Shown here piece by piece: positions 1 through 64,000 of a stretch of 64,000 nt of DNA. The stretch spans positions 1-64,000 of the forward strand of contig JAFUZO010000050.1 of the NCBI GenBank assembly GCA_017476575.1. Reading direction: 5' to 3'. The notes below the pieces were generated by a model that saw nothing but the letters and a program-made list of their open reading frames with translations, was not told where the DNA came from and did no database searches. Both the position numbers and the translations under genes were made by a program. Each line of letters opens with the position of its first letter. The stretch's first letter is position 1. The stretch is from Bacteroidales bacterium (lineage in GTDB: Bacteria; Bacteroidota; Bacteroidia; Bacteroidales; UBA932).

Positions 1-18
1 CAACTGAGCTACTTCCGC
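1..18 (-). tRNA. tRNA-Gly, 5' part only (cut by window edge)
   Basis: The minus strand reads GCGGAAGTAGCTCAGTTG from position 18 leftwards. This is an acceptor strand followed by the conserved D-arm start of a bacterial tRNA, and it matches the usual 5' end of Bacteroidetes tRNA-Gly(GCC). The anticodon lies outside the window, so the amino acid is inferred from the acceptor sequence. It is the last member of a minus-strand tRNA cluster with tRNA-Tyr and tRNA-Thr. Confidence 0.7.
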
Positions 19-28
19 TTGCATTGGG

Positions 29-109
29 TGGGAGGTGGTGGACTCGAACCACCGAACCCTGAGGGAGCGGATTTACAGTCCGCCGCAATTGCCACTATGC
101 GAACCTCCC
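29..109 (-). tRNA. tRNA-Tyr (anticodon GTA)
   Basis: Acceptor strand GGGAGGT (109-103) pairs with ACCTCCC near 30-36. The anticodon loop reads CTGTAAA, giving GTA. The variable arm is long (class II), as expected for bacterial tRNA-Tyr, and the T-loop GTTCGAGTC is present. The discriminator base is A, and a 3' CCA is not clearly encoded. Confidence 0.95.
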
Positions 110-126
110 ATGGCTTTTTCCTTTCG

Positions 127-200
127 AGCCGATAGAGGGATTCGAACCCACGACCCCGAGATTACAAATCACGTGCTCTGGCCAACTGAGCTATATCGGC
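127..200 (-). tRNA. tRNA-Thr (anticodon TGT)
   Basis: Acceptor strand GCCGATA (200-194) pairs with TATCGGC at 128-134. The anticodon loop TTTGTAA gives TGT, and the T-loop is GGTTCGAATCC. The anticodon stem has one T-T mismatch. It is 17 bases upstream of tRNA-Tyr on the same strand and probably co-transcribed with it. Confidence 0.93.
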
Positions 201-276
201 AGTTCATTTGAATCCTTCATCGCTGAAAGGGATTGCAAAGGTAGGAAGATTTTCCGAATCCACAAAACTTTTTGTG

Positions 277-2157
277 TTATTTTTTCATCATTTCAACCAG
301 CAGGTCGAAAATCGATTCCGTGTCCAGACCGCATTCCTCCCGCTGGGCTGCCTGGGTGTCCTGTTCCATGAAACGGTCCGGGATGCCGAGCCCTTTGACA
401 AGGGGGGCTGACGGCCGTCCGGCGAAGTATTCGCACACCGCTCCGTACAGACCACCCTTGAGAGAGCCGTCTTCCAGGGTGAGGATGGCCTTGTACCGGG
501 ACACTTCTTCCAGGATGGAGGTGTCGAGCGGCTTCACGAAGCGCATGTCATACACGGCCGGAGAACTCCAGTAGTCGATCCGGTGCCTTGCCGCCGCCTC
601 CACCGCCCGGTTCACGACAGGACCGGCGGCCAGGATGGCAACCGTCTTTCCGTCGGCCAGCTTCTCTCCCCTGCCCAGGGGCAGGGCCTCGTAGGGGGCG
701 CTTTTCCAGTCCACCCCTTCGCCGCAGCCGCGGGGATACCTGATGATGAAGGGGCCGCCCTTCAGAGACAGGCCGGTGTACATCAAGTTTTTCAATTCAA
801 CCTCGTTGCGGGGGGCCGCAATGGCAACGTTCGGGATGCTGCGGTAGGCAGCCAGGTCGAAACTTCCCTGATGGGTGGCGCCGTCCTCCCCGACCAGTCC
901 GGCCCGGTCGAAGCACAGCACGACCGGCAGGTCCTGCAGGGCCACATCGTGGATGACCTGGTCATAGGCCCGCTGGGAGAAAGACGAATAGATGTTGCAG
1001 AACGGCTTCATCCCGCCGGCAGCAAGGCCTGCAGAGAAGGTTACGGCATGTTCCTCCTCGATACCGACGTCGAAGAAACGCTCCGGCATGGCTTTTTCCA
1101 GGAGGTTCATCCCGCAGCCGGTCGCCATAGCCGGAGTGACGCCCACAACCTTCGGGTCCATCCGGGCCAGTTCCACCAGAACCTGTCCGAAGACATCCTG
1201 ATAACGGTCGGCCGCATAGATACTCTTCACCCGTTCGCCGGTCTCCGGGTCGAAACGGCCCGGCGCATGCCAGGTGGTCGGATCGGCCTCCGCAGGGCCG
1301 TATCCGCAGCCTTTCCGGGTCAGAACATGGAGGATGCGGGGACCTTTGAGGCCCTTCAGGCGGCGCAGCGTACCGACGACCTGGGCGATATCGTTGCCGT
1401 CGACCGGGCCGAAGTAGCGGAAGCCGAGGGATTCGAAGACCGCACCGCCGGACCCGCGGACCAGGTTGGACTTCGTATCCATGACCCGGCGCTGGATCCA
1501 GTCCCGGAGGGGATTGTCGCCGAGGGACTCCCAGACTTTGTGCTTCACCTTGTTATAGGTCGGGTCGGTGGTGATCTTCAGCAGGTAGTCATGGACACCT
1601 CCGATGTTCTTGTCGATGGAGATGTTGTTGTCGTTGAGGATGACGAGGAGGTCCGCCTTCGAAGATCCGGCATTGTTGAGCCCCTCCCAGGCCAGGCCGC
1701 CGGTCAGGGCACCGTCGCCGATGACGGCCACGGTCCGCTCTCCCGTCCCCTGCATCCGGGCTGCTTCCGCCAAGCCGAGGGCGGCGGAGATGGAAGTGGA
1801 GGAATGTCCTGCCCCGAAGGCGTCGTAGGGACTTTCATCCCGGCGCGGGAAGCCGCTGATGCCGTCGCGACGGCGGTTCTTGCGGAATGCTTCCCGGCGG
1901 CCCGTCAGGATCTTGTGGGCATAGGCCTGATGTCCGACGTCAAAGACAATCCGGTCCTTCGGGGTGTCATAAACATAATGGAGCCCCACGATGAGCTCGA
2001 CGGCGCCGAGGCTGGACCCCAGGTGGCCGGGGTTCTCCGCACAGCACGCCACCATATAGTCGCGGATCTCCGCGCAGAGTTGTTCCAGTTCCTTTCCGTC
2101 CAGCTTCCGAAGGTCCTCCGGGCTGCCGATCTGATCCAATAATCCGTACATCTGCAT
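277..2157 (-). CDS. dxs: 1-deoxy-D-xylulose-5-phosphate synthase
   Basis: It condenses pyruvate and glyceraldehyde 3-phosphate to DXP, the first step of the MEP isoprenoid pathway and a precursor for thiamine and pyridoxal phosphate; the enzyme is cytoplasmic and needs TPP and Mg. The 626 residues match the family length (about 620). Visible signatures are GHLGSS with H45, H76 in DVGHQAY, the TPP/Mg motif GDGA at 147-150 with N175/N177 downstream, and GIEEEHAVTF with the catalytic Glu at about 369. The transketolase C-terminal domain is complete. It is separated from the upstream acyl-CoA synthetase gene by 214 bases that hold a good promoter and a structured repeat lying in its 5' leader. 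The start is the first ATG; a second ATG lies two codons later. Confidence 0.97.
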   Translation of the reverse strand: MQMYGLLDQIGSPEDLRKLDGKELEQLCAEIRDYMVACCAENPGHLGSSLGAVELIVGLHYVYDTPKDRIVFDVGHQAYAHKILTGRREAFRKNRRRDGISGFPRRDESPYDAFGAGHSSTSISAALGLAEAARMQGTGERTVAVIGDGALTGGLAWEGLNNAGSSKADLLVILNDNNISIDKNIGGVHDYLLKITTDPTYNKVKHKVWESLGDNPLRDWIQRRVMDTKSNLVRGSGGAVFESLGFRYFGPVDGNDIAQVVGTLRRLKGLKGPRILHVLTRKGCGYGPAEADPTTWHAPGRFDPETGERVKSIYAADRYQDVFGQVLVELARMDPKVVGVTPAMATGCGMNLLEKAMPERFFDVGIEEEHAVTFSAGLAAGGMKPFCNIYSSFSQRAYDQVIHDVALQDLPVVLCFDRAGLVGEDGATHQGSFDLAAYRSIPNVAIAAPRNEVELKNLMYTGLSLKGGPFIIRYPRGCGEGVDWKSAPYEALPLGRGEKLADGKTVAILAAGPVVNRAVEAAARHRIDYWSSPAVYDMRFVKPLDTSILEEVSRYKAILTLEDGSLKGGLYGAVCEYFAGRPSAPLVKGLGIPDRFMEQDTQAAQREECGLDTESIFDLLVEMMKK

Positions 2158-2173
2158 TCTTTAAGGGGCCGGT

Positions 2174-2325
2174 AAAAAATAACCTGCATCTTTTTTCCAC
2201 CTTCAGACCCGACTTTGCCTGGCAAAGTCCCGGGCGTGGCCGGGCACCTGATGGTGCCTGTCAATCCCTCCCGCTCGTAGGCCGCGGGCAGCACGCACGT
2301 TCCCAAATGAGACCGGCTATTTTTT
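2174..2325 (-). repeat. Structured repeat, family II, copy 1 (dxs leader)
   Basis: The ends are imperfect inverted repeats, AAAAAATAACCTGCATC (2174-2190) against GAGACCGGCTATTTTTT (2309-2325). Inside are short perfect hairpins: GACTTTGCC-T-GGCAAAGTC, CCCGG...CCGGG and GCACC-TGAT-GGTGC. The blocks TTTTTCCACCTTC, GACCC, CCCTCCC and the right end are shared with 37100-37228. G-U pairs in the outer stem are allowed on the minus strand, the same strand as dxs. It ends 16 bases before the dxs ATG. Confidence 0.7.
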
Positions 2326-2333
2326 CAAGCCTA

Positions 2334-2365
2334 CAAATGTACGGAATATTTGTCAGAGCGCAAAA
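2334..2365 (-). promoter_or_regulatory. Promoter of dxs
   Basis: On the minus strand, TTTTG (2365-2361), 19 bases, then TACATTTG (2341-2334). This is an exact match to the Bacteroidetes TTTG-N19-TAnnTTTG pattern. The predicted transcript starts at about 2330, so the family II repeat forms almost the whole leader of dxs. Confidence 0.75.
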
Positions 2366-2371
2366 CCCGGC

Positions 2372-4294
2372 CTATGCGATGGCGGCGAGGTTGCGCCCGT
2401 TATGCAGGGACTTACCTTCCGGGGTGTAGCACCAGTCGATGAGGGAGGCATAATGTTCCTCGACTTTGCCACGGACAATCTTGGACGTGGAGTTCATCAT
2501 CTTGTTGGCGATGGTGAATTCTTCGTCGCAGATGCCGATGGCGGACGGCAGCCAGCGCTCCGGGAACAAGCCTTCGTGACGGCCGCCCTTCTTGTAGGAG
2601 TCGACCTCGCCCTGGAGGAGGTCCAGCATGGCTTTCCGGCCCTCGAGGGATTCCGGGTCGAGGCCCTGCTTCTGGACCGCTTCCTTCAATGCAGCCTTGT
2701 CGGGCACGATCAGGGCCATGCAGTAAGGGTCCTGGTTGTTGTGCAGGACGCAGGCATTGACGAACTTCGAGCCGTCCGTGAGGCTGTCTTCGAAACCTTC
2801 CGGGGAATATTTCTCGCCGTCGGAGGAGATCAGCAGGCTCTTGAAACGGCCTACGACATACAGGAAGTCGGGATCCTCCTTGCAGATGTAGCCCATGTCG
2901 CCGGTGTGGAGCCAGCCGTCGCGGACGGTCTCGGCCGTAGCCTTGGGGTTCTTCCAATAACCGGCCATGACATTCTCGCCACGGACGACGATCTCGCCCT
3001 TGACACCGTCGGGAACCGGCTTGCCTTCCTCGTCGCAGATGATACAGTCCATCGGACGGACGATACGGCCCGAGGAGCCGAAACGGGCATGTCCGGCGGA
3101 ATTGGCGCAGATGATCGGGGTGGCCTCGGTCAGGCCGTAGCCCTGGAACATCGGCATCCCGACGGCGCAGAAGAAACGCTGCAGCTCGATATCGAGGAGG
3201 GCGCCTCCGCCGACGAAGAACTTCATGCGCCCGCCGAAACTCTCACGGACATTCTTGAAAAGGATTTTGTCGAACAGGGCCACGAGCGGCTTGCGCCAGA
3301 AGGTGCCGCCGGTGCCGCGGTTGTAGTACTCCTTGTTGTACTTGATGGCGTTCCGCAGGGCGAAGTTGAAAAGCTTTTCCACCGTCGGGCCCTTCTTCTT
3401 GATCCCGCTTTCGATATTCTTGCGGAAATTACGGGCGAGGGCCGGAACGGAGAGCATCACCTGAGGCCTCGTTTCGGCGATGGCGGCCGGAATGTTACGG
3501 AGGGTCGCCAGGGCATTCTTCCCGATGGGGACGAAGGCGATGGATCCGCCGTAGTACATCATCGTGTACATGCCGGCCACATGGGCGAAACAGTGGTCCA
3601 GCGGGAGGATGATGAGCATCGTGTCCGCCTCGTCGATGGTGATGACGGAATGGCCCTGGGCCACGTTGGCGGTGTAGTTGCGGTGGGTCAGGAGGATGCC
3701 CTTCGGGTCGGCGGTCGTGCCGGAGGTGTAGGAGATGTTGGCGTAGTCGTCCGGGCCGATGCTCTTGTAGCGGGCCACGAACTCGTCACGATGGGCTTTC
3801 AGGAACTCATCACCCATCTTCATGATTTCGGACATGCGGATTTCCTTCTCTTCCAGCCGGTCATAGTCGAAGGCCGTGTCGTCGAAGACGATGACTTTCT
3901 CTACATCCTGACACTCCGGCAGGATGGCACGGATCTTCGGCAGGTGGTTGCCCGAAACGAGGATCCACCTGGATTCGGAATGGCTGATGCGGAAGACCAG
4001 GTCCTTGCCTTCGCCGAGGTTGACAGACAGGGGAACGTCGGTGGCGCCGGCATACAGCGCACCGAGTTCGGCGAGGACCCACATCGCGCGGCTTTCGGAC
4101 AGGAGGGCGATCTTGTCTCCTTTCTGAAGGCCCAGGGACATGAGACCGGCGCCGATACGGTAGGCGGTCTCGCGGGTCTCGGCCTGGGTGATGGCGGTCC
4201 ATTTTCCGTCCACCTTCTCGCGGAGGTACGGATGATCGGCGAACTGCCGCGTGTACTGCTCCACGAAATCGATGATCGTAGTTCTTTCTGACAT
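2372..4294 (-). CDS. Long-chain acyl-CoA synthetase (AMP-forming)
   Basis: An adenylate-forming enzyme that activates a fatty acid with ATP and joins it to CoA. 640 residues. The ATP-binding motif YTSGTTADPKG is at 189-199, followed by the GYGLTEATP motif, the hinge region HTGDMGYI and the C-terminal VVGRFKSLLISSDGEKYSPE segment. The overall layout resembles Bacteroidetes FadD15-type synthetases. The start lies 23 bases after the stop of the first deoxynucleoside kinase, so the three genes probably form one operon read right to left. The chain-length preference cannot be read from sequence. Confidence 0.9.
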   Translation of the reverse strand: MSERTTIIDFVEQYTRQFADHPYLREKVDGKWTAITQAETRETAYRIGAGLMSLGLQKGDKIALLSESRAMWVLAELGALYAGATDVPLSVNLGEGKDLVFRISHSESRWILVSGNHLPKIRAILPECQDVEKVIVFDDTAFDYDRLEEKEIRMSEIMKMGDEFLKAHRDEFVARYKSIGPDDYANISYTSGTTADPKGILLTHRNYTANVAQGHSVITIDEADTMLIILPLDHCFAHVAGMYTMMYYGGSIAFVPIGKNALATLRNIPAAIAETRPQVMLSVPALARNFRKNIESGIKKKGPTVEKLFNFALRNAIKYNKEYYNRGTGGTFWRKPLVALFDKILFKNVRESFGGRMKFFVGGGALLDIELQRFFCAVGMPMFQGYGLTEATPIICANSAGHARFGSSGRIVRPMDCIICDEEGKPVPDGVKGEIVVRGENVMAGYWKNPKATAETVRDGWLHTGDMGYICKEDPDFLYVVGRFKSLLISSDGEKYSPEGFEDSLTDGSKFVNACVLHNNQDPYCMALIVPDKAALKEAVQKQGLDPESLEGRKAMLDLLQGEVDSYKKGGRHEGLFPERWLPSAIGICDEEFTIANKMMNSTSKIVRGKVEEHYASLIDWCYTPEGKSLHNGRNLAAIA

Positions 4295-4317
4295 GATGAT
4301 TATTTCAAATACGGGAA

Positions 4318-4938
4318 TTATTCTGCGGGGAAGAGGCCGAAGAGTTCGGCGTCGATCTTGTCGGTGATGTACTGGAAGTCCTCCGGACGGTTCTCGAACT
4401 TGACGGTATCGACATCGACCACCAGCAGACGCGCCTTGTAGTCCTTGATCCAGTCCTCATAGCGCTGGTTGAGACCGGTGATGTAGTCGATGCGGATGGA
4501 ACGCTCGTACTCGCGGCCGCGCTTCTGGATCTGGGCGATGAGGTTCGGGATGCTGGAACGCAGATAGATGAGCAGGTCCGGCGGGTTCACGAGCGACATC
4601 ATGAGGTCGAACAAGTCGCTGTAGTTCTCGAAGTCGCGGGTGGACATCAGGCCCATCGCATGGAGGTTCGGCGCGAAGATGCGGGCGTCCTCGTAGATGG
4701 TGCGGTCCTGGATGATGATCTCCTTCCGCTTGGAAATCTCGACGACATCCTGGAAGCGTTTGTTCAGGAAGTAGATCTGGAGGTTGAAGGACCAGCGCTC
4801 CATGTCCTCGTAGAAGTCGGCGAGGTAGGGGTTGAAGTCGACGGATTCGAACTTCGGGGTCCACCCGTAATGGGCGGCCAGCATCTTGGTCAACGTGGTC
4901 TTGCCACTGCCGATATTTCCGGCGATTGCGATGTGCAT
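4318..4938 (-). CDS. Deoxynucleoside kinase (paralogue 1)
   Basis: Deoxyribonucleoside salvage: phosphorylates deoxynucleosides with ATP. 206 residues counted from MHIAIAGNIGSGKTT; the in-frame sequence further upstream (MLHLYV...) is unlike the family. The P-loop GNIGSGKT is at about residues 7-14. The DRTIYEDARIFA block carries the DR(S/T) motif of the dNK/dGK family, and IQKRGREYERSI is the arginine-rich lid. It is a close paralogue of the next gene, with the same motifs in the same order, which points to tandem duplication. A possible -7 box (TACATTTG) lies at 4960-4967, inside the 37-base gap. Confidence 0.9.
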   Translation of the reverse strand: MHIAIAGNIGSGKTTLTKMLAAHYGWTPKFESVDFNPYLADFYEDMERWSFNLQIYFLNKRFQDVVEISKRKEIIIQDRTIYEDARIFAPNLHAMGLMSTRDFENYSDLFDLMMSLVNPPDLLIYLRSSIPNLIAQIQKRGREYERSIRIDYITGLNQRYEDWIKDYKARLLVVDVDTVKFENRPEDFQYITDKIDAELFGLFPAE

Positions 4939-4975
4939 GGTTCTCGATGTATTAACGTACAAATGTAACAATTAT

Positions 4976-5587
4976 TCAGAACAATCCATAAAGTTCGGCA
5001 TCGATCCGGTCGGTGATGGCGGCGAAGTCTTCCGGCCGGTTCAGGAAATCGAGATGGTCGGCGTCGACGACGATGAGCCGTCCCGTATAGCCGGCGATCC
5101 ACTGCTCGTAGCGCTCGTTCAGTCCGCCGAGATATTCGATGGAGATACTTTGTTCATAGTCGCGTCCGCGCTTCTGGATCTGGGAGACCAGGTGCGGGAT
5201 GGAACTCTTGAGATAGATCATCAGGTCCGGCTGCTTGACCACGGCCATCATGACGTTGTAAGTGTCCATGTAGGTGTGGTAGTCGCGCTCCGAGAGGTTG
5301 CCTTGGGCATAGTTGTTGGCGACGAAGATATGCACGCCTTCGAACAGGGTGCGGTCCTGGATGATGACGTCGCGGGACTTCCCGATCTCGATCACGTCCC
5401 GCAGGCGCTGCGAGAGGAAGTACATCTCAAGGGCGAACGACCAGCGCTTGATATCCGCGTAATAATCAGCCAGATAAGGATTATAAGTCACCGACTCGAA
5501 TTTCGGGGTCCACCCGTAGTGCCGGGCCAGAAGGGTGGTCAGCGTGGTCTTGCCGCTGCCGATGTTTCCTGCGATTCCGATGTGCAT
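4976..5587 (-). CDS. Deoxynucleoside kinase (paralogue 2)
   Basis: Second copy of the deoxynucleoside kinase family, 203 residues from MHIGIAGNIGSGKTT. It has the P-loop near residues 7-14, the DRTLFEGVHIFV block and the lid IQKRGRDYEQSI. The open frame runs far upstream of 5587, but that part antisenses the hydrolase gene and has no family similarity, so the ATG at 5587 was chosen; it has a promoter just upstream. Lactobacilli and some Bacteroidetes carry such pairs with different base specificities. Which base each enzyme prefers is unknown here. Confidence 0.9.
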   Translation of the reverse strand: MHIGIAGNIGSGKTTLTTLLARHYGWTPKFESVTYNPYLADYYADIKRWSFALEMYFLSQRLRDVIEIGKSRDVIIQDRTLFEGVHIFVANNYAQGNLSERDYHTYMDTYNVMMAVVKQPDLMIYLKSSIPHLVSQIQKRGRDYEQSISIEYLGGLNERYEQWIAGYTGRLIVVDADHLDFLNRPEDFAAITDRIDAELYGLF

Positions 5588-5606
5588 GCCTTGATGGTTG
5601 AATGCA

Positions 5607-5638
5607 CAAAGATAACGGCATTCGTTCAAATTCGCAAC
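5607..5638 (-). promoter_or_regulatory. Promoter of the deoxynucleoside kinase operon
   Basis: -7 box TATCTTTG on the minus strand (5614-5607), with GTTGC (5638-5634) about 19 bases further upstream as a weak -33 element. The box ends 19 bases before the ATG at 5587. Confidence 0.6.
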
Positions 5639-5688
5639 CCGGTTTTGAGGAAGTCCACCTCTCTCTCCGACGTTTTCCGGCGACCGTC

Positions 5689-5720
5689 TTTGCCCACATT
5701 CCCCCTTTTTTGTATTTTTG
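5689..5720 (+). promoter_or_regulatory. Promoter of the MBL-fold hydrolase gene
   Basis: TTTG (5689-5692), 20 bases, TATTTTTG (5713-5720). Only 8 bases separate the box from the ATG at 5729, so the transcript is predicted to have little or no leader. Confidence 0.75.
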
Positions 5721-5728
5721 CAGGATAT

Positions 5729-6430
5729 ATGATACAGATCAAAATTTTCGCGTTCAACCCCCTCGGGACCAACTGCATCGTCGTGTGGGACGACGGGGGC
5801 GATACCTGTGCTGTCGCCGACCCGGGTATATGGCGGGACGAAGAGGCGGCGGAACTGGATGCCTTCCTGCAGGAGAATAGCCTCACGCCGGACGCCATCC
5901 TGTTGACCCACGGGCACTTCGACCATGTCTGGGGCGTCGCCGCCCTCGTGCGGAAACGGGGCTGCCCCGTGTACATGCACCCCGCCGACGGACGGACGGC
6001 GCATCTTGGCACCGCCCTGTTCCCGCAACTTTCCCTCGGACGGGACGTCGAGCGGTTCGACTTCATCCCGCTCACGGACGGCCGGACCCTGGAAGCCGGC
6101 GGGCTCTCCTGGGAAGTCATCGCCACCCCCGGACACTCCCCCGGCAGCGTCTCGTTCTACTGTGCCGACGGCGGTGTCCTTCTCAGCGGCGACACCCTCC
6201 TGTCCGGCAGCATCGGGCGAAGCGACCTCGAAGGCGGCGACTACGATGCCCTTATCCACTCCGTCATGGACCGCCTCATGGGCCTCCCCGGCGAGGTCGA
6301 GGTCATCCCCGGCCACGGCCCCGCCACCACCATCGGCCGGGAAGCCATGACCAATCCCTTCCTCATCCCCTTCAACGAGCCCGATACCGACTGGTGGAAC
6401 GACGACCCCCTCTCCCTCGACGGCCGGTGA
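5729..6430 (+). CDS. MBL-fold metallo-hydrolase (glyoxalase II-like)
   Basis: A 233-residue metallo-beta-lactamase-fold hydrolase. The metal-binding motif THGHFDHVWG (HxHxDH), then TPGHSPGS, SGDTLLSGSIGRSD and IPGHGPAT supply the usual His/Asp ligands for two metals. No signal peptide is seen, so it should be cytoplasmic. The length and the GSIGR(S/T)D block fit the small YcbL/glyoxalase II-like group common in Bacteroidetes, often annotated as hydroxyacylglutathione hydrolase; the real substrate is unknown. The open frame extends upstream, but the ATG at 5729 gives the typical MIQIKIFAFNPLGTN start and fits the promoter. It stands alone between divergent kinases and uvrA. Confidence 0.88.
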   Translation: MIQIKIFAFNPLGTNCIVVWDDGGDTCAVADPGIWRDEEAAELDAFLQENSLTPDAILLTHGHFDHVWGVAALVRKRGCPVYMHPADGRTAHLGTALFPQLSLGRDVERFDFIPLTDGRTLEAGGLSWEVIATPGHSPGSVSFYCADGGVLLSGDTLLSGSIGRSDLEGGDYDALIHSVMDRLMGLPGEVEVIPGHGPATTIGREAMTNPFLIPFNEPDTDWWNDDPLSLDGR

Positions 6431-6592
6431 CCGCCGGTGTCCACCTTGACAGTCAGAATGTATAGAATGCCGTTTTCCGGTCATAGTGGAGCGGGGACGG
6501 CGGCGGCCAGCCAGATGATATCGGGAAAGAGGACGAGAGTCTTTTCCATGGCGAGACGGAATTATAGGACGTAAAGATACTGCATTTTTTCG

Positions 6593-6600
6593 TAACTTTG
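6593..6600 (+). promoter_or_regulatory. -7 box of uvrA
   Basis: TAACTTTG ends 6 bases before the uvrA ATG. No clear TTTG is seen at -33. The 176-base gap to the left holds nothing else recognisable. Confidence 0.55.
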
Positions 6601-6606
6601 CGGCCT

Positions 6607-9393
<2,787 letters not shown>

Positions 9394-9399
<6 letters not shown>

Positions 9400-9420
9400 G
9401 GGGGCGCTGCCCCCTCAAAG
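9394..9420. terminator. Hairpin spanning the ends of two convergent genes
   Basis: CTTTGAGGGGGC-GCT-GCCCCCTCAAAG, a perfect 12-bp stem with a 3-base loop. It contains the uvrA stop codon and the stop of the opposing nucleoside kinase. There is no T-run on either side, so it is at best an imperfect bidirectional terminator, or a 3'-end stabiliser. Confidence 0.55.
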
Positions 9421-11124
9421 CGTTTGACCGCCGATGAATTCGCGAAGGATGGAGGTCGGGGGGATGGATGCGATGTCCTGCGGGGTGAGGGCGACGATGT
9501 AGTCAAGGAACTTGAGCAGCCGGACGGCTTCGGTGTAGGCCGGGCTGGACGGGTGGATGCGCCGCAAGAGGGGTTCTGCGTAGTATTTGAGCATCGGAAG
9601 TTCGTACAGGAGGGCGGAGTTGAACTGCGCGTCGGCATTCTCCTGGAACGGGAAGATGTACTTGTTCTCGCCCCGGCGGACGGACGGCCACCGGAGGATG
9701 GTCTCCTCCGGGGTGATGCCGCGGGTGCGGTTGTCCCGGACCATGCGGCGCAGCAGGCGGTTGTCCGTCGTGGAGATGTTGTTGTTCTCGTCGACATTGA
9801 GCGAGGTCAGGGCAGAGGCATACACCCGGAAGATGCGGCGCGGGTCCACCGACGGGACCATGGCCGGGTCGAGCGCATGGATGCCTTCCATGACGAGGAT
9901 GTCGTTCTCTTCCAGGTGCATGAAGTTGCCTTCGAAGAAAGGCTTGCCGAGTTTGAAGTCGTAGCGCGGAATCTCGACCGTCTCTCCCGAGAGGAGCGCA
10001 TTCAGATGCTGCCCCAGCAGGGCCAGGTCCATCGCACCGAGGGCCTCGAAGTCGTACTGCCCGTCCTCGTCCTTCGGCGTGAGTTCCCGCGAGACGAAGT
10101 AGTTGTCCAGTTCGATGACCTTCGGGTTGAGCCCGAGCACCCGGCATTGCTGGGCCAGGCGCAGGGCGGACGAGGTCTTGCCGCTGGAGGACGGCCCCGC
10201 CAGGAACACGATCTTGATCCGGTCCCGCTCCGCGAAGATCCGGTCGGCAACGGCCGCATATTCCCGCTCCTGCCGGGCCTCGGACAGGTTGATCAGGTCC
10301 ACGGCCTCCCCGGCGAGCAGTTTCCGGTTCAGGGAACTGACCCCCAGGATGCCGGTCGTCTCGCACCACTTCGAATAGTCCTTGAGCGTGACCGCCAGTT
10401 TGTCCTGCCGACGGTAGGGAATCACCCGGGTGATGTCGTCATCCGAGGGGTATTGCAGGCAGAACCCGTCGTGGAACGGCATGAGGTCGAAGACGCCCAG
10501 GTCGCCGGCCGACGGGACGAGCGGCCCGTGGAAGGAGTCCGCCACGCCGTCGAGGTAATAGACGCTGCAGAAATAGCGGCCCAGGGAGCGCTGGAGTTCC
10601 GCCTTGAAGTACTGGTGCTGCTCCGCGAAGAGCGCCGAAGCCTCCTCCGCCAGCATCTTGACCTTGGTGAAGGGGCAGTCCCGCTCCACCAGCGCACGCA
10701 TCGCCTCCTTCAGGGCCTGCAGTTCCTCCGGCGACACCTTGTACACGACAGTATGTCCCTTGGCGTCCAGTTCCACCTCCACAATCTCGCAGTACTGTCC
10801 GCTCGGCAGGGAGTGGTCGATGACCAGCACCTTGTCCGGGAACACGGTCCGCACGGCCCGCTGGAGCAAGAAGCACAGCGAGCGCAGGTAGGTCCGCCGC
10901 CCGTCGGGATGGTTGTAGCCGATGAACTCGACCTCGTGCGGATAGAACACGCAGAAGTCGAGTTCCTTGAGTTTATGGTCCACCAGGGCGGCGATCACGG
11001 GATAATGCTTCCCGGTCTTCGGGTCCACCGCCTCCGGGCACACCTGGGCCGACAGTTCCAGCAGCGTCGTGCCGCTCTCTACCTCGTAATATTGTTGGTC
11101 GTTCTTGCAGAAAATCCGGATCAT
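9415..11124 (-). CDS. Nucleoside kinase with TGS-like N-terminus
   Basis: A 569-residue protein of the Bacteroidetes/Firmicutes group annotated as nucleoside (uridine) kinase. The first 60 residues resemble a TGS domain of threonyl-tRNA synthetase type, the middle (to about 200) resembles the threonyl-tRNA synthetase second additional domain, and the C-terminal half is a phosphoribulokinase/uridine kinase P-loop domain with GPSSSGKTS at 311-319 and ELDNYFVSRE downstream. A role in uridine or cytidine salvage is inferred from the kinase domain; the editing-like N-terminal part has no assigned function. It is a single gene with its own promoter, convergent with uvrA. Confidence 0.85.
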   Translation of the reverse strand: MIRIFCKNDQQYYEVESGTTLLELSAQVCPEAVDPKTGKHYPVIAALVDHKLKELDFCVFYPHEVEFIGYNHPDGRRTYLRSLCFLLQRAVRTVFPDKVLVIDHSLPSGQYCEIVEVELDAKGHTVVYKVSPEELQALKEAMRALVERDCPFTKVKMLAEEASALFAEQHQYFKAELQRSLGRYFCSVYYLDGVADSFHGPLVPSAGDLGVFDLMPFHDGFCLQYPSDDDITRVIPYRRQDKLAVTLKDYSKWCETTGILGVSSLNRKLLAGEAVDLINLSEARQEREYAAVADRIFAERDRIKIVFLAGPSSSGKTSSALRLAQQCRVLGLNPKVIELDNYFVSRELTPKDEDGQYDFEALGAMDLALLGQHLNALLSGETVEIPRYDFKLGKPFFEGNFMHLEENDILVMEGIHALDPAMVPSVDPRRIFRVYASALTSLNVDENNNISTTDNRLLRRMVRDNRTRGITPEETILRWPSVRRGENKYIFPFQENADAQFNSALLYELPMLKYYAEPLLRRIHPSSPAYTEAVRLLKFLDYIVALTPQDIASIPPTSILREFIGGQTL

Positions 11125-11152
11125 GTCGATATGGAGTTATCAGTCAGGGTCA

Positions 11153-11184
11153 CAAATCTACAAAAACCATCCCACATTCCCAAG
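11153..11184 (-). promoter_or_regulatory. Promoter of the nucleoside kinase gene
   Basis: -7 box TAGATTTG (11160-11153) on the minus strand, 20 bases from CTTG (11184-11181). The leader to ATG 11124 would be about 25 bases. Confidence 0.6.
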
Positions 11185-11232
11185 CATACGGCCGGAATAC
11201 CAAAGTTCTCCCCCTTCCGGGTATAGGCAGGG

Positions 11233-13566
<2,334 letters not shown>

Positions 13567-13589
13567 TCAATAGGTTACATCTCACATCC

Positions 13590-15563
13590 CTACCGCTGGA
13601 AAGAGACGATAAGGGCGCTCTTCGGAGCGACGATGAGCCCGTCCGCGAGCGTTACCGCCTCGCCGGTCAGGACATCGGTGCCGTCGACCGGGCCGGAGAC
13701 GAACTCGTTGTAGTGCGACCAGTCGAGGGCACGGTCCTCGGAGGTGTTGTTGATGTACACGAAGACGGCATCGGTGTCATCGTACCGGAAGAAGGCGTAG
13801 GTGTTGTCCGTGATGTTGCGGTTGCCCTCGTTCCAGCGGGACAGGAAGTGCAGCGTCTTGCCGTGATGGATGACGGAAGCACCCTTGCGCCAGTTGAACA
13901 GGCGGCACGCATAGTCATGCAGGTCGGCAGCCACCGGGTCGGCAGCCCGGCCCTCTGCCGTGAAGAGGTCGACCGCATCGCCCTCCCAGCCGCCCGGGAA
14001 GTCGATCCGTTTGGAACCATCGTTGTGGAAGCCGGGGCGCTCCAGGAACATCATCTCGTCACCATAATAGAGCTGCGGAATACCGCGGAGGGTTGCGAGC
14101 AGCGTCAGGGCCAGCTTCATGCGGGCCGGGTCCTTCCGGAGGATATCGCCGGTCCGGGCATGGTCATGGTTGGCGAAGAAAATGAGCATGTTAGAAAGGT
14201 CCTTGTAAGCGAAATCCTGCGCCAGGACGCTGTAGATCCGGGTCATGCCCTCGTCCCAGCCGACGGAATCCTCGCACAGGGCAGACACCATCGCCCGCTG
14301 GAGCGGGAAGTCCATGATGGAGGGAAGGTTGCTGTTGAAGCCGTTCACATTGGGATTGTCCTTCTGCCAGTAGGCGACCTGCGGGATGTTCATGTCCCAG
14401 CACTCGCCCACGATATTCAGGGAAGGATATTCGTCGAGCACGGCCCGGCACCACTGCGCCATCGGGACAGGCTCGTTGTAGGGATACGTGTCCACGCGGA
14501 GACCGTCGAGGTCGGCATATTCCACCCACCAGACGGCCCACTGCTGGAAATACTTCAACACGAAAGGATTGTCCAGGTTCATATCCGGCATGGACGGAAC
14601 GAACCAGCCGCTCTCCTGCCGCTCCCGGTCCTTGACGGAAGCATGCGGGTCCATGTACACGGAAAAGAGGGCGTTCATCTGCATGTAGGGCTCCGAGGTG
14701 TGGTACCAGTCTTTGAACGGAGCCTCCTCCATCCACCAGTGCGCGGTGCCGCAATGGTTCGTCACGATGTCCATGATGACCTTGATGTCCTTCTCGTGTG
14801 CCCGGGCCACGAAATCCCGGTACAAGGCATTGTCGCCGAAGCGCGGGTCGATGTGATAGTAGTCGCCGCAGGCATAGCCGTGGTACGATTCGTAGCCCTG
14901 GTTGTCCAGGAGCAGCGGGGTGCTCCAGACAGCCGTCACACCAAGGTCGGCGAGGTAGTCCAGGTGGTCGATCATCCCCTGCAGGTCGCCTCCGTGACGG
15001 TACATCGGACGGTCGCGGTCGGCCGTGTCGGGCAGCGCCGGTATCTGCCAAGGCACCGCAGAACCATCATCATAGGTGGGTGCAAGGGTGCTGTACCCCT
15101 CCTCGTTGGTCGGATCGCCGTCGGCGAAACGGTCCGGCATGATCAGGTAGATGAGGTCGGCCGTCGTGAAACTCGTCCGGGCGGAACTGCCGGCGCGGCG
15201 CTCCCGGAGCAGGTACGGATACTTGAAAGTCTCGCCGTCCTTCTTGAAAACCAGGAAGTAGGTGCCCGGCGTGGCGTTGGCGCTGATGGTCACGTCCACG
15301 AAGACGAAGTCCGGACTGTCGGCCTTGTGGACCTTCCGCGCCGTAACGCCGCTCCCACCCTCTACTGAGACTTGGTAATCCGAGATACCCGCGCCCTGGA
15401 CCATGAGTTGGAGGGGCGTCTTCATGCCGGTCCACCAACTGAGAGGTTCGACGCGCTCCACCTGTTCCGGTGTGGCGTCCGCAACCTGGGAAGGGTCGAA
15501 ATGACCCCTGCAGCCGATGAGGGCGGCAAGGGTCATGCACACAAAGAGTATCTTCTTCATCAT
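13590..15563 (-). CDS. GH13 neopullulanase/cyclomaltodextrinase (SusA-like)
   Basis: Cuts alpha-1,4 bonds of maltodextrins, probably in the periplasm. 657 residues; signal peptide MMKKILFVCMTLAALIGC with a lipobox. The N-terminal immunoglobulin-like domain (about 25-125) is followed by the barrel motifs MPDRFADGDP, MDIVTNHC, Asp358 (LRVDTYPY, nucleophile), Glu387 (IVGECWD, acid/base) and Asp467 (ANHDHAR). The short C-terminal beta domain is typical of bacterial cyclomaltodextrinases. The ATG overlaps the stop of the upstream GH13 gene (ATGA, 15560-15563), so the two are translationally coupled. A second ATG follows immediately (MMKK). Confidence 0.93.
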   Translation of the reverse strand: MMKKILFVCMTLAALIGCRGHFDPSQVADATPEQVERVEPLSWWTGMKTPLQLMVQGAGISDYQVSVEGGSGVTARKVHKADSPDFVFVDVTISANATPGTYFLVFKKDGETFKYPYLLRERRAGSSARTSFTTADLIYLIMPDRFADGDPTNEEGYSTLAPTYDDGSAVPWQIPALPDTADRDRPMYRHGGDLQGMIDHLDYLADLGVTAVWSTPLLLDNQGYESYHGYACGDYYHIDPRFGDNALYRDFVARAHEKDIKVIMDIVTNHCGTAHWWMEEAPFKDWYHTSEPYMQMNALFSVYMDPHASVKDRERQESGWFVPSMPDMNLDNPFVLKYFQQWAVWWVEYADLDGLRVDTYPYNEPVPMAQWCRAVLDEYPSLNIVGECWDMNIPQVAYWQKDNPNVNGFNSNLPSIMDFPLQRAMVSALCEDSVGWDEGMTRIYSVLAQDFAYKDLSNMLIFFANHDHARTGDILRKDPARMKLALTLLATLRGIPQLYYGDEMMFLERPGFHNDGSKRIDFPGGWEGDAVDLFTAEGRAADPVAADLHDYACRLFNWRKGASVIHHGKTLHFLSRWNEGNRNITDNTYAFFRYDDTDAVFVYINNTSEDRALDWSHYNEFVSGPVDGTDVLTGEAVTLADGLIVAPKSALIVSFQR

Positions 15564-16822
15564 TCCGTCACGATTTCATAGCCCCAGGGAGCCAGTTCAT
15601 AACCCGCGACGGAAACCGGGCCGTCGGACAGGTTGGCGTAGACCGTCACCCGGTCGCCCTTGACGGCGCGGGAGAAGGCGAAGACCCCTTCCGGGGCATC
15701 GAGATATTCGACCGGACCGCCCTTCTCACCGGCAGCGAGGGCCGGATGGGCATGCTTCAACGCCGTCAGCGACTGGAAGAAGGCGGTGTAGCCGTTGGCG
15801 CTCCAGTCGGTGACCGGGTCGCTCTCGAAGAACTGGAGACGGCGGTCAAGGCCGATTTCCTGACCGGTGTAGATGAGCGGCTGGGACTTCGGCAGGGTGA
15901 AGCAGAGGACGGCCATCACGGAGGCGGCGTCGCCCATGCGCTCGAACTCGGTGCCGGACCAGGAGTTCTCGTCATGGTTCGAGGTGAAACTCAGGCGGAA
16001 GGCCGTCGGAGGCGTGTTTTCGGCATCGCGGGCGATGTAGTCCTTGAGGTCCTGGACACCCTTCTTGCCCTGGGCGATCCCGTTCAGGAGGTGGTGCAGT
16101 TCCCACGCGTAGGTCGCGTCGAAGGTCGTCTCCGGGTCGGCCTGGTCGTAGTTCTCGGACTCGGCCAGCCAGTAGACCTCGGGATAGTCGCGGCGGATGC
16201 CGCCGATGACCCACTCCCAATAGTCGTTCGGCACCCGCGACGCCACGTCGCAGCGGAAGCCGTCCACACCCTTCTCCAGCCAGAAGCGGAGCGCCTGGTC
16301 CTGGGCCTCCCAGACCGCGCGGTTGGCGTAGTTGAGGTTCCGGGTGTCGTTCCAGTCGGCCGTATAGAGGGCGTTGCCGAGGGAGTCGCGCTCATAGAAA
16401 TCGGCCGGCTTCTCCGTCAGCCACGGGTGGTCGGCGGCGGAATGGTTCGGAACCCAGTCCAGGATCAGTCTCATTCCGGCCGCATGGGTCGCGGCGAGCA
16501 GGTCCTCGAAGTCCTGCATGGTGCCGAACTCCGGGTTCACGTCGCAGTAGTCCTTCACGGCATAGTAAGAGCCGAGCGTACCCTTGCGCTCCTCCACGCC
16601 GATGGGATAGATGGGCATCAGCCAGAGGACATCCACGCCGAGATCCTTCAGGCGCGGGACCTGGGCCTCCACCCCCTTGAAGGAGTGCTCCGGAGAATAC
16701 TGGCGGACATTGACTTCGTACACGACGGACCCGTAGGTCCACGGTGCGTGGACGGAACGCTCCTCTCGGGCGCATCCCAGGAAGGCGAGGGCTGCCACGG
16801 CAGCGATAAGTATCTTTTTCAT
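15560..16822 (-). CDS. GH13 alpha-amylase/glucosidase, lipoprotein
   Basis: 420 residues from MKKILIAAVAALAFLGC (lipobox AFLGC). It is a compact GH13 enzyme without an N-terminal accessory domain. Catalytic residues by motif are Asp192 (FRCDVAS, nucleophile), Glu221 (WLAESEN, acid/base) and Asp284 (SNHDENSW). The LWLMPIYPIG and ILDWVPNHS regions are intact. The open frame extends to 17017, but that part lies opposite the upstream gene, and the lipoprotein start at 16822 is preferred. It sits between the SusG-like and SusA-like genes, with a 14-base gap on one side and a 4-base overlap on the other. It probably trims oligosaccharides; the exact bond preference is unknown. Confidence 0.9.
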   Translation of the reverse strand: MKKILIAAVAALAFLGCAREERSVHAPWTYGSVVYEVNVRQYSPEHSFKGVEAQVPRLKDLGVDVLWLMPIYPIGVEERKGTLGSYYAVKDYCDVNPEFGTMQDFEDLLAATHAAGMRLILDWVPNHSAADHPWLTEKPADFYERDSLGNALYTADWNDTRNLNYANRAVWEAQDQALRFWLEKGVDGFRCDVASRVPNDYWEWVIGGIRRDYPEVYWLAESENYDQADPETTFDATYAWELHHLLNGIAQGKKGVQDLKDYIARDAENTPPTAFRLSFTSNHDENSWSGTEFERMGDAASVMAVLCFTLPKSQPLIYTGQEIGLDRRLQFFESDPVTDWSANGYTAFFQSLTALKHAHPALAAGEKGGPVEYLDAPEGVFAFSRAVKGDRVTVYANLSDGPVSVAGYELAPWGYEIVTE

Positions 16823-16836
16823 ATAGGACAGGTTTT

Positions 16837-18804
16837 TTACTGGAGGAAGACGGCGGAGGCGTAGGCGCCGAGGGTCAGGTTGCTGCCGGAAACGGTGACC
16901 GTCCCGTTCGAGACAATCTCGTTCGCCAGGGAACGGGTCCCCACGCTGACGGTCTGGGTCCCGGAGCCGAAGTTGTGCGCCACGAGGACGGTCTGGCCGT
17001 CGTAGGTCATCGTCCAAAGCGCCACCGCATTGTTGGAACTGGACACCTCGGCGATTTCCCCGCTGGCGAGCGCCTTATAGGTGTTGCGAGCCTTCGCGAA
17101 GTCGCGGTAGACCCGGAGGACGGACGCGGCATCGGCCTCCTGCGCCTCCACGGAGATGTCCGCCGTCAACATGGCGTTGTCCACCTTGCCGCTGAGGGCC
17201 TTGGTCGGCACGGAGCCGGTGCGGGTCCATTTGATCGGCGTGCGGATGTATTCATCGCCATTGGTCTTGGTACCCCAATAGCCGAGTTCCTCGCCCTGGT
17301 AGATGAAGGGCTTGCCCGGAGAGGTCAGCAGCACGGCGCCGGCCAGTTTCTCCTTGGCGACCACTTTGCCGAGGTCGCTGGCCGTCCGGTCCTCGTCATG
17401 GTTGGAGAGTTTGATGGCGTCGATGTAGTCTGCCCGCTGGCCCTTGAACAGGTTGCGGAAATAGAGGACGGTGGCGGCGAAATCGTTGCCCTTCCCCTTG
17501 TTGATGCGGTCCTTGACGGTCCACCAGTAACTGAAGTTGAACAGGGAAGGAAGTCCCTTGTAATAAGGGGCGGCGCCCCCCGCCTCGGTGAAGGCTTCGC
17601 CGACCATGTAGATGTCACCCTTCCCGCCGCGGGCCTGGTAGGTCGCGTTGCAGTGGTCGTACCACTGCTTCAGGAACGTCGCGTTCGGGGTCGCCTGGTT
17701 CTGGTAGATCCACAGCACGGCATCCAGGCGGAGACCGTTGACCCCCAGGTTGATCCATTTGTCGGCCGAGGCGGCCAGGTCCTGGAAGGCGGCCGATTCG
17801 GAAGCCTTCGCGTACGGGCCGTAATTGAGGTCCGGCATCGACGCATCGAAACTGGCGAAATACTGGATGCTCGCCCCGCCGAAGGTGATGTCCGCCGCCG
17901 TTGTATTGTTCAGGGCGAACGGCGTGCCGAACGTGAGGCTGGAGCCGGTACCGCCGTACTTCGTGCCGGACGGCCAACTGGACGAGTTGGAGGTGCGGAC
18001 GAGGAAGCCCCAGTCCGTATCGACATCGATGGTGATTTCGAAGATGCTGGTGGAAGTCTCGTAGAGGCCGACATTGCCGGCGGCACCGATCCACAGCCAC
18101 ATGGAGGCCGACGGGTTCGAGGCCTCGACGTCAGCTGTGGTCTCAGTCACGGTCACGGTCTTCGTCGAGCCGCTCCAGTCCACCTTGAAATGGAGCCGTC
18201 CCTTGTAGCCGAGGTCTCCCCCGGCGGCAACATGCCAACCGCCCATCCCGGGCGTCGAAGCGCCGCCGTAATTGTCGACCTTCCCCGCTGCCACGTCGGC
18301 CGTCGGATTGTCGGAGAGGACATAATAGCCGCGGTAGGGGCTGTCGGCGGAAGCGATGGCACTCTCGAACCAGGCGCCCTTGCCGGAATGGTTCAGCACA
18401 TAGTCGAGGTAGATGTCGATGCCCTTCTCGGCGGCCTTGTCGATGAGTTCCTTCAGGTCGGCCTCGGTGCCGAGCCGGGAATCGACCGTGTAGTAGTCGA
18501 GGATGTCATAGCCGTGGTACGACCCGGCCGTCTGGATGGGAGAGAGCCAGAGCGCCGTGGCGCCCAGGGCGTCCAGGTAATCCAGATGCTGGGTGACGCC
18601 GCGGAGGTCGCCCCATCCGTCGCCGTCGCTGTCGGCGAAACTGTAGACATTGAGCTGGTAGGTGATGCCGGACAGTTTCGCGTCCGCGGCCGGGGTCGGG
18701 GTGTCCGGGTCCGTACCGGTCGAAGGGGTGTGCTTTTCCGTACAGGCGGCCAGCGAAAGGACCAGCGCCGCGACAGGAAGGTATTTCAGCAAGATGCGTT
18801 TCAT
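16837..18804 (-). CDS. SusG-like alpha-amylase with inserted starch-binding domain
   Basis: Probable surface lipoprotein amylase making the first cuts in starch. 655 residues from MKRILLKYLPVAALVLSLAAC (lipobox LAAC) followed by a Ser/Thr/Pro/Asp-rich linker. The barrel starts near 45. Between YLDYVLNHSG and the DMPDLNYG-like segment lies an extra beta-rich block of about 130 residues (about 165-300, with a duplicated WLWIG.../ADITFGGASI pattern), the position where SusG carries CBM58. Catalytic residues are Asp361 (LRLDAV), Glu403 (VGEAFTE) and Asp470 (SNHDEDR). The start was moved in from an upstream open frame because of the signal peptide. It is the first gene after the toxin-antitoxin insertion, so it needs its own promoter or read-through. 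Confidence 0.9.
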   Translation of the reverse strand: MKRILLKYLPVAALVLSLAACTEKHTPSTGTDPDTPTPAADAKLSGITYQLNVYSFADSDGDGWGDLRGVTQHLDYLDALGATALWLSPIQTAGSYHGYDILDYYTVDSRLGTEADLKELIDKAAEKGIDIYLDYVLNHSGKGAWFESAIASADSPYRGYYVLSDNPTADVAAGKVDNYGGASTPGMGGWHVAAGGDLGYKGRLHFKVDWSGSTKTVTVTETTADVEASNPSASMWLWIGAAGNVGLYETSTSIFEITIDVDTDWGFLVRTSNSSSWPSGTKYGGTGSSLTFGTPFALNNTTAADITFGGASIQYFASFDASMPDLNYGPYAKASESAAFQDLAASADKWINLGVNGLRLDAVLWIYQNQATPNATFLKQWYDHCNATYQARGGKGDIYMVGEAFTEAGGAAPYYKGLPSLFNFSYWWTVKDRINKGKGNDFAATVLYFRNLFKGQRADYIDAIKLSNHDEDRTASDLGKVVAKEKLAGAVLLTSPGKPFIYQGEELGYWGTKTNGDEYIRTPIKWTRTGSVPTKALSGKVDNAMLTADISVEAQEADAASVLRVYRDFAKARNTYKALASGEIAEVSSSNNAVALWTMTYDGQTVLVAHNFGSGTQTVSVGTRSLANEIVSNGTVTVSGSNLTLGAYASAVFLQ

Positions 18805-18941
18805 AACGGTTATCAGTTCTATAGACAACAATAATAGCGATTTCCCGCCGGATTTCCAAACCTTCCGCCCGGTTTTGCCGACCACCCCCGCACTTTCCGC
18901 GACGGACGGGAATCCGAGGCGCAGCGACATGCCCGGAATGC

Positions 18942-18967
18942 GATAACATTTATTTTGAAGTGTTATC
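18942..18967 (+). promoter_or_regulatory. Palindromic operator of the toxin-antitoxin module
   Basis: GATAACA (18942-18948) and TGTTATC (18961-18967) form a perfect 7-bp inverted repeat with 12 bases between, overlapping the -33 box of the next promoter. This is the expected place for autorepression by a ribbon-helix-helix antitoxin. Confidence 0.65.
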
Positions 18968-18984
18968 ATTTTGACTTATCTTTG
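18954..18984 (+). promoter_or_regulatory. Promoter of the toxin-antitoxin module
   Basis: TTTG (18954-18957), 19 bases, TATCTTTG (18977-18984). The box ends 20 bases before the antitoxin ATG at 19005. Confidence 0.75.
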
Positions 18985-19004
18985 CAAGAAATGATTGCAC
19001 CTGC

Positions 19005-19283
19005 ATGGAAACGACCGCACGCACCCAAACAGCCTTCCGGTTCAGCAACAACCTGCTGGAACGCCTCAAGCGGAATGCCCGGAAGGAGCACCGCTCCCTC
19101 AACAGTTATGTGGAACAGACCCTGGAGAAGGCGCTGGGCCCGGCCTTCCCGAAACTGCCCCCGGACTTCACGGTCTCCGACGAAATCCTCGGCCTGATGG
19201 CGGACACCTTCGTCCGCCCTTTGCCGGAAGCGCTGGCCTCAGACCCGAAACTGGCCTCCCTCCTTGAAAGATACGGCCTATGA
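19005..19283 (+). CDS. Ribbon-helix-helix-like antitoxin
   Basis: 92 residues. The first 45 (RTQTAFRFSNNLLERLKRNA, then HRSLNSYVEQTLEKAL) have the short beta strand followed by two helices of an Arc/MetJ-type ribbon-helix-helix DNA-binding domain. The acidic/Leu-rich C-terminal tail would be the toxin-binding part. The gene overlaps the PIN-domain gene by ATGA (19280-19283), the classical antitoxin-toxin layout. An ATG at 18991 is in another frame. It is preceded by a palindrome over the promoter, suggesting autorepression. Confidence 0.8.
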   Translation: METTARTQTAFRFSNNLLERLKRNARKEHRSLNSYVEQTLEKALGPAFPKLPPDFTVSDEILGLMADTFVRPLPEALASDPKLASLLERYGL

Positions 19284-19690
19284 AAGCCTTCCTGGACACA
19301 AATATCCTGTTGGATTTCCTGATTCCGGAGCGCCGCTCCCCCGAAGTCGCCATCATCTTCCAGGCCGCCCGGGACCATCTGTTCGAGGTCCAGGTCACCA
19401 CGCAGAGCCTGGTCGACTGTGCCTACATCGCTTCGCGTTGCGGGATCGCCCCGGAATCCTTCCGGCGGTTCGCAGGATGGGTGGTCGACCACTTCAATGT
19501 GGAAGCCGTCAGTTCCTTCCAAATCCGGGACGCCCTCTCCGACCCCGGCCATGACTTCGAAGACAACGTCCAAGCCGCCAGCGCCTGGGACGGCTGCTGT
19601 GACGTCATCATCACCCGGGACCGGAATTTCCTGGCCACGCCGTCCATCCCGGTCTTGACCGCCGGGGAATTCGTCCAGGCTATTTCATAA
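19280..19690 (+). CDS. PIN-domain toxin (VapC-like)
   Basis: 136 residues with the PIN fold of type II toxins. Asp6 is in FLDTNILLDFL, DFEDNVQAASA supplies the central acidic residues, and CDVIITRDRNF ends the active site. Such proteins are Mg-dependent ribonucleases that stop translation when not held by their antitoxin. It is co-translated with the upstream antitoxin. The module lies on the opposite strand to the flanking starch genes and separates the SusE/F-like gene from the amylase genes. Confidence 0.87.
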   Translation: MKAFLDTNILLDFLIPERRSPEVAIIFQAARDHLFEVQVTTQSLVDCAYIASRCGIAPESFRRFAGWVVDHFNVEAVSSFQIRDALSDPGHDFEDNVQAASAWDGCCDVIITRDRNFLATPSIPVLTAGEFVQAIS

Positions 19691-19738
19691 TTCCCGTCGA
19701 GCCGGAAAGTCTCCGGCCCCCACTGAAACACAAACAAG

Positions 19739-19978
19739 ATGAACCGGTTAGAAAGATACCGCCGCATCTGGTGCGACAACAAGAACGCCGACGAACGCGC
19801 CAAGCGCATCGCCCGCGAAGAAGGGCTTGCGGAAGGGTTTGCAGGAGGGTTTGCAGGAGGCAGGGAACAAGGCAGGGAAGAAACCAAGGCCGAGATTGCG
19901 AAAGGGCTGGTGCAGAACGGTGTGCCGATGGAAATCATCACGAAAGTTACCGGCCTGACGGCGGAAGACCTCGACTGA
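19739..19978 (+). CDS. C-terminal remnant of an Rpn/PD-(D/E)XK family protein
   Basis: 79 residues: MNRLERYRRIWCDNKNADE, then a Gly/Glu-rich repeat (REEGLAEGFAGGFAGGREQG) and AKGLVQNGVPMEIITKVTGLTAEDL. This is the tail found on Bacteroidetes Rpn-family nucleases/putative transposases (EG-rich spacer followed by a TGLS-type helical motif). The nuclease domain that should precede it is absent, so this is probably a decayed mobile-element relic, although a short standalone protein cannot be excluded. GAGGGTTTGCAG-type direct repeats cause the glycine run. Confidence 0.55.
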   Translation: MNRLERYRRIWCDNKNADERAKRIAREEGLAEGFAGGFAGGREQGREETKAEIAKGLVQNGVPMEIITKVTGLTAEDLD

Positions 19979-20017
19979 CCCGTACATTCCCCCGGTCCTC
20001 CCCCATGACATGATTAA

Positions 20018-20046
20018 AGCCGGGGCCCCGTGGCGGGGTCCCGGCT
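20018..20046. terminator. Terminator hairpin between the Sus lipoprotein and TA genes
   Basis: AGCCGGGGCCCCG-TGG-CGGGGTCCCGGCT, a 13-bp stem with one G-T pair. On the minus strand it follows the end of the SusE/F-like gene by 27 bases and is followed by TTTAAT. It probably ends both the sus operon and the opposing toxin-antitoxin operon. Confidence 0.6.
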
Positions 20047-20072
20047 CGGTGAATAGGAAGAGGGCGGGCCGA

Positions 20073-22229
20073 TTATTCGACCGTGGCCGTTCCGGCGTTG
20101 AAGTCGAGGGTAATCTTCTTGCCGGCCTCGATGGAGACGCGGTCCTGGTCGCCGCCGTTGCCGCGGTAGGCAATCTTGCCGTCGAAGAAGACGAACTCGC
20201 GGGTCCACCATTCGGAGGTGGCGATGGAACTGGCCGCATACAGACGGACTTCGCCCGTATACAAGGTCGTCCCGACCAGTTTGTTGCCTTCCGCCTTGAA
20301 CAAGGCTTTCTCCATGCCCTCGCCCCAAGCCACATCGTTATTTTCGCCGAAGCAAAGGCCGATGCCATAGACCTGGGCGGGCTCGATACAGAGTTTCTTG
20401 TTGTCGGTGTCCACATAGATCATGTAGACGCCATTCTCTGCAACGACGCAGTTTGTTCCGGAAACGGTGTAGCCGCTGTCCTCACCCAGGCCGGTGAAGT
20501 CACCGCTCCAAGCCTTGCCCGGGGCAAACTTGAACGGAGAGTCCGCCTCGATGTAGCGGATGGTCCAGAACTGACCTTTCTTGCCGTTGACAGGGATGAG
20601 GTCGACCACCTCGTCGGACTCCCAATTCCAGTTGCCGAACGCTGCACCGATCATATACATCTCGGTCGGAAGTTCATTGGCCGGAGGAGTTATCGTTCCG
20701 GTGGAGGCCTTCAAGTAAGCGACACCGGCGGTCGGATAGAGCCAGACATCGTAGGTCCCGGCCTCGGCCGTCATATCGCTACCACCCTTGGTCATGACAA
20801 TCGGGGTCTCAAGGCCGAAGGTGCCGCCGCCGAGATCATAATCGCCCCACGTATCATTTCCGCGGAATTTGAAGGAACCGGCATCGAAAGGAACGGCCTT
20901 GGCCCGCCAGATTTCGGGATTGTCGGAGATCTTCTCCAGGTCCACATCCACACTCCAGTCAGAGACGGCAGGGCCGATGATGCCCCAGGTCTCGGCACCT
21001 GCCATTCCAGGCATTTCGGTATAGTCATCCACATTGATATCCGGGAGGAATTCCGGTTCAGCGGCCTCCTTCGCATTGATAATCTTGTAGGTCTTTGCTT
21101 CGGGATCGAGAATCAGGTCATACTTTCCATCCACAGGGACGGCAAGGTTCTTGCCGCCGGCAACCGCCGTATATTCCTTGTCGAGTTCGACAATGAACGG
21201 TTCGACATCCCCTTCAGCGCCGAAGTTGATGTCCCAACCGGCATCCCTGCGGAACTTGAACTGATCGGAGGCTGTCAGGACAAGCCCGCGGCAGACATGG
21301 AGCGTTCCATCGGAAATCATCGCCTCGTCCTGGTTCCAACTGTTACCTGTACTGGCAATGGAGCCGATGACAGACCACGGGGTCTCTTCCGTAAAGTCGG
21401 CATAAGGGTCGGCCGCGCCAGAAAGAGGCCGCGCAATCCGGTACAGACCTGCATCTGGATTGAGCCAGAGATCATAGGTTCCATCTGCGGGGACGGCAAG
21501 GTTCTTGCCGCCGGCAACCGCCGTATATTCCTTGTCGAGTTCGACAATGAACGGTTCGACATCCCCTTCAGCACCGAAGTTGGTGTCCCAACCGGCATCC
21601 CTGCGGAACTTGAACTGGTCGGAGGCCGTCAGGACGATGCTCTTCGCCACGTGCCAGGTCCCGTCCGTGTACATATCCTCATCCTGTCCCCAACTGTTTC
21701 CCGTACTGGCAATAGAGCCGATGACACTCCAAACGGATTTCTCCTTGTAAGCCGCATACGGGTCGTCTCCGGACGTCGGAACAGGGATTTCATAGGATTC
21801 GACCGTAATCCGGCCTTCAGAATCGACATAACCGTTCAATCCATTGTCCGCCGTCGCTTTCTGAAGGGAGGTACGGATGGCCAACTGGAAGGAGACCGTC
21901 TCGCCATAGTCGCATCCTGCGGCGATGAGGTTCTTGTTGATTTCAGAAAAACGGAGCGTCAGGGTATTGTCCTTCTCCGTTGTTCCGAGGACACGGTTTA
22001 CATCCTTGTCATTGACACGGACAAGGGCCATCGTATTGTAGACCGGCGCATTCACATCGAAACTGCCGGGCGTGAACGTAGCGACAACGGTGTTTTCACC
22101 GATCTCGGAAGAAAGGAGCACCGGTGCCGTCGTCGCCGCAGGGTCGATCGCAAGTTGTTCGACCTCGGTGCAGGCCCATCCGGAAAGGATGAGGACACCG
22201 GCGAAAAGGGTATTGAATATTCTTTTCAT
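20073..22229 (-). CDS. SusE/SusF-like starch-binding lipoprotein with five repeats
   Basis: Surface protein that holds starch near the SusC/D pore. 718 residues, longer than SusE (about 390) or SusF (about 485). Signal peptide with Cys at ILSGWAC (unusual lipobox), then a SusE-type N-terminal domain to about 160. Five starch-binding-like modules follow, at about 165-275, 285-395, 415-515, 525-625 and 625-718. The first two begin WSVIGSIASTGNSW and are almost identical; the DNA shows a 354-bp tandem duplication (21137 and 21491 onwards). It starts 12 bases after the SusD stop and ends at a terminator. Confidence 0.9.
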   Translation of the reverse strand: MKRIFNTLFAGVLILSGWACTEVEQLAIDPAATTAPVLLSSEIGENTVVATFTPGSFDVNAPVYNTMALVRVNDKDVNRVLGTTEKDNTLTLRFSEINKNLIAAGCDYGETVSFQLAIRTSLQKATADNGLNGYVDSEGRITVESYEIPVPTSGDDPYAAYKEKSVWSVIGSIASTGNSWGQDEDMYTDGTWHVAKSIVLTASDQFKFRRDAGWDTNFGAEGDVEPFIVELDKEYTAVAGGKNLAVPADGTYDLWLNPDAGLYRIARPLSGAADPYADFTEETPWSVIGSIASTGNSWNQDEAMISDGTLHVCRGLVLTASDQFKFRRDAGWDINFGAEGDVEPFIVELDKEYTAVAGGKNLAVPVDGKYDLILDPEAKTYKIINAKEAAEPEFLPDINVDDYTEMPGMAGAETWGIIGPAVSDWSVDVDLEKISDNPEIWRAKAVPFDAGSFKFRGNDTWGDYDLGGGTFGLETPIVMTKGGSDMTAEAGTYDVWLYPTAGVAYLKASTGTITPPANELPTEMYMIGAAFGNWNWESDEVVDLIPVNGKKGQFWTIRYIEADSPFKFAPGKAWSGDFTGLGEDSGYTVSGTNCVVAENGVYMIYVDTDNKKLCIEPAQVYGIGLCFGENNDVAWGEGMEKALFKAEGNKLVGTTLYTGEVRLYAASSIATSEWWTREFVFFDGKIAYRGNGGDQDRVSIEAGKKITLDFNAGTATVE

Positions 22230-22241
22230 GTTCTTTGCAGA

Positions 22242-23831
22242 TTATTTCCAGGCTTCGTTCTGGGAAAGTTTGCTGTTGCTGTTCAACTCAGAGACCGGAA
22301 TCGGGAAGAGGTTGTACTTGTCGTCGACACTACGGCCGGATTGAAGCCCGCCCTTCCAGGTCCAGAGATAGTCGTTGCCGGTAAGGAGCCCATAGCGCAC
22401 CAGGTCGGAGCGCCGCCAGCATTCCCAATAGAGTTCCCGGCCACGCTCGTCGAGCAGTCCGGCAAGGGTATAGGTCCCATTCCCGAGTCCAGCACGGTTC
22501 CGGACCGCATTAAGAGCCGCTTGACCCTCCGCAGCACTGACGGTAGATGCACCGCGCAACTGTGCTTCAGCCAGCATCAAATATGCATCTGCAGCACGGA
22601 AAAGCGGGAAGTCCGTGGAAGGGAAATTGATAATGGCAGGCGCCGAACCATCCATGTTGAGATTGGTAAACTTGTAAGAAGACCAGCCATAGTCAAACTC
22701 AAGGACGTCGATACTCTGGGAAGAAGTCATGTCCTGACCTGCTCCCCAGAAGCGGTAACGGACATCCGATGCATCAAACTTGCTGATGAATTCAGGCGTC
22801 ACCAGAGTGCCGCCCCAGCCATCATCGATTCCGAGTGCGGCAGCCGTCGCCTTGTCTCCACCTTTGCAGGATGCCTTGATGATGAAGCAGGTCACACCAT
22901 AACTTTGGGTATAGGTTCCATCCTGCTGGACACCGAAGATGATCTCATCGGTGCAGAGATGGTTCTCGCCGCAGAACAAATCCGCGTAATTGGCCCGGAG
23001 AGCCGGATAAGCGGCGACCACTTCTTTCGACATCGTCGCTGCCACGTCATAGTATTCCTTGGCTGCCGCATCGTCGGCAAGGCCGAGATAGACGCGCGCA
23101 TTGAGGTTGAGGTGGGCACGGATCATCTTGACGAAGTTCACATCCAAGCGGCCATAGACATTCTGGCGCGTTCCTTTGATAGCGCTGTTGTCGATGATAT
23201 CAGCACATTCATCATCCAACCAATGGAAGAGGTCGGCACGGCTCTTCTGGTCCGGACCGACAGCACCGACTACAGAATTTTCATCTGCAAAGGGAACATC
23301 ACCGAACATGTCGATCGCGTGATAATAACTGAGGGCACGCAGAGCACGGGCCTCTGCAATCATGGTCTTGATGTTCTCGCTGCCGGCAAATTCAGAAGCG
23401 CTTGCACGGCGGATGAATTCGTTGCATAAACTGATCTGGTAATAAATCCGGGAGAACATGGCCGTCACAAACACATCGGACGCAGTATACGAGAACGTGT
23501 GCAGATCCATGACCGTCTTATCGTTCCAGACAATCAGCGCCTCGTCGGTCGTGAATTCCTGCATATAGAACAGAGCCCGGACATACTGTCCGAAACCTCC
23601 GTCGACGCCATCGATATCCGGATCTTTATCAGGTCCTTCAGAGCCACTCACCGACAGGGAGACGTAACATTTGGCCAACAACTGCGCATATGCATCTTCG
23701 CTATCAAGGACCGTTTCAGGAAGGGTCACATTCGGGTCGATCGGGGTGACATCAAGGTCATCGACACAGGAGGTCACGGCGCCGGAAAACAAAGCGGCAG
23801 CCGCAAGGATAGAAAGACTTTTCATTTTCAT
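22242..23831 (-). CDS. susD: SusD-like starch-binding outer-membrane lipoprotein
   Basis: 529 residues; signal peptide with lipobox AVTSC. It has an alpha-helical tetratricopeptide-type SusD fold, with the N-terminal half containing the conserved YYQISLCNEFIRRA helix and RALRALSYYHAIDMFGDVPF, which is typical of RagB/SusD. The C-terminus shows ERGRELYWECWRRSDLVRYG, the family's closing signature. It forms the lid on the SusC barrel. It lies 18 bases downstream of susC in the same operon. GC content is visibly lower here than in the housekeeping genes around it. Confidence 0.95.
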   Translation of the reverse strand: MKMKSLSILAAAALFSGAVTSCVDDLDVTPIDPNVTLPETVLDSEDAYAQLLAKCYVSLSVSGSEGPDKDPDIDGVDGGFGQYVRALFYMQEFTTDEALIVWNDKTVMDLHTFSYTASDVFVTAMFSRIYYQISLCNEFIRRASASEFAGSENIKTMIAEARALRALSYYHAIDMFGDVPFADENSVVGAVGPDQKSRADLFHWLDDECADIIDNSAIKGTRQNVYGRLDVNFVKMIRAHLNLNARVYLGLADDAAAKEYYDVAATMSKEVVAAYPALRANYADLFCGENHLCTDEIIFGVQQDGTYTQSYGVTCFIIKASCKGGDKATAAALGIDDGWGGTLVTPEFISKFDASDVRYRFWGAGQDMTSSQSIDVLEFDYGWSSYKFTNLNMDGSAPAIINFPSTDFPLFRAADAYLMLAEAQLRGASTVSAAEGQAALNAVRNRAGLGNGTYTLAGLLDERGRELYWECWRRSDLVRYGLLTGNDYLWTWKGGLQSGRSVDDKYNLFPIPVSELNSNSKLSQNEAWK

Positions 23832-23849
23832 AGCAAAAATCCTCCTTGA

Positions 23850-26828
23850 TTAAAAGTTAAACTTGACGCCCAGGACGAAAGTTCTCGGACGCGGCCAGAG
23901 GTTGGAGTCGATCCCGTTGAAGATCTCCGGATCGATACCCTTGTAAGGAGAGAGGCAGAACACGTTCTGGACCGTTCCGAACACATTGAGTGTCATTTCT
24001 TTCGGGAGGTTGAACGTATATCCTGTCGTCACGTTGTCCAGTTTGAAGAACGAGGCATTCTTGATATAGTAGTCGGAGAAATACTGCGCCTTGGTGAACC
24101 CGTCCTCAATGCCTTGCGGTACACGGTTGGCAATGAAGTTGTTGGTCCAGAGGTCGCTCAACAGGCCCAACTGGGAAGAATTGTTGTCATAGACATAGTT
24201 GCCGAAATTGGCATGGGCGGAAGCGGCGAAGGTCCACGACTTGTAGTTGAGGGAAGTATTGAAGCCGAGGGTCACCTTCGGGTGCGGATCCTTGCAGTAG
24301 TACATATCATCCTCATCCACAGTTCCATCCCCGTTCAAATCGGCATAGGCGCCCATGATCGGCTTGCCATCCTCGTCGTAAATCTGCTTGTAGACATAGA
24401 AAGCATTCGGCGCATAGCCCGTCATGTGCATCTGAATCTTATTTCCGACGGCGCCGGAAATGTCACCCGTCGGAACACCCTTATAGCCATCGCCATCGTT
24501 GGTCGTCATCTTCGTGATCTTCTGATGGTTGAAGGCGCCGTTGACGCCGACCTGCCAAGAGAGGTCGCGCGTCTCGAAAACGATATAGTTCACATCGAGT
24601 TCGACACCCTTATTGACCAGGGTCCCGATATTGGCATTCAAGTAATTCTTGAGGTTGGCACCTGCGGCGACCGGCGTATAGTTGAGCAAGTCGGTGGTCT
24701 TGCGGTAATACCCGTCAAGGGAGGTCGTGAGACGGCCGTTCAGGAAACCGAGGTCGACGCCGGCATTATAGGTGGTTGTCGTCTCCCAACGCAGGTCGGC
24801 ATTGTAGCCGTCCGGACGGATCGGGACGATCAACTTGTCACCGAAATAATACCAGGAGCCCTGCTGGCTGAATGTATACGTAGGCAGGGTCGGATAAGAA
24901 TCGCCAGCCACATCCTGCTGACCGGTCTGTCCCCAAGAGAGACGTACCTTGAGAGCGGAAACAGCGTTGACATCCCGGAGGAATTCCTCATTCTTGGCAT
25001 TCCATGCCAGAGCGACGGAAGGGAAGAAGCCCCACTTATTGTTGGAGAAACGGGAAGTTCCGTCATAACGGAACGTCGCCGTCGCAAAATAGCGATCGTC
25101 ATACGTATAATTCAGACGACCGAAGAAAGACACCAGGTAGTTCTCGAACTTGTTATGGCTGTCCTCATAGATATTGGCCGGGTCGGTCAGGTCGATGCCA
25201 AGGTCGTTGCCATCCTCATCGGTCAACGCATGGTGGGAGAAACTGTTGGAAGAATGCCAGAAATGCTGCCAGGAATAACCTGCCATCACATCGATGACAT
25301 GCTTCTCGGCGATGGCTTTGTTATAATCCGCATAGAATTCGAGGGTCTGGTCCCGACGGATCTGGTCGTAATCGGTATGACGTCCGGCTCCGGCCTCCGT
25401 CTGGGAGTGGAAAGACTGCTCGGAGCCATAGAGGATATCCACCGTTCCGTCTGACTTGGAGAAGTCAAGGCCCAGGTTGAGATTCAGGCGCAGGTCTTCC
25501 AGGCCGTGGATCTTGTAGTCGAACTGGGCATTCCCGATGAACCGCTTGGCGTCCGCCTTGTCGAATTTCTCATTGAGGGAAGCCACCGGATTGGTTCCGA
25601 GCGTATTGGCCGTACCCCAACTGCGGTATCCATGGATGCCGTCCTGATCGTAGATGGCCTGGGTCGGGTCGTATTGGACCGCCTGGCCGATGGCAGCCGT
25701 ATTAGCGAAGTTGTTCTTGATATACATGCCCTTACCGTTCAGGGAAACGGTGAGATGCTTGTCGAGCAGTTGAGGATTCAGGTTGAAGGCCAAGGTTCCA
25801 CGGTCCATCGAGGAGGTCTTGAGGGTACCTTTCTGACCGAGATAACCACCCGAAACCCGATACGGAAGGACGGTCTCACCGACCTTGACATTGCCGCTGA
25901 CACCCACATTGCCTTCATAACTGAAGCCGGTCCGCCAGATCTGCTTCTGCCAATCTGTGTTTTCAGTTCCGACAGCAGCCATCGCCGACTCGTTATCTCC
26001 GTAATACCGTTGCATGGCAGCCCGAATCTCATCGCCGTCCAGCACATCCAGGAACTTGGCATTCTGGGAGATGGAGGTCGTGAAGTCGGCCGTCACATTG
26101 GGACGGGTGTTGGCTGAAGAACCTTTCTTGGTCGTGATGATGATGACGCCGTTGGAGGCCCGGGAACCGTAGATAGCCGTTGCAGATGCATCCTTCAGTA
26201 CCGTGAAACTCTCGATATCGCTCGGGTTGATCGAGGCCAGTGCATCTCCCATACCGGAGACACCGGTACCGCCGATCGGAAGTCCGTCGACCACCACGAG
26301 CGGATCGTTGGTCGCATTCAAAGAAGAACCGCCACGGATCCGGATCGTAGAACTGGAACCCGGCATACCGTCACCGGCCGTCACGACGACACCGCTGGAC
26401 TTGCCGGCGAGAAGTTGGGCAGGAGAAGAGATCATACCCTTGTTGATCTGGTCCGCCTTGACCGTCGAGACCGATCCCGTGAGGTCGCTCTTCTTGACGG
26501 TACCGTAACCGATGACCACGACGTCGTCGAGGAATTCGGTGTCCTCGGTGAGGACGACCGTGGCCGGGACGGCGGAGGCGGTGAAGGTCTGGGACGCATA
26601 GCCGATGCAGCTGATTTCGATCTGCACATCGGCGCTCGGGACATAGAGGATGTAGTCGCCGTCGAGGCCCGTAGACGTACCGTTGGACGTTCCGACCTGG
26701 AGGACGGTCGCCCCGATCACGGGACCCTGTGCATCGACTACGACACCTTTAACCTGATATCCGCCCTGGGCGAATACGGTAGCGCAGGCTGCGACGAGCG
26801 CTGCAACTGCGGTTAAAATCCTTTTCAT
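23850..26828 (-). CDS. susC: SusC-like TonB-dependent outer-membrane transporter
   Basis: 992 residues; signal peptide ending ATVFAQ. The carboxypeptidase-regulatory-like domain (about 24-100) is followed by the TonB-box region VVVIGYGTVKKSDLTGSVS, the plug (about 110-230, with AIYGSRASNGVI) and a 22-strand barrel ending in the aromatic VLGVKFNF. It imports oligosaccharides with SusD using TonB energy. It follows the sugar MFS gene by only 19 bases, so the MFS, susC, susD and the SusE/F-like gene look like one transcript. The neighbouring GH13/GH97 enzymes indicate starch or a related alpha-glucan as substrate. Confidence 0.97.
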   Translation of the reverse strand: MKRILTAVAALVAACATVFAQGGYQVKGVVVDAQGPVIGATVLQVGTSNGTSTGLDGDYILYVPSADVQIEISCIGYASQTFTASAVPATVVLTEDTEFLDDVVVIGYGTVKKSDLTGSVSTVKADQINKGMISSPAQLLAGKSSGVVVTAGDGMPGSSSTIRIRGGSSLNATNDPLVVVDGLPIGGTGVSGMGDALASINPSDIESFTVLKDASATAIYGSRASNGVIIITTKKGSSANTRPNVTADFTTSISQNAKFLDVLDGDEIRAAMQRYYGDNESAMAAVGTENTDWQKQIWRTGFSYEGNVGVSGNVKVGETVLPYRVSGGYLGQKGTLKTSSMDRGTLAFNLNPQLLDKHLTVSLNGKGMYIKNNFANTAAIGQAVQYDPTQAIYDQDGIHGYRSWGTANTLGTNPVASLNEKFDKADAKRFIGNAQFDYKIHGLEDLRLNLNLGLDFSKSDGTVDILYGSEQSFHSQTEAGAGRHTDYDQIRRDQTLEFYADYNKAIAEKHVIDVMAGYSWQHFWHSSNSFSHHALTDEDGNDLGIDLTDPANIYEDSHNKFENYLVSFFGRLNYTYDDRYFATATFRYDGTSRFSNNKWGFFPSVALAWNAKNEEFLRDVNAVSALKVRLSWGQTGQQDVAGDSYPTLPTYTFSQQGSWYYFGDKLIVPIRPDGYNADLRWETTTTYNAGVDLGFLNGRLTTSLDGYYRKTTDLLNYTPVAAGANLKNYLNANIGTLVNKGVELDVNYIVFETRDLSWQVGVNGAFNHQKITKMTTNDGDGYKGVPTGDISGAVGNKIQMHMTGYAPNAFYVYKQIYDEDGKPIMGAYADLNGDGTVDEDDMYYCKDPHPKVTLGFNTSLNYKSWTFAASAHANFGNYVYDNNSSQLGLLSDLWTNNFIANRVPQGIEDGFTKAQYFSDYYIKNASFFKLDNVTTGYTFNLPKEMTLNVFGTVQNVFCLSPYKGIDPEIFNGIDSNLWPRPRTFVLGVKFNF

Positions 26829-26847
26829 TGAGTGTGTAGTTAGTTGA

Positions 26848-28188
26848 TTATGATTTGTTGTTGTGTCTGACTTCGATGAAGCGGACGCAGAGGGCGCCGC
26901 ACACCAGGAAGATGCCCGCCACCAGGAGCATCATCGGCTGGCTGCCGCCCACGAGGGTCATGACCAGGCCGCCCGTCGCCGCCGCGACGATCTGCGGCAG
27001 GCAGATGGTGCAGTTGAACAGGCCGAGGTAACTGCCCATGTAGGGGCTCCCCTCGAGGGCGTTGGTCAGCAGGGTGAACGGGAGGGCGAGCATGGCGGCC
27101 CAGGCGAATCCGATGAGGAAGTAACTGATGAACAGCACATACTGGTCATGGATGAAGAGGACGGAAGCGAATCCGGCCGCGCCGACCAGGAGGCTCAGCA
27201 CATAGGCGAGCCGGATGTTCCGGAAGCGGGGCAGGAGCGTGGCCCAGAGGATGGAGCCGACCGCCTGGACGGCGAACAGGACGCCGACCCAGTTGCCGGC
27301 CGCCTGGTAGGCCTCGGAGGCCGTGTCGGCAGTGTGCCACACATTGTCGGCGATGGCGCCGTTGGTGTAGGTCCACATATAGAGGAAGGCGGCCCACGAG
27401 AAGAACTGGACGAGGCCGACGGTCCAGAATGTCTTCGGCGCCTTGACGAGGAGTTCCAGGAGGCCGGCGCCCTCCGTCTTCTCCTGCTTCTGCAGGTCGA
27501 TACCGTGGAATTCGGCATATTCCTTCGGCGGCATCTCCTTCACGCGCAGGAAGGTGTACAGGACGCAGAGGATGAGGATGGCCGCGCCCACGTAGAACGA
27601 GTAGATCACACTGTCCGGCACCACGCCCTGCGGAGCCACGTTGGAGATGCCGATCCAGGTGAAGAGGATGGGGAAGATGTAGCCGACCAGGGAACCCGCG
27701 TTGCACAGGAAACTCTGGATGCTGTAGGCGGTGGTCTTCTGGCGCTCGTTCACCATGTCGCCGACCATCATCTTGAAGGGCTGCATGGCGACGTTGATGG
27801 AAGTGTCGAGGAAGATCAGCGAGAACAGGCCGAACCACATGGCCATGTTCAGGCCGAGGAAGACCCGCGCGCTGAAATGCAGGCTGCCGGCGTTGGGCAG
27901 GAACACCATCACCAGCACGGCGATGATGGCGCCGATGATCAGGTACGGCTTGCGGCGTCCCATCCGGCTCCAGGTGCGGTCGGACCATTTGCCGATGAGG
28001 GGCTGGACGATCATCCCCATCAGCGGGGGGAGGATCCAGAAGAAGGAGAGTTGGTGCGGGTCTGCGCCGAGGGTGGCGAAAATCCGGCTGATATTGGCAC
28101 TCTGCAGGGCATAGGCGATCTGGACTCCGAAGAATCCGAAACTCAGGTCGACCAGCTGCCTGAAGGTCAAATCTCGTTGATGGTTCAT
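26848..28188 (-). CDS. MFS sugar transporter (SLC45/MalT-like)
   Basis: Inner-membrane importer, 446 residues with about 12 hydrophobic segments. The cytoplasmic loop WSDRTWSRMGRRKPYLIIG is the RxGRRxPY motif of the SLC45/GPH-like disaccharide carriers. Its place as first gene of the starch operon suggests import of maltose, maltodextrin or glucose. The start is MNHQRDLTFRQLVDLSFGFF; a much longer open frame upstream lies opposite the sensor kinase and is not coding. A possible -7 box (TACTTTTG) is at 28221-28228. Confidence 0.88.
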   Translation of the reverse strand: MNHQRDLTFRQLVDLSFGFFGVQIAYALQSANISRIFATLGADPHQLSFFWILPPLMGMIVQPLIGKWSDRTWSRMGRRKPYLIIGAIIAVLVMVFLPNAGSLHFSARVFLGLNMAMWFGLFSLIFLDTSINVAMQPFKMMVGDMVNERQKTTAYSIQSFLCNAGSLVGYIFPILFTWIGISNVAPQGVVPDSVIYSFYVGAAILILCVLYTFLRVKEMPPKEYAEFHGIDLQKQEKTEGAGLLELLVKAPKTFWTVGLVQFFSWAAFLYMWTYTNGAIADNVWHTADTASEAYQAAGNWVGVLFAVQAVGSILWATLLPRFRNIRLAYVLSLLVGAAGFASVLFIHDQYVLFISYFLIGFAWAAMLALPFTLLTNALEGSPYMGSYLGLFNCTICLPQIVAAATGGLVMTLVGGSQPMMLLVAGIFLVCGALCVRFIEVRHNNKS

Positions 28189-28220
28189 CTTGGTTTCGTT
28201 TTGCGCTATTGTGGCAATCA

Positions 28221-28228
28221 CAAAAGTA
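28221..28228 (-). promoter_or_regulatory. Possible -7 box of the starch operon
   Basis: TACTTTTG on the minus strand, giving a leader of about 30 bases to the MFS ATG. No good -33 element is seen, which would fit an activator-dependent promoter. Confidence 0.4.
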
Positions 28229-28297
28229 AGGATTATTTTTTCAAGGTGGACGGCTGTCCGGGGAAACGGGAGAAATGCGCTGAAGAATGGAGATATT

Positions 28298-28328
28298 TTT
28301 GCGATGAACGGATTTTTCCGTACATTCG
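28298..28328 (+). promoter_or_regulatory. Promoter of the sensor kinase gene
   Basis: TTTG (28298-28301), 19 bases, TACATTCG (28321-28328), 7 bases before the ATG at 28336. It is divergent from the starch operon within a 147-base gap. Confidence 0.6.
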
Positions 28329-28335
28329 CGGTGCC

Positions 28336-29709
28336 ATGAAGAATGTAAGGATTTCGCTTCTCATCCACGGGTTCGCGGCGGCGCATGTCGCGGTGTCGCT
28401 CCTGTGTGCCCTCGCCGGGGTGCAGGATACCCTCCTGCTGACGCTGCTGACCATGACCCTGACCGTGGTCATCTGCATCCGGCGCCGGCTCACCGTCGAG
28501 TTCACCGCCATCAACGTCATCCTCGTCAACATCCTCGGATTCATCCTCGGCAACCTGGGTGCGCAGTTCCTCCATGTCCAGAACGTAATGCTGGAGCACG
28601 CCATCTCCACCTTCCTGACCACCGAAATCCTGGGCAGGGGGCTCGACCTGCTGTCCCGCTCCTTCCAACCGCGGGAACCGGGTCCGGCCGGATGGCGGAC
28701 CTCCTGGCAGAAGAGCCTCGGCTGGCTGGTCTTCGCCGTGGCCTTCGTCTTTGTCCTGAGGGTCGTGGCCGATTTCATCATCAAGCGCTACATGACCTCG
28801 GAAGGGGCCGTGCTGGCCATGCTGTTCGGTATCCTGTCCAACTCGCTCAACCTGGTGCTGATGATCTGCCTCAACCTGATTTTCATCCGCTTCGCCAGGA
28901 AGCAGAAGTATGACCTGTACACCGCTTCGGCCGGCGTCACCGTATTCATCGGGGTTGTCAGCCTGCTTTGCGCCGCCGTGCAGACGACCGGCCTGCCGTA
29001 CGGGTGGCAGCCACGGATGGAAAGGGGCATGTTTCTGCGCAATGTCGTCCTTTGCGCCCTGGTGGAAATCATGATCTTCGCAGTCATCTACGTGCTGGTC
29101 TTCGCCGCCACCATGCGAAGCGAGATGGAGCGGCAGCGGGAAAAGCGGCACCGGGCTGAATTCCAGTATCTTACGCTCAAGCACCAAGTCAATCCTCATT
29201 TCCTGTTCAACTCGCTGAACATCCTCGATTCGCTGGTCCAGGAAGGGGCCGCCGAGGAAGCCAGCGAATATATCCACCGCCTTTCGCACATCTACCGTTA
29301 TCTGCTGCAACATGAGGGGGACCGGCTGGTCCGTATCGAGGAGGAGGCCGGTTTTGCACAGGATTATCTGGAATTGCTGCAGATCCGTTTTCCCGACGGT
29401 TTCTTGGTGGAAAATGTCATCCGGAACGAGGACAGGGGCCGCCTGATCGTACCGTGCTCCCTCCAACTGCTCCTGGAGAATGCCACCAAGCATAATGCGG
29501 TTTCAGCCGCAGAGCCCCTGCGGGTGCGCCTGTCCTCGGACGGGGAAACCCTCAGCGTCGAGAACAACCTCATTCCCAAAGTGTCTCCGGTCTCATCGAC
29601 CGGCGTCGGCCTGAAATACATCCGCCAGCAGTACCTGGACCTCTCCGGGACAGAGGTTTTCGTGGAAAAGTCGGCCGACCGGTTCCTGGTCCGCCTCCCG
29701 TTGCTGTAG
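28336..29709 (+). CDS. LytS/YehU-type sensor histidine kinase
   Basis: 457 residues. Several transmembrane segments fill the first 250 residues, with no separate periplasmic sensor domain. PF06580-type kinase core: HQVNPHFLFNSLNILDSL with the phosphorylated His at about 288, then LLLENATKHNAV (N box) and GVGLKYIRQQY (G box). The partner response regulator is 200 bases downstream. The gene diverges from the starch operon, so control of that locus is a reasonable inference; no SusR-type regulator is present. The start ATG fits the promoter 7 bases upstream. Confidence 0.87.
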   Translation: MKNVRISLLIHGFAAAHVAVSLLCALAGVQDTLLLTLLTMTLTVVICIRRRLTVEFTAINVILVNILGFILGNLGAQFLHVQNVMLEHAISTFLTTEILGRGLDLLSRSFQPREPGPAGWRTSWQKSLGWLVFAVAFVFVLRVVADFIIKRYMTSEGAVLAMLFGILSNSLNLVLMICLNLIFIRFARKQKYDLYTASAGVTVFIGVVSLLCAAVQTTGLPYGWQPRMERGMFLRNVVLCALVEIMIFAVIYVLVFAATMRSEMERQREKRHRAEFQYLTLKHQVNPHFLFNSLNILDSLVQEGAAEEASEYIHRLSHIYRYLLQHEGDRLVRIEEEAGFAQDYLELLQIRFPDGFLVENVIRNEDRGRLIVPCSLQLLLENATKHNAVSAAEPLRVRLSSDGETLSVENNLIPKVSPVSSTGVGLKYIRQQYLDLSGTEVFVEKSADRFLVRLPLL

Positions 29710-29870
29710 TGCCCGGGATGCTCTTCTTTCCGGAATCCGGCATCCTTTCCAGGCCGACAAGGAAGTTTTCTTTCCTGCCATCCCACCGTCAAGGAAATCT
29801 GTCTTTCGGGATGTCACGGGCAGATTTTCCCAAAAAGAGACGGTCAATCATAAACGGATTTAGGATTATT

Positions 29871-29902
29871 TTTGGAGTTCGTAAGAATTTTTTCTATATT
29901 TC
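29871..29902 (+). promoter_or_regulatory. Promoter of the response regulator gene
   Basis: TTTG (29871-29874), 20 bases, TATATTTC (29895-29902), 8 bases before the ATG at 29911. The 160 bases to the left contain a weak GGATGC/GCATCC stem just after the kinase gene and nothing else recognised. Confidence 0.65.
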
Positions 29903-29910
29903 GGAAACTT

Positions 29911-30738
29911 ATGGAAACGGTTATGAAAGCACTTATCATCGAAGACGAGCCCCGGGCTCAAAGGAGTATGCAGAAACTCCTGGACACCCACTTCCCGCAG
30001 GTGCGCACGATCGGCGTGACCGGTTCCGTCAAGGATACCGTCGCCTGGCTGAAAGTGCATGACGGCGTGGCTGCGGAAGCCCCGGATGTCATCTTCATGG
30101 ACGTGGAACTGTCGGACGGCAACTGCTTCGACATCTTCAAGCAGATCCAGGTCAAGGCCCCCGTGGTCATGACCACCGCCTATGACAACTATGCCGTCAA
30201 GGCATTCGAGGTCAATTCCCTGGACTATCTGCTCAAGCCGCTCGAGGTGGCGGACATGCGGCGGGCCCTCGACCGGGTGGCCGCCCGGACGGGCACCGCA
30301 CCGCAGGTAGACATGGTCCGGGTCATGGAAGCGTTCCAGGCCCTGCAGACCGGGTCCGAGGAGTACGCGCCGGCTCCCGTCGAGCCGACCTCGCGCAAGG
30401 AGAAGTTCCTCATCCGCCTCAACGACCGCATCGTCCCGGTCCACACCCGGTCGGTCGCCTACTTCTATTCCGAGTCGAAGAACTCCTACATCGTCACGGA
30501 CAAGAATACCACCTACGTCCTCGACGACTCCCTCGACACCATCGAGCAGAGCCTGCCCGCCGATGCCTTCTTCCGCATCTCCCGCAGCTGCATCATCGCC
30601 GAGAGCGCCATCGACAGCGTCTCCCGCCTCCTGGGCGGCCGCCTGCGCATCTCGCTCAGGCGTGGTCTCGACGCCTTCACGGACCTCACCGTCTCCCGCG
30701 CCCGCGTCGACGCCTTCCTCACCTGGCTGGAGCGCTGA
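29911..30738 (+). CDS. LytTR-family response regulator
   Basis: 275 residues. Receiver domain with acidic pocket IIEDEP, phosphorylation Asp at 64 in IFMDVEL, Thr in MTTAYDN and Lys in DYLLKPLE. The C-terminal LytTR DNA-binding domain runs from about 175 (RIVPVHTRSVAYFYSESKN ... FFRISRSCIIAES). LytTR regulators bind direct repeats upstream of target promoters. The start could be 29911 (METVMKAL) or 29923 (MKALIIED); the first fits the promoter spacing. With the preceding kinase it forms a pair next to the starch genes. Confidence 0.88.
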   Translation: METVMKALIIEDEPRAQRSMQKLLDTHFPQVRTIGVTGSVKDTVAWLKVHDGVAAEAPDVIFMDVELSDGNCFDIFKQIQVKAPVVMTTAYDNYAVKAFEVNSLDYLLKPLEVADMRRALDRVAARTGTAPQVDMVRVMEAFQALQTGSEEYAPAPVEPTSRKEKFLIRLNDRIVPVHTRSVAYFYSESKNSYIVTDKNTTYVLDDSLDTIEQSLPADAFFRISRSCIIAESAIDSVSRLLGGRLRISLRRGLDAFTDLTVSRARVDAFLTWLER

Positions 30739-30810
30739 CCTGCCCTTGCCGCGACGGGCCGTGCAGGCCAGCCCCGCCAGAGGGCAGCCGCAACAAGGGC
30801 GCCGGAAAGG

Positions 30811-31713
30811 CTACAACAGGTGGATACAGAAGCCGAGACCGGCGAGAAGGCAGAAGAGGAAGGTGGACATCACGAGCAGGGGAAGCATCGGGTCCAGGGC
30901 ACGCCCAGAGCGTTGCCAGACCCCGGTGAGGTGCTTCATGAAAAGCGGAAGGGTCACAACATAAAGATAGTGCCACCAGGAGGGCCAGCGGAGGAGGCAG
31001 TACGCCAGCATGAAGGCCCAGCCGAGCCCGATGAGGACGCTCTGGTAGACCTTGGCCCGCCGTTCGCCGAGCCGCAGGGCCACCGTCGTGCGCGTCGCCG
31101 CATCGGTCTCCATGTCGCGGATGTTGTTGACATTGAGCACGCCGATCGAAAAGCATCCGACCGCCGCACCGGGCAGCAGGAGTTTCCAGAACATCGTATG
31201 GGCCGCGACGAAATAAGCCCCACAGACCGCCACGATGCCGAAGAAAAGGAACACATAGAGGTCGCCCAGCCCCCGGTAGCCATAGGGGTTGCGGCCAAGC
31301 GTATACTTCATGGCAGCCATGATGGCGGCGGCGCCCAGCAGGAGCACGAGGACCGGGGTCATGCCGAGCAGCGTCCCGAACGAACGCCAAGTCATGGCCG
31401 TGCCGGAGACGATGCAGAGGACGACAAACAAGCCGATCAGCCGCTTCATGTCTCCCACCGTGAGCGCCCCGCCGTTGAGCCCGTACTGCGGCCCTTTGCG
31501 GTCGGCCGTGTCGGTGCCCCGGAGGACGTCGCCGAGTTCGTTGGAGAGGTTGGACAGGACTTGGAGGCACACGGTAGTCAGGACGATGAGGACCGCGGTC
31601 CACAGGTCCACCCGGTAGTCGGCCGCGGCGAGGAGGATCCCGAGCAGCACGCCCCCTGTAGAGAGCGGCAGGGTGCGCAGGCGCATGGACTGGATGGCGG
31701 CTTTCAGTTGCAT
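30811..31713 (-). CDS. menA: 1,4-dihydroxy-2-naphthoate polyprenyltransferase
   Basis: Joins the polyprenyl chain to DHNA in menaquinone synthesis; integral inner-membrane UbiA-family enzyme. 300 residues and about nine hydrophobic segments. Both Asp-rich motifs are visible: NELGDVLRGTDTADRKG (NxxxDxxxD) and NNIRDMETDAATR. GPQYGLNGGALT follows the first, as in MenA proteins. It begins 11 bases after lepA on the same strand and is probably co-transcribed with it. The reading frame is open upstream, but that part overlaps the lepA end. Confidence 0.88.
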   Translation of the reverse strand: MQLKAAIQSMRLRTLPLSTGGVLLGILLAAADYRVDLWTAVLIVLTTVCLQVLSNLSNELGDVLRGTDTADRKGPQYGLNGGALTVGDMKRLIGLFVVLCIVSGTAMTWRSFGTLLGMTPVLVLLLGAAAIMAAMKYTLGRNPYGYRGLGDLYVFLFFGIVAVCGAYFVAAHTMFWKLLLPGAAVGCFSIGVLNVNNIRDMETDAATRTTVALRLGERRAKVYQSVLIGLGWAFMLAYCLLRWPSWWHYLYVVTLPLFMKHLTGVWQRSGRALDPMLPLLVMSTFLFCLLAGLGFCIHLL

Positions 31714-31724
31714 ATCCAGAAAAT

Positions 31725-33512
31725 CTAATCCAGTTTCAGGACGGCCATGAAGGCACTCTGCGGGACCTGGACCGTGCCGATCTGGCGCATCCGCTTCTTG
31801 CCTTCCTTCTGCTTCTCCAGGAGTTTCCGCTTCCGGGTGACGTCGCCGCCGTAGCATTTCGCCGTCACATCCTTGCGGACCTGGCGGACGGTCTCCCGGG
31901 CGATGATCTTCGCCCCGATAGCCGCCTGTACGGCGATGTCGAACTGCTGGCGCGGGATGAGTTCCTTGAGCTTGAGGCAGATCTTGCGGCCGAAATCGTA
32001 GGCGTGGTCCTCGTGGATGAGGGTCGAGAGGGCGTCCGCCGGGTCGCCGTTCAGGAGGATGTCCAACTTGACGAGCCGGGCCGGTCGGAAATCCGTGACA
32101 TGGTAGTCGAACGAGGCGTAGCCCTTGGAGATGGACTTGAGTTTGTCGTAGAAGTCGAAGACGACCTCAGAGAGCGGCAGGTCGTAGTTGAGTTCCACGC
32201 GGTCCGTCGTGATGTAGTGCTGGCTGATGAGGGTGCCCCGCTTGTCCATGCAGAGTTTCATGATGGGCCCGTAGAAATCCGACTTGGAGATGATCTGGGC
32301 GCGGATATACGGCTCCTCGATGTGGTCGATCAGGGTCTGCGGCGGGAGGCCGGAGGGGTTGTGCACGTCGACCACCTCGCCCTTGGTCGTGTAGACCTTG
32401 TAGGAGACGTTCGGGACGGTAGTGATGACGTCCATGTTGAACTCCCGGAACAGGCGCTCCTGCACGATTTCGAGATGCAGCAGGCCCAGGAAGCCGCAGC
32501 GGAAGCCGAAACCGAGCGCCAGGGAACTCTCGGGCTCGTAGACGAACGAGGCGTCGTTGAGCTGGAACTTCTCCAGGGTCGCCCGCAGTTCCTCGAACTT
32601 GGAGGCATCCACCGGATAGAGGCCCGCGAAGACCATCGGCTTCACCTCCTCGAAGCCCGCGATCGCCTCGGTGCAGGGCGCTTCCGTATGGGTAATCGTA
32701 TCGCCCACCTTGACCTCGACGGCGGCCTTGATGCCGGAGATGATGTAGCCCACGTCGCCAGTCGTGACCGCATCGGCGGGCTGGAGTTTGAGTTTCAGCA
32801 CGCCGATCTCCTCGGCCTCGTATTCCTTGCCGGTGTTGAAGAACTTGACCTTGTCGCCCTTGCGGATGCTTCCGCTGACCACCTTGAAATAGGCGATGAT
32901 GCCGCGGAAGGAGTTGAAGACGGAATCGAAGATGAGGGCCTGGAGCGGGGCGTCCGGATCGCCCTTCGGCGCCGGAATTTTGTCCACGATGGCATCCAGC
33001 ACCGCCTGCACGCCTTCGCCGGTACGGGCCGACACGCGGTACACGTCCTCCGGGTCGCAGCCCAGCAAATCGCACACCTGGTCGGTGACCACCTCGGGCT
33101 GGGCCGAGTCCATGTCGATCTTGTTCAGCACCGGGATGATTTCCAACCCATGGTCGATGGCCTGGTAGAGGTTGGAAATCGTCTGGGCCTGGATACCCTG
33201 CGACGCGTCCACCACCAGCAGCGCCCCCTCGCATGAGGCGATGGAGCGGGACACTTCATAACTGAAATCCACGTGGCCGGGCGTATCAATCAGATTGAGT
33301 CGCCAGGTCTCCCCTTCCCGGGTGTACTCCATCTGGATGGCGTGGCTCTTGATCGTGATACCCTTCTCCTTCTCCAGGTCCATATCGTCGAGGACCTGGT
33401 TCTCCATCTCCCGGACCGACAGGGTCTGCGTCAATTCCAGCAGGCGGTCCGCCAAGGTGCTCTTCCCATGGTCGATATGTGCGATGATGCAAAAATTCCG
33501 GATGTTCTTCAT
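31725..33512 (-). CDS. lepA: Elongation factor 4 (LepA)
   Basis: Ribosome-dependent GTPase. 595 residues, the family's usual length. G1 is [10 protein letters not shown] (11-20), G3 is DTPGHVDF and G4 is NKIDMD. The C-terminal LepA-specific domain ends with [20 protein letters not shown]. The start is [18 protein letters not shown]; a longer open frame upstream is non-homologous. A -7 box TATCTTTG ends only 6 bases before this ATG, which supports the choice. Confidence 0.97.
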
Positions 33513-33518
33513 GGCCTG

Positions 33519-33526
33519 CAAAGATA
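33519..33526 (-). promoter_or_regulatory. -7 box of lepA
   Basis: TATCTTTG on the minus strand, then CAGGCC and ATG. The spacing predicts a leaderless transcript. The -33 box is unclear. Confidence 0.55.
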
Positions 33527-33587
33527 CGCATTTTCCGGCAGAATCAGGGGACGTTGAACTTTTTTTCGACAGGCGGGAAATATTTGC

Positions 33588-33595
33588 TATTTTTG
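33588..33595 (+). promoter_or_regulatory. -7 box of the transketolase operon
   Basis: TATTTTTG, 8 bases before ATG 33604. A T-rich stretch at 33560-33566 sits at about the -33 distance. Confidence 0.55.
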
Positions 33596-33603
33596 TGAAT
33601 CCG

Positions 33604-34470
33604 ATGATAAGCAAGACAGCTATGCACACAACCGAAGAATTGAAACAGATCTCGACGCAGGTGCGGCGGGACATCGTGCGGATGGTGACGCTGGCGAAGT
33701 CCGGGCATCCGGGCGGGTCCATGTCGAGCGCAGACTTCCTCACAACCCTCTATTTCAATGAGATGGAACAAGATCCGGCCACCTGGACCCGCGACGGCAA
33801 GGGGCAGGACATGTTCATCCTCTCCGCCGGCCACCTCACACCGGTCTACTATTCCATCCTCGCCCGGGCCGGGTACTTCCCGGTTTCCGAACTTGCCACC
33901 TTCCGTCAGTTCGGCACCCGTCTGCAGGGGCATCCGTCTGTCCGGAAGGAGCTTCCGGGTATCTTCCAGGCGTCCGGTTCCCTCGGCCAGGGGCTTTCCG
34001 CCGCCGCCGGCCTCGCCCTCGGCAAGAAACTTGACGGGGACGGCCACTTCGTCTGGTGCCTCTGCGGCGATGGTGAAAGCGAGGAAGGCCAGATCTGGGA
34101 AGCCGGTATGTTCGCCGTCCACCATGGCCTCGACCGCCTCATCGCCATGACCGACTGGAACGGCCAGCAGATCGACGGCCCGGTCGACAGCGTGGCCGGA
34201 GAAGGCGACCTCGCCGCCAAATGGCAGGCCTGGGGCTGGAATGTCCTGGTCGCGGACGGCCACGATTTCGACGCCATCTCGAAGGCCTTCGCCGATGCCA
34301 AGGCGTTCGCAGGGTCCGGCAAGCCGACCATGCTCCTTTTCCGCTCCTGCATGGGTTGCGGGGTCGATTTCATGGCCGGCACCCATAAGTGGCACGGCAA
34401 GGCTCCCTCCCAGGAGCAGTGCGACGCCGCTCTCGCGCAACTCGGCGAAACCCCGCTCGGAGACTTTTAA
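33604..34470 (+). CDS. Transketolase, N-terminal (TPP pyrophosphate) subunit
   Basis: 288 residues covering only the PP-binding domain of transketolase. [14 protein letters not shown] holds the substrate-binding His, and [15 protein letters not shown] with MTDWNGQQ is the TPP/Mg motif. The missing half is encoded by the next gene, so the enzyme is split, as in many archaea and some Bacteroidetes. It transfers two-carbon units in the non-oxidative pentose phosphate pathway. A second in-frame ATG lies at 33622 (MHTTEELK). A structured repeat occupies most of the 106-base gap to the second subunit. Confidence 0.93.
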
Positions 34471-34478
34471 TCAACATG

Positions 34479-34559
34479 AAAAACCACCGGGCCCTTTTAC
34501 GGACATTGGCCCGGACAGGGTCGCGAAGCGACAGGACATAAAAGGGTCCGGTGGTTTTT
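34479..34559 (+). repeat. Structured intercistronic repeat, family I, copy 1
   Basis: An 81-base element. The ends form a 21-bp stem with one G-U pair: AAAAACCACCGGGCCCTTTTA (34479-34499) against 34539-34559, ending in TTTTT. The core contains GCCCGGACAGGGTC and CGCGAAGCGACAGGAC and is shared with 53791-53872, while the arms differ in sequence but keep pairing. It begins 8 bases after the N-subunit stop and ends 17 bases before the C-subunit ATG. Confidence 0.8.
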
Positions 34560-34576
34560 CACCATATCGTCAGGAC

Positions 34577-35530
34577 ATGAAGAAATATATCGATACAGGA
34601 AAGAAAGATACCCGCAGCGGTTTCGGCGCGGGCCTTCTCGAGGCCGGCAAAGCGGACAGCCGCATCGTCGCCCTCACGGCAGATCTCAAGGGCTCCCTCA
34701 AGATGGACGCCTTCGCCGCCGAATTTCCGGAACGTTTCATCCAGTGCGGCATCGCCGAGGCCAACATGGTCGGCGTCGCAGCCGGGCTCGCCATCACCGG
34801 CAAGATCCCGTTCATCGGCTCCTTCGCCGAATTCGTGACCGGCCGGGTCTACGACCAGCTCCGGCAGGAAGTCGCCTACGGCCGGGCCAACGTCAAGATT
34901 GCCTCCTCCCATGCCGGCATCACCCTCGGCGAGGACGGCGCCACCCACCAGACAATGGAGGACATCGCCCTCATGCGCGCCCTGCCGGGCATGGTGGTGC
35001 TCAACCCTTGCGACTACAACCAGACCCGCCAGGCCACTCTCGCCGCCGCCCGGTACGACGGTCCGGTCTACCTCCGCTTCGGACGCCCCTCCGTCCCGAA
35101 CTTCACCCCGGAAGACGAGCCTTTCGTCATCGGCAAGGCACAGGTCCTCCAGGAAGGCAAGGACGTGACCCTCGTCGCGACCGGCCACCTTGTCTGGGAA
35201 GCCCTGCAGGCCGCTGAGATCCTCTCGGCGGAAGGCATCTGTGCCGATGTCGTCAACATGGCTACCGTCAAACCGCTCGACGAAGGCACCCTGCTCGCCT
35301 CGGCTGTCAAGACGAAGGCCGTCGTGGTCGCCGAGGAGCACAACATGGCCGGCGGTCTGGGAGAAGCCGTGGCCGGTGTCCTCGCCCGTACGGTCCCGGT
35401 ACCCGTGGAATTTGTCAACGGTGCCGACCTTTTCGGCCAGAGTGGCACGCCTTCTGCATTGATGGAGGCGTATGGCCTCGACGCCCGGCACATCGCCGAT
35501 GCGGCCAAGAAGGCCATCGAACGGAAATGA
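34577..35530 (+). CDS. Transketolase, C-terminal (pyrimidine-binding) subunit
   Basis: 317 residues with the transketolase pyrimidine domain and C-terminal domain. RFIQCGIAEANMVGVAAGLA contains the TPP-activating Glu, and HAGITLGEDGATHQ is the typical transketolase/DXS motif. It pairs with the preceding N-terminal subunit. The start is MKKYIDTGKKDTRSGFG; open frame further upstream runs through the repeat and is not coding. It overlaps the ECF sigma factor gene by ATGA (35527-35530). Confidence 0.93.
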   Translation: MKKYIDTGKKDTRSGFGAGLLEAGKADSRIVALTADLKGSLKMDAFAAEFPERFIQCGIAEANMVGVAAGLAITGKIPFIGSFAEFVTGRVYDQLRQEVAYGRANVKIASSHAGITLGEDGATHQTMEDIALMRALPGMVVLNPCDYNQTRQATLAAARYDGPVYLRFGRPSVPNFTPEDEPFVIGKAQVLQEGKDVTLVATGHLVWEALQAAEILSAEGICADVVNMATVKPLDEGTLLASAVKTKAVVVAEEHNMAGGLGEAVAGVLARTVPVPVEFVNGADLFGQSGTPSALMEAYGLDARHIADAAKKAIERK

Positions 35531-36042
35531 CTCCAGACGAGGATCTTTTCAACCAGATTGTACGGGACTACAGCGAACGTATCTATTGGCACGTCCGCCG
35601 TTTCGTGAATTCCCATGAAGATGCCGACGACCTCGTCCAGGATATCTTCATCAAGATATGGGCTGCGCTTCCCTCCTTCCGGGGGGAGTCACAGCTTTTC
35701 ACATGGGTGTACCGCATCGCGACCAACGAAGCCCTCAACTTTGTCCGGCGCGAAAAAGTCCGTGCCGCCCTGCGGTTCTCCTCGCTGGATGCCGAAATGG
35801 AGCGCCGTATCGACGCAGACCCGTACTTCAACGGCTCCGCCGCCGAGCGGGAGCTGTCCAAGGCCGTCGCCCGCCTCCCGGAAAAGCAGCGCCTGGTATT
35901 CATCCTGCGCTACTACGACGAACTCCCTTACGAGGAGATGTCCGCCATCCTCGGCACCTCTGCCGGTGCCTTGAAAGCCTCCTATCACATCGCCCAGGAA
36001 AAGATCCGCGCCGCCCTCCAACACCATGACCTCTCCTTCTGA
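35527..36042 (+). CDS. ECF-type RNA polymerase sigma factor
   Basis: 171 residues. Region 2 is at about 8-75 (EDADDLVQDIFIKIW and FTWVYRIATNEALNFVRR) and region 4 at about 110-165 (LPEKQRLVFILRYYDELPYEEMS ... SAGALKASYHIAQEKI). There is no region 3. It overlaps the transketolase gene by four bases and precedes a single-pass membrane protein that may be its anti-sigma factor. Confidence 0.92.
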   Translation: MTPDEDLFNQIVRDYSERIYWHVRRFVNSHEDADDLVQDIFIKIWAALPSFRGESQLFTWVYRIATNEALNFVRREKVRAALRFSSLDAEMERRIDADPYFNGSAAERELSKAVARLPEKQRLVFILRYYDELPYEEMSAILGTSAGALKASYHIAQEKIRAALQHHDLSF

Positions 36043-36081
36043 TTAAACCTTTCCTGTGAAACCGTGTCCAAGTAAGCAGTT

Positions 36082-36459
36082 ATGACCAGAAGAAACGACA
36101 TATCCACGCCGGAAGGCTACTTCGAAGCGTTGCTGCAGCGGTTGCAGCGGATTCCGGACGGGACCCGGACACAGGCCGTGCCCTGGACCCGCCGTCTCGC
36201 CCCGTATGCCGCCATCGCCGCCAGCATGCTTCTCGCCGTGACCGTCGGCAACTTCATCCTCCGGAAAACTGCAGCGATGCCGGAAGACGATGCCGACTGG
36301 GACTACGTCACCTACCTGGCCCAGGCCATGGACCCGGACGGAATCGTCGACCTCGACGAGACCCTTTTCCTCTCCGACGAGGACATCGTCAACTATCTGG
36401 TCGACGAAGGAATCTCTGTCGAACAAGTAAACTACATCAGCCATGAAGAAGGTTATTAG
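36082..36459 (+). CDS. Single-pass membrane protein, probable anti-sigma factor
   Basis: 125 residues. The cytoplasmic N-terminus (STPEGYFEALLQRL) is followed by one transmembrane segment at about 44-62 (LAPYAAIAASMLLAVTVGNF) and an acidic C-terminal part. No named domain is recognised. Its position directly after an ECF sigma gene and its topology match anti-sigma/regulator proteins found in such Bacteroidetes trios. It overlaps the next gene by 17 bases. Confidence 0.6.
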   Translation: MTRRNDISTPEGYFEALLQRLQRIPDGTRTQAVPWTRRLAPYAAIAASMLLAVTVGNFILRKTAAMPEDDADWDYVTYLAQAMDPDGIVDLDETLFLSDEDIVNYLVDEGISVEQVNYISHEEGY

Positions 36460-37015
36460 CGTATGTTGCGCACTGGTCCTCGTGACCCTGGGCGCATGGG
36501 CCCAGCAGGACAATGCCCAGAAGAAAGACAACGGATCCTGGAGAGAGAAGGTCCGCGCCGAACGGGTGGCATTCCTCACCGCCGAACTCGACCTGACCGA
36601 GGCCGAAGCCCAGAATTTCTGGCCGGTCTACAACGAGGCCCAGAAAAGCCGCATGGAGGCTTACAAGGCTTCGGGCGAGGCCTACAAGGCCCTGAAGGAA
36701 GCCGTGGAGGCAGGATCCGGCGACATTGACAAGTTGCTCAGCGACTATGTTTCCGCCAAGCAGACGGCCGACGCGGTCGAAAGCGGCTCCTTGTCCAAGT
36801 TCAAGGGCGTCCTCCCCATTGAAAAGGTCGGCAAGCTCTTCCTCGCCGAAGAGAAGTTCCGCCATCAGCAGATCGGCCGTCTCGGCCAGGGTGGTCCCGG
36901 CCGTCAAGGCCAGGCCAGGCCTGGACAGGGGCGCAAGCCGTCAGACAGGCCGCAGGGTGAACGTCCCGGCCGCCGTCAGCAAGGTGGAACCGAGGAGGTC
37001 CCGGCCGAAGTGTAG
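36443..37015 (+). CDS. Secreted Spy/CpxP-like protein
   Basis: 190 residues; signal peptide MKKVISVCCALVLVTLGAWAQ. The mature part is helical, with RVAFLTAELDLTEAEAQNFWPVYNE resembling the LTxxQ-type motif of periplasmic Spy/CpxP chaperone-like proteins. The C-terminal 45 residues are a disordered Gly/Gln/Arg/Pro-rich tail. Third gene of the sigma factor trio, and so a likely part of an envelope-stress response; that role is inferred from context. Confidence 0.65.
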   Translation: MKKVISVCCALVLVTLGAWAQQDNAQKKDNGSWREKVRAERVAFLTAELDLTEAEAQNFWPVYNEAQKSRMEAYKASGEAYKALKEAVEAGSGDIDKLLSDYVSAKQTADAVESGSLSKFKGVLPIEKVGKLFLAEEKFRHQQIGRLGQGGPGRQGQARPGQGRKPSDRPQGERPGRRQQGGTEEVPAEV

Positions 37016-37099
37016 CCAGCACGGATGGGTTGGGAGTCACCTTTCTCAGAAACGACTGATTACCAATCCCCTTCGAAAAATTCGAAATCCCAACCAGGT

Positions 37100-37228
37100 A
37101 AAAAAGAACCGGCTTCATTTTTCCACCTTCGGACCCTACGGGTCCTCGTCCCTCCCAGCCAGACGGCTGGTCCCCTCCCACTCATATGCCATGGGCGGCA
37201 CGTCCCAACATGAAGCCGGTTCTTTTTT
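37100..37228 (-). repeat. Structured repeat, family II, copy 2
   Basis: The ends form a perfect 19-bp stem, AAAAAAGAACCGGCTTCAT (37100-37118) against 37210-37228. Inside are hairpins GGACCC-TAC-GGGTCC and CCAGCC-AGAC-GGCTGG. The blocks TTTTTCCACCTTC, GACCC, CCCTCCC and GGGCGGCACG match 2174-2325. It lies between convergent genes and has a T-run at the end on both strands, so here it can act as a bidirectional terminator. The rest of the 244-base gap holds nothing recognised. Confidence 0.75.
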
Positions 37229-37259
37229 ACACCTCCATTTATCCGGGGAGAGAGACCGG

Positions 37260-37919
37260 TCAGACGAAGAGGCCGTCCTTCATGACGCACGTGCGGTCGC
37301 ACAGATCGGCGAGGCCGGAGTCATGGGTCACGATGACGATGGTCTGCCCGAGTCGGTCACGGAGGTCGAAGAACAGGCGGTGAATTTCGTCCTTGGTCTT
37401 GCTGTCAAGGTTGCCGGAAGGCTCGTCGGCGAAGAGGATGGCCGGGGTGTTGACAAGGGCGCGGGCGATGGCGACCCGTTGCTGCTCGCCGCCGGAAAGT
37501 TCCGACGGCTTATGCGTGAGCCGCTGCGAAAGGCCGACATCCTCCAGGAGGCGGGAGGCCTGCTCCCGGGCGGTCCGGGACGGGACCCCGCCGATCAGCG
37601 CCGGAATCATGACATTCTCCAGGGCCGTGAACTCCGGCAGCAGGTGGTGGGCCTGGAAGACGAAACCGATCCGGTGGTTCCGGAACGCCGAAAGGTCCTT
37701 CGAGCCCAGGTGCAGCACGTCCGTCCCGTCGATCCGGAGAGTGCCCGCATCGGGTGTGGACAGGGTACCCAGGATTTGCAGCAGCGTGGACTTCCCCGCT
37801 CCGGAGGCACCCATGATGGCCACGACTTCCGACCGTTCCATCTGGAAATCCACACCGCGCAGCACCTGCAGCGTGCCGAAACTTTTCTTGATACCTGTGG
37901 CTTCGATAATCATATCCAT
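37260..37919 (-). CDS. ABC transporter ATP-binding protein (LolD-like)
   Basis: 219 residues. Walker [10 protein letters not shown] at 37-45, Q-loop [16 protein letters not shown], signature LSGGEQQR, Walker B AILFADEP and switch VTHD. The sequence is of the LolD/MacB type, whose partners extract lipoproteins or export other substrates; no permease gene is adjacent. A second ATG two codons in (MII) is possible. A -7 box lies 7 bases upstream of the first ATG. Confidence 0.88.
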
Positions 37920-37926
37920 GACTGTT

Positions 37927-37934
37927 CAAATGTA
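37927..37934 (-). promoter_or_regulatory. -7 box of the LolD-like gene
   Basis: TACATTTG on the minus strand, 7 bases before the ATG at 37919. No clear -33 TTTG. Confidence 0.5.
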
Positions 37935-37977
37935 TAGATAATCCGTTCCATTCCCTGGGCCTCTTGCCGGGAACCGC

Positions 37978-39144
37978 TTACATACTCCGGCGGAGAATTT
38001 CGATGATGTCGTCCTTCGAGAGCGGATGGTAGGCGGTGGGAATGGACGGGGCTCCGGCGGCGATGCCCTCCAGCATGTCCGGGGTTACGCCGAGTTCCGT
38101 GATGTGCATCACAACCCCGATTTCCCGCATCCAAGACTCCAAGGCGGCGATACCGGCCTCGGCAGCCGCCTCGTCGGACAGGCCGTCGGACGGGATGTCC
38201 CACACGGTACGGGCGAAACGGACGAACTTCGGCAGGCCGTACAGCGCGACGAAACGGTAGTAGGCGGGCGAGACGGCGGAAAGCGTCATGCCGTGGGTCG
38301 CATCGGTGTACGCGCCGATGGACTGTCCGATCATGTGCACCTGCCAGTCCTGGCCCTTGCCCATCTTCGTGAGCGTGTTGAGCGCCCAGGTCGCGGTCCA
38401 CATGATGTTGGAACGGGCCTCGTAGTCTTCGGGCTGGTGCACGGCAATGCGCGAGGCATGGACCAGCTGCCGCATGAGGGCTTCTGCGAGGTAGTCAGAC
38501 GTGTTGTCGTCGGTCCCGGAGAAATACTGCTCCATCAGGTGCGACATGACGTCGAAGATGCCTGCAACCATCTGGTAGCGCGGGACCGTATAGGTCAGCA
38601 CCGGGTCGAGGAGGGTGAACTTCGGGAAGTTTTCCGGGCCGAAGACCTTGCCGATCTTCTGTTTCGTGGCATGGTTCGTGATGACGGAGCCGCCGTTCAT
38701 CTCGGAACCTGTGCCGGACATCGTGAGGATGGTCCCGACCGGGATCAGGCAACAGTCCGGATTCTCCTGGCGGACATAGTATTTCTGCCACGGATCTTCG
38801 GTGCACCAGGCCGAGGCTGCGACACCCTTGGCATAGTCCACGACGGAACCGCCGCCGACAGCAAGGATAAGGTCCACGTCGTGCTCCCGGGCAAGGGCCG
38901 CGCCTTTATAGAGTTTCTCCACCGTCGGGTTCGGCATCACACCAGGGTCTTCAAAGACCTCCTTGTCGGCGGCCCGGAGGAGGTCGAGGACGCGGTCATA
39001 GAGCCCGGTCCGCTTGATGGAACCGCCGCCATAGGTCAGCAGGACCCGCGGTCCGTAGGCCGAAAGTTCCTCCGGCAGGAAGTCCAGCGCCTTCTTACCG
39101 AAATGGATCCGGGTCGGATTGTGGTAGGTGAAATTTCCAAGCAT
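37978..39144 (-). CDS. Iron-containing alcohol dehydrogenase (YqhD/butanol type)
   Basis: 388 residues from MLGNFTYHNPTRIHFG; an in-frame TTG two codons upstream is a less likely start. Rossmann-like part with YGGGSIKRTGLYD and AVGGGSVVDYAKG for NAD(P)H. Metal ligands Asp and His lie in FDVMSHLMEQYF, and His residues in HMIGQSIGAYTDATHGMTLS. It reduces short-chain aldehydes; the close relatives are NADPH-dependent butanol dehydrogenase/YqhD. A single gene, divergent from tRNA-Pro. Confidence 0.9.
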   Translation of the reverse strand: MLGNFTYHNPTRIHFGKKALDFLPEELSAYGPRVLLTYGGGSIKRTGLYDRVLDLLRAADKEVFEDPGVMPNPTVEKLYKGAALAREHDVDLILAVGGGSVVDYAKGVAASAWCTEDPWQKYYVRQENPDCCLIPVGTILTMSGTGSEMNGGSVITNHATKQKIGKVFGPENFPKFTLLDPVLTYTVPRYQMVAGIFDVMSHLMEQYFSGTDDNTSDYLAEALMRQLVHASRIAVHQPEDYEARSNIMWTATWALNTLTKMGKGQDWQVHMIGQSIGAYTDATHGMTLSAVSPAYYRFVALYGLPKFVRFARTVWDIPSDGLSDEAAAEAGIAALESWMREIGVVMHITELGVTPDMLEGIAAGAPSIPTAYHPLSKDDIIEILRRSM

Positions 39145-39181
39145 AGGCAAACAAGTTTCAATCTGCGAAGATAACGTTCTT

Positions 39182-39213
39182 TTTGCTCAATCGGAAATTT
39201 TGCCGTACCTTTG
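39182..39213 (+). promoter_or_regulatory. Promoter of tRNA-Pro
   Basis: TTTG (39182-39185), 20 bases, TACCTTTG (39206-39213), 9 bases before the tRNA 5' end. Confidence 0.8.
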
Positions 39214-39222
39214 CGGTCCTAT

Positions 39223-39296
39223 CGGGGTGTGGCGCAGTTGGCTAGCGCATCTGCTTTGGGAGCAGAGGGTCGTGTGTTCGAGTCACATCACCCCGA
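39223..39296 (+). tRNA. tRNA-Pro (anticodon TGG)
   Basis: Acceptor CGGGGTG pairs with CACCCCG. The anticodon stem-loop TCTGC-TTTGGGA-GCAGA gives TGG, and the T-loop is TTCGAGT. C1-G72 is typical of bacterial tRNA-Pro. CCA is not encoded. Confidence 0.95.
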
Positions 39297-39347
39297 CTCG
39301 CCAGGACAGCAAAGGTCGTCAAATCCAACCACCTGTCCAACAATCAC

Positions 39348-39395
39348 TTAAAGGATGTTAACCCATGTCATTCTGCACAGGTTAACATCCTTTAA
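39348..39395. repeat. Perfect 16-bp inverted repeat
   Basis: TTAAAGGATGTTAACC (39348-39363) and GGTTAACATCCTTTAA (39380-39395) with a 16-base loop containing GTCATTCTG. It lies about 50 bases after tRNA-Pro. There is no T-run. The rest of the 226-base gap before the phosphatase gene has no gene. Confidence 0.6.
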
Positions 39396-39509
39396 ACGCT
39401 TATCATCCAGGTACTTGCGCATGACATCCGAAACAGGCAAGGCGAAGCCTGCCGTGACGGAGCGGGCCGGAAGGGGCGGGCCGGGGCCTGTCATTCCGGT
39501 AAAAAATCC

Positions 39510-39517
39510 TATCTTTG
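39510..39517 (+). promoter_or_regulatory. -7 box of the histidine phosphatase gene
   Basis: TATCTTTG followed by CAGGC and the ATG at 39523, a 5-base spacing that predicts a leaderless mRNA. Confidence 0.55.
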
Positions 39518-39522
39518 CAGGC

Positions 39523-40836
39523 ATGAAGCGGATATTTCGTGTTTTCCTGGTGTCGGTGCTCCTCGTGGCGGGGAGTGCGGCCTGCCACGCCCAGCGCACC
39601 GGCGTGCGGGAAGAGGTGCGCGCCGACTGGAACAAGAGTGCGGGGCTCGACTGCCTCTATGACTGCTCCCCGCAGGCGGCGACGCCCGCCCCGAAGGGCT
39701 ATGAGCCGGTCTATCTCACCCATTACGGCCGGCACGGCTCGCGCTATGCCTATACGTCGCGGACCTACACCGAACTCCTGGACATGCTGGAGGCCGGGGC
39801 GAAGGACGGCAACCTGACGGACGACGGGGCCGCGCTGCGTGAGGTCCTGGGCGCGTTCTGGGAAACGGCCCAGTACCGGGTCGGCGACCTCACGCCGAAG
39901 GGCTGGGAACAGCACCGGTGGATTGCCGGGACAATGGTCCGCTCGTTCCCCTCCGCCTTCCGCAAGGGAAGCCGGGTCGACGCCTGCGCGTCCACTTCCA
40001 TCCGGTCGATCCTCAGCATGGGGGCGTGCTGCCTGACCCTCGCCCAGCTCTGTCCCGATATCGAAATCTATGAACACCAGGGCCTCCTGGACGTCCAGGT
40101 GACCGCACCGAACATGGGCCGGAACCCCTTCCGGTACGAAGGCAGCGTACCGCCGCTCCCCTGGCAGGAGACGGCGGAGGAATTCTTCCTCCGGACCTTT
40201 CCCGAGTACACCCGCGTACTCGCCAGGCTGTTCAAGGACCCGGAAGCTGCGCTCGGAGACCGGTCTCCGTTCATGGTCTTCTTCCACCTGTACATGCTGG
40301 TCGCAGGGATGGAGAGCCTGCCGGACGACGTGCGGATCGATGTCGGCGGCATCTTCGAACCGGAAGAGTTCGCCACGATGTGGGAAGTCGACAACTTCGA
40401 GCGGTTCCGGGAATATTACCCCTACCAGACGGCCTGCGCGGCCATCGTCGACGACATGGTCGCCAAGGCGGAGGAGCGTCTCGCCGCCGGGAGCCGGGGT
40501 GCGGACCTCCGCTTCGGGCACGACCACTGCCTGATGACCCTCCTGATGCTCATGGACATCGACGGGGCCGGCCATGTGCCCGACACGCCGGACGACCTCG
40601 TCTACTGGTTCCAGACCTTCCGCTCCCCCATGGCCACGAACCTCCAGCTGGTCTTCTACACGCCGAAAAGGGGCCGGGGCGGCGACATCCTCGTGAAACT
40701 GCTCCTCAACGGCGGGGAGGCCCGCTTCGGCGACCTCGTCCCCGCAGCGGGTCCCTACTACCGCTGGGCCGACCTCAAAGCCTACCTGAAGGCCCGGACG
40801 GACCTTTTCGTCACCAACCGACCCGCTCGGCCGTGA
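39523..40836 (+). CDS. Histidine acid phosphatase family protein (phytase/MINPP-like)
   Basis: 437 residues with signal peptide MKRIFRVFLVSVLLVAGSAACHAQ; a Cys at 21 could make it a lipoprotein. Catalytic motif YGRHGSRYAY (R70, H71, R74) is of branch-2 histidine phosphatases, and the proton donor HD pair is His333-Asp334 in FGHDHC. This layout fits multiple inositol-polyphosphate phosphatases, which are common in gut Bacteroidetes and act in the periplasm or in vesicles; the substrate is inferred. A longer open frame upstream passes through repeats. Confidence 0.85.
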   Translation: MKRIFRVFLVSVLLVAGSAACHAQRTGVREEVRADWNKSAGLDCLYDCSPQAATPAPKGYEPVYLTHYGRHGSRYAYTSRTYTELLDMLEAGAKDGNLTDDGAALREVLGAFWETAQYRVGDLTPKGWEQHRWIAGTMVRSFPSAFRKGSRVDACASTSIRSILSMGACCLTLAQLCPDIEIYEHQGLLDVQVTAPNMGRNPFRYEGSVPPLPWQETAEEFFLRTFPEYTRVLARLFKDPEAALGDRSPFMVFFHLYMLVAGMESLPDDVRIDVGGIFEPEEFATMWEVDNFERFREYYPYQTACAAIVDDMVAKAEERLAAGSRGADLRFGHDHCLMTLLMLMDIDGAGHVPDTPDDLVYWFQTFRSPMATNLQLVFYTPKRGRGGDILVKLLLNGGEARFGDLVPAAGPYYRWADLKAYLKARTDLFVTNRPARP

Positions 40837-40855
40837 AATAATGACAAGACCGATA

Positions 40856-40924
40856 AGATTCTTCACTTTGTTCAGAATGACAGCCTTGTGTCATTCCGAG
40901 GCAGGTTCACCTGCCGAAGAATCT
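40856..40924. repeat. Inverted repeat of the GTCATTC...GAAGAATCT type
   Basis: The left arm AGATTCTTCACTTTG then TTCAGAATGACA (40856-40882) is opposed by TGTCATTCCGAGGC ... CCGAAGAATCT (40889-40924). The right arm contains a nested hairpin GGCAGGT-TC-ACCTGCC. The arm words are a motif seen between genes in many bacterial genomes. It lies between the phosphatase and tRNA-Arg. Confidence 0.65.
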
Positions 40925-40947
40925 ACTTTTCGGTCAGCCCCTTTTCG

Positions 40948-41021
40948 TGATTCCGTTGGGACTCGAACCCAAGACCCACAGCTTAGAAGGCTGTTGCTCT
41001 ATCCAGCTGAGCTACGGAACC
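40948..41021 (-). tRNA. tRNA-Arg (anticodon TCT)
   Basis: Minus strand: acceptor GGTTCCG with CGGAATC (one G-T pair). The anticodon loop CTTCTAA gives TCT, and the T-loop is GGGTTCGAGTCCC. The discriminator is A. Confidence 0.95.
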
Positions 41022-41039
41022 ATCCTTGGAAAAGGATTG

Positions 41040-41070
41040 CAAAGTTAGTGATTATTTTGGAAACCGCAAT
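41040..41070 (-). promoter_or_regulatory. Promoter of tRNA-Arg
   Basis: TAACTTTG (41047-41040) on the minus strand, 18 bases before the tRNA; ATTG (41070-41067) is at the -33 distance. Confidence 0.6.
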
Positions 41071-41195
41071 CTTTCCGGGAGCGGGTTTCCTCATATCCCG
41101 GCCACACGTCGGCGTGCCTTCCGGATCGATTTTGCACACTGGCGGGACCAGCTTTGCCGTTCCGTGCGCGGGATCTCCGGACCGACGGCAACGGA

Positions 41196-42170
41196 TTACC
41201 GGGCCGAAAGGGACATCAGGAGTTGGTACTGCTGGTTGACGGCCTGGGCGAAACCGTCCGCCCCGTCCGGGAAGGTGTCGGTCAGGGTGCCGCCGTCGCA
41301 GGTGACGGTGATGGACTTGACCCCGGCTGCCAGGGCGCGGACCTGCTCCAGCGAGGGGGTGAGGTAGACGAAATTGTCCTCGTCCCGGGTCTGGGGCAGA
41401 GTAAGGGTGCTCCCGTCGGTGAGGGTAAATGTCACCGGTGCATCGTAGGGGATATGATAGGAGTCGGAAGTCCCGACCTGGAAAGTAAGGTCGATGTCCT
41501 CCATGTTGGTGCCCTTGTAGTAGAGATGGGTGAGGATGACATTGTAAATGAAGCGTTTCCCATGGGCGACCACGGGTTTCGATGCTGTCATGGTACTGTT
41601 CGCGTTGTCGGTGTGTCCGGCCGGTTCCGCCTTCAGATCTACAGTCGCGGCAGCTGCCTCCTTGATGGCGGCACAATGACGTTTGAGGAGGGCACCGAAT
41701 TCGTCTGCGGGGAAGGAAAGTTGGATGTAGTCGTCCGGATTCCAGCCGGTTACGACGTCGAGCGACGTGACTCCCCGTACCATCTTCTCCATGTCGGCGG
41801 TCTCGACGGCGTACTTGGTCCGGTTCCAGAACATGCCGTTCTGGAGGCGTTTCTTGGTGGCGGAATCGGTACCGATCTGCTCGAGGCGGACGAATTTGCC
41901 GCCCGGAAGGGTCACGGCCATCTTCACGCCCTTGGGCACGTTCGTCGCCGTCCGCTGCTCGAAGTTCATATACAGCAGGTACAGGGTCGAGCCGTCGGGG
42001 AAGCCGACCAGTTCGACGCGGGTCCAGAACGGGACAGAAGCCGCCTTGACCAGTTCGTAATCGGTGGAAATATGGGTCATGCCGCCGGAGCGGTAGTTGG
42101 TCCGGATCTCCTGCGCCGACAGTGTCAGCGCGCAAAGAAGCCCTGCCAGGGCAAGAGCGGTTTTCTTCAT
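41196..42170 (-). CDS. Secreted protein of unknown function
   Basis: 324 residues from MKKTALALAGLLCALTLSAQ (signal peptide). The mature protein begins EIRTNYRSGGMTHISTDYE. It appears mostly beta-stranded, with alternating Thr/Val/Leu stretches such as APVTFTLTDGSTLTLP, and no Cys pairs or catalytic motif that I recognise. It stands alone, divergent from the PPC-domain gene. No named family is claimed. Confidence 0.75.
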   Translation of the reverse strand: MKKTALALAGLLCALTLSAQEIRTNYRSGGMTHISTDYELVKAASVPFWTRVELVGFPDGSTLYLLYMNFEQRTATNVPKGVKMAVTLPGGKFVRLEQIGTDSATKKRLQNGMFWNRTKYAVETADMEKMVRGVTSLDVVTGWNPDDYIQLSFPADEFGALLKRHCAAIKEAAAATVDLKAEPAGHTDNANSTMTASKPVVAHGKRFIYNVILTHLYYKGTNMEDIDLTFQVGTSDSYHIPYDAPVTFTLTDGSTLTLPQTRDEDNFVYLTPSLEQVRALAAGVKSITVTCDGGTLTDTFPDGADGFAQAVNQQYQLLMSLSAR

Positions 42171-42253
42171 GTCAATCACTTTTTATCGGACTACAAATAT
42201 ACACAAACCAGGCCAAGAATGAGAAAAAATCATTACCTTTAACGGACCTGAAA

Positions 42254-42691
42254 ATGAAACAGACCATGTACCAGTATGAATCCTTCGGGGACCGCTATGT
42301 CCTCAGCATCGACAACCACCAGGAAATTTCCGCCGCCCTCGCCGACTTCTGCGAGGAGACCGGCATCGAAGCCGGGGCCGTCTACGGCATCGGCGCCGTC
42401 AGCGAGGCCACCTTCCGCTTTCTCGACCCCGCCACGAAGCAGTATGTCGACAAGACCTTCGCCGAACAGATGGAGATCACCAACCTGACCGGCAACATCT
42501 CCACCAAGGACGGCAAGCCCTACCTGCACCTGCATGTCACCGCCGGACGCCGCGACTACACCTGCATCGGAGGACACCTGCTGACCGCCGTCATCAACGG
42601 AGCCTGCGAACTCGTCGTGGAGGATTTCGGCGGAACGCTCAGCCGCCGCTTCGATCCGGAAACAGGGCTGAACCTGTACGATTTCGAATGA
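42254..42691 (+). CDS. PPC-domain (DUF296) DNA-binding-type protein
   Basis: 145 residues, all PPC/PCC domain: VYGIGAVSEATFRFLDP, then ITNLTGNISTKDGKPYLHLHVT with the conserved HLH metal/trimer motif, and GGHLLTAVINGACELVVEDF. Plants carry this fold with AT-hooks; bacterial stand-alone forms are small trimers of unknown function. The start is MKQTMYQYESFG. It overlaps the following exonuclease gene by ATGA. Confidence 0.85.
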   Translation: MKQTMYQYESFGDRYVLSIDNHQEISAALADFCEETGIEAGAVYGIGAVSEATFRFLDPATKQYVDKTFAEQMEITNLTGNISTKDGKPYLHLHVTAGRRDYTCIGGHLLTAVINGACELVVEDFGGTLSRRFDPETGLNLYDFE

Positions 42692-43182
42692 CAGACTTTG
42701 CGGCCATCGACTTTGAAACGGCCAACGAACAGCCGTGCAGCGTATGCTCCGTGGGCGTTGTCATCGTCAGGGGCGGACGGATTGTAGATACGTTCTACAG
42801 CCTGATCCATCCGGAGCCGGACTATTACCAGTGGTTCTGCCGTCGCGTGCACGGGATCGGACCGGAGGATACGGAAGAGGCGCCGGTGTTTCCCTCCGTC
42901 TGGGAGCAGATCGCCCCCCGTATCACCGGCCTTCCGCTGGTGGCCCATAACGCCCGTTTCGACGAGGGCTGCCTCAAGGCCGTCTTCCGGACCTACCGGA
43001 TGGATGATCCAGGCTATGTCTTCCATGATACGCTGCGGGCCTCCCGCCGCCATTTCGGCCGCCGGCTTCCCAACCATCAGCTCCAGACCGTGGCCGCCGC
43101 CTGCGGTTACGATCTCTGCAACCACCATCACGCCCTCGCCGACGCCGAGGCCTGCGCCCGCATCGCCCTCGCCCTGCTCTGA
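42688..43182 (+). CDS. DEDDh 3'-5' exonuclease (DnaQ-like)
   Basis: 164 residues. Exo I is Asp8/Glu10 in AAIDFETA, Exo II lies in LVAHNARFDEG, and Exo III is HHALADAEACARIA with the catalytic His and Asp. It resembles stand-alone proofreading-type exonucleases without a polymerase or BRCT domain. Coupled by overlap with the PPC-domain gene. Confidence 0.88.
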   Translation: MTDFAAIDFETANEQPCSVCSVGVVIVRGGRIVDTFYSLIHPEPDYYQWFCRRVHGIGPEDTEEAPVFPSVWEQIAPRITGLPLVAHNARFDEGCLKAVFRTYRMDDPGYVFHDTLRASRRHFGRRLPNHQLQTVAAACGYDLCNHHHALADAEACARIALALL

Positions 43183-43263
43183 GACGCTCTCCGGACAGAC
43201 GCGGAAGCATAGTGAAACCGGGATTTTTTGCTATATTTACTGCCACAAAGACACTGACAGACT

Positions 43264-44640
43264 ATGACCTTTACCATGATTATCGAGCTGCTGATCGTAT
43301 TGGCGGCACTATATGTGGGGTCGCGGTACGGTTCGCTGGCGCTGGGCGCCATCAGCGGCATCGGGCTCGCCATCCTCGTCTTCGGATTCGGGCTCAAGCC
43401 GGGCACTCCCCCGACGGATGTCATCTATATCATCATCGCAGCCGTCACCTGCGCAGGTACGCTCCAGGCATCGGGCGGCATGGACTGGATGATCCAGATC
43501 GCGGAGAGGATGCTCCGCAAGCATCCCGACCATATCACCTTCCTGGGCCCGCTCGTGACCTTCTTCCTCACCGTGCTGGTGGGCACCGGCCATGTCGTGT
43601 ATACCATCATGCCGATCATCTGCGACATCGCCTTGAAGAAGGGTATCCGGCCGGAGCGTCCCTGCGGCGTGGCTTCAGTCGCCTCGCAGGTAGGGATTAC
43701 ATGCTCCCCGATTGCGGCGGCCGTCGTCGCCTTTGTCACCATCTCCAATGCCAACGGCTACATGGTCTCCATCCCGCAGGTGCTCATGGTCACGATTCCG
43801 TCCTGCCTGTGCGGCCTCCTTTGCGCCGCAGCCGCTTCTTACAAACGGGGCAAGGACCTGGACAAGGACCCGGAATTCCAGAAGCGGAAGACCGACCCGG
43901 AGCAGTACCGGTACATGTACGGCAACTCCGCCACGACCCTCGACAAGGTCATCTCCCGGGAGGCCAAGGCCTCCGTGTATATCTTCCTGGCAGCCCTTCT
44001 CGTCATCGTCGCCTTCGCCTTCTGCCAGATGTTCCATGTGGCCGACGGACGCACGGTCGCCGAAGCCATCGCCCTGCCGAAGATGAATATCATCATCCAG
44101 ATCATCATGCTCACGGCAGCCGCCTGCAACATCATGTTCTGCAAAGCCTCGCCGAAGAAGGCCGTCGCGGGAGCTGTCTGGCAGTCCGGCATGGTCGCCG
44201 TCGTCGCTATCTACGGCATCGCCTGGCTGGCGGACACCTATTTCGGCAACTATCTCGAAGAGATGAAGGTTATGCTCACGGGGGTGGTCACGGACTATCC
44301 CTGGTCCATCGCGCTGGTATTCTTCCTCGTCTCGGTGCTGATCAACAGCCAAGGGGCGGTGGTCGTCGCCATGCTCCCGCTGGCTTACCAGCTCGGCATC
44401 GCGGGACCGGTCCTGCTCGGCGTGCTGCCCAGTGTGTACGGCTACTTCTTCATCCCGAACTACCCTTCCGACATCGCCACAGTCAACTTCGACCGCTCCG
44501 GCACCACTGTCATCGGGAAATACCTGCTGAACCACAGTTTCATGATGCCGGGCCTCGTCAGCGTCGGAGTCTCCACGATTGTCGGCTACCTGATCACGAC
44601 GGTCCTGTTCCCCGGCTTCTTCGCCAGTTTCATCCGCTGA
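43264..44640 (+). CDS. Anaerobic C4-dicarboxylate transporter (Dcu family)
   Basis: 458 residues with about 12 hydrophobic segments. DcuA/DcuB features are the N-terminal MIIELLIVLAALYVGSRYG, GLKPGTPPTDVI, VGTGHVVYTIMPIICDIALK and the C-terminal NYPSDIATVNFDRSGTT. It exchanges fumarate, malate or aspartate for succinate during fumarate respiration, fitting an anaerobe that makes succinate. A weak -7-like TATATTTA lies at about 43231. The following 222-base gap holds one hairpin and no gene. Confidence 0.92.
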   Translation: MTFTMIIELLIVLAALYVGSRYGSLALGAISGIGLAILVFGFGLKPGTPPTDVIYIIIAAVTCAGTLQASGGMDWMIQIAERMLRKHPDHITFLGPLVTFFLTVLVGTGHVVYTIMPIICDIALKKGIRPERPCGVASVASQVGITCSPIAAAVVAFVTISNANGYMVSIPQVLMVTIPSCLCGLLCAAAASYKRGKDLDKDPEFQKRKTDPEQYRYMYGNSATTLDKVISREAKASVYIFLAALLVIVAFAFCQMFHVADGRTVAEAIALPKMNIIIQIIMLTAAACNIMFCKASPKKAVAGAVWQSGMVAVVAIYGIAWLADTYFGNYLEEMKVMLTGVVTDYPWSIALVFFLVSVLINSQGAVVVAMLPLAYQLGIAGPVLLGVLPSVYGYFFIPNYPSDIATVNFDRSGTTVIGKYLLNHSFMMPGLVSVGVSTIVGYLITTVLFPGFFASFIR

Positions 44641-44797
44641 CAGGACTCTCCAGGCATTGCCCTCGTCCTGCTCTGAGGGGCCACTCCGATGATGTCCCCG
44701 GCAAGGAACACATGCCGCCTCCCGCCGCGCAGAGGGCAGCCCATCCGATTCTTTTCATCACTTCAAAAGTTCCAGTACGGAAACATCCCTATACCAA

Positions 44798-44840
44798 TCG
44801 AGGCTGTATTCCTTGGAAAAGTCTTAGAATACAGCCTCGA
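44798..44840. repeat. Perfect 14-bp inverted repeat
   Basis: TCGAGGCTGTATTC (44798-44811) and GAATACAGCCTCGA (44827-44840) with a 15-base loop, 22 bases beyond the stop of the minus-strand outer-membrane-type gene. An A-run follows on the plus strand; in the minus orientation the T-run precedes the stem, so it is not a standard terminator. Confidence 0.6.
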
Positions 44841-44862
44841 AAAAAGGCAAGGAGGGACAGCC

Positions 44863-45354
44863 TCAGAAGGCGTAACGGGCCGAAAGGGCCATCACGAACC
44901 AGTTCGGGTCCAGACGGCCGGCCCAGCCGAGGGTCGGACGGAGGTCCAGCGAGAGCTGGAGCGGGAACCAGAAGTTGTACTCCAAGCCCACCTGGGCGAC
45001 CAGGCCCAGGAACGGGCTGCCCTTCAGTTCATCGTTGTCGTCGTGGTAGGTCGTATAGCCGAGGGCGGCGCCGGGTCCAGCATACAGGCCCCAGGTACCC
45101 TGGTCGGTCCAATCGGGATGCCAGAGAGTCCAGTTATACAGACCCGACACCTTGAAGCCCGAATTGCCCCACAGGCCGAGTTCGCCCTCGATGAAGTCTT
45201 CTGCATTGCCGAAGAGACTGTAATAATGTTCATAACTGATTTCGCCGAGCCCCAGGCCGGCATAACCGAACCGGATGCCCACCGCCTTCGGCTGGGCCGA
45301 TGCCGCAACGGCAAGGCCTAACATCGTAGCAAGGATAAGGAGTATCTTTTTCAT
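44863..45354 (-). CDS. Small outer-membrane beta-barrel-type protein 1
   Basis: 163 residues; signal peptide ending AVAASAQ. Gly/Tyr/Trp-rich alternating strands (VSGLYNWTLW, WGLYAGPGAALGY) and a C-terminal aromatic residue (ARYAF) fit an 8-strand porin-like barrel. It resembles the next gene in order of motifs (AxGxRxGY, YAGPGA, DLRPT/DWRPG), so the two are paralogues. Substrate or role unknown. Confidence 0.75.
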   Translation of the reverse strand: MKKILLILATMLGLAVAASAQPKAVGIRFGYAGLGLGEISYEHYYSLFGNAEDFIEGELGLWGNSGFKVSGLYNWTLWHPDWTDQGTWGLYAGPGAALGYTTYHDDNDELKGSPFLGLVAQVGLEYNFWFPLQLSLDLRPTLGWAGRLDPNWFVMALSARYAF

Positions 45355-45417
45355 GATATTTTATTAAAAGGGCCGGGCCCGAAGGTCCAGCCCATCAGTA
45401 ATCTGTCGTCCGGACTG

Positions 45418-45852
45418 TTAGAAACGGTAACGGAGGCCCAGGCCGACACCGGCACCATAGAAGCCGCCGTGGATGAAGGAGAAACCCGGCCTCCAGTCGA
45501 GGGAGATGTTCAGCGGGACGGACGGAATTTCGACCTCAGCGCCGATCTGGCCGACGATTCCGAGGTTGAAGCCGCTTTCATCATCGCCGTTCCAGAAACC
45601 GAGCTGTGCACCCGGGCCCGCATAGAAATTGAAAATATCGGCGGATGCGAAGACGAAGTCATAGACACCGGTCACATAGAAACCGTTGCCCCCAAGGAAG
45701 CCTAGATCAGCCTCGAGGAAGTTGCCGCCGAGATCATGCTGATAGGAAAGTTCTCCGCCATAACCGGCGCGGACACCGATAGCACGAGGCTGTGCAGAAG
45801 CGACGACGGCGAAGCCGAGGATGGCTGCAATGACAAAAAGAGTCTTCTTCAT
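45418..45852 (-). CDS. Small outer-membrane beta-barrel-type protein 2
   Basis: 144 residues; signal peptide ending AVVASAQ, then PRAIGVRAGYGGELSYQHDL, FYAGPGAQLGFW and a terminal GLRYRF. It has the same plan as the neighbouring gene but lacks about 20 residues in the first half. It has its own -7 box at 45879-45886. Confidence 0.78.
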   Translation of the reverse strand: MKKTLFVIAAILGFAVVASAQPRAIGVRAGYGGELSYQHDLGGNFLEADLGFLGGNGFYVTGVYDFVFASADIFNFYAGPGAQLGFWNGDDESGFNLGIVGQIGAEVEIPSVPLNISLDWRPGFSFIHGGFYGAGVGLGLRYRF

Positions 45853-45878
45853 ACTGTTCAGATTTTAATAAGTTTTTA

Positions 45879-45886
45879 CAAAGATA
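45879..45886 (-). promoter_or_regulatory. -7 box of the outer-membrane protein pair
   Basis: TATCTTTG on the minus strand, 26 bases before the ATG at 45852; it lies in the gap after rnfA. Confidence 0.55.
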
Positions 45887-45896
45887 GCGTTTTTTT

Positions 45897-46499
45897 TTAT
45901 TTGACCATACCGCTGAAGCCCATAAAAGCAAGGGCCAGGATACCGACGCTGATGAGGGCGATCGGAACCCCCTTGAAAGCCTTGGGGACATCGTTCAGGG
46001 ACAGATGTTCCCGGATACCGGCGAAAATGACCATCGCAAGGCCGTAGCCGAGGGAGGTCGCGAAGGCATAGACGAGGGCTTCGCCGAGGTTCAGCAGATG
46101 GGAAGTTCCGCCGAAGGTGAACTCCTTCGTGACCACGGTCATGGCGACACCGAGGACCGCACAGTTGGTGGTGATCAGCGGCAGGAAGATGCCGAGGGCC
46201 TGGTAAAGGGCCGGGCTGACTTTCTTGAGGACGATTTCGACCATCTGCACGAGGGCGGCGATGACAAGGATGAAGGCGATGGTCTGCAGGAACTCCAGCT
46301 GGAACGGAACCAAGAGGTACTGGTTGATAAGGTAGGTCACCAGGGTCGCCAGGGTGATGACAAAGCACACCGCCATACTCATGCCGGTCGCCGTGGAGAG
46401 CTTGTTCGACACCCCCAGGAACGGGCAGATGCCGAGGAACTGCGCAAGGACGATATTGTTGACGAAAATCGCCGAGATGATGATCAGGAAGTACTCCAT
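45897..46499 (-). CDS. rnfA: Rnf complex subunit A
   Basis: 200-residue membrane subunit of the ferredoxin:NAD oxidoreductase that pumps Na or H ions. It has six hydrophobic segments, [18 protein letters not shown] near the start (Cys ligand region of the membrane Fe-S centre) and TTNCAVLG in the middle (second Cys). Last gene of the operon, 3 bases after rnfE. Confidence 0.95.
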
Positions 46500-46502
46500 G
46501 GC

Positions 46503-47093
46503 TTAGTCCTTTTTGATGAATTTGTTGAACAGCACCATCAGATAGCCCAGGCAGATGAAGGCGCCCGGTGCCATCACGAAGGCCAGCATACCGTCGTGGC
46601 CGCCGATGAAGTTCCACCCGAAGACGGAACCGGAACCGAAGATCTCGCGTACGAGGCCGAGGACGGTCAACGAAGCCGTGAAGCCGAGCCCGACACCGAG
46701 CCCGTCGCAGGCCGAAGCAAGGACGCCGTTCTTGGAGGCGAACGCTTCGGCCCGGCCGAGGACGATGCAATTGACCACGATCAGCGGGATGAACAGGCCG
46801 AGGGTCTCGTACACGGCCGGCGTGTAGGCCTGCATCAGGAATTGGAGCAGGGTCACGAAAGTGGCGATGACAACGATATAGACCGGAATGTGGACCTTGT
46901 CCGGAACGGCGGGAGCGATGGCGGAGATGGCCATGTTGGACAGCACGAGCACGAACAAGGTCGCAAGGCCCATCGACAGGCCGTTGACAGCCGAGGTCGT
47001 GGTGGCCAGCGTGGGGCACATGCCCAGCAGCAGGACGAACGTCGGGTTGTTCTTGGCAAGCCCGTCGGTAATCAGTTTCAATTTGTTACTCAT
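46503..47093 (-). CDS. rnfE: Rnf complex subunit E
   Basis: 196 residues, paralogous to RnfA: NNPTFVLLLGMCPTLATTT and IVVNCIVLGRAEAFAS carry the paired Cys motifs. Membrane subunit that together with RnfA holds an Fe-S centre. It overlaps rnfG by 8 bases. Confidence 0.95.
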   Translation of the reverse strand: MSNKLKLITDGLAKNNPTFVLLLGMCPTLATTTSAVNGLSMGLATLFVLVLSNMAISAIAPAVPDKVHIPVYIVVIATFVTLLQFLMQAYTPAVYETLGLFIPLIVVNCIVLGRAEAFASKNGVLASACDGLGVGLGFTASLTVLGLVREIFGSGSVFGWNFIGGHDGMLAFVMAPGAFICLGYLMVLFNKFIKKD

Positions 47094-47727
47094 GGCTGGG
47101 ATCCTCCTGGGTTTGAGATTTCTCCACTTGGCCTTCGGCCTCGGTCGTTTCTGTCACACCCGGCTCGACCGGGTCTTCCAATGCCTTGACGACATCGACA
47201 GCCTGCTGGACGGCCAGGGCGTAGGCACGGGAGGTGATGGTGGAAGCGGTGATGGCGTCCACGTCGCCGCCGTCCTTCTTGACCGTCAGGATCTTGGAAG
47301 AAGGGTCGAAGCCCTTCCACTGGGCCATGAACTTCGCGTCAGAAGCACATTTGGCCCCCAGACCCGGCGTCTCGCTGTGTGAAAGGACGGAGGTGTTGTA
47401 GACAACCCCGTCGGGCGTGATGCCGACCATCAGGGAGAGATTGCCTCCGAACCCGATGGTGGTGGACTCTACGGCATAGCCGACGAGGTCCCCGCCCCGG
47501 AGTGCCTTGTAATAAGGATAGGTCTTGCCGTCGACGGTGGCCACTTCGTAGGAAGTCTCGTCGAAGGCGGGCAGCACCTGGCCGATCGCCTTGTCGGTCT
47601 TCTCACGGGCCGCAGCATCGATGGGCGCCTTCGTCAGGGCATAGGCGCCGCCGAGGACGGCGGAGCACAGGAGGCAGGTCAGCGTCAGCACGGCAGCCAT
47701 GTTCTTGAGGTTGGATTGTACGGCCAT
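47086..47727 (-). CDS. rnfG: Rnf complex subunit G (FMN-binding)
   Basis: 213 residues; one N-terminal membrane anchor (LTLTCLLCSAVLGGAYAL) and a periplasmic FMN-binding domain. The covalent flavin site reads DAITASTITSRA, with Thr/Ser in place of the strict SGAT; this variant is usual for Bacteroidetes RnfG. The acidic tail after 190 is extra. Confidence 0.93.
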   Translation of the reverse strand: MAVQSNLKNMAAVLTLTCLLCSAVLGGAYALTKAPIDAAAREKTDKAIGQVLPAFDETSYEVATVDGKTYPYYKALRGGDLVGYAVESTTIGFGGNLSLMVGITPDGVVYNTSVLSHSETPGLGAKCASDAKFMAQWKGFDPSSKILTVKKDGGDVDAITASTITSRAYALAVQQAVDVVKALEDPVEPGVTETTEAEGQVEKSQTQEDPSHE

Positions 47728-47730
47728 TGC

Positions 47731-48708
47731 TTATTTCCTCCCGAACTTTTTCTGTTTGAACCACATATTCAGCAGCGGAACTACTGAATTCATGATGAGG
47801 ATGGCAAAGGAGACGCCTTCCGGATAAGAACCGAAGTAGCGGATCATCACGGTCAGGAAGCCGATACCGACGCCGAAGACGATGCCGCCCTTGGTGGACA
47901 TCGGGGAGGTCACATAGTCGGTCGCCATGAAGCAGGCGCCGAGGATGAGGCCGCCGGTGAGGAGGTTGAAGACCGGATCAGTGAACCGGGCCGGATGGAT
48001 GCCCCAGAAGATGAGGGACGTGAGGGCCACGGCACCGAAGATGCTGAGCGTGATCCAAGGTTTGATGACCCGGCGGCAGAGCAGGTAGACGAAGCCCGCG
48101 AGCAGCGCCAGGGCGCAGACCTCGCCGGCCGAACCGCCGAGGTTGGCGAACAGCATCTGGGAATAGCTGTATTGTCCCATCAGATCCTGCACGGTGGCGC
48201 CTTGCATGATCCCCTCCTTGATGACACCGAGCGGGGTAGCCCCGGTCACGGCATCGGCCCCGAACAGGCCCTGCGGCTGCGACCAGGTGGTCATGTAGGT
48301 CGGGAAGGAGACGAGGAGGAAGACACGGCCTACAAGGGCCGGGTTCCAGATGTTCTGCCCGAGGCCGCCGAAGGAGAGCTTGGCGATGCAGACGGCGACG
48401 AGGGCCCCGATGAAGATGACCCACCAGGGCGTGGTATACGGCACGTTGAGGGCCAGCAGGATACCGGTCACGACAGCGGACAGGTCTCCGATGGTGGACG
48501 GCTTCTTCATCAAGTATTTCGTGACGGCCCACTCCAGCAGTACGCAGGAGCCGACGCTCACGAGCATCAACAGGATTTCGTTCCAGCCGTAGAAGACGAA
48601 GGAACAGAGCACCGCCGGCAGGAGCGCGATCACGACATCCAGCATCAGGGACTTCGTAGAGTCCTTGCTATGGATGTGCGGAGAAGGTGATACCAATAAT
48701 TTATTCAT
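47731..48708 (-). CDS. rnfD: Rnf complex subunit D
   Basis: 325 residues from MNKLLVSPSPHIHSKDS; an in-frame TTG two codons upstream is not preferred. It has about nine hydrophobic segments, with the covalent FMN site TGATPLGVIK near 180 and GRVFLLVSFP before it. Paralogue of NqrB. It begins within 10 bases of the end of rnfC. Confidence 0.95.
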   Translation of the reverse strand: MNKLLVSPSPHIHSKDSTKSLMLDVVIALLPAVLCSFVFYGWNEILLMLVSVGSCVLLEWAVTKYLMKKPSTIGDLSAVVTGILLALNVPYTTPWWVIFIGALVAVCIAKLSFGGLGQNIWNPALVGRVFLLVSFPTYMTTWSQPQGLFGADAVTGATPLGVIKEGIMQGATVQDLMGQYSYSQMLFANLGGSAGEVCALALLAGFVYLLCRRVIKPWITLSIFGAVALTSLIFWGIHPARFTDPVFNLLTGGLILGACFMATDYVTSPMSTKGGIVFGVGIGFLTVMIRYFGSYPEGVSFAILIMNSVVPLLNMWFKQKKFGRK

Positions 48709-48714
48709 AGTCAA

Positions 48715-50085
48715 CTACTTTTTTGCTTCTGCGACTGCCTTGGCGGCAGCGGCCCGGGCGCGGATGACACCCATGACGGCCCCTTTGCCCATGCGGATGT
48801 TGTCGAGGAGCGGAATGTGGGCCGGGCAGGAATAGAGGCAGCAGCCGCACTCGATGCAGTCCTGGGCTGCGTTCGCCTCCAACTGCTCTACGTCGTCGGC
48901 CTTGACGAGCCGGTTCAGCAGGAAGGGTTCCAGGCCCATCGGACAGGCATCCGCGCATTTGCCGCAGCGGATGCAGCGGGTCTGAGGTTTCCGGCGGGTC
49001 TGGGCCTCGGTCAGGAACAGGAGAGCGGAGGTGCCCTTGACAGTCGCCGCATCGAGGTTGGCGATGGCGCGTCCCATCATCGGACCGCCGCTGATGACCT
49101 TGGCCGCATCGGCCGGGACGCCGCCGAGATAGTCGATGATATAGCTCAGAGGTGTGCCGACCCGGACCAGGAGATTGGCCTGCTTCGGGAAGCATTCACC
49201 CGTCACGGTCACGGAATTGTCCACGATGGGCTTGTTTTTCTGCACGGCATCGTATACCGCAAGGGCGGTGGCCACGTTCTGGACCACGGCGCCGACACTG
49301 ATCGGCAGGCCGCCGGAGCCGACCTGGCGATGCATGACCGCATCGATGAGCTGCTTCTCGCCTCCCTGCGGGTATCTCATCTTGAGCGGCATCACCTCGA
49401 TGTCCTTATACGGGAGTTTCGCGATGACTTCGCGGATATGGGCGATGGCCTCGGGCTTGTTCTCCTCGATGCCGATGGTACAGGGGACGTTCCCGAGCAC
49501 CTGCTTGAGGATGGCAGCACCGACGACCACCTGTTCGCCCTTCTCGAGAAGGGTGCGGAAGTCGGAAGTAAGATATGGCTCGCACTCGCAGCCGTTGATG
49601 ATCAGGCGCTCGCACTGGGAACCCGGGGGTGGCGAGAGCTTGACATGGGTCGGGAAGGTCGCGCCGCCGAGGCCGACCACGCCGCCGAGGCGGATCTTCT
49701 CGAGGATTGCCCTGTTGTCTTCCGGAATCCCGGTGACGAGCGTATCGGAAGTATCGATACCTTCCAGCCACTCGTCACCCTCGACCGCAATTTCAATGCA
49801 GGTCTGCGGGTTGCCGGCGAGGTCCTTGCGGGGTCCGATGGACTTGACCGTTCCGGAAACGGAGGAATGGATGAAAGCGGAGACGAATCCGCCCTGCTCG
49901 GCGACCACCTGGCCGACCTTCACCTTGTCGCCGACGGCCACCACGGGCTTCGCCGGGGCGCCGATATGCTGGGCGACGGAGATGTACACGGCCGGAGGGA
50001 GCGGGAGCGGCTCGATGCGGCATCCGCGGGAAATCTTGTTGTCGTGCGGATGGACGCCGCCGATGGAAAAGGTTCTTTTCGCCAT
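48715..50085 (-). CDS. rnfC: Rnf complex subunit C
   Basis: 456 residues. The soluble NADH/FMN-binding part has LGGATFPTHVKLSP and INGCECEPYLTSD, followed by two 4Fe-4S motifs CIRCGKCADACP and CIECGCCLYSCP. It passes electrons from ferredoxin via RnfB to NAD. It sits 3 bases after rnfB. Confidence 0.97.
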   Translation of the reverse strand: MAKRTFSIGGVHPHDNKISRGCRIEPLPLPPAVYISVAQHIGAPAKPVVAVGDKVKVGQVVAEQGGFVSAFIHSSVSGTVKSIGPRKDLAGNPQTCIEIAVEGDEWLEGIDTSDTLVTGIPEDNRAILEKIRLGGVVGLGGATFPTHVKLSPPPGSQCERLIINGCECEPYLTSDFRTLLEKGEQVVVGAAILKQVLGNVPCTIGIEENKPEAIAHIREVIAKLPYKDIEVMPLKMRYPQGGEKQLIDAVMHRQVGSGGLPISVGAVVQNVATALAVYDAVQKNKPIVDNSVTVTGECFPKQANLLVRVGTPLSYIIDYLGGVPADAAKVISGGPMMGRAIANLDAATVKGTSALLFLTEAQTRRKPQTRCIRCGKCADACPMGLEPFLLNRLVKADDVEQLEANAAQDCIECGCCLYSCPAHIPLLDNIRMGKGAVMGVIRARAAAAKAVAEAKK

Positions 50086-50088
50086 AGC

Positions 50089-51009
50089 CTATGCCTCCTT
50101 AGTCTCTACAGGTTTCACTTCAGCAGCGGCTTCGGCCGCCTTCTTCTTGCGCTCGGCGATGCGGGCCTTGACGGCGTCCTTGTCAAGCGGCTTCGGGAAG
50201 TTCACGCCATGGATGGCGCCGGTCGGACAGACCGCCTCGCATTCGCGGCAGAGTTTGCACTTGGCGTAGTCGATGTATGCAAGGTTGTTCTCGAAGACAA
50301 TAGCTCCGTGGATGCAGGTCTTGAAGCAGATGCCGCAACCGATGCAGGCAGCGGCACAGGCCTTCTTCGCGACCGGTCCCTTGTCATGGTTGACGCAGGA
50401 GACAAACTCCCGCATCCCGCGCGGGCCCTTGTTGCGGAGCTCGATGATGTGCTTCGGGCAGGCCTTGACACAGGCGCCGCAAGCCGTGCACTTGGCCTCG
50501 TCGACGACGGGGAGACCGGTTTCCAGGTCCATGGAGAGGGCGCCGAACTGGCAGGCCGCCGCACAGTCACCGCAGCCGAGACATCCATAGGAGCACCCGG
50601 TGTCGCCGCTGTAGAGGGCCGCCTTGACCTTGCAGGAGGCGACGCCGTCGTAGTCGTTGGTCTTCGGACGGTTCTGGCACGTCCCGTTGCAACGGACGAC
50701 CGCGACCTGCGGGGCCTTGGCCTTGACCTCGTAACCGAGGATGGCCGCGACGCGGGCCATCACGTCGTTGCCGCCGACCGGACAGTAGTTGTTGTCCAGG
50801 TCCGGCGCCTTGACAGCAGCTTCCGCGAAGGCCCGGCAGCCGGCGAAGCCACAGCCGCCGCAGTTGGCGCCCGGCATCGCCTTTTCGACTTCGTCGATGC
50901 GCGGGTCCTCCACGACCTTGAACTTCTCGGCCACCAGATACAGGACGAGTGCGAGTACGAGCCCGAGCACGGTGATGACCGCAACAGTCCAGATGATGAT
51001 GTTTACCAT
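50089..51009 (-). CDS. rnfB: Rnf complex subunit B (polyferredoxin)
   Basis: 306 residues from MVNIIIWTVAVITVLGLVL, a membrane anchor. Then a 4Fe-4S domain GANCGGCGFAGCRAF, and further Cys clusters CLGCGDCAAACQ, CTACGACVKACP, CIGCGICFKTC and CKLCRECEAVCP. It accepts electrons from ferredoxin. The longer open frame upstream overlaps the RseC-like gene and is rejected. The Lys/Ala-rich tail is not conserved. Confidence 0.96.
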   Translation of the reverse strand: MVNIIIWTVAVITVLGLVLALVLYLVAEKFKVVEDPRIDEVEKAMPGANCGGCGFAGCRAFAEAAVKAPDLDNNYCPVGGNDVMARVAAILGYEVKAKAPQVAVVRCNGTCQNRPKTNDYDGVASCKVKAALYSGDTGCSYGCLGCGDCAAACQFGALSMDLETGLPVVDEAKCTACGACVKACPKHIIELRNKGPRGMREFVSCVNHDKGPVAKKACAAACIGCGICFKTCIHGAIVFENNLAYIDYAKCKLCRECEAVCPTGAIHGVNFPKPLDKDAVKARIAERKKKAAEAAAEVKPVETKEA

Positions 51010-51025
51010 ATCGTTAAAAAGTTGA

Positions 51026-51445
51026 TCATTCCTTGATAGTGAAGATATATTCATTGTGTAAAGAGTCCCGCAGGAGCCACAGGCAGAAGTAATATACACC
51101 CACGGCCCCGATGCCTGCGAGTCCGGCTGGCATTTCGGCGACACCCAGGGCGATGAGGCCCAAGATAACAGCCAGCAGCACCACCAGCGGCAGGAAATAC
51201 GCCAGGAAGACGGCCTTCATGCCCATGGAGGCCTTCAGAACCACCTCGACCTCATCCCCGACACCATAGCGTGCGTGTGGATCTGTCGGGACCCGGACGG
51301 CCTTCTCGACGGCTTCGGCCAGGCCGCACAGTCCCTTGGCATGGCACGATGCGCAGGCGGATTGCGACACAATCCGCACCGTCGTCATCTGCGGGTCCTT
51401 CGCGACGACCTTTCCCTGGTGCTTGACTTCGTCCCTCCTTGCCAT
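51026..51445 (-). CDS. RseC/SoxR-reducing-system-type protein
   Basis: 139 residues (an in-frame GTG directly upstream would add one). The Cys-rich N-terminal motif CASCHAKGLCGLAE is followed by two membrane segments at about 75-125. The RseC family is regularly the first gene of rnf operons in Bacteroidetes and is linked to SoxR reduction or Rnf assembly. It is 16 bases upstream of rnfB. Confidence 0.88.
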   Translation of the reverse strand: MARRDEVKHQGKVVAKDPQMTTVRIVSQSACASCHAKGLCGLAEAVEKAVRVPTDPHARYGVGDEVEVVLKASMGMKAVFLAYFLPLVVLLAVILGLIALGVAEMPAGLAGIGAVGVYYFCLWLLRDSLHNEYIFTIKE

Positions 51446-51448
51446 CAC

Positions 51449-52285
51449 TTATCTCTTGGGATTTTTCAAAGAGGAGAACGGATGCTTCAGGCCCGACCAC
51501 GAAGCCAGACGGCCCGACACGGCGCCCACCTTCAGCGGGGCCATGAAATAGACCGGGATGCGGTTCTCGTCATCGGATATCCACAGCAGGGCGTCCTCGC
51601 TCCCGTCGAACATCTCACCGGCCACGACCGAACAGCCGAACTTCATGCTGCCGACCCTGCCGAGCCCTTTCACATACTTGTCTTCCCGACCCTTGAAGGT
51701 GAGGGTGAGGACATAGACATCGTCGTCGATGGCAAAGGTGATGTGGTAGTTCGTCCCGGGCTGGAGCTGCGCCGCATCCATGGTGCGGGTGAAGTACAGG
51801 AGTGCCGGGAGGTCATAGGTGCAGTCGCCGTACGGGAGGTCCAGCTGGTACTTTCCACGGGACTTGGTCTCCAAGTCGGCATGGATAACCCTGGCATCGG
51901 TATCGTAGCGATAGAGGTTGTAGGCATAGTAACTGCCCTCATGGGTATCCCGGATGAACTTCCGGGGCTGGAGGCCGTCCGCCGTGAACCAGGACTGGAA
52001 GCCTTCCCGCACCTTGAAGAACACGTCGAAGAACTTTGCGGTCCGGGCGGACATGGTGGCATGGTAGGCCGGCGTCCCGGCGAACAAGGTCGAGTCCAGC
52101 GTCAAGGCGCCGGAGGCCACATCCGTCGCCACCGCATGCCAGTTGTAGGAAAGGGCATACCGGAGGGTCTCGCCGCTGCGGAACGGCAAGTCGCCGTCGG
52201 AGCGGACCGGAATACACCGGCCGCCCTGGGCGCCAAGCACCGCGGGAACAAGTACCGCCAGCAGGAGGAGATGCCGGCCCATCAT
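51449..52285 (-). CDS. DUF3108-family exported protein
   Basis: 278 residues; signal peptide MMGRHLLLLAVLVPAVLGAQ. The mature part, FRSGETLRYALSYNWHAVATDVASG with FKVREGFQSWFTADGLQPRKF and YDLPALLYFTR, is the beta-rich DUF3108 pattern of periplasmic proteins. Function unknown. The ATG shares one base with the dnaB stop (TGATG). Confidence 0.85.
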   Translation of the reverse strand: MMGRHLLLLAVLVPAVLGAQGGRCIPVRSDGDLPFRSGETLRYALSYNWHAVATDVASGALTLDSTLFAGTPAYHATMSARTAKFFDVFFKVREGFQSWFTADGLQPRKFIRDTHEGSYYAYNLYRYDTDARVIHADLETKSRGKYQLDLPYGDCTYDLPALLYFTRTMDAAQLQPGTNYHITFAIDDDVYVLTLTFKGREDKYVKGLGRVGSMKFGCSVVAGEMFDGSEDALLWISDDENRIPVYFMAPLKVGAVSGRLASWSGLKHPFSSLKNPKR

Positions 52286-53772
52286 CAGAACGGCCCTCCC
52301 TGGCTGTCGAAGTCGTAGGCGGGAGAACCGCCCATATCGGCGTTCATGGCGCTCTCCACCGGCCGGGAAGCCAGGATATCGAGCGACTGGTCCGGCTCGA
52401 CGAAACGGACCTGGTTCGCCTTGTATTTCATTTCGATGTCGCACACCTCGCCGTTCCGGTGCTTCGCGATGACGATGATGGCCTTCTCTTTGTCGGCCGG
52501 GTCTTCGGACAGGCCCACGAAATCCGGACGATGGATGAAAATGACCATGTCTGCGTCCTGCTCGATGGAGCCGGACTCGCGCAAGTCCTGCAGTTGCGGC
52601 TTGCCCGCGCCACCGGTCCGCTGCACCGCATTACGGGAGAGCTGGGACAGGGCGATAATCGGGATATTGAGTTCCTTCGCCGTCGCTTTGAGGGTACGGG
52701 AAATGGCCGCCACTTCCTGCTCACGCATACCACGGAGTTCAGCAGGTCCCTGCATGAGCTGGAGGTAGTCCACCACGATGAGACGGACCCCCTTCTGCTT
52801 GACAAGGCGTTTGGCCTTGGTGCGGAACTCCATGATCGGGATGCCCGGCGTGTCGTCGATGTACAGGGGCGCCTTGGCGAGGTTCTTCAGCGTATCTTCC
52901 AGCTGGACCCATTCGTAACTTTCCAGCTTGGTACCGCCCTTGATCTTGTCGCCCGTCAGGCCGGACTCGGTAGTAATCAGACGCTTGCCGAGCTGGTCGG
53001 CAGACATTTCCAACGAGAAGAAGGCGACCGGCATGTTATGGTCCACGGCCGCATTGCGGGCAATGTTCAACGAGAAGGCCGTCTTACCGACAGATGGACG
53101 GGCCGCCAGGATGATGAGGTCGGATTTCTGCCAGCCCTGGGTCACCCGGTCGATAGAGGGGAATCCGCTCGGGACTCCGCTCGGGCCGGTGATGTTCTGG
53201 AGCTCCTGGAGGTTGTCCAGCACCGAATTGATGATGGAACCGATATCCTGGACATCCCGCTTGACGTTGTTCTGGATGGCAGCGAAGATCTTGGTCTGGG
53301 CGATGTCGATCAGGTCGTCCACGTTGGTCGACTCGTCGTAGGACTGCTTCAGGATGTCGTACGACGCCGTGATCAGGTCCCGCTGGATGGTCTTCTGCTT
53401 GAGGATCTTGATGTAATACTCGATGTGGGCGGCGGCACCGATCTTCTGGGACAGGTCGGCCAGGGCCACCGGTCCACCGACGGTCTCGAGGTTGCCCTTC
53501 TGACGGAGCTTCTCGGACACGGAGATCAGGTCGATGGCGACATGCTCGTTGACGAGATCGGCCATCGCCTCGAAGATCATCCGGTGTTTGGGGTCGTAGA
53601 AACAGGATGCAGTAAGCTCTTCCATCGACTCATCAATGGTCGACGGTTCCACCAGCATGGCGCCCAGGACAGCCTCTTCTACATCCAGTGCCTGAGGGGG
53701 CTTGTTCCCCATCAGGGTATCCAGATTGACTGCCTGATCCTTTCTGCCGGTCCTTCTGGAAGTCTCAGGCAT
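52285..53772 (-). CDS. dnaB: Replicative DNA helicase DnaB
   Basis: 495 residues. N-terminal DnaG-interacting domain (about 28-130), linker, and RecA-like domain with Walker A RPSVGKTA at 225-232, LIVVDYLQLM (Walker B) and QDLRESGSIEQDADMVIFIHR. No intein. The start is MPETSRRTGRKDQAV. A family I repeat sits between this gene and the upstream zinc-ribbon gene, ending 18 bases before the ATG. Cotranslated with the DUF3108 gene downstream. Confidence 0.97.
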   Translation of the reverse strand: MPETSRRTGRKDQAVNLDTLMGNKPPQALDVEEAVLGAMLVEPSTIDESMEELTASCFYDPKHRMIFEAMADLVNEHVAIDLISVSEKLRQKGNLETVGGPVALADLSQKIGAAAHIEYYIKILKQKTIQRDLITASYDILKQSYDESTNVDDLIDIAQTKIFAAIQNNVKRDVQDIGSIINSVLDNLQELQNITGPSGVPSGFPSIDRVTQGWQKSDLIILAARPSVGKTAFSLNIARNAAVDHNMPVAFFSLEMSADQLGKRLITTESGLTGDKIKGGTKLESYEWVQLEDTLKNLAKAPLYIDDTPGIPIMEFRTKAKRLVKQKGVRLIVVDYLQLMQGPAELRGMREQEVAAISRTLKATAKELNIPIIALSQLSRNAVQRTGGAGKPQLQDLRESGSIEQDADMVIFIHRPDFVGLSEDPADKEKAIIVIAKHRNGEVCDIEMKYKANQVRFVEPDQSLDILASRPVESAMNADMGGSPAYDFDSQGGPF

Positions 53773-53790
53773 AGGCGACGTAATTAAAGG

Positions 53791-53872
53791 TGAAATATCC
53801 AGGTGCTTTTACGTCCTGTCGCTTCGCGGACCTATCCGGGCAGATGGCCGCAAAAACACCCGGATATTTTCA
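53791..53872 (-). repeat. Structured intercistronic repeat, family I, copy 2
   Basis: An 82-base element on the minus strand. The outer arms TGAAAATATCCGGGTG and CACCTGGATATTTCA pair with G-U wobbles that work only on the minus strand. The core has GCCCGGATAGGTC and CGCGAAGCGACAGGAC, nearly identical to 34500-34538. It begins 3 bases after the upstream stop and ends 18 bases before the dnaB ATG, the same arrangement as copy 1. Confidence 0.8.
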
Positions 53873-53875
53873 TAG

Positions 53876-54694
53876 TCAAGATTCGAAGTCCGGATTGATG
53901 ATGATACGGCCGCAGTGCTCACAGATGATCAGTTTGCGGTTCGATGCCACCTCGACGAGGCGCTGCGGGGTGATGGTGTTGAAACAGCCGCCGCAGGAGT
54001 CGCCGTTGTAGACGGACACGACGGCCAGGTGGTTGTGCACGCTCTGGCGGATGCGCTCGTAGGCGCTCATGGTCCGGGCGTCGATGCGGGCTGCGCAGGC
54101 GTTGCGGCGGGCCTGGAGTCCGGCCTCCTCTTTGGCAGTGGACTCGACGATGACGGAGAGTTCCTGCTTCTTGGACTTGAGGTCTTCGGTGCGGATAGAC
54201 ACCCGGTCCTTCAGGTCTTCGAGCTCAGCCTTGCGGCCGGCGATCTCGAAGCGGGTGTCAGTGATGTTCTTCTCGTCGATCTGGCGGAGGAGTTCCTGGT
54301 TCTCGATCTCCTTGTTGAGGGAATCGTACTCGCGGCTGTTGGCGATGGTTTCGAGCTGGCGCTGGTACTTCTCGATGGTGCTCTCATGCTCGGCGATCGA
54401 GAGCTTGGCGTCGGCGATGTTGCGGTTGAGCTGGTCCACGACAGCCGTGACCTGGGCGCAACGGGCCTTGAGGTCGGCAATCTCGCCTTCGAGGGCCTCG
54501 ACCTCCTCCGGAAGTTCGCCGCGGAGCTGGACGATCTTGTCGATTTCGGAATCCGCCGCCTGGAGTTCATATATCGTCTTGAGCTTCTCCTCGACGGTCA
54601 TGTCTGAATCGGCGAAGTTCTTCTGGAGGGAAACGAAGGTCTCGTGCTGATCGATCGGTGCCTCAACCTTCTGGATGGTTTTCTTCGTTGCCAT
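53876..54694 (-). CDS. Coiled-coil protein with C4 zinc ribbon
   Basis: 272 residues. A long coiled coil from about 35 to 200 (EALEGEIADLKARCAQ, DQLNRNIADAKLSI, KKQELSVIVEST) is followed by a C-terminal zinc ribbon with Cys pairs in GDSCGGCFNTI and LIICEHCGRIII. It belongs to the CT398/CdsZ-like family. In Chlamydia these bind flagellar/type III components, but in Bacteroidetes the role is unknown. It lies between nif3-like and dnaB, with a 21-base gap upstream. Confidence 0.88.
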   Translation of the reverse strand: MATKKTIQKVEAPIDQHETFVSLQKNFADSDMTVEEKLKTIYELQAADSEIDKIVQLRGELPEEVEALEGEIADLKARCAQVTAVVDQLNRNIADAKLSIAEHESTIEKYQRQLETIANSREYDSLNKEIENQELLRQIDEKNITDTRFEIAGRKAELEDLKDRVSIRTEDLKSKKQELSVIVESTAKEEAGLQARRNACAARIDARTMSAYERIRQSVHNHLAVVSVYNGDSCGGCFNTITPQRLVEVASNRKLIICEHCGRIIINPDFES

Positions 54695-54715
54695 ATGGTA
54701 ATAATCGATTATATG

Positions 54716-55495
54716 TCAATAATAGTAGCGGACCGGATTGCTCCGTCCGAGCGTGTCGCTGATGCGGACCGCAAAGGTAGGAAATTTTTCGCGGATTACC
54801 TTGCATAAAATCTCCACAATCTCCACTTCGCTCTCGAAATGCCCGATATCCATGACCATGAAGCCCTTCGGGGTAAAGAAATGGTGGTAGCTGATGTCGG
54901 CCGATATATACAGGTCGGCGCCGGAGCGTATCGCAGCCGGAATCTCGCTTCCGCCGGATCCGCCGCAGAGGGCGACCCGGCGGAAGGGGGTCTCCAGCGG
55001 ACGGGAACTGCGGACCACCTCCAGGCCGAACTTCTCCTTGACATAGGCAAGCGCCTCGGAACCGGTCATCGGACAAGGCAGGTTGCCGACGGCTCCGAGA
55101 CCGTAGCCGCCTTCATCTTCCAGGATGGCGATATCCGTCAATCCCAGCCGTCGGGCCATAGCCCCGCTCACCCCCTCGATGACCTTGTCAGCCGTCGTGT
55201 GGGCGGCATAGACGGAGATTCCCGCACGGACCGCACGGATGACGGCGTCCGAAACCGGGTCGCCGGGCCGGATCTGCCGGATGCCCTTGAACAGGAGCGG
55301 ATGATGCGTGATGACCATGTCGCAGCCCTTCTCCACGGCCTCGTCGAGGAGTTCCGCCGTACAGTCGAAACCGATAAGGACACCGCATACCTCGTCCTCC
55401 GGCGAGCCGATGCAGAGCCCGCTGTTGTCCCAGTCCTCCTGGATGCGGAGCGGGGCGAACGCCTCGAGGGCAGCTGTGATATCGCCGACTCTCAT
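54716..55495 (-). CDS. Nif3-like dinuclear metal protein
   Basis: 259 residues, the short form without the middle PII-like domain of longer relatives. Metal ligands are His64/His65 in ITHHPLLFKG, Asp in NSGLCIG-FDC and DIGHFESE near the C-terminus. Often annotated as GTP cyclohydrolase 1 type 2, but the true activity is uncertain. The start MRVGDITAALEAFAP overlaps the merR stop by four bases (ATGA). Confidence 0.9.
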   Translation of the reverse strand: MRVGDITAALEAFAPLRIQEDWDNSGLCIGSPEDEVCGVLIGFDCTAELLDEAVEKGCDMVITHHPLLFKGIRQIRPGDPVSDAVIRAVRAGISVYAAHTTADKVIEGVSGAMARRLGLTDIAILEDEGGYGLGAVGNLPCPMTGSEALAYVKEKFGLEVVRSSRPLETPFRRVALCGGSGGSEIPAAIRSGADLYISADISYHHFFTPKGFMVMDIGHFESEVEIVEILCKVIREKFPTFAVRISDTLGRSNPVRYYY

Positions 55496-55809
55496 AAGGA
55501 CTTGCGCACTTCGACGAGTTGTTCCCGGACGTTGCGGAGTGCGGTCAGCGCCTTGACACGGGCCTCCACGCTGCGGTGGTCCTCCGCGAGCCGGGCGGCC
55601 GCCCCTTCCAGGGTCAATCCTTGCCGCTTGACCATCAGTTGGACCTGCTTCAGGGTCTCGACATCCGCCTCGTGGAAGAGGCGGTTGCCTTTGGCATTGC
55701 GGGCCGGCTTGATGTACTTTTCGAAGTAGTTGCTCCAATAGCGGACGGCGGAAGTGCTCTCACCCAGCAGGGCGGCCACTTCTCCCATAGTATAAATTGT
55801 CTTTGCCAT
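55492..55809 (-). CDS. MerR-family transcriptional regulator
   Basis: 105 residues: winged helix YTMGEVAALLGESTSAVRYW (7-26), wing FEKYIKPARNAKGNRLFHEA and a short helix; no effector domain with Cys. It is of the small type linked to nif3 in many Bacteroidetes. The start MAKTIYTMGE was chosen because its -7 box ends 5 bases upstream. Confidence 0.88.
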   Translation of the reverse strand: MAKTIYTMGEVAALLGESTSAVRYWSNYFEKYIKPARNAKGNRLFHEADVETLKQVQLMVKRQGLTLEGAAARLAEDHRSVEARVKALTALRNVREQLVEVRKSL

Positions 55810-55814
55810 GATTG

Positions 55815-55822
55815 CAAAGTTA
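55815..55822 (-). promoter_or_regulatory. -7 box of merR-nif3
   Basis: TAACTTTG on the minus strand, then CAATC and ATG: a 5-base spacing. Confidence 0.55.
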
Positions 55823-55848
55823 GTGGTTTTTCGTGGAATTACCACGGA

Positions 55849-56754
55849 TCAGTCCAGCGATTGTGCCGTACTCACCGACATATAGAGCATTTTAGCGTAC
55901 TCGTCGGGGGTGACGGAAGCGAAAAGGTAGTTGACGGGGTCCTGGATCTCACCGTTCCGGAGGACTTCGTAGTGCAGGTGCGGAGCGAAAGCCCCGGCCG
56001 ATATCCCTACGGTTCCTACCTGCTGGCCGCGTTTCACGGACCGGCCCCGGACTACACTGATGTCACCCAGAAGGGCGTAACGAGTCACGTAGCCGCTTCC
56101 GTGGTCGATTTCGACGATGTTGCCGAGCCCCTTGCGCGAACGGAGCACGTCCCGGACCGTCCCGTCCGCCACCGCATAGACAGGTTCGCCTTGCGGGGCG
56201 ATCAGGTCGATGCCTTCATGGTGCATCTCGACCTTGTAGACCGGGTTGTGCTTGAGACCGACCGAGGCACCGGTCTGCACATAGGACATGTCCGCCAGGG
56301 GGAGGGTCAGCGGGGGCAAACTGTCCCGGCGCTCTTCCAGGAGGCGGTAGATTTTCCGGAAACTCTCCTGCACATGGTCTGCCATCATCATCAGGCTCTC
56401 TGTCTTGGAGGTAGAGTACGAGAGGTAGAAACTGTCAGAAAGCGAATCGCTGTCCGCAATCAGGTCGGCCGCCGTCACCGGATCCAGAGTCGGCGCACCA
56501 GTCTCGAACAGACGGCGGTAGATGGCATCATCCTTCACGAGGAGACCCTCTACGACATCCCCGATCAGACGTTCCTTTTCCTTGAGCCGTGGATAGAGGC
56601 GCTCGTACTGGCGGTTCTCCCGGTCGAGCCGGCGCTCCTCCTCGGTGGACAGGAGCAGGGCAAAGGCGATATAGAACACTACGGACAGGGACACCGTGGC
56701 GAGAAAATAGCGCACGATGCCGCCGAGGATACTTTCCTTCCTCTTCCTTCTCAT
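55849..56754 (-). CDS. M23-family metallopeptidase 1
   Basis: 301 residues. Basic start, then one membrane segment (IVRYFLATVSLSVVFYIAFALLL) and a helical region (about 35-130). The LytM/M23 domain has HHEGIDLIAP (zinc His and Asp), an Ala/Gly-rich strand and APHLHYEV (HxH). All zinc ligands are present, so it is likely an active peptidoglycan endopeptidase anchored in the inner membrane. It overlaps its paralogue upstream by ATGA. Confidence 0.9.
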   Translation of the reverse strand: MRRKRKESILGGIVRYFLATVSLSVVFYIAFALLLSTEEERRLDRENRQYERLYPRLKEKERLIGDVVEGLLVKDDAIYRRLFETGAPTLDPVTAADLIADSDSLSDSFYLSYSTSKTESLMMMADHVQESFRKIYRLLEERRDSLPPLTLPLADMSYVQTGASVGLKHNPVYKVEMHHEGIDLIAPQGEPVYAVADGTVRDVLRSRKGLGNIVEIDHGSGYVTRYALLGDISVVRGRSVKRGQQVGTVGISAGAFAPHLHYEVLRNGEIQDPVNYLFASVTPDEYAKMLYMSVSTAQSLD

Positions 56755-57704
56755 CGCCTGACAGGTTTGCGGACCATCCCGGCATAGTCCTCTGCAGAGA
56801 TATCCAGGTCCATGAAATTCGCCGGATTGACATAATCCTTCCGGTACATGACCTCATAGTGGAGGTGCGGTCCGGTGATGCGGCCGGACTTGCCGCTCAG
56901 TCCCAGGCAGTCGCCGCGGGAGACCTTCTGCCCTTCATACACATCGATGCGGCTCAGATGGGCATACCGGGTCCGGTAGCCATAGCCATGCTCGATCTCG
57001 ACATGGTTGCCGTAGCCGTAGAAATCATGGGCGACCTTGACGACGGTTCCGTCACCCGTTACAAAGACAGGATTGCCGGGCGGGCAGGCAAAGTCCATGC
57101 CGGTATGAAGTTTCCCGAATCCGGTAATCGGATCGCTCCGGTAGCCGAACGGACTGGAAAGCCGGTAGGTCGAAGGGTCGGTGTCCATCGGCGGGATGGC
57201 CGGGATGCAGGAAGCCCGGTCGCCGGCCGTGCGGGCCATCGCTACCACGTCATCGAAGGACTTGGACTGGACGTACGCCTTCTTCTCCATCACATCCAGC
57301 CGGAGGGCGATGGCCTTGAGAGGGCCGCCTTCCAGCCAGGCATAGCGGTCGACACCGCCGAAACCGGCCCCGCGCACCTCCTGCGGAATCTCGTCCATGC
57401 CGTAGACGGAGCGATAGATCCGGTCGTCACGCACGGAAAGCAGGCCGAGGACCTCGTCGTACTGGTCCAGCTGGGCAGACATCCGCTCGATGCGGGTGGT
57501 CCAGTCTGCGTTGCGGCGCTTGAGGATGGCGGTCTTAGGAAGGTCCAGCCCCAGCACGGACACATAGAACCACAGGTACGCGAAGAACAAGGCAGCGCCT
57601 CCCAGCACTACCCCCAGCACCTTCCTGCCGCGATGCTTCCGTTCCTCCTGGATCTCGACGATCAGCGTCTCCGGGTCTACGATGTATTTCTTGATCTTGG
57701 ACAT
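56751..57704 (-). CDS. M23-family metallopeptidase 2
   Basis: 317 residues from MSKIKKYIVDPETLIVEIQ; open frame upstream up to 57818 is not family-like. Membrane segment at about 30-52, then an arginine-rich helical stretch and the M23 domain: LHTGMDFACPPGNPVF (His, Asp) and TGPHLHYEV (HxH). Same plan as the next gene, so the pair arose by duplication. A -7 box ends 5 bases before this ATG. Confidence 0.9.
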   Translation of the reverse strand: MSKIKKYIVDPETLIVEIQEERKHRGRKVLGVVLGGAALFFAYLWFYVSVLGLDLPKTAILKRRNADWTTRIERMSAQLDQYDEVLGLLSVRDDRIYRSVYGMDEIPQEVRGAGFGGVDRYAWLEGGPLKAIALRLDVMEKKAYVQSKSFDDVVAMARTAGDRASCIPAIPPMDTDPSTYRLSSPFGYRSDPITGFGKLHTGMDFACPPGNPVFVTGDGTVVKVAHDFYGYGNHVEIEHGYGYRTRYAHLSRIDVYEGQKVSRGDCLGLSGKSGRITGPHLHYEVMYRKDYVNPANFMDLDISAEDYAGMVRKPVRR

Positions 57705-57709
57705 TCCTG

Positions 57710-57717
57710 CAAATATA
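57710..57717 (-). promoter_or_regulatory. -7 box of the M23 peptidase pair
   Basis: TATATTTG on the minus strand, then CAGGA and ATG, another 5-base spacing. Confidence 0.55.
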
Positions 57718-57835
57718 GCATTTTTTGTGTAACCGCCTTTCCGTGCATATTCTATGCCAAGGGCGAGCGCTTCCGGACCGGCCTGTTTGGACGGGATTCC
57801 AGGGCGCACGTGTTTCATTTGTGCGTAAAATATTG

Positions 57836-57843
57836 TATTTTTG
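57836..57843 (+). promoter_or_regulatory. -7 box of alaS
   Basis: TATTTTTG, 24 bases before the alaS ATG. A GGAG lies only 2 bases before the ATG, too close for a normal Shine-Dalgarno sequence. Confidence 0.55.
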
Positions 57844-57867
57844 CAAGCTTAAATTGTTAATGGAGCT

Positions 57868-60483
57868 ATGACTGCAAAAGAGATTAGACAGAAGTACCTG
57901 GAATTCTTCGCCTCGAAGGGACACACGATCGTGCCGTCGGCACCGATGGTGGTCAAGAACGACCCGACGCTGATGTTCACCAACGCGGGCATGAATCAGT
58001 TCAAGGATATCTTCCTCGGCAATACCACGCCGAAGTTCCATCGCGCGACAGATTCGCAGAAGTGCCTCAGGGTGAGCGGAAAGCACAACGACCTGGAGGC
58101 TGTGGGCCATGATGGGCGACACCACACGATGTTCGAGATGCTGGGCAACTGGAGCTTTGGCGACTACTTCAAGACCGAGGCCATCGACTGGGCCTGGGAG
58201 CTGCTGACCGAGGTGTACAAGATCGATCCGGCCAAACTCTATGCCACTGTCTTCGAAGGCTCCGGGGACGACGGGACCGAACTGGACACCGAGGCACAGG
58301 CCGCCTGGCTCAAGCATATGAGCGCCGACCATGTCCTCCTGGGCAACAAACACGACAACTTCTGGGAGATGGGCGACACCGGCCCCTGCGGTCCCTGCTC
58401 CGAAATCCATATCGACCTGCGCAGCGACGGGGAGATCGCCGCGAAGCCGGGCCGGGAACTGGTGAACACCGACAACGACGAGGTCATCGAGATCTGGAAC
58501 CTCGTGTTCATGCAGTACAACCGCAAGGCCGACGGCCACCTGGAGCCGCTGCCTGCCAAGAATATCGACACTGGCATGGGCTTCGAACGACTCTGCATGG
58601 TGCTCCAGGGCAAGGATTCCAACTACGAGACCGACGTGTTCAGCGGGCTCATCCACCGGGTGGAGGAACTTTCCGGCCACCGGTACGCCGAGGGCGGACA
58701 GGTGGAAGTAGCCATGCGTGTGGTCGCCGACCATATCCGCGCCATCGCCTTCTCCATCGCCGACGGCCAGCTGCCGTCCAACGTGAAGGCCGGCTACGTC
58801 ATCCGCCGCATCCTGCGCCGGGCCGTCCGCTACGGCTATACCTTCCTCGGCTTCAACGAGCCCTTCCTCACCCGCCTCATCCCGCAGCTCGTGGACGACA
58901 TGGGCGAGGCCTATCCTGAACTGAAGGCCCAGCAGAAGCTCATCGAGAGTGTCATCCGCGAGGAGGAGAATGCCTTCCTCCGCACCCTCGACCGCGGAAT
59001 CCGGATGCTGGAGGACAATATGGCCCGCCATGCCGACACGAAGGTCCTTCCGGGCACCGATGCCTTCGTCCTCTATGACACCTATGGCTTCCCCATCGAC
59101 TTGACGGAGCTGATCGCCACCGAGAAGGGCTATACCGTGGATCTGGAAGGCTTCCAGGCCGAGCTGCAGAAACAGAAGGAACGTGCCCGCGCCGCCACCA
59201 CCAACGAATTCGGCGACTGGATCGAGTTCGCCGCCGGGGAGGAGGTCGAGTTCATCGGCTACGACCGGCTCTCCTACGAGGGCGCGACCCTCCTCAAGCA
59301 GCGCACCGTCAAGCAGAAGAACCGCGAACTCTACCAACTCGTCTTCGACAAGACCCCGTTCTATGCCGAGATGGGCGGCCAGGTCGGGGATACCGGCTTC
59401 ATCGTCGGCGCCTCCGGCGAGAAGATCGCCATCCTCAACACCGTCAAGGAAAACAACCTGACCAACCACCTCGCCGAGCGCCTGCCCGCCGACGGGACGC
59501 AGCCGTTCGACCTCCATGTCGATGCGGACCGCCGCCTCCGGACCATGGCCAACCACACCGCGACCCACCTCGTGGACCAGGCCCTCCGGGAAGTCCTCGG
59601 CACCCATGTCGAGCAGAAGGGCTCCTTCGTGGGGCCGGACTACTTCCGCTTCGACTTCTCGCACTTCGCCAAGGTGACCGACGAGGAGATCGCCCGGGTG
59701 GAAGCCCTGGTCAACGAGCGCATCCGCGCCGACTACCCGCTGGAGGAGAAGCGCGACGCCACGATGGCCGAGGCCCAGGCCATGGGCGCCATCGCCCTGT
59801 TCGGCGAGAAGTACGGCGATGTGGTCCGCGTCGTCAAGTTCGGCGGTTCCGTCGAACTCTGCGGCGGCACCCATGCTGCCTCCACCGGACGCCTCGGCCT
59901 GTTCAAAATCCTGTCCGAGAGCGCCGTCGCAGCCGGTGTCCGCCGGATCGAGTGCGTCACCGGGGCCGCCGCCGAAGCCTATGTCAAGGGATTGGAAGAC
60001 GTCCTGAGGAGCGCCCGCAGCTTCTTCAACAATGTGCCCGACCTGACCGGGGCCATCCGCAAACTGGTCGAGGACAATGCCGAAATCCACAAGAAACTGG
60101 AAGAGGCAGCCGCCGAAAAGGCGACGCAGTTCGCCGAGAGGGTCAGTGCCACGGCCGGGACGGTGAACGGCATCCGGGTCGCCCGGTTCGACCTGTCCGT
60201 CGACCCGGCCCTCGCACGCACCGCCGCCTTGCTCCTGCAGAAGAAGGCCGAGAACCTGGTGGTCGCCGGGGCCTTCGAGTTCGGCGGCAAGCCGAACCTC
60301 ATCCTGATGTACTCCGCCGACCTGGTCGCCAAGGGCAAGAACGCCGGCAAGGACATCCGCGAGGCCGCCCGGCTCATCCAGGGCGGCGGCGGCGGACAGC
60401 CCGGCCTCGCCACCGCCGGGGGCCGCGACGTGGACGCCCTCCCCGCCGCCCTCGACAAACTGGTCGAGCTGGCCACGGCGTAG
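57868..60483 (+). CDS. alaS: Alanyl-tRNA synthetase
   Basis: 871 residues (E. coli 876). Catalytic core with [20 protein letters not shown] and [10 protein letters not shown]. The editing domain has H563 and H567 in NHTATHL and C665/H669 in CGGTHAAS, so zinc-dependent Ser/Gly editing looks intact. The C-terminal DHHA1-like domain is present ([15 protein letters not shown]). A 22-base gap separates it from the LptF/G-Fmt gene. Confidence 0.98.
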
Positions 60484-60505
60484 AATTTGTTGAATCCGTC
60501 CCCGG

Positions 60506-62947
60506 ATGAAGAGACTGGACCGATTCATATTGAAATCGTTCGTAGGACCGTTCGCAGCGATCCTGCTGATTGTCATCTTCATCCTCGTGATGCAGTTCCT
60601 GTGGCTATATATCGATGAACTGGTCGGCAAGGGATTGCAGTTCAAGGTCATCCTCGAATTCCTCATGTGGGGGAGCTGCCAGGTGCTGCCGCTGGCCCTG
60701 CCGCTGGCAACCTTGCTTTCTTCCATGATGACCCTCGGCCAGATGGGCGAGAACTACGAACTTACCGCCATCAAGGCCTCCGGCATCTCCCTCACCCGGA
60801 TCCTCCTGCCCCTGACGGTCGCCAGCGCCGTCATCAGCGTCGGCGCCTTCTTCATCGGCGACCGCCTCGTGCCGTACTCCATCAACCAGATCTACACCAT
60901 GCGTGACGACATCGGGCGCACGAAGTCCGAGATCAAGATTCCTGTCGGCACCTTCTACGACGGCATCGAGGGCTACATCCTCCGGGTCGATGCGCGGGAC
61001 GAGAAGTCCGGCATGATGCACGGGGTGATGGTCTACGACCACTCCGGCAACAAGGGCAACACCCGCCTGACCGTCGCCGACAGCGGCATCATGAAAATGT
61101 CCAAGGCCAAGGACTACCTGACTTTCCAACTCTTCTCCGGCGTCAACTACCAGGAGACCAACACCCGCAAGTACCGCGACACCACCCTCGCCCTCCAGCG
61201 TATCCAGTTCTCCCGCCAGGAGATGATCATCCCCCTGGAGAACTATGCCTTCCACCATTCCGATTCCGCCCGCTATGGAGAACAAGTCAAATCCATGAAC
61301 ATCAAACAGTTGAACCATGGACACGATTCCCTTTCCCTGCTGGCCTCCGACGGCTTGGAGAGGCACATGCGGGACCTTTCGAACAGCAGCGGACTGATGT
61401 ACCGCAGCCAACTCGACACCTCCTGGAAGGCATCCGGCAAGAAGCCTCTCCCGCCGGGCGATCCCTCCTGGAAATCCCTCAAAGACGAGAAGCGGGCCTA
61501 TGAATCCGCCTCCGCCAGCGCCTCGCAGATGGAATCCACCCTCCGCAGCCAGAGCATGGACGCCTACGAATACACCCGGCTCCTCCGCTGGACCAGCGTG
61601 GAAATATGGAAGAAATATGCCCAAGCCCTCGCCTGTTTCATCCTCTTCTTCATCGGAGCCCCCCTCGGCGCCCTCATCAAGAAGGGCGGACTGGGGACCC
61701 CGGCCATCGTGTCCATCCTGTTCTTCGTCCTCTACTGGGTCGTCGACATCACCGGCACCAAACTGGCCCGGGACGGTGCCGTAGGCGCATTCGGAGGCGA
61801 TTTCATCTCCGCCTTCGTGCTGGCCCCCATCGGCGGATTCCTCACCTGGAAGGCCATCCAGGATTCCTCCCTGTTCAACATGGACGGTCTCAAGACCGGA
61901 TGGCGTAAAATCAGAAGCAAAGTCATGTCCTTCTTCAGGAAAACCCGCATCGTCTACATGGGCACGCCCGAATTCGCCGTAGCCCCGCTGGACGCCCTTG
62001 TCAAAGGGAAATACCAAGTCGTCGGCGTCGTGACCGTGGCAGACAAACCCAGCGGCCGCGGCCTCAAGATGAACGAGAGCGCCGTCAAGAAGTACGCCGT
62101 GGAGCATGGCATCCCGGTGCTCCAGCCGGAAAAACTCAAAGACCCGGCCTTCCTCGAAGCGCTCGCCGCATGGAAGGCGGACCTTTTCGTCATCGTCGGC
62201 TTCCGGATGCTGCCGGAAGTAGTCTGGAGCATGCCAAAGATGGGCACGTTCAACCTTCATGCCGCCCTGCTGCCGCAGTACCGCGGCGCCGCCCCGATCA
62301 ACTGGGCAGTCATCAACGGCGAGAACATCACCGGGGTCACCACCTTCATGATCGACCGGCAGATCGACACGGGCGGCATCATCCTGAGGCAGGACTGCCG
62401 CATCGCCCCGACCGATACGGCCGGCGACGTCCATGACCGGCTCATGGGACTCGGCGCCCAGCTGGTCGTCGACACGGTCGAGGGGCTGATCCAGAACAAT
62501 GTCGAGACCCGGGTCCAGCGCAGTTTCATCCAGGGTTCCGAACTCCTCAAGCCCGCCCCGAAGCTCACCCGCGAGCTCCAACACATCGACTGGAACGACA
62601 CGACCCGCAATGTCTACAACCTCATCCGCGGCCTGTCCCCTTTCCCTTGTGCGTTCACCGAGCTGGTACGGGACAGCGGGACTCCGCAACAGCTGAAAAT
62701 CTATTTCGGCGAGATGCGCGACGACCTGCACGCCGATCCGGGCACCGTGCTCTCCGACGGCAAGACCTACCTGGCCGTCGCCACCTCCGACGGTGCCATC
62801 GCCCTCACCGACCTCCAGCTCGCCGGCAAGAAGCGCATGGACGTGAAATCCTTCCTCCTCGGCTTCCGTGAACCAGCCTCCTACACCACCACCCCGGGTA
62901 CTTCTCGGGCTGAAATCGCCAAGACCAAGCCGGAGGAGGACGCATGA
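60506..62947 (+). CDS. LptF/LptG permease fused to methionyl-tRNA formyltransferase
   Basis: 813 residues in one uninterrupted frame. Residues 1-470 are an LptF/LptG (YjgP/Q) permease: three membrane segments at the N-terminus, a periplasmic jelly-roll (about 130-370) and three more segments (about 388-460) ending at SLFNMDGLKTGWRKIRSK; such permeases move LPS to the outer membrane. Residues 474-813 are a full Fmt: RIVYMGTPEFAV (from 482), GFRMLPEVVW, the catalytic Asn583/His585 in NLHAALLPQYRGAAP, and DRQIDTGG. No stop or frameshift lies between them, but an internal ATG at 61925 (MSFFRKTRIVYMG) could start Fmt alone. It overlaps the next gene by ATGA. Confidence 0.85.
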   Translation: MKRLDRFILKSFVGPFAAILLIVIFILVMQFLWLYIDELVGKGLQFKVILEFLMWGSCQVLPLALPLATLLSSMMTLGQMGENYELTAIKASGISLTRILLPLTVASAVISVGAFFIGDRLVPYSINQIYTMRDDIGRTKSEIKIPVGTFYDGIEGYILRVDARDEKSGMMHGVMVYDHSGNKGNTRLTVADSGIMKMSKAKDYLTFQLFSGVNYQETNTRKYRDTTLALQRIQFSRQEMIIPLENYAFHHSDSARYGEQVKSMNIKQLNHGHDSLSLLASDGLERHMRDLSNSSGLMYRSQLDTSWKASGKKPLPPGDPSWKSLKDEKRAYESASASASQMESTLRSQSMDAYEYTRLLRWTSVEIWKKYAQALACFILFFIGAPLGALIKKGGLGTPAIVSILFFVLYWVVDITGTKLARDGAVGAFGGDFISAFVLAPIGGFLTWKAIQDSSLFNMDGLKTGWRKIRSKVMSFFRKTRIVYMGTPEFAVAPLDALVKGKYQVVGVVTVADKPSGRGLKMNESAVKKYAVEHGIPVLQPEKLKDPAFLEALAAWKADLFVIVGFRMLPEVVWSMPKMGTFNLHAALLPQYRGAAPINWAVINGENITGVTTFMIDRQIDTGGIILRQDCRIAPTDTAGDVHDRLMGLGAQLVVDTVEGLIQNNVETRVQRSFIQGSELLKPAPKLTRELQHIDWNDTTRNVYNLIRGLSPFPCAFTELVRDSGTPQQLKIYFGEMRDDLHADPGTVLSDGKTYLAVATSDGAIALTDLQLAGKKRMDVKSFLLGFREPASYTTTPGTSRAEIAKTKPEEDA

Positions 62948-63597
62948 AACATATCGTCATCCTCTGCGACGGGGAGTTTCCCCGGAAGCCGTATCCGTTG
63001 CACCTCCTGGAGACGGCCGATGCCGTGGTGTGTTGCGACGGGGCGGTGCTGAAATACGAACGCTACCTGAAGCGGACGGGCCGGAACGGCCTCCCTGAGG
63101 CGGTTGTGGGCGACATGGACACGCTGCCGCCCTCGCAGCAGAAGCGGTTTGCGTCCCGGATTGTCCACGAGACGGAACAAGACTTCAACGACATGACCAA
63201 GGCGATGCGGTATGTACTTTCCCGCCATCCGGACGTGACGGACATCCATATCCTGGGTGCAAGCGGGCGCCGGGAGGACCATACCGTCGGCAACCTGTCG
63301 CTCCTGATGGAGTACACCCGCCTGTTCGACCTCGGCGGTATCCGCGTGGATCTGGTCTCGGACTACTCGACCGCCTTCGCCGTCACCGACACCTGCGAAC
63401 TGCATGTCGGACAAGGACGGCGCTTCTCGCTTTTCTCGCCGGACAATTCGCTCACCATCCAGTCCGAAGGCCTTGTGTGGCCGACCGACGGCGTCGTCTT
63501 CGACAACTGGTGGAAAGCCACCCTCAACCGGGCTTCCGCCGACATCGTCACCCTCACTTTCTCCCACCCCTCCCTCGCCCTCGTCATTCTCGACTGA
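62944..63597 (+). CDS. thiN: Thiamine pyrophosphokinase
   Basis: Converts thiamine to TPP with ATP. 217 residues: VVCCDGAVLKYE, VVGDMDTLP (56-60), EQDFNDMTKAMRYV (80-88) and GASGRREDHTVGN, the standard TPK motifs, then the C-terminal substrate-binding beta domain. Its product is the cofactor of Dxs and transketolase in this window. Coupled by overlap to the permease-Fmt gene. Confidence 0.93.
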   Translation: MKHIVILCDGEFPRKPYPLHLLETADAVVCCDGAVLKYERYLKRTGRNGLPEAVVGDMDTLPPSQQKRFASRIVHETEQDFNDMTKAMRYVLSRHPDVTDIHILGASGRREDHTVGNLSLLMEYTRLFDLGGIRVDLVSDYSTAFAVTDTCELHVGQGRRFSLFSPDNSLTIQSEGLVWPTDGVVFDNWWKATLNRASADIVTLTFSHPSLALVILD

Positions 63598-63775
63598 GAC
63601 ATGCGGCAGCCGTGACGCCGCCGGTCTCCGGACGCCCCGCATGCGGAGTGCCCCTGCATAGCATGGGCAGGAAGCTCCTCATATTCATAAGTTTCCGTAC
63701 TTTCCTCTCTGCAAATCGCGCGAGAAAAAAAAGCATAATCCAATGATTAGCAACACGTTACATTTTACGTAGCGA

Positions 63776-63807
63776 TTTGGTAGATTGGCAGAAAAGCGTT
63801 ATTTTTG
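63776..63807 (+). promoter_or_regulatory. Promoter of the ferredoxin-type membrane protein gene
   Basis: TTTG (63776-63779), 20 bases, TATTTTTG (63800-63807), 20 bases before ATG 63828. The 170 bases to the left hold no gene or hairpin that I recognise. Confidence 0.75.
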
Positions 63808-63827
63808 TCGGAAACAGATAAAAGGAT

Positions 63828-64000
63828 ATGCTCAGGAAAATCAGGACCGCGCTGGCGGTCGTCTTCTTCATAGGGATTACGTTGTTACTGTTGGATATCT
63901 CGGGAATGCTGCATGGATGGCTGGGATGGATGGCCAAGGTCCAGTTGCTGCCGGCCGTGCTGGCACTCAATGTGGCGGTCATTGCAGGGCTTGTCGTGCT
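63828..64000 (+). CDS. 4Fe-4S binding membrane protein (NapH/YccM-like), 5' part
   Basis: Only the first 57 codons are in the window: MLRKIRTALAVVFFIGITLL, DISGMLHGWLGWMAKVQLLP, then AVLALNVAVIAGLVV. This is the usual N-terminus of Bacteroidetes membrane proteins with two 4Fe-4S clusters (polyferredoxin/NapH-like); the Cys motifs would lie beyond the edge. An AAAGGA precedes the ATG closely. Confidence 0.75.
   Translation, partial: MLRKIRTALAVVFFIGITLLLLDISGMLHGWLGWMAKVQLLPAVLALNVAVIAGLVV

Follow-up and report, generated by a model that had tools for sequence, protein, structure and literature searches.

Every initiator tRNA is a substrate of methionyl-tRNA formyltransferase (Fmt), an enzyme regarded as soluble; the structure 2fmt_A is that of Escherichia coli Fmt with its tRNA. 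LptF and LptG, the permeases of the lipopolysaccharide (LPS) exporter LptB2FG (PF03739), have membrane helices around a beta-rich domain of the jellyroll type, and their C-terminus is cytoplasmic. Some bacterial genes, infB and cheA among them, contain an in-frame internal start that gives a shorter second product. The locus described here joins an LptF/LptG permease to Fmt in a single reading frame, a fusion for which we found no published description in the open-access literature.

The window is the whole stretch of DNA that was analysed, 64,000 nucleotides from a Bacteroidales genome that is available as a draft assembly of 82 contigs (96.9% complete). Relatives of the fusion come mostly from rumen and gut metagenome assemblies. 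Those named in GTDB include Candidatus Cryptobacteroides caccocaballi (63% identical) and Ca. C. intestinipullorum (62%), from which we take the window to belong to a Cryptobacteroides-type genome of the Bacteroidales, presumably within GTDB family UBA932, as co-mention of the names in the literature also has it. The open reading frame (ORF) at 60506..62947 (+) runs through 813 codons with zero internal stops (Table 1), and the in-frame LptF/LptG-Fmt fusion that a preliminary description had claimed for it was confirmed by ORF, Pfam and NCBIfam analysis.

Table 1. Features of the fused gene and its surroundings (window positions)
Feature	Position	Strand	Details
alaS (upstream neighbour)	57868..60483	+	TIGR00344, 889 bits; ends 22 bases before the fusion
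Fused lptF/G-fmt CDS	60506..62947	+	813 aa plus stop; conserved in ~140 loci
LptF/LptG permease domain	60521..61849	+	Residues 6-448; Pfam LptF_LptG; LptF-like by NCBIfam scores
Coupling-helix Glu85	60758..60760	+	Sequence counterpart of E. coli LptF E84 (LptB contact); invariant, 52/52
Basic linker	61859..61945	+	Residues 452-480; predicted helix 459-477, low confidence
A-rich, weakly structured stretch before the junction ATG	61905..61924	+	A fraction 0.50, minimum free energy (MFE) -2.5
Candidate internal start ATG (Met474)	61925..61927	+	Start-like context, synonymous skew -0.259; free Fmt would be ~340 aa
Fmt catalytic domain (Formyl_trans_N)	61946..62476	+	N583, H585, D621, tRNA-loop R518
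Fmt C-terminal tRNA-binding domain (Formyl_trans_C)	62561..62866	+	Pfam
Thiamine diphosphokinase (downstream neighbour)	62944..63597	+	TIGR01378, 98.5 bits; ATG overlaps the fusion stop

The permease half matches Pfam LptF_LptG over residues 6-448 with 218.9 bits against a cut-off of 27.9, covering profile positions 1-352 of 353, and in an AlphaFold2 model it forms long helices with a beta-rich domain between them, as in the LptB2FG permeases. It shares with these an invariant coupling-helix glutamate as well; the role of the E. coli coupling-helix glutamates E84 and E88 has been described (PMC5082905). It differs from them in that its C-terminal extension is a whole Fmt, and in scoring below the NCBIfam equivalog cut-offs for both LptF (TIGR04407, 136.7 bits against 230) and LptG (97.6 bits). 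Elsewhere in the same genome are one LptB match above cut-off and a second LptF/LptG permease, on contig C75, which scores 173.5 bits as LptG, short of the cut-off of 240, and 122.8 bits as LptF. Because the fused permease scores higher as LptF and its C75 paralogue higher as LptG, the pair looks complementary.

A complete Fmt spans residues 481-790, with Formyl_trans_N at 481-657 (118.9 bits) and Formyl_trans_C at 686-787 (75.8 bits), and the NCBIfam fmt equivalog TIGR00460 scores 228.3 bits, above its cut-off of 201.5. Conservation of key residues was scored across 52 diverse fused homologues: the catalytic N583, H585 and D621, described earlier as intact, are invariant, and so is the tRNA loop G517-R518-G519 (52/52), which aligns gap-free to 1fmt and whose arginine (E. 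coli R42) recognises initiator tRNA (PMC13234167). Foldseek ranked Fmt structures first, with a TM-score of 0.88 to 2fmt_A. The two domains, the catalytic Asn/His/Asp, the loop arginine and the fold are thus those of Fmt (TIGR00460; E. coli 1FMT/2FMT), but the N-terminus is joined to a membrane permease, where the known enzyme is free and soluble. Could the C-terminal half instead be an ArnA-like sugar or lipid A formyltransferase that acts with the LPS exporter? Fmt and ArnA share a fold, and the partner is an LPS transporter. We consider this highly improbable and rejected it on the model scores and the invariant tRNA loop with its R518, since the ArnA model NF005998 gives 146.3 bits, far under its cut-off of 777, whereas TIGR00460 is passed; the best structures are moreover those of Fmt, and the gene is the only Fmt candidate in a genome that has kept its deformylases.

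That genome, 96.9% complete, yielded no second Formyl_trans_N match; a separate free Fmt encoded elsewhere was looked for and not found, the fused gene being the only copy, and the fused genomes of the family sample likewise have a single Fmt match at E<=1e-30. Two peptide deformylase matches are present. As a separate observation, no purN-like formyltransferase was detected in this genome (G000), while several members of the genus have PurN-like matches; its absence may be an assembly gap. Since the C-terminus of LptF/LptG is cytoplasmic, the fused Fmt would lie on the right side of the membrane, and the earlier claim that the join falls after the last membrane helix with Fmt facing the cytoplasm is supported, its side following from the established topology of these permeases. 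With this topology, and given that Glu85, the catalytic Asn/His/Asp of Fmt and its tRNA-loop arginine are all invariant, both halves look active.

The AlphaFold2 model of the 813-residue protein (mean pLDDT 83.6, pTM 0.49) has each half well folded and a helix of low confidence at 459-477 between them; it leaves the predicted placement of the permease half relative to the Fmt half loose. The spacing from D453 to R481, across the linker, is 27-29 residues in 114 of 114 sequences. For linker codons 452-473, upstream of the junction ATG, dN/dS is 0.13 over 40 independent close pairs within the genus, a sign of purifying selection; Fmt gives 0.08, and values for parts of the permease range over 0.05-0.18. 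This ratio and the narrow range of lengths argue that the full-length protein is a selected product; such constraint is not expected were the frame across the linker untranslated. A post-translational cut within the linker may nevertheless occur.

An uninterrupted fused frame is found in ~33 of 36 genomes of the same genus. The exceptions comprise pieces at contig ends (G004 and G010), a 70% complete genome without the frame (G014) and one in which it is split into two frames (G025). In a family sample of 200 genomes from 26 genera, ~75 genomes in 9 genera (the Cryptobacteroides/UBA932 group) have the full frame, among them all 19 members of the window's genus. No fusion was found outside the family in 393 genomes of the order (206 genera, a few of them within the family) or in 395 genomes of the phylum, in searches whose thresholds a fused homologue should pass and a very divergent one could escape. 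In G050 a frame that had been taken for a fusion turned out to consist of two neighbouring cistrons separated by a stop. The fused frame recurs, well past what chance would give, in ~140 loci of separate assemblies, 46-82% identical. Loss of a stop codon through an error of assembly or sequencing has in its favour the draft state of the assembly and otherwise nothing; the recurrence of the same frame in separate assemblies rules it out, and we regard its probability as negligible. Around 61900-61930, where the preliminary description had thought that relatives might show a stop, the window has none in frame (+). Stop-bearing relatives do exist, but in sister genera, and they reflect evolution, not an assembly error in the window.

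The gene order alaS-lptF-fmt-thiN, with an M23 peptidase gene nearby, is common to the fused and to most of the unfused members of the family. In most unfused members fmt comes next after the permease gene and often overlaps it, for example by ATGA: the fmt core lies -13 to +41 nt from the permease stop, and all three frames relative to the permease occur. In other families lptF and fmt lie ~3.6 kb apart or are unlinked. Because unfused sisters have adjacent or overlapping cistrons in the same cluster, we infer that the fusion arose by stop loss. The lptF/fmt pair is a merged operon pair, not a random joining, a point absent from the preliminary description.

This merger happened more than once. 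In a 74-row tree built from both halves, six genera form one clade whose 30 rows are all fused (SH-aLRT 96), and further fused tips occur in genera g27, g31 and g48 near unfused sisters, giving a minimum of 4 changes. A single clade of all fused rows was rejected by the AU test (p 1.9e-5; without the g48 row, p 2.9e-5). Unfused forms are abundant and branch at the base, so the simplest interpretation is that fusion took place repeatedly, though fission may have occurred in some lineages. The family shows all the steps of gene fusion side by side, from separated through adjacent and overlapping genes to fusions with the old start and fusions without it, and shows them with repeated origins.

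The candidate internal start is the ATG at 61925, which the preliminary description had offered as an alternative source of free Fmt. This in-frame ATG is present and has both a start-like context and a skew in synonymous codons. In 94 of 137 distinct fused sequences an ATG lies no more than 15 codons ahead of the Fmt core; the other 43 have none there, and most fused sequences outside the window's genus are without it. Junction ATGs are preceded by sequence with an A fraction of 0.45 and a mean MFE of -2.2 kcal/mol, close to the values at fmt starts of unfused relatives (0.47 and -1.8) and unlike those at other internal ATGs (0.23 and -8.2). The basic linker is A-rich by its amino-acid content, and codon choice was therefore compared against each ORF's own usage. 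Codons -15 to +4 at the junction shift toward A/T by about -0.22 G+C per codon, comparable to what the gene shows over 15 codons at its own beginning (-0.14 to -0.19), and the skew spans roughly codons -9 to +10 relative to the ATG. Mean synonymous skew is -0.227 for the group with the ATG versus -0.022 for the group without. Corrected for the tree (PGLS), the effect of the ATG is -0.118 (p=0.006, lambda 0.88), and it is weaker at lambda 1 (t -2.0); a coarse independent-pairs test that used thresholds found no significant association of the ATG with skew. Of 730 windows along the ORF studied here, 8 have a skew as strong as that at its junction. GTG and TTG were rejected as alternative internal starts, the sequences that have only these showing no codon skew. 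A start at Met485, inside the motif VYMGTP, was also set aside: this codon is universal, but its surroundings are more structured, and a product begun there would lack the initial beta strand, RIVY.

These codon patterns suggest that many fused species still also make free Fmt from the internal start, and there is good but indirect evidence that the window's species does so from 61925. Tethered fusion and internal start, put forward earlier as alternatives, are there probably true together. Evidence of the same kind, likewise good but indirect, indicates that the internal start has been lost in about one third of fused sequences. All of ATG, GTG and TTG are absent within 15 codons in 21 of 137; of random 16-codon stretches of the same ORFs, 63% contain some start codon. 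Six loci are without a start codon even within 30 codons, including one (L066) that is 80% identical to the window's.

Such losses, together with a linker constrained as protein and a synonymous-diversity test that gave no dip at the junction, would also suit a fusion that is obligate everywhere, with only the full-length protein made, all Fmt tethered and the junction ATG a relic of the old fmt start. We think this unlikely, because the sequences with the ATG keep an A-rich, unstructured context and an A/T skew that those without it lack, and at the synonymous divergence seen here a relic ought to have eroded.

The likely explanation, in our judgement, is a merged operon pair that forms a dual-product gene for tethered and free Fmt, the fusion having become obligate in some lineages. 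In the ancestors, fmt and the gene for an LptF-like permease would have become adjacent or overlapping cistrons between alaS and thiN, after which in-frame loss of the permease stop, more than once, gave one chain of permease, basic linker and complete Fmt. In the LPS exporter the permease half would supply one membrane subunit and the second permease the other, together with LptB. The Fmt half, attached where the last membrane helix ends in the cytoplasm, would formylate Met-tRNAi as the cell's only Fmt. Where the junction ATG is kept, as in the window's species, ribosomes would also start there and make free Fmt; where it has decayed, as in roughly one fused sequence in three, Fmt probably exists in tethered form alone. 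This resembles infB and cheA in having one ORF with two products predicted from two starts. It differs in its products, which would be a membrane-bound fusion and a housekeeping enzyme in free form, and in that the internal start is a former gene start.

For the lineages without the ATG we advance, tentatively and at somewhat less than even chances, that the only Fmt is the cytoplasmic tail of an LPS-export permease, so that formylation would be confined to the inner membrane at the exporter and its amount tied to envelope assembly. A conserved group whose only Fmt is joined to a membrane transporter provides a test of whether Fmt must be free. The fusion physically connects translation initiation with outer-membrane assembly, and it characterises uncultured gut bacteria, Cryptobacteroides and related genera. 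That a functional coupling of initiator-tRNA formylation to envelope growth or membrane translation drove the fusion might be argued from its several origins, from its long retention with no reversion seen in the main clade and from the disappearance of the internal ATG in several lineages. Overlapping cistrons, however, can easily and neutrally lose the stop between them, which explains the recurrence; sister genera are unfused, and we know of no shared substrate or regulation of an LPS-export permease and Fmt; we therefore rate such a driving role as quite improbable. Easy stop loss and a later ratchet explain retention without any functional coupling, and coupling as the reason for retention is possible but unsupported.

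Some unfused members of the family carry a different C-terminal extension on their LptF/LptG permease. These extensions, of 130-170 residues, follow the last membrane segment, where Fmt sits in the fusions, and were seen in unfused permeases from the family and order (L239, L240, L241, L243, L253 and L254). The second LptF/LptG permease gene of the window's genome (L033:1483-3713, on G000 contig C75) overlaps the 3' end of tgt, the gene for tRNA guanosine transglycosylase, so that both LPS-export permeases directly adjoin tRNA-acting enzymes; LptF/LptG beside bacterial tgt has been noted before (PMC11130926).
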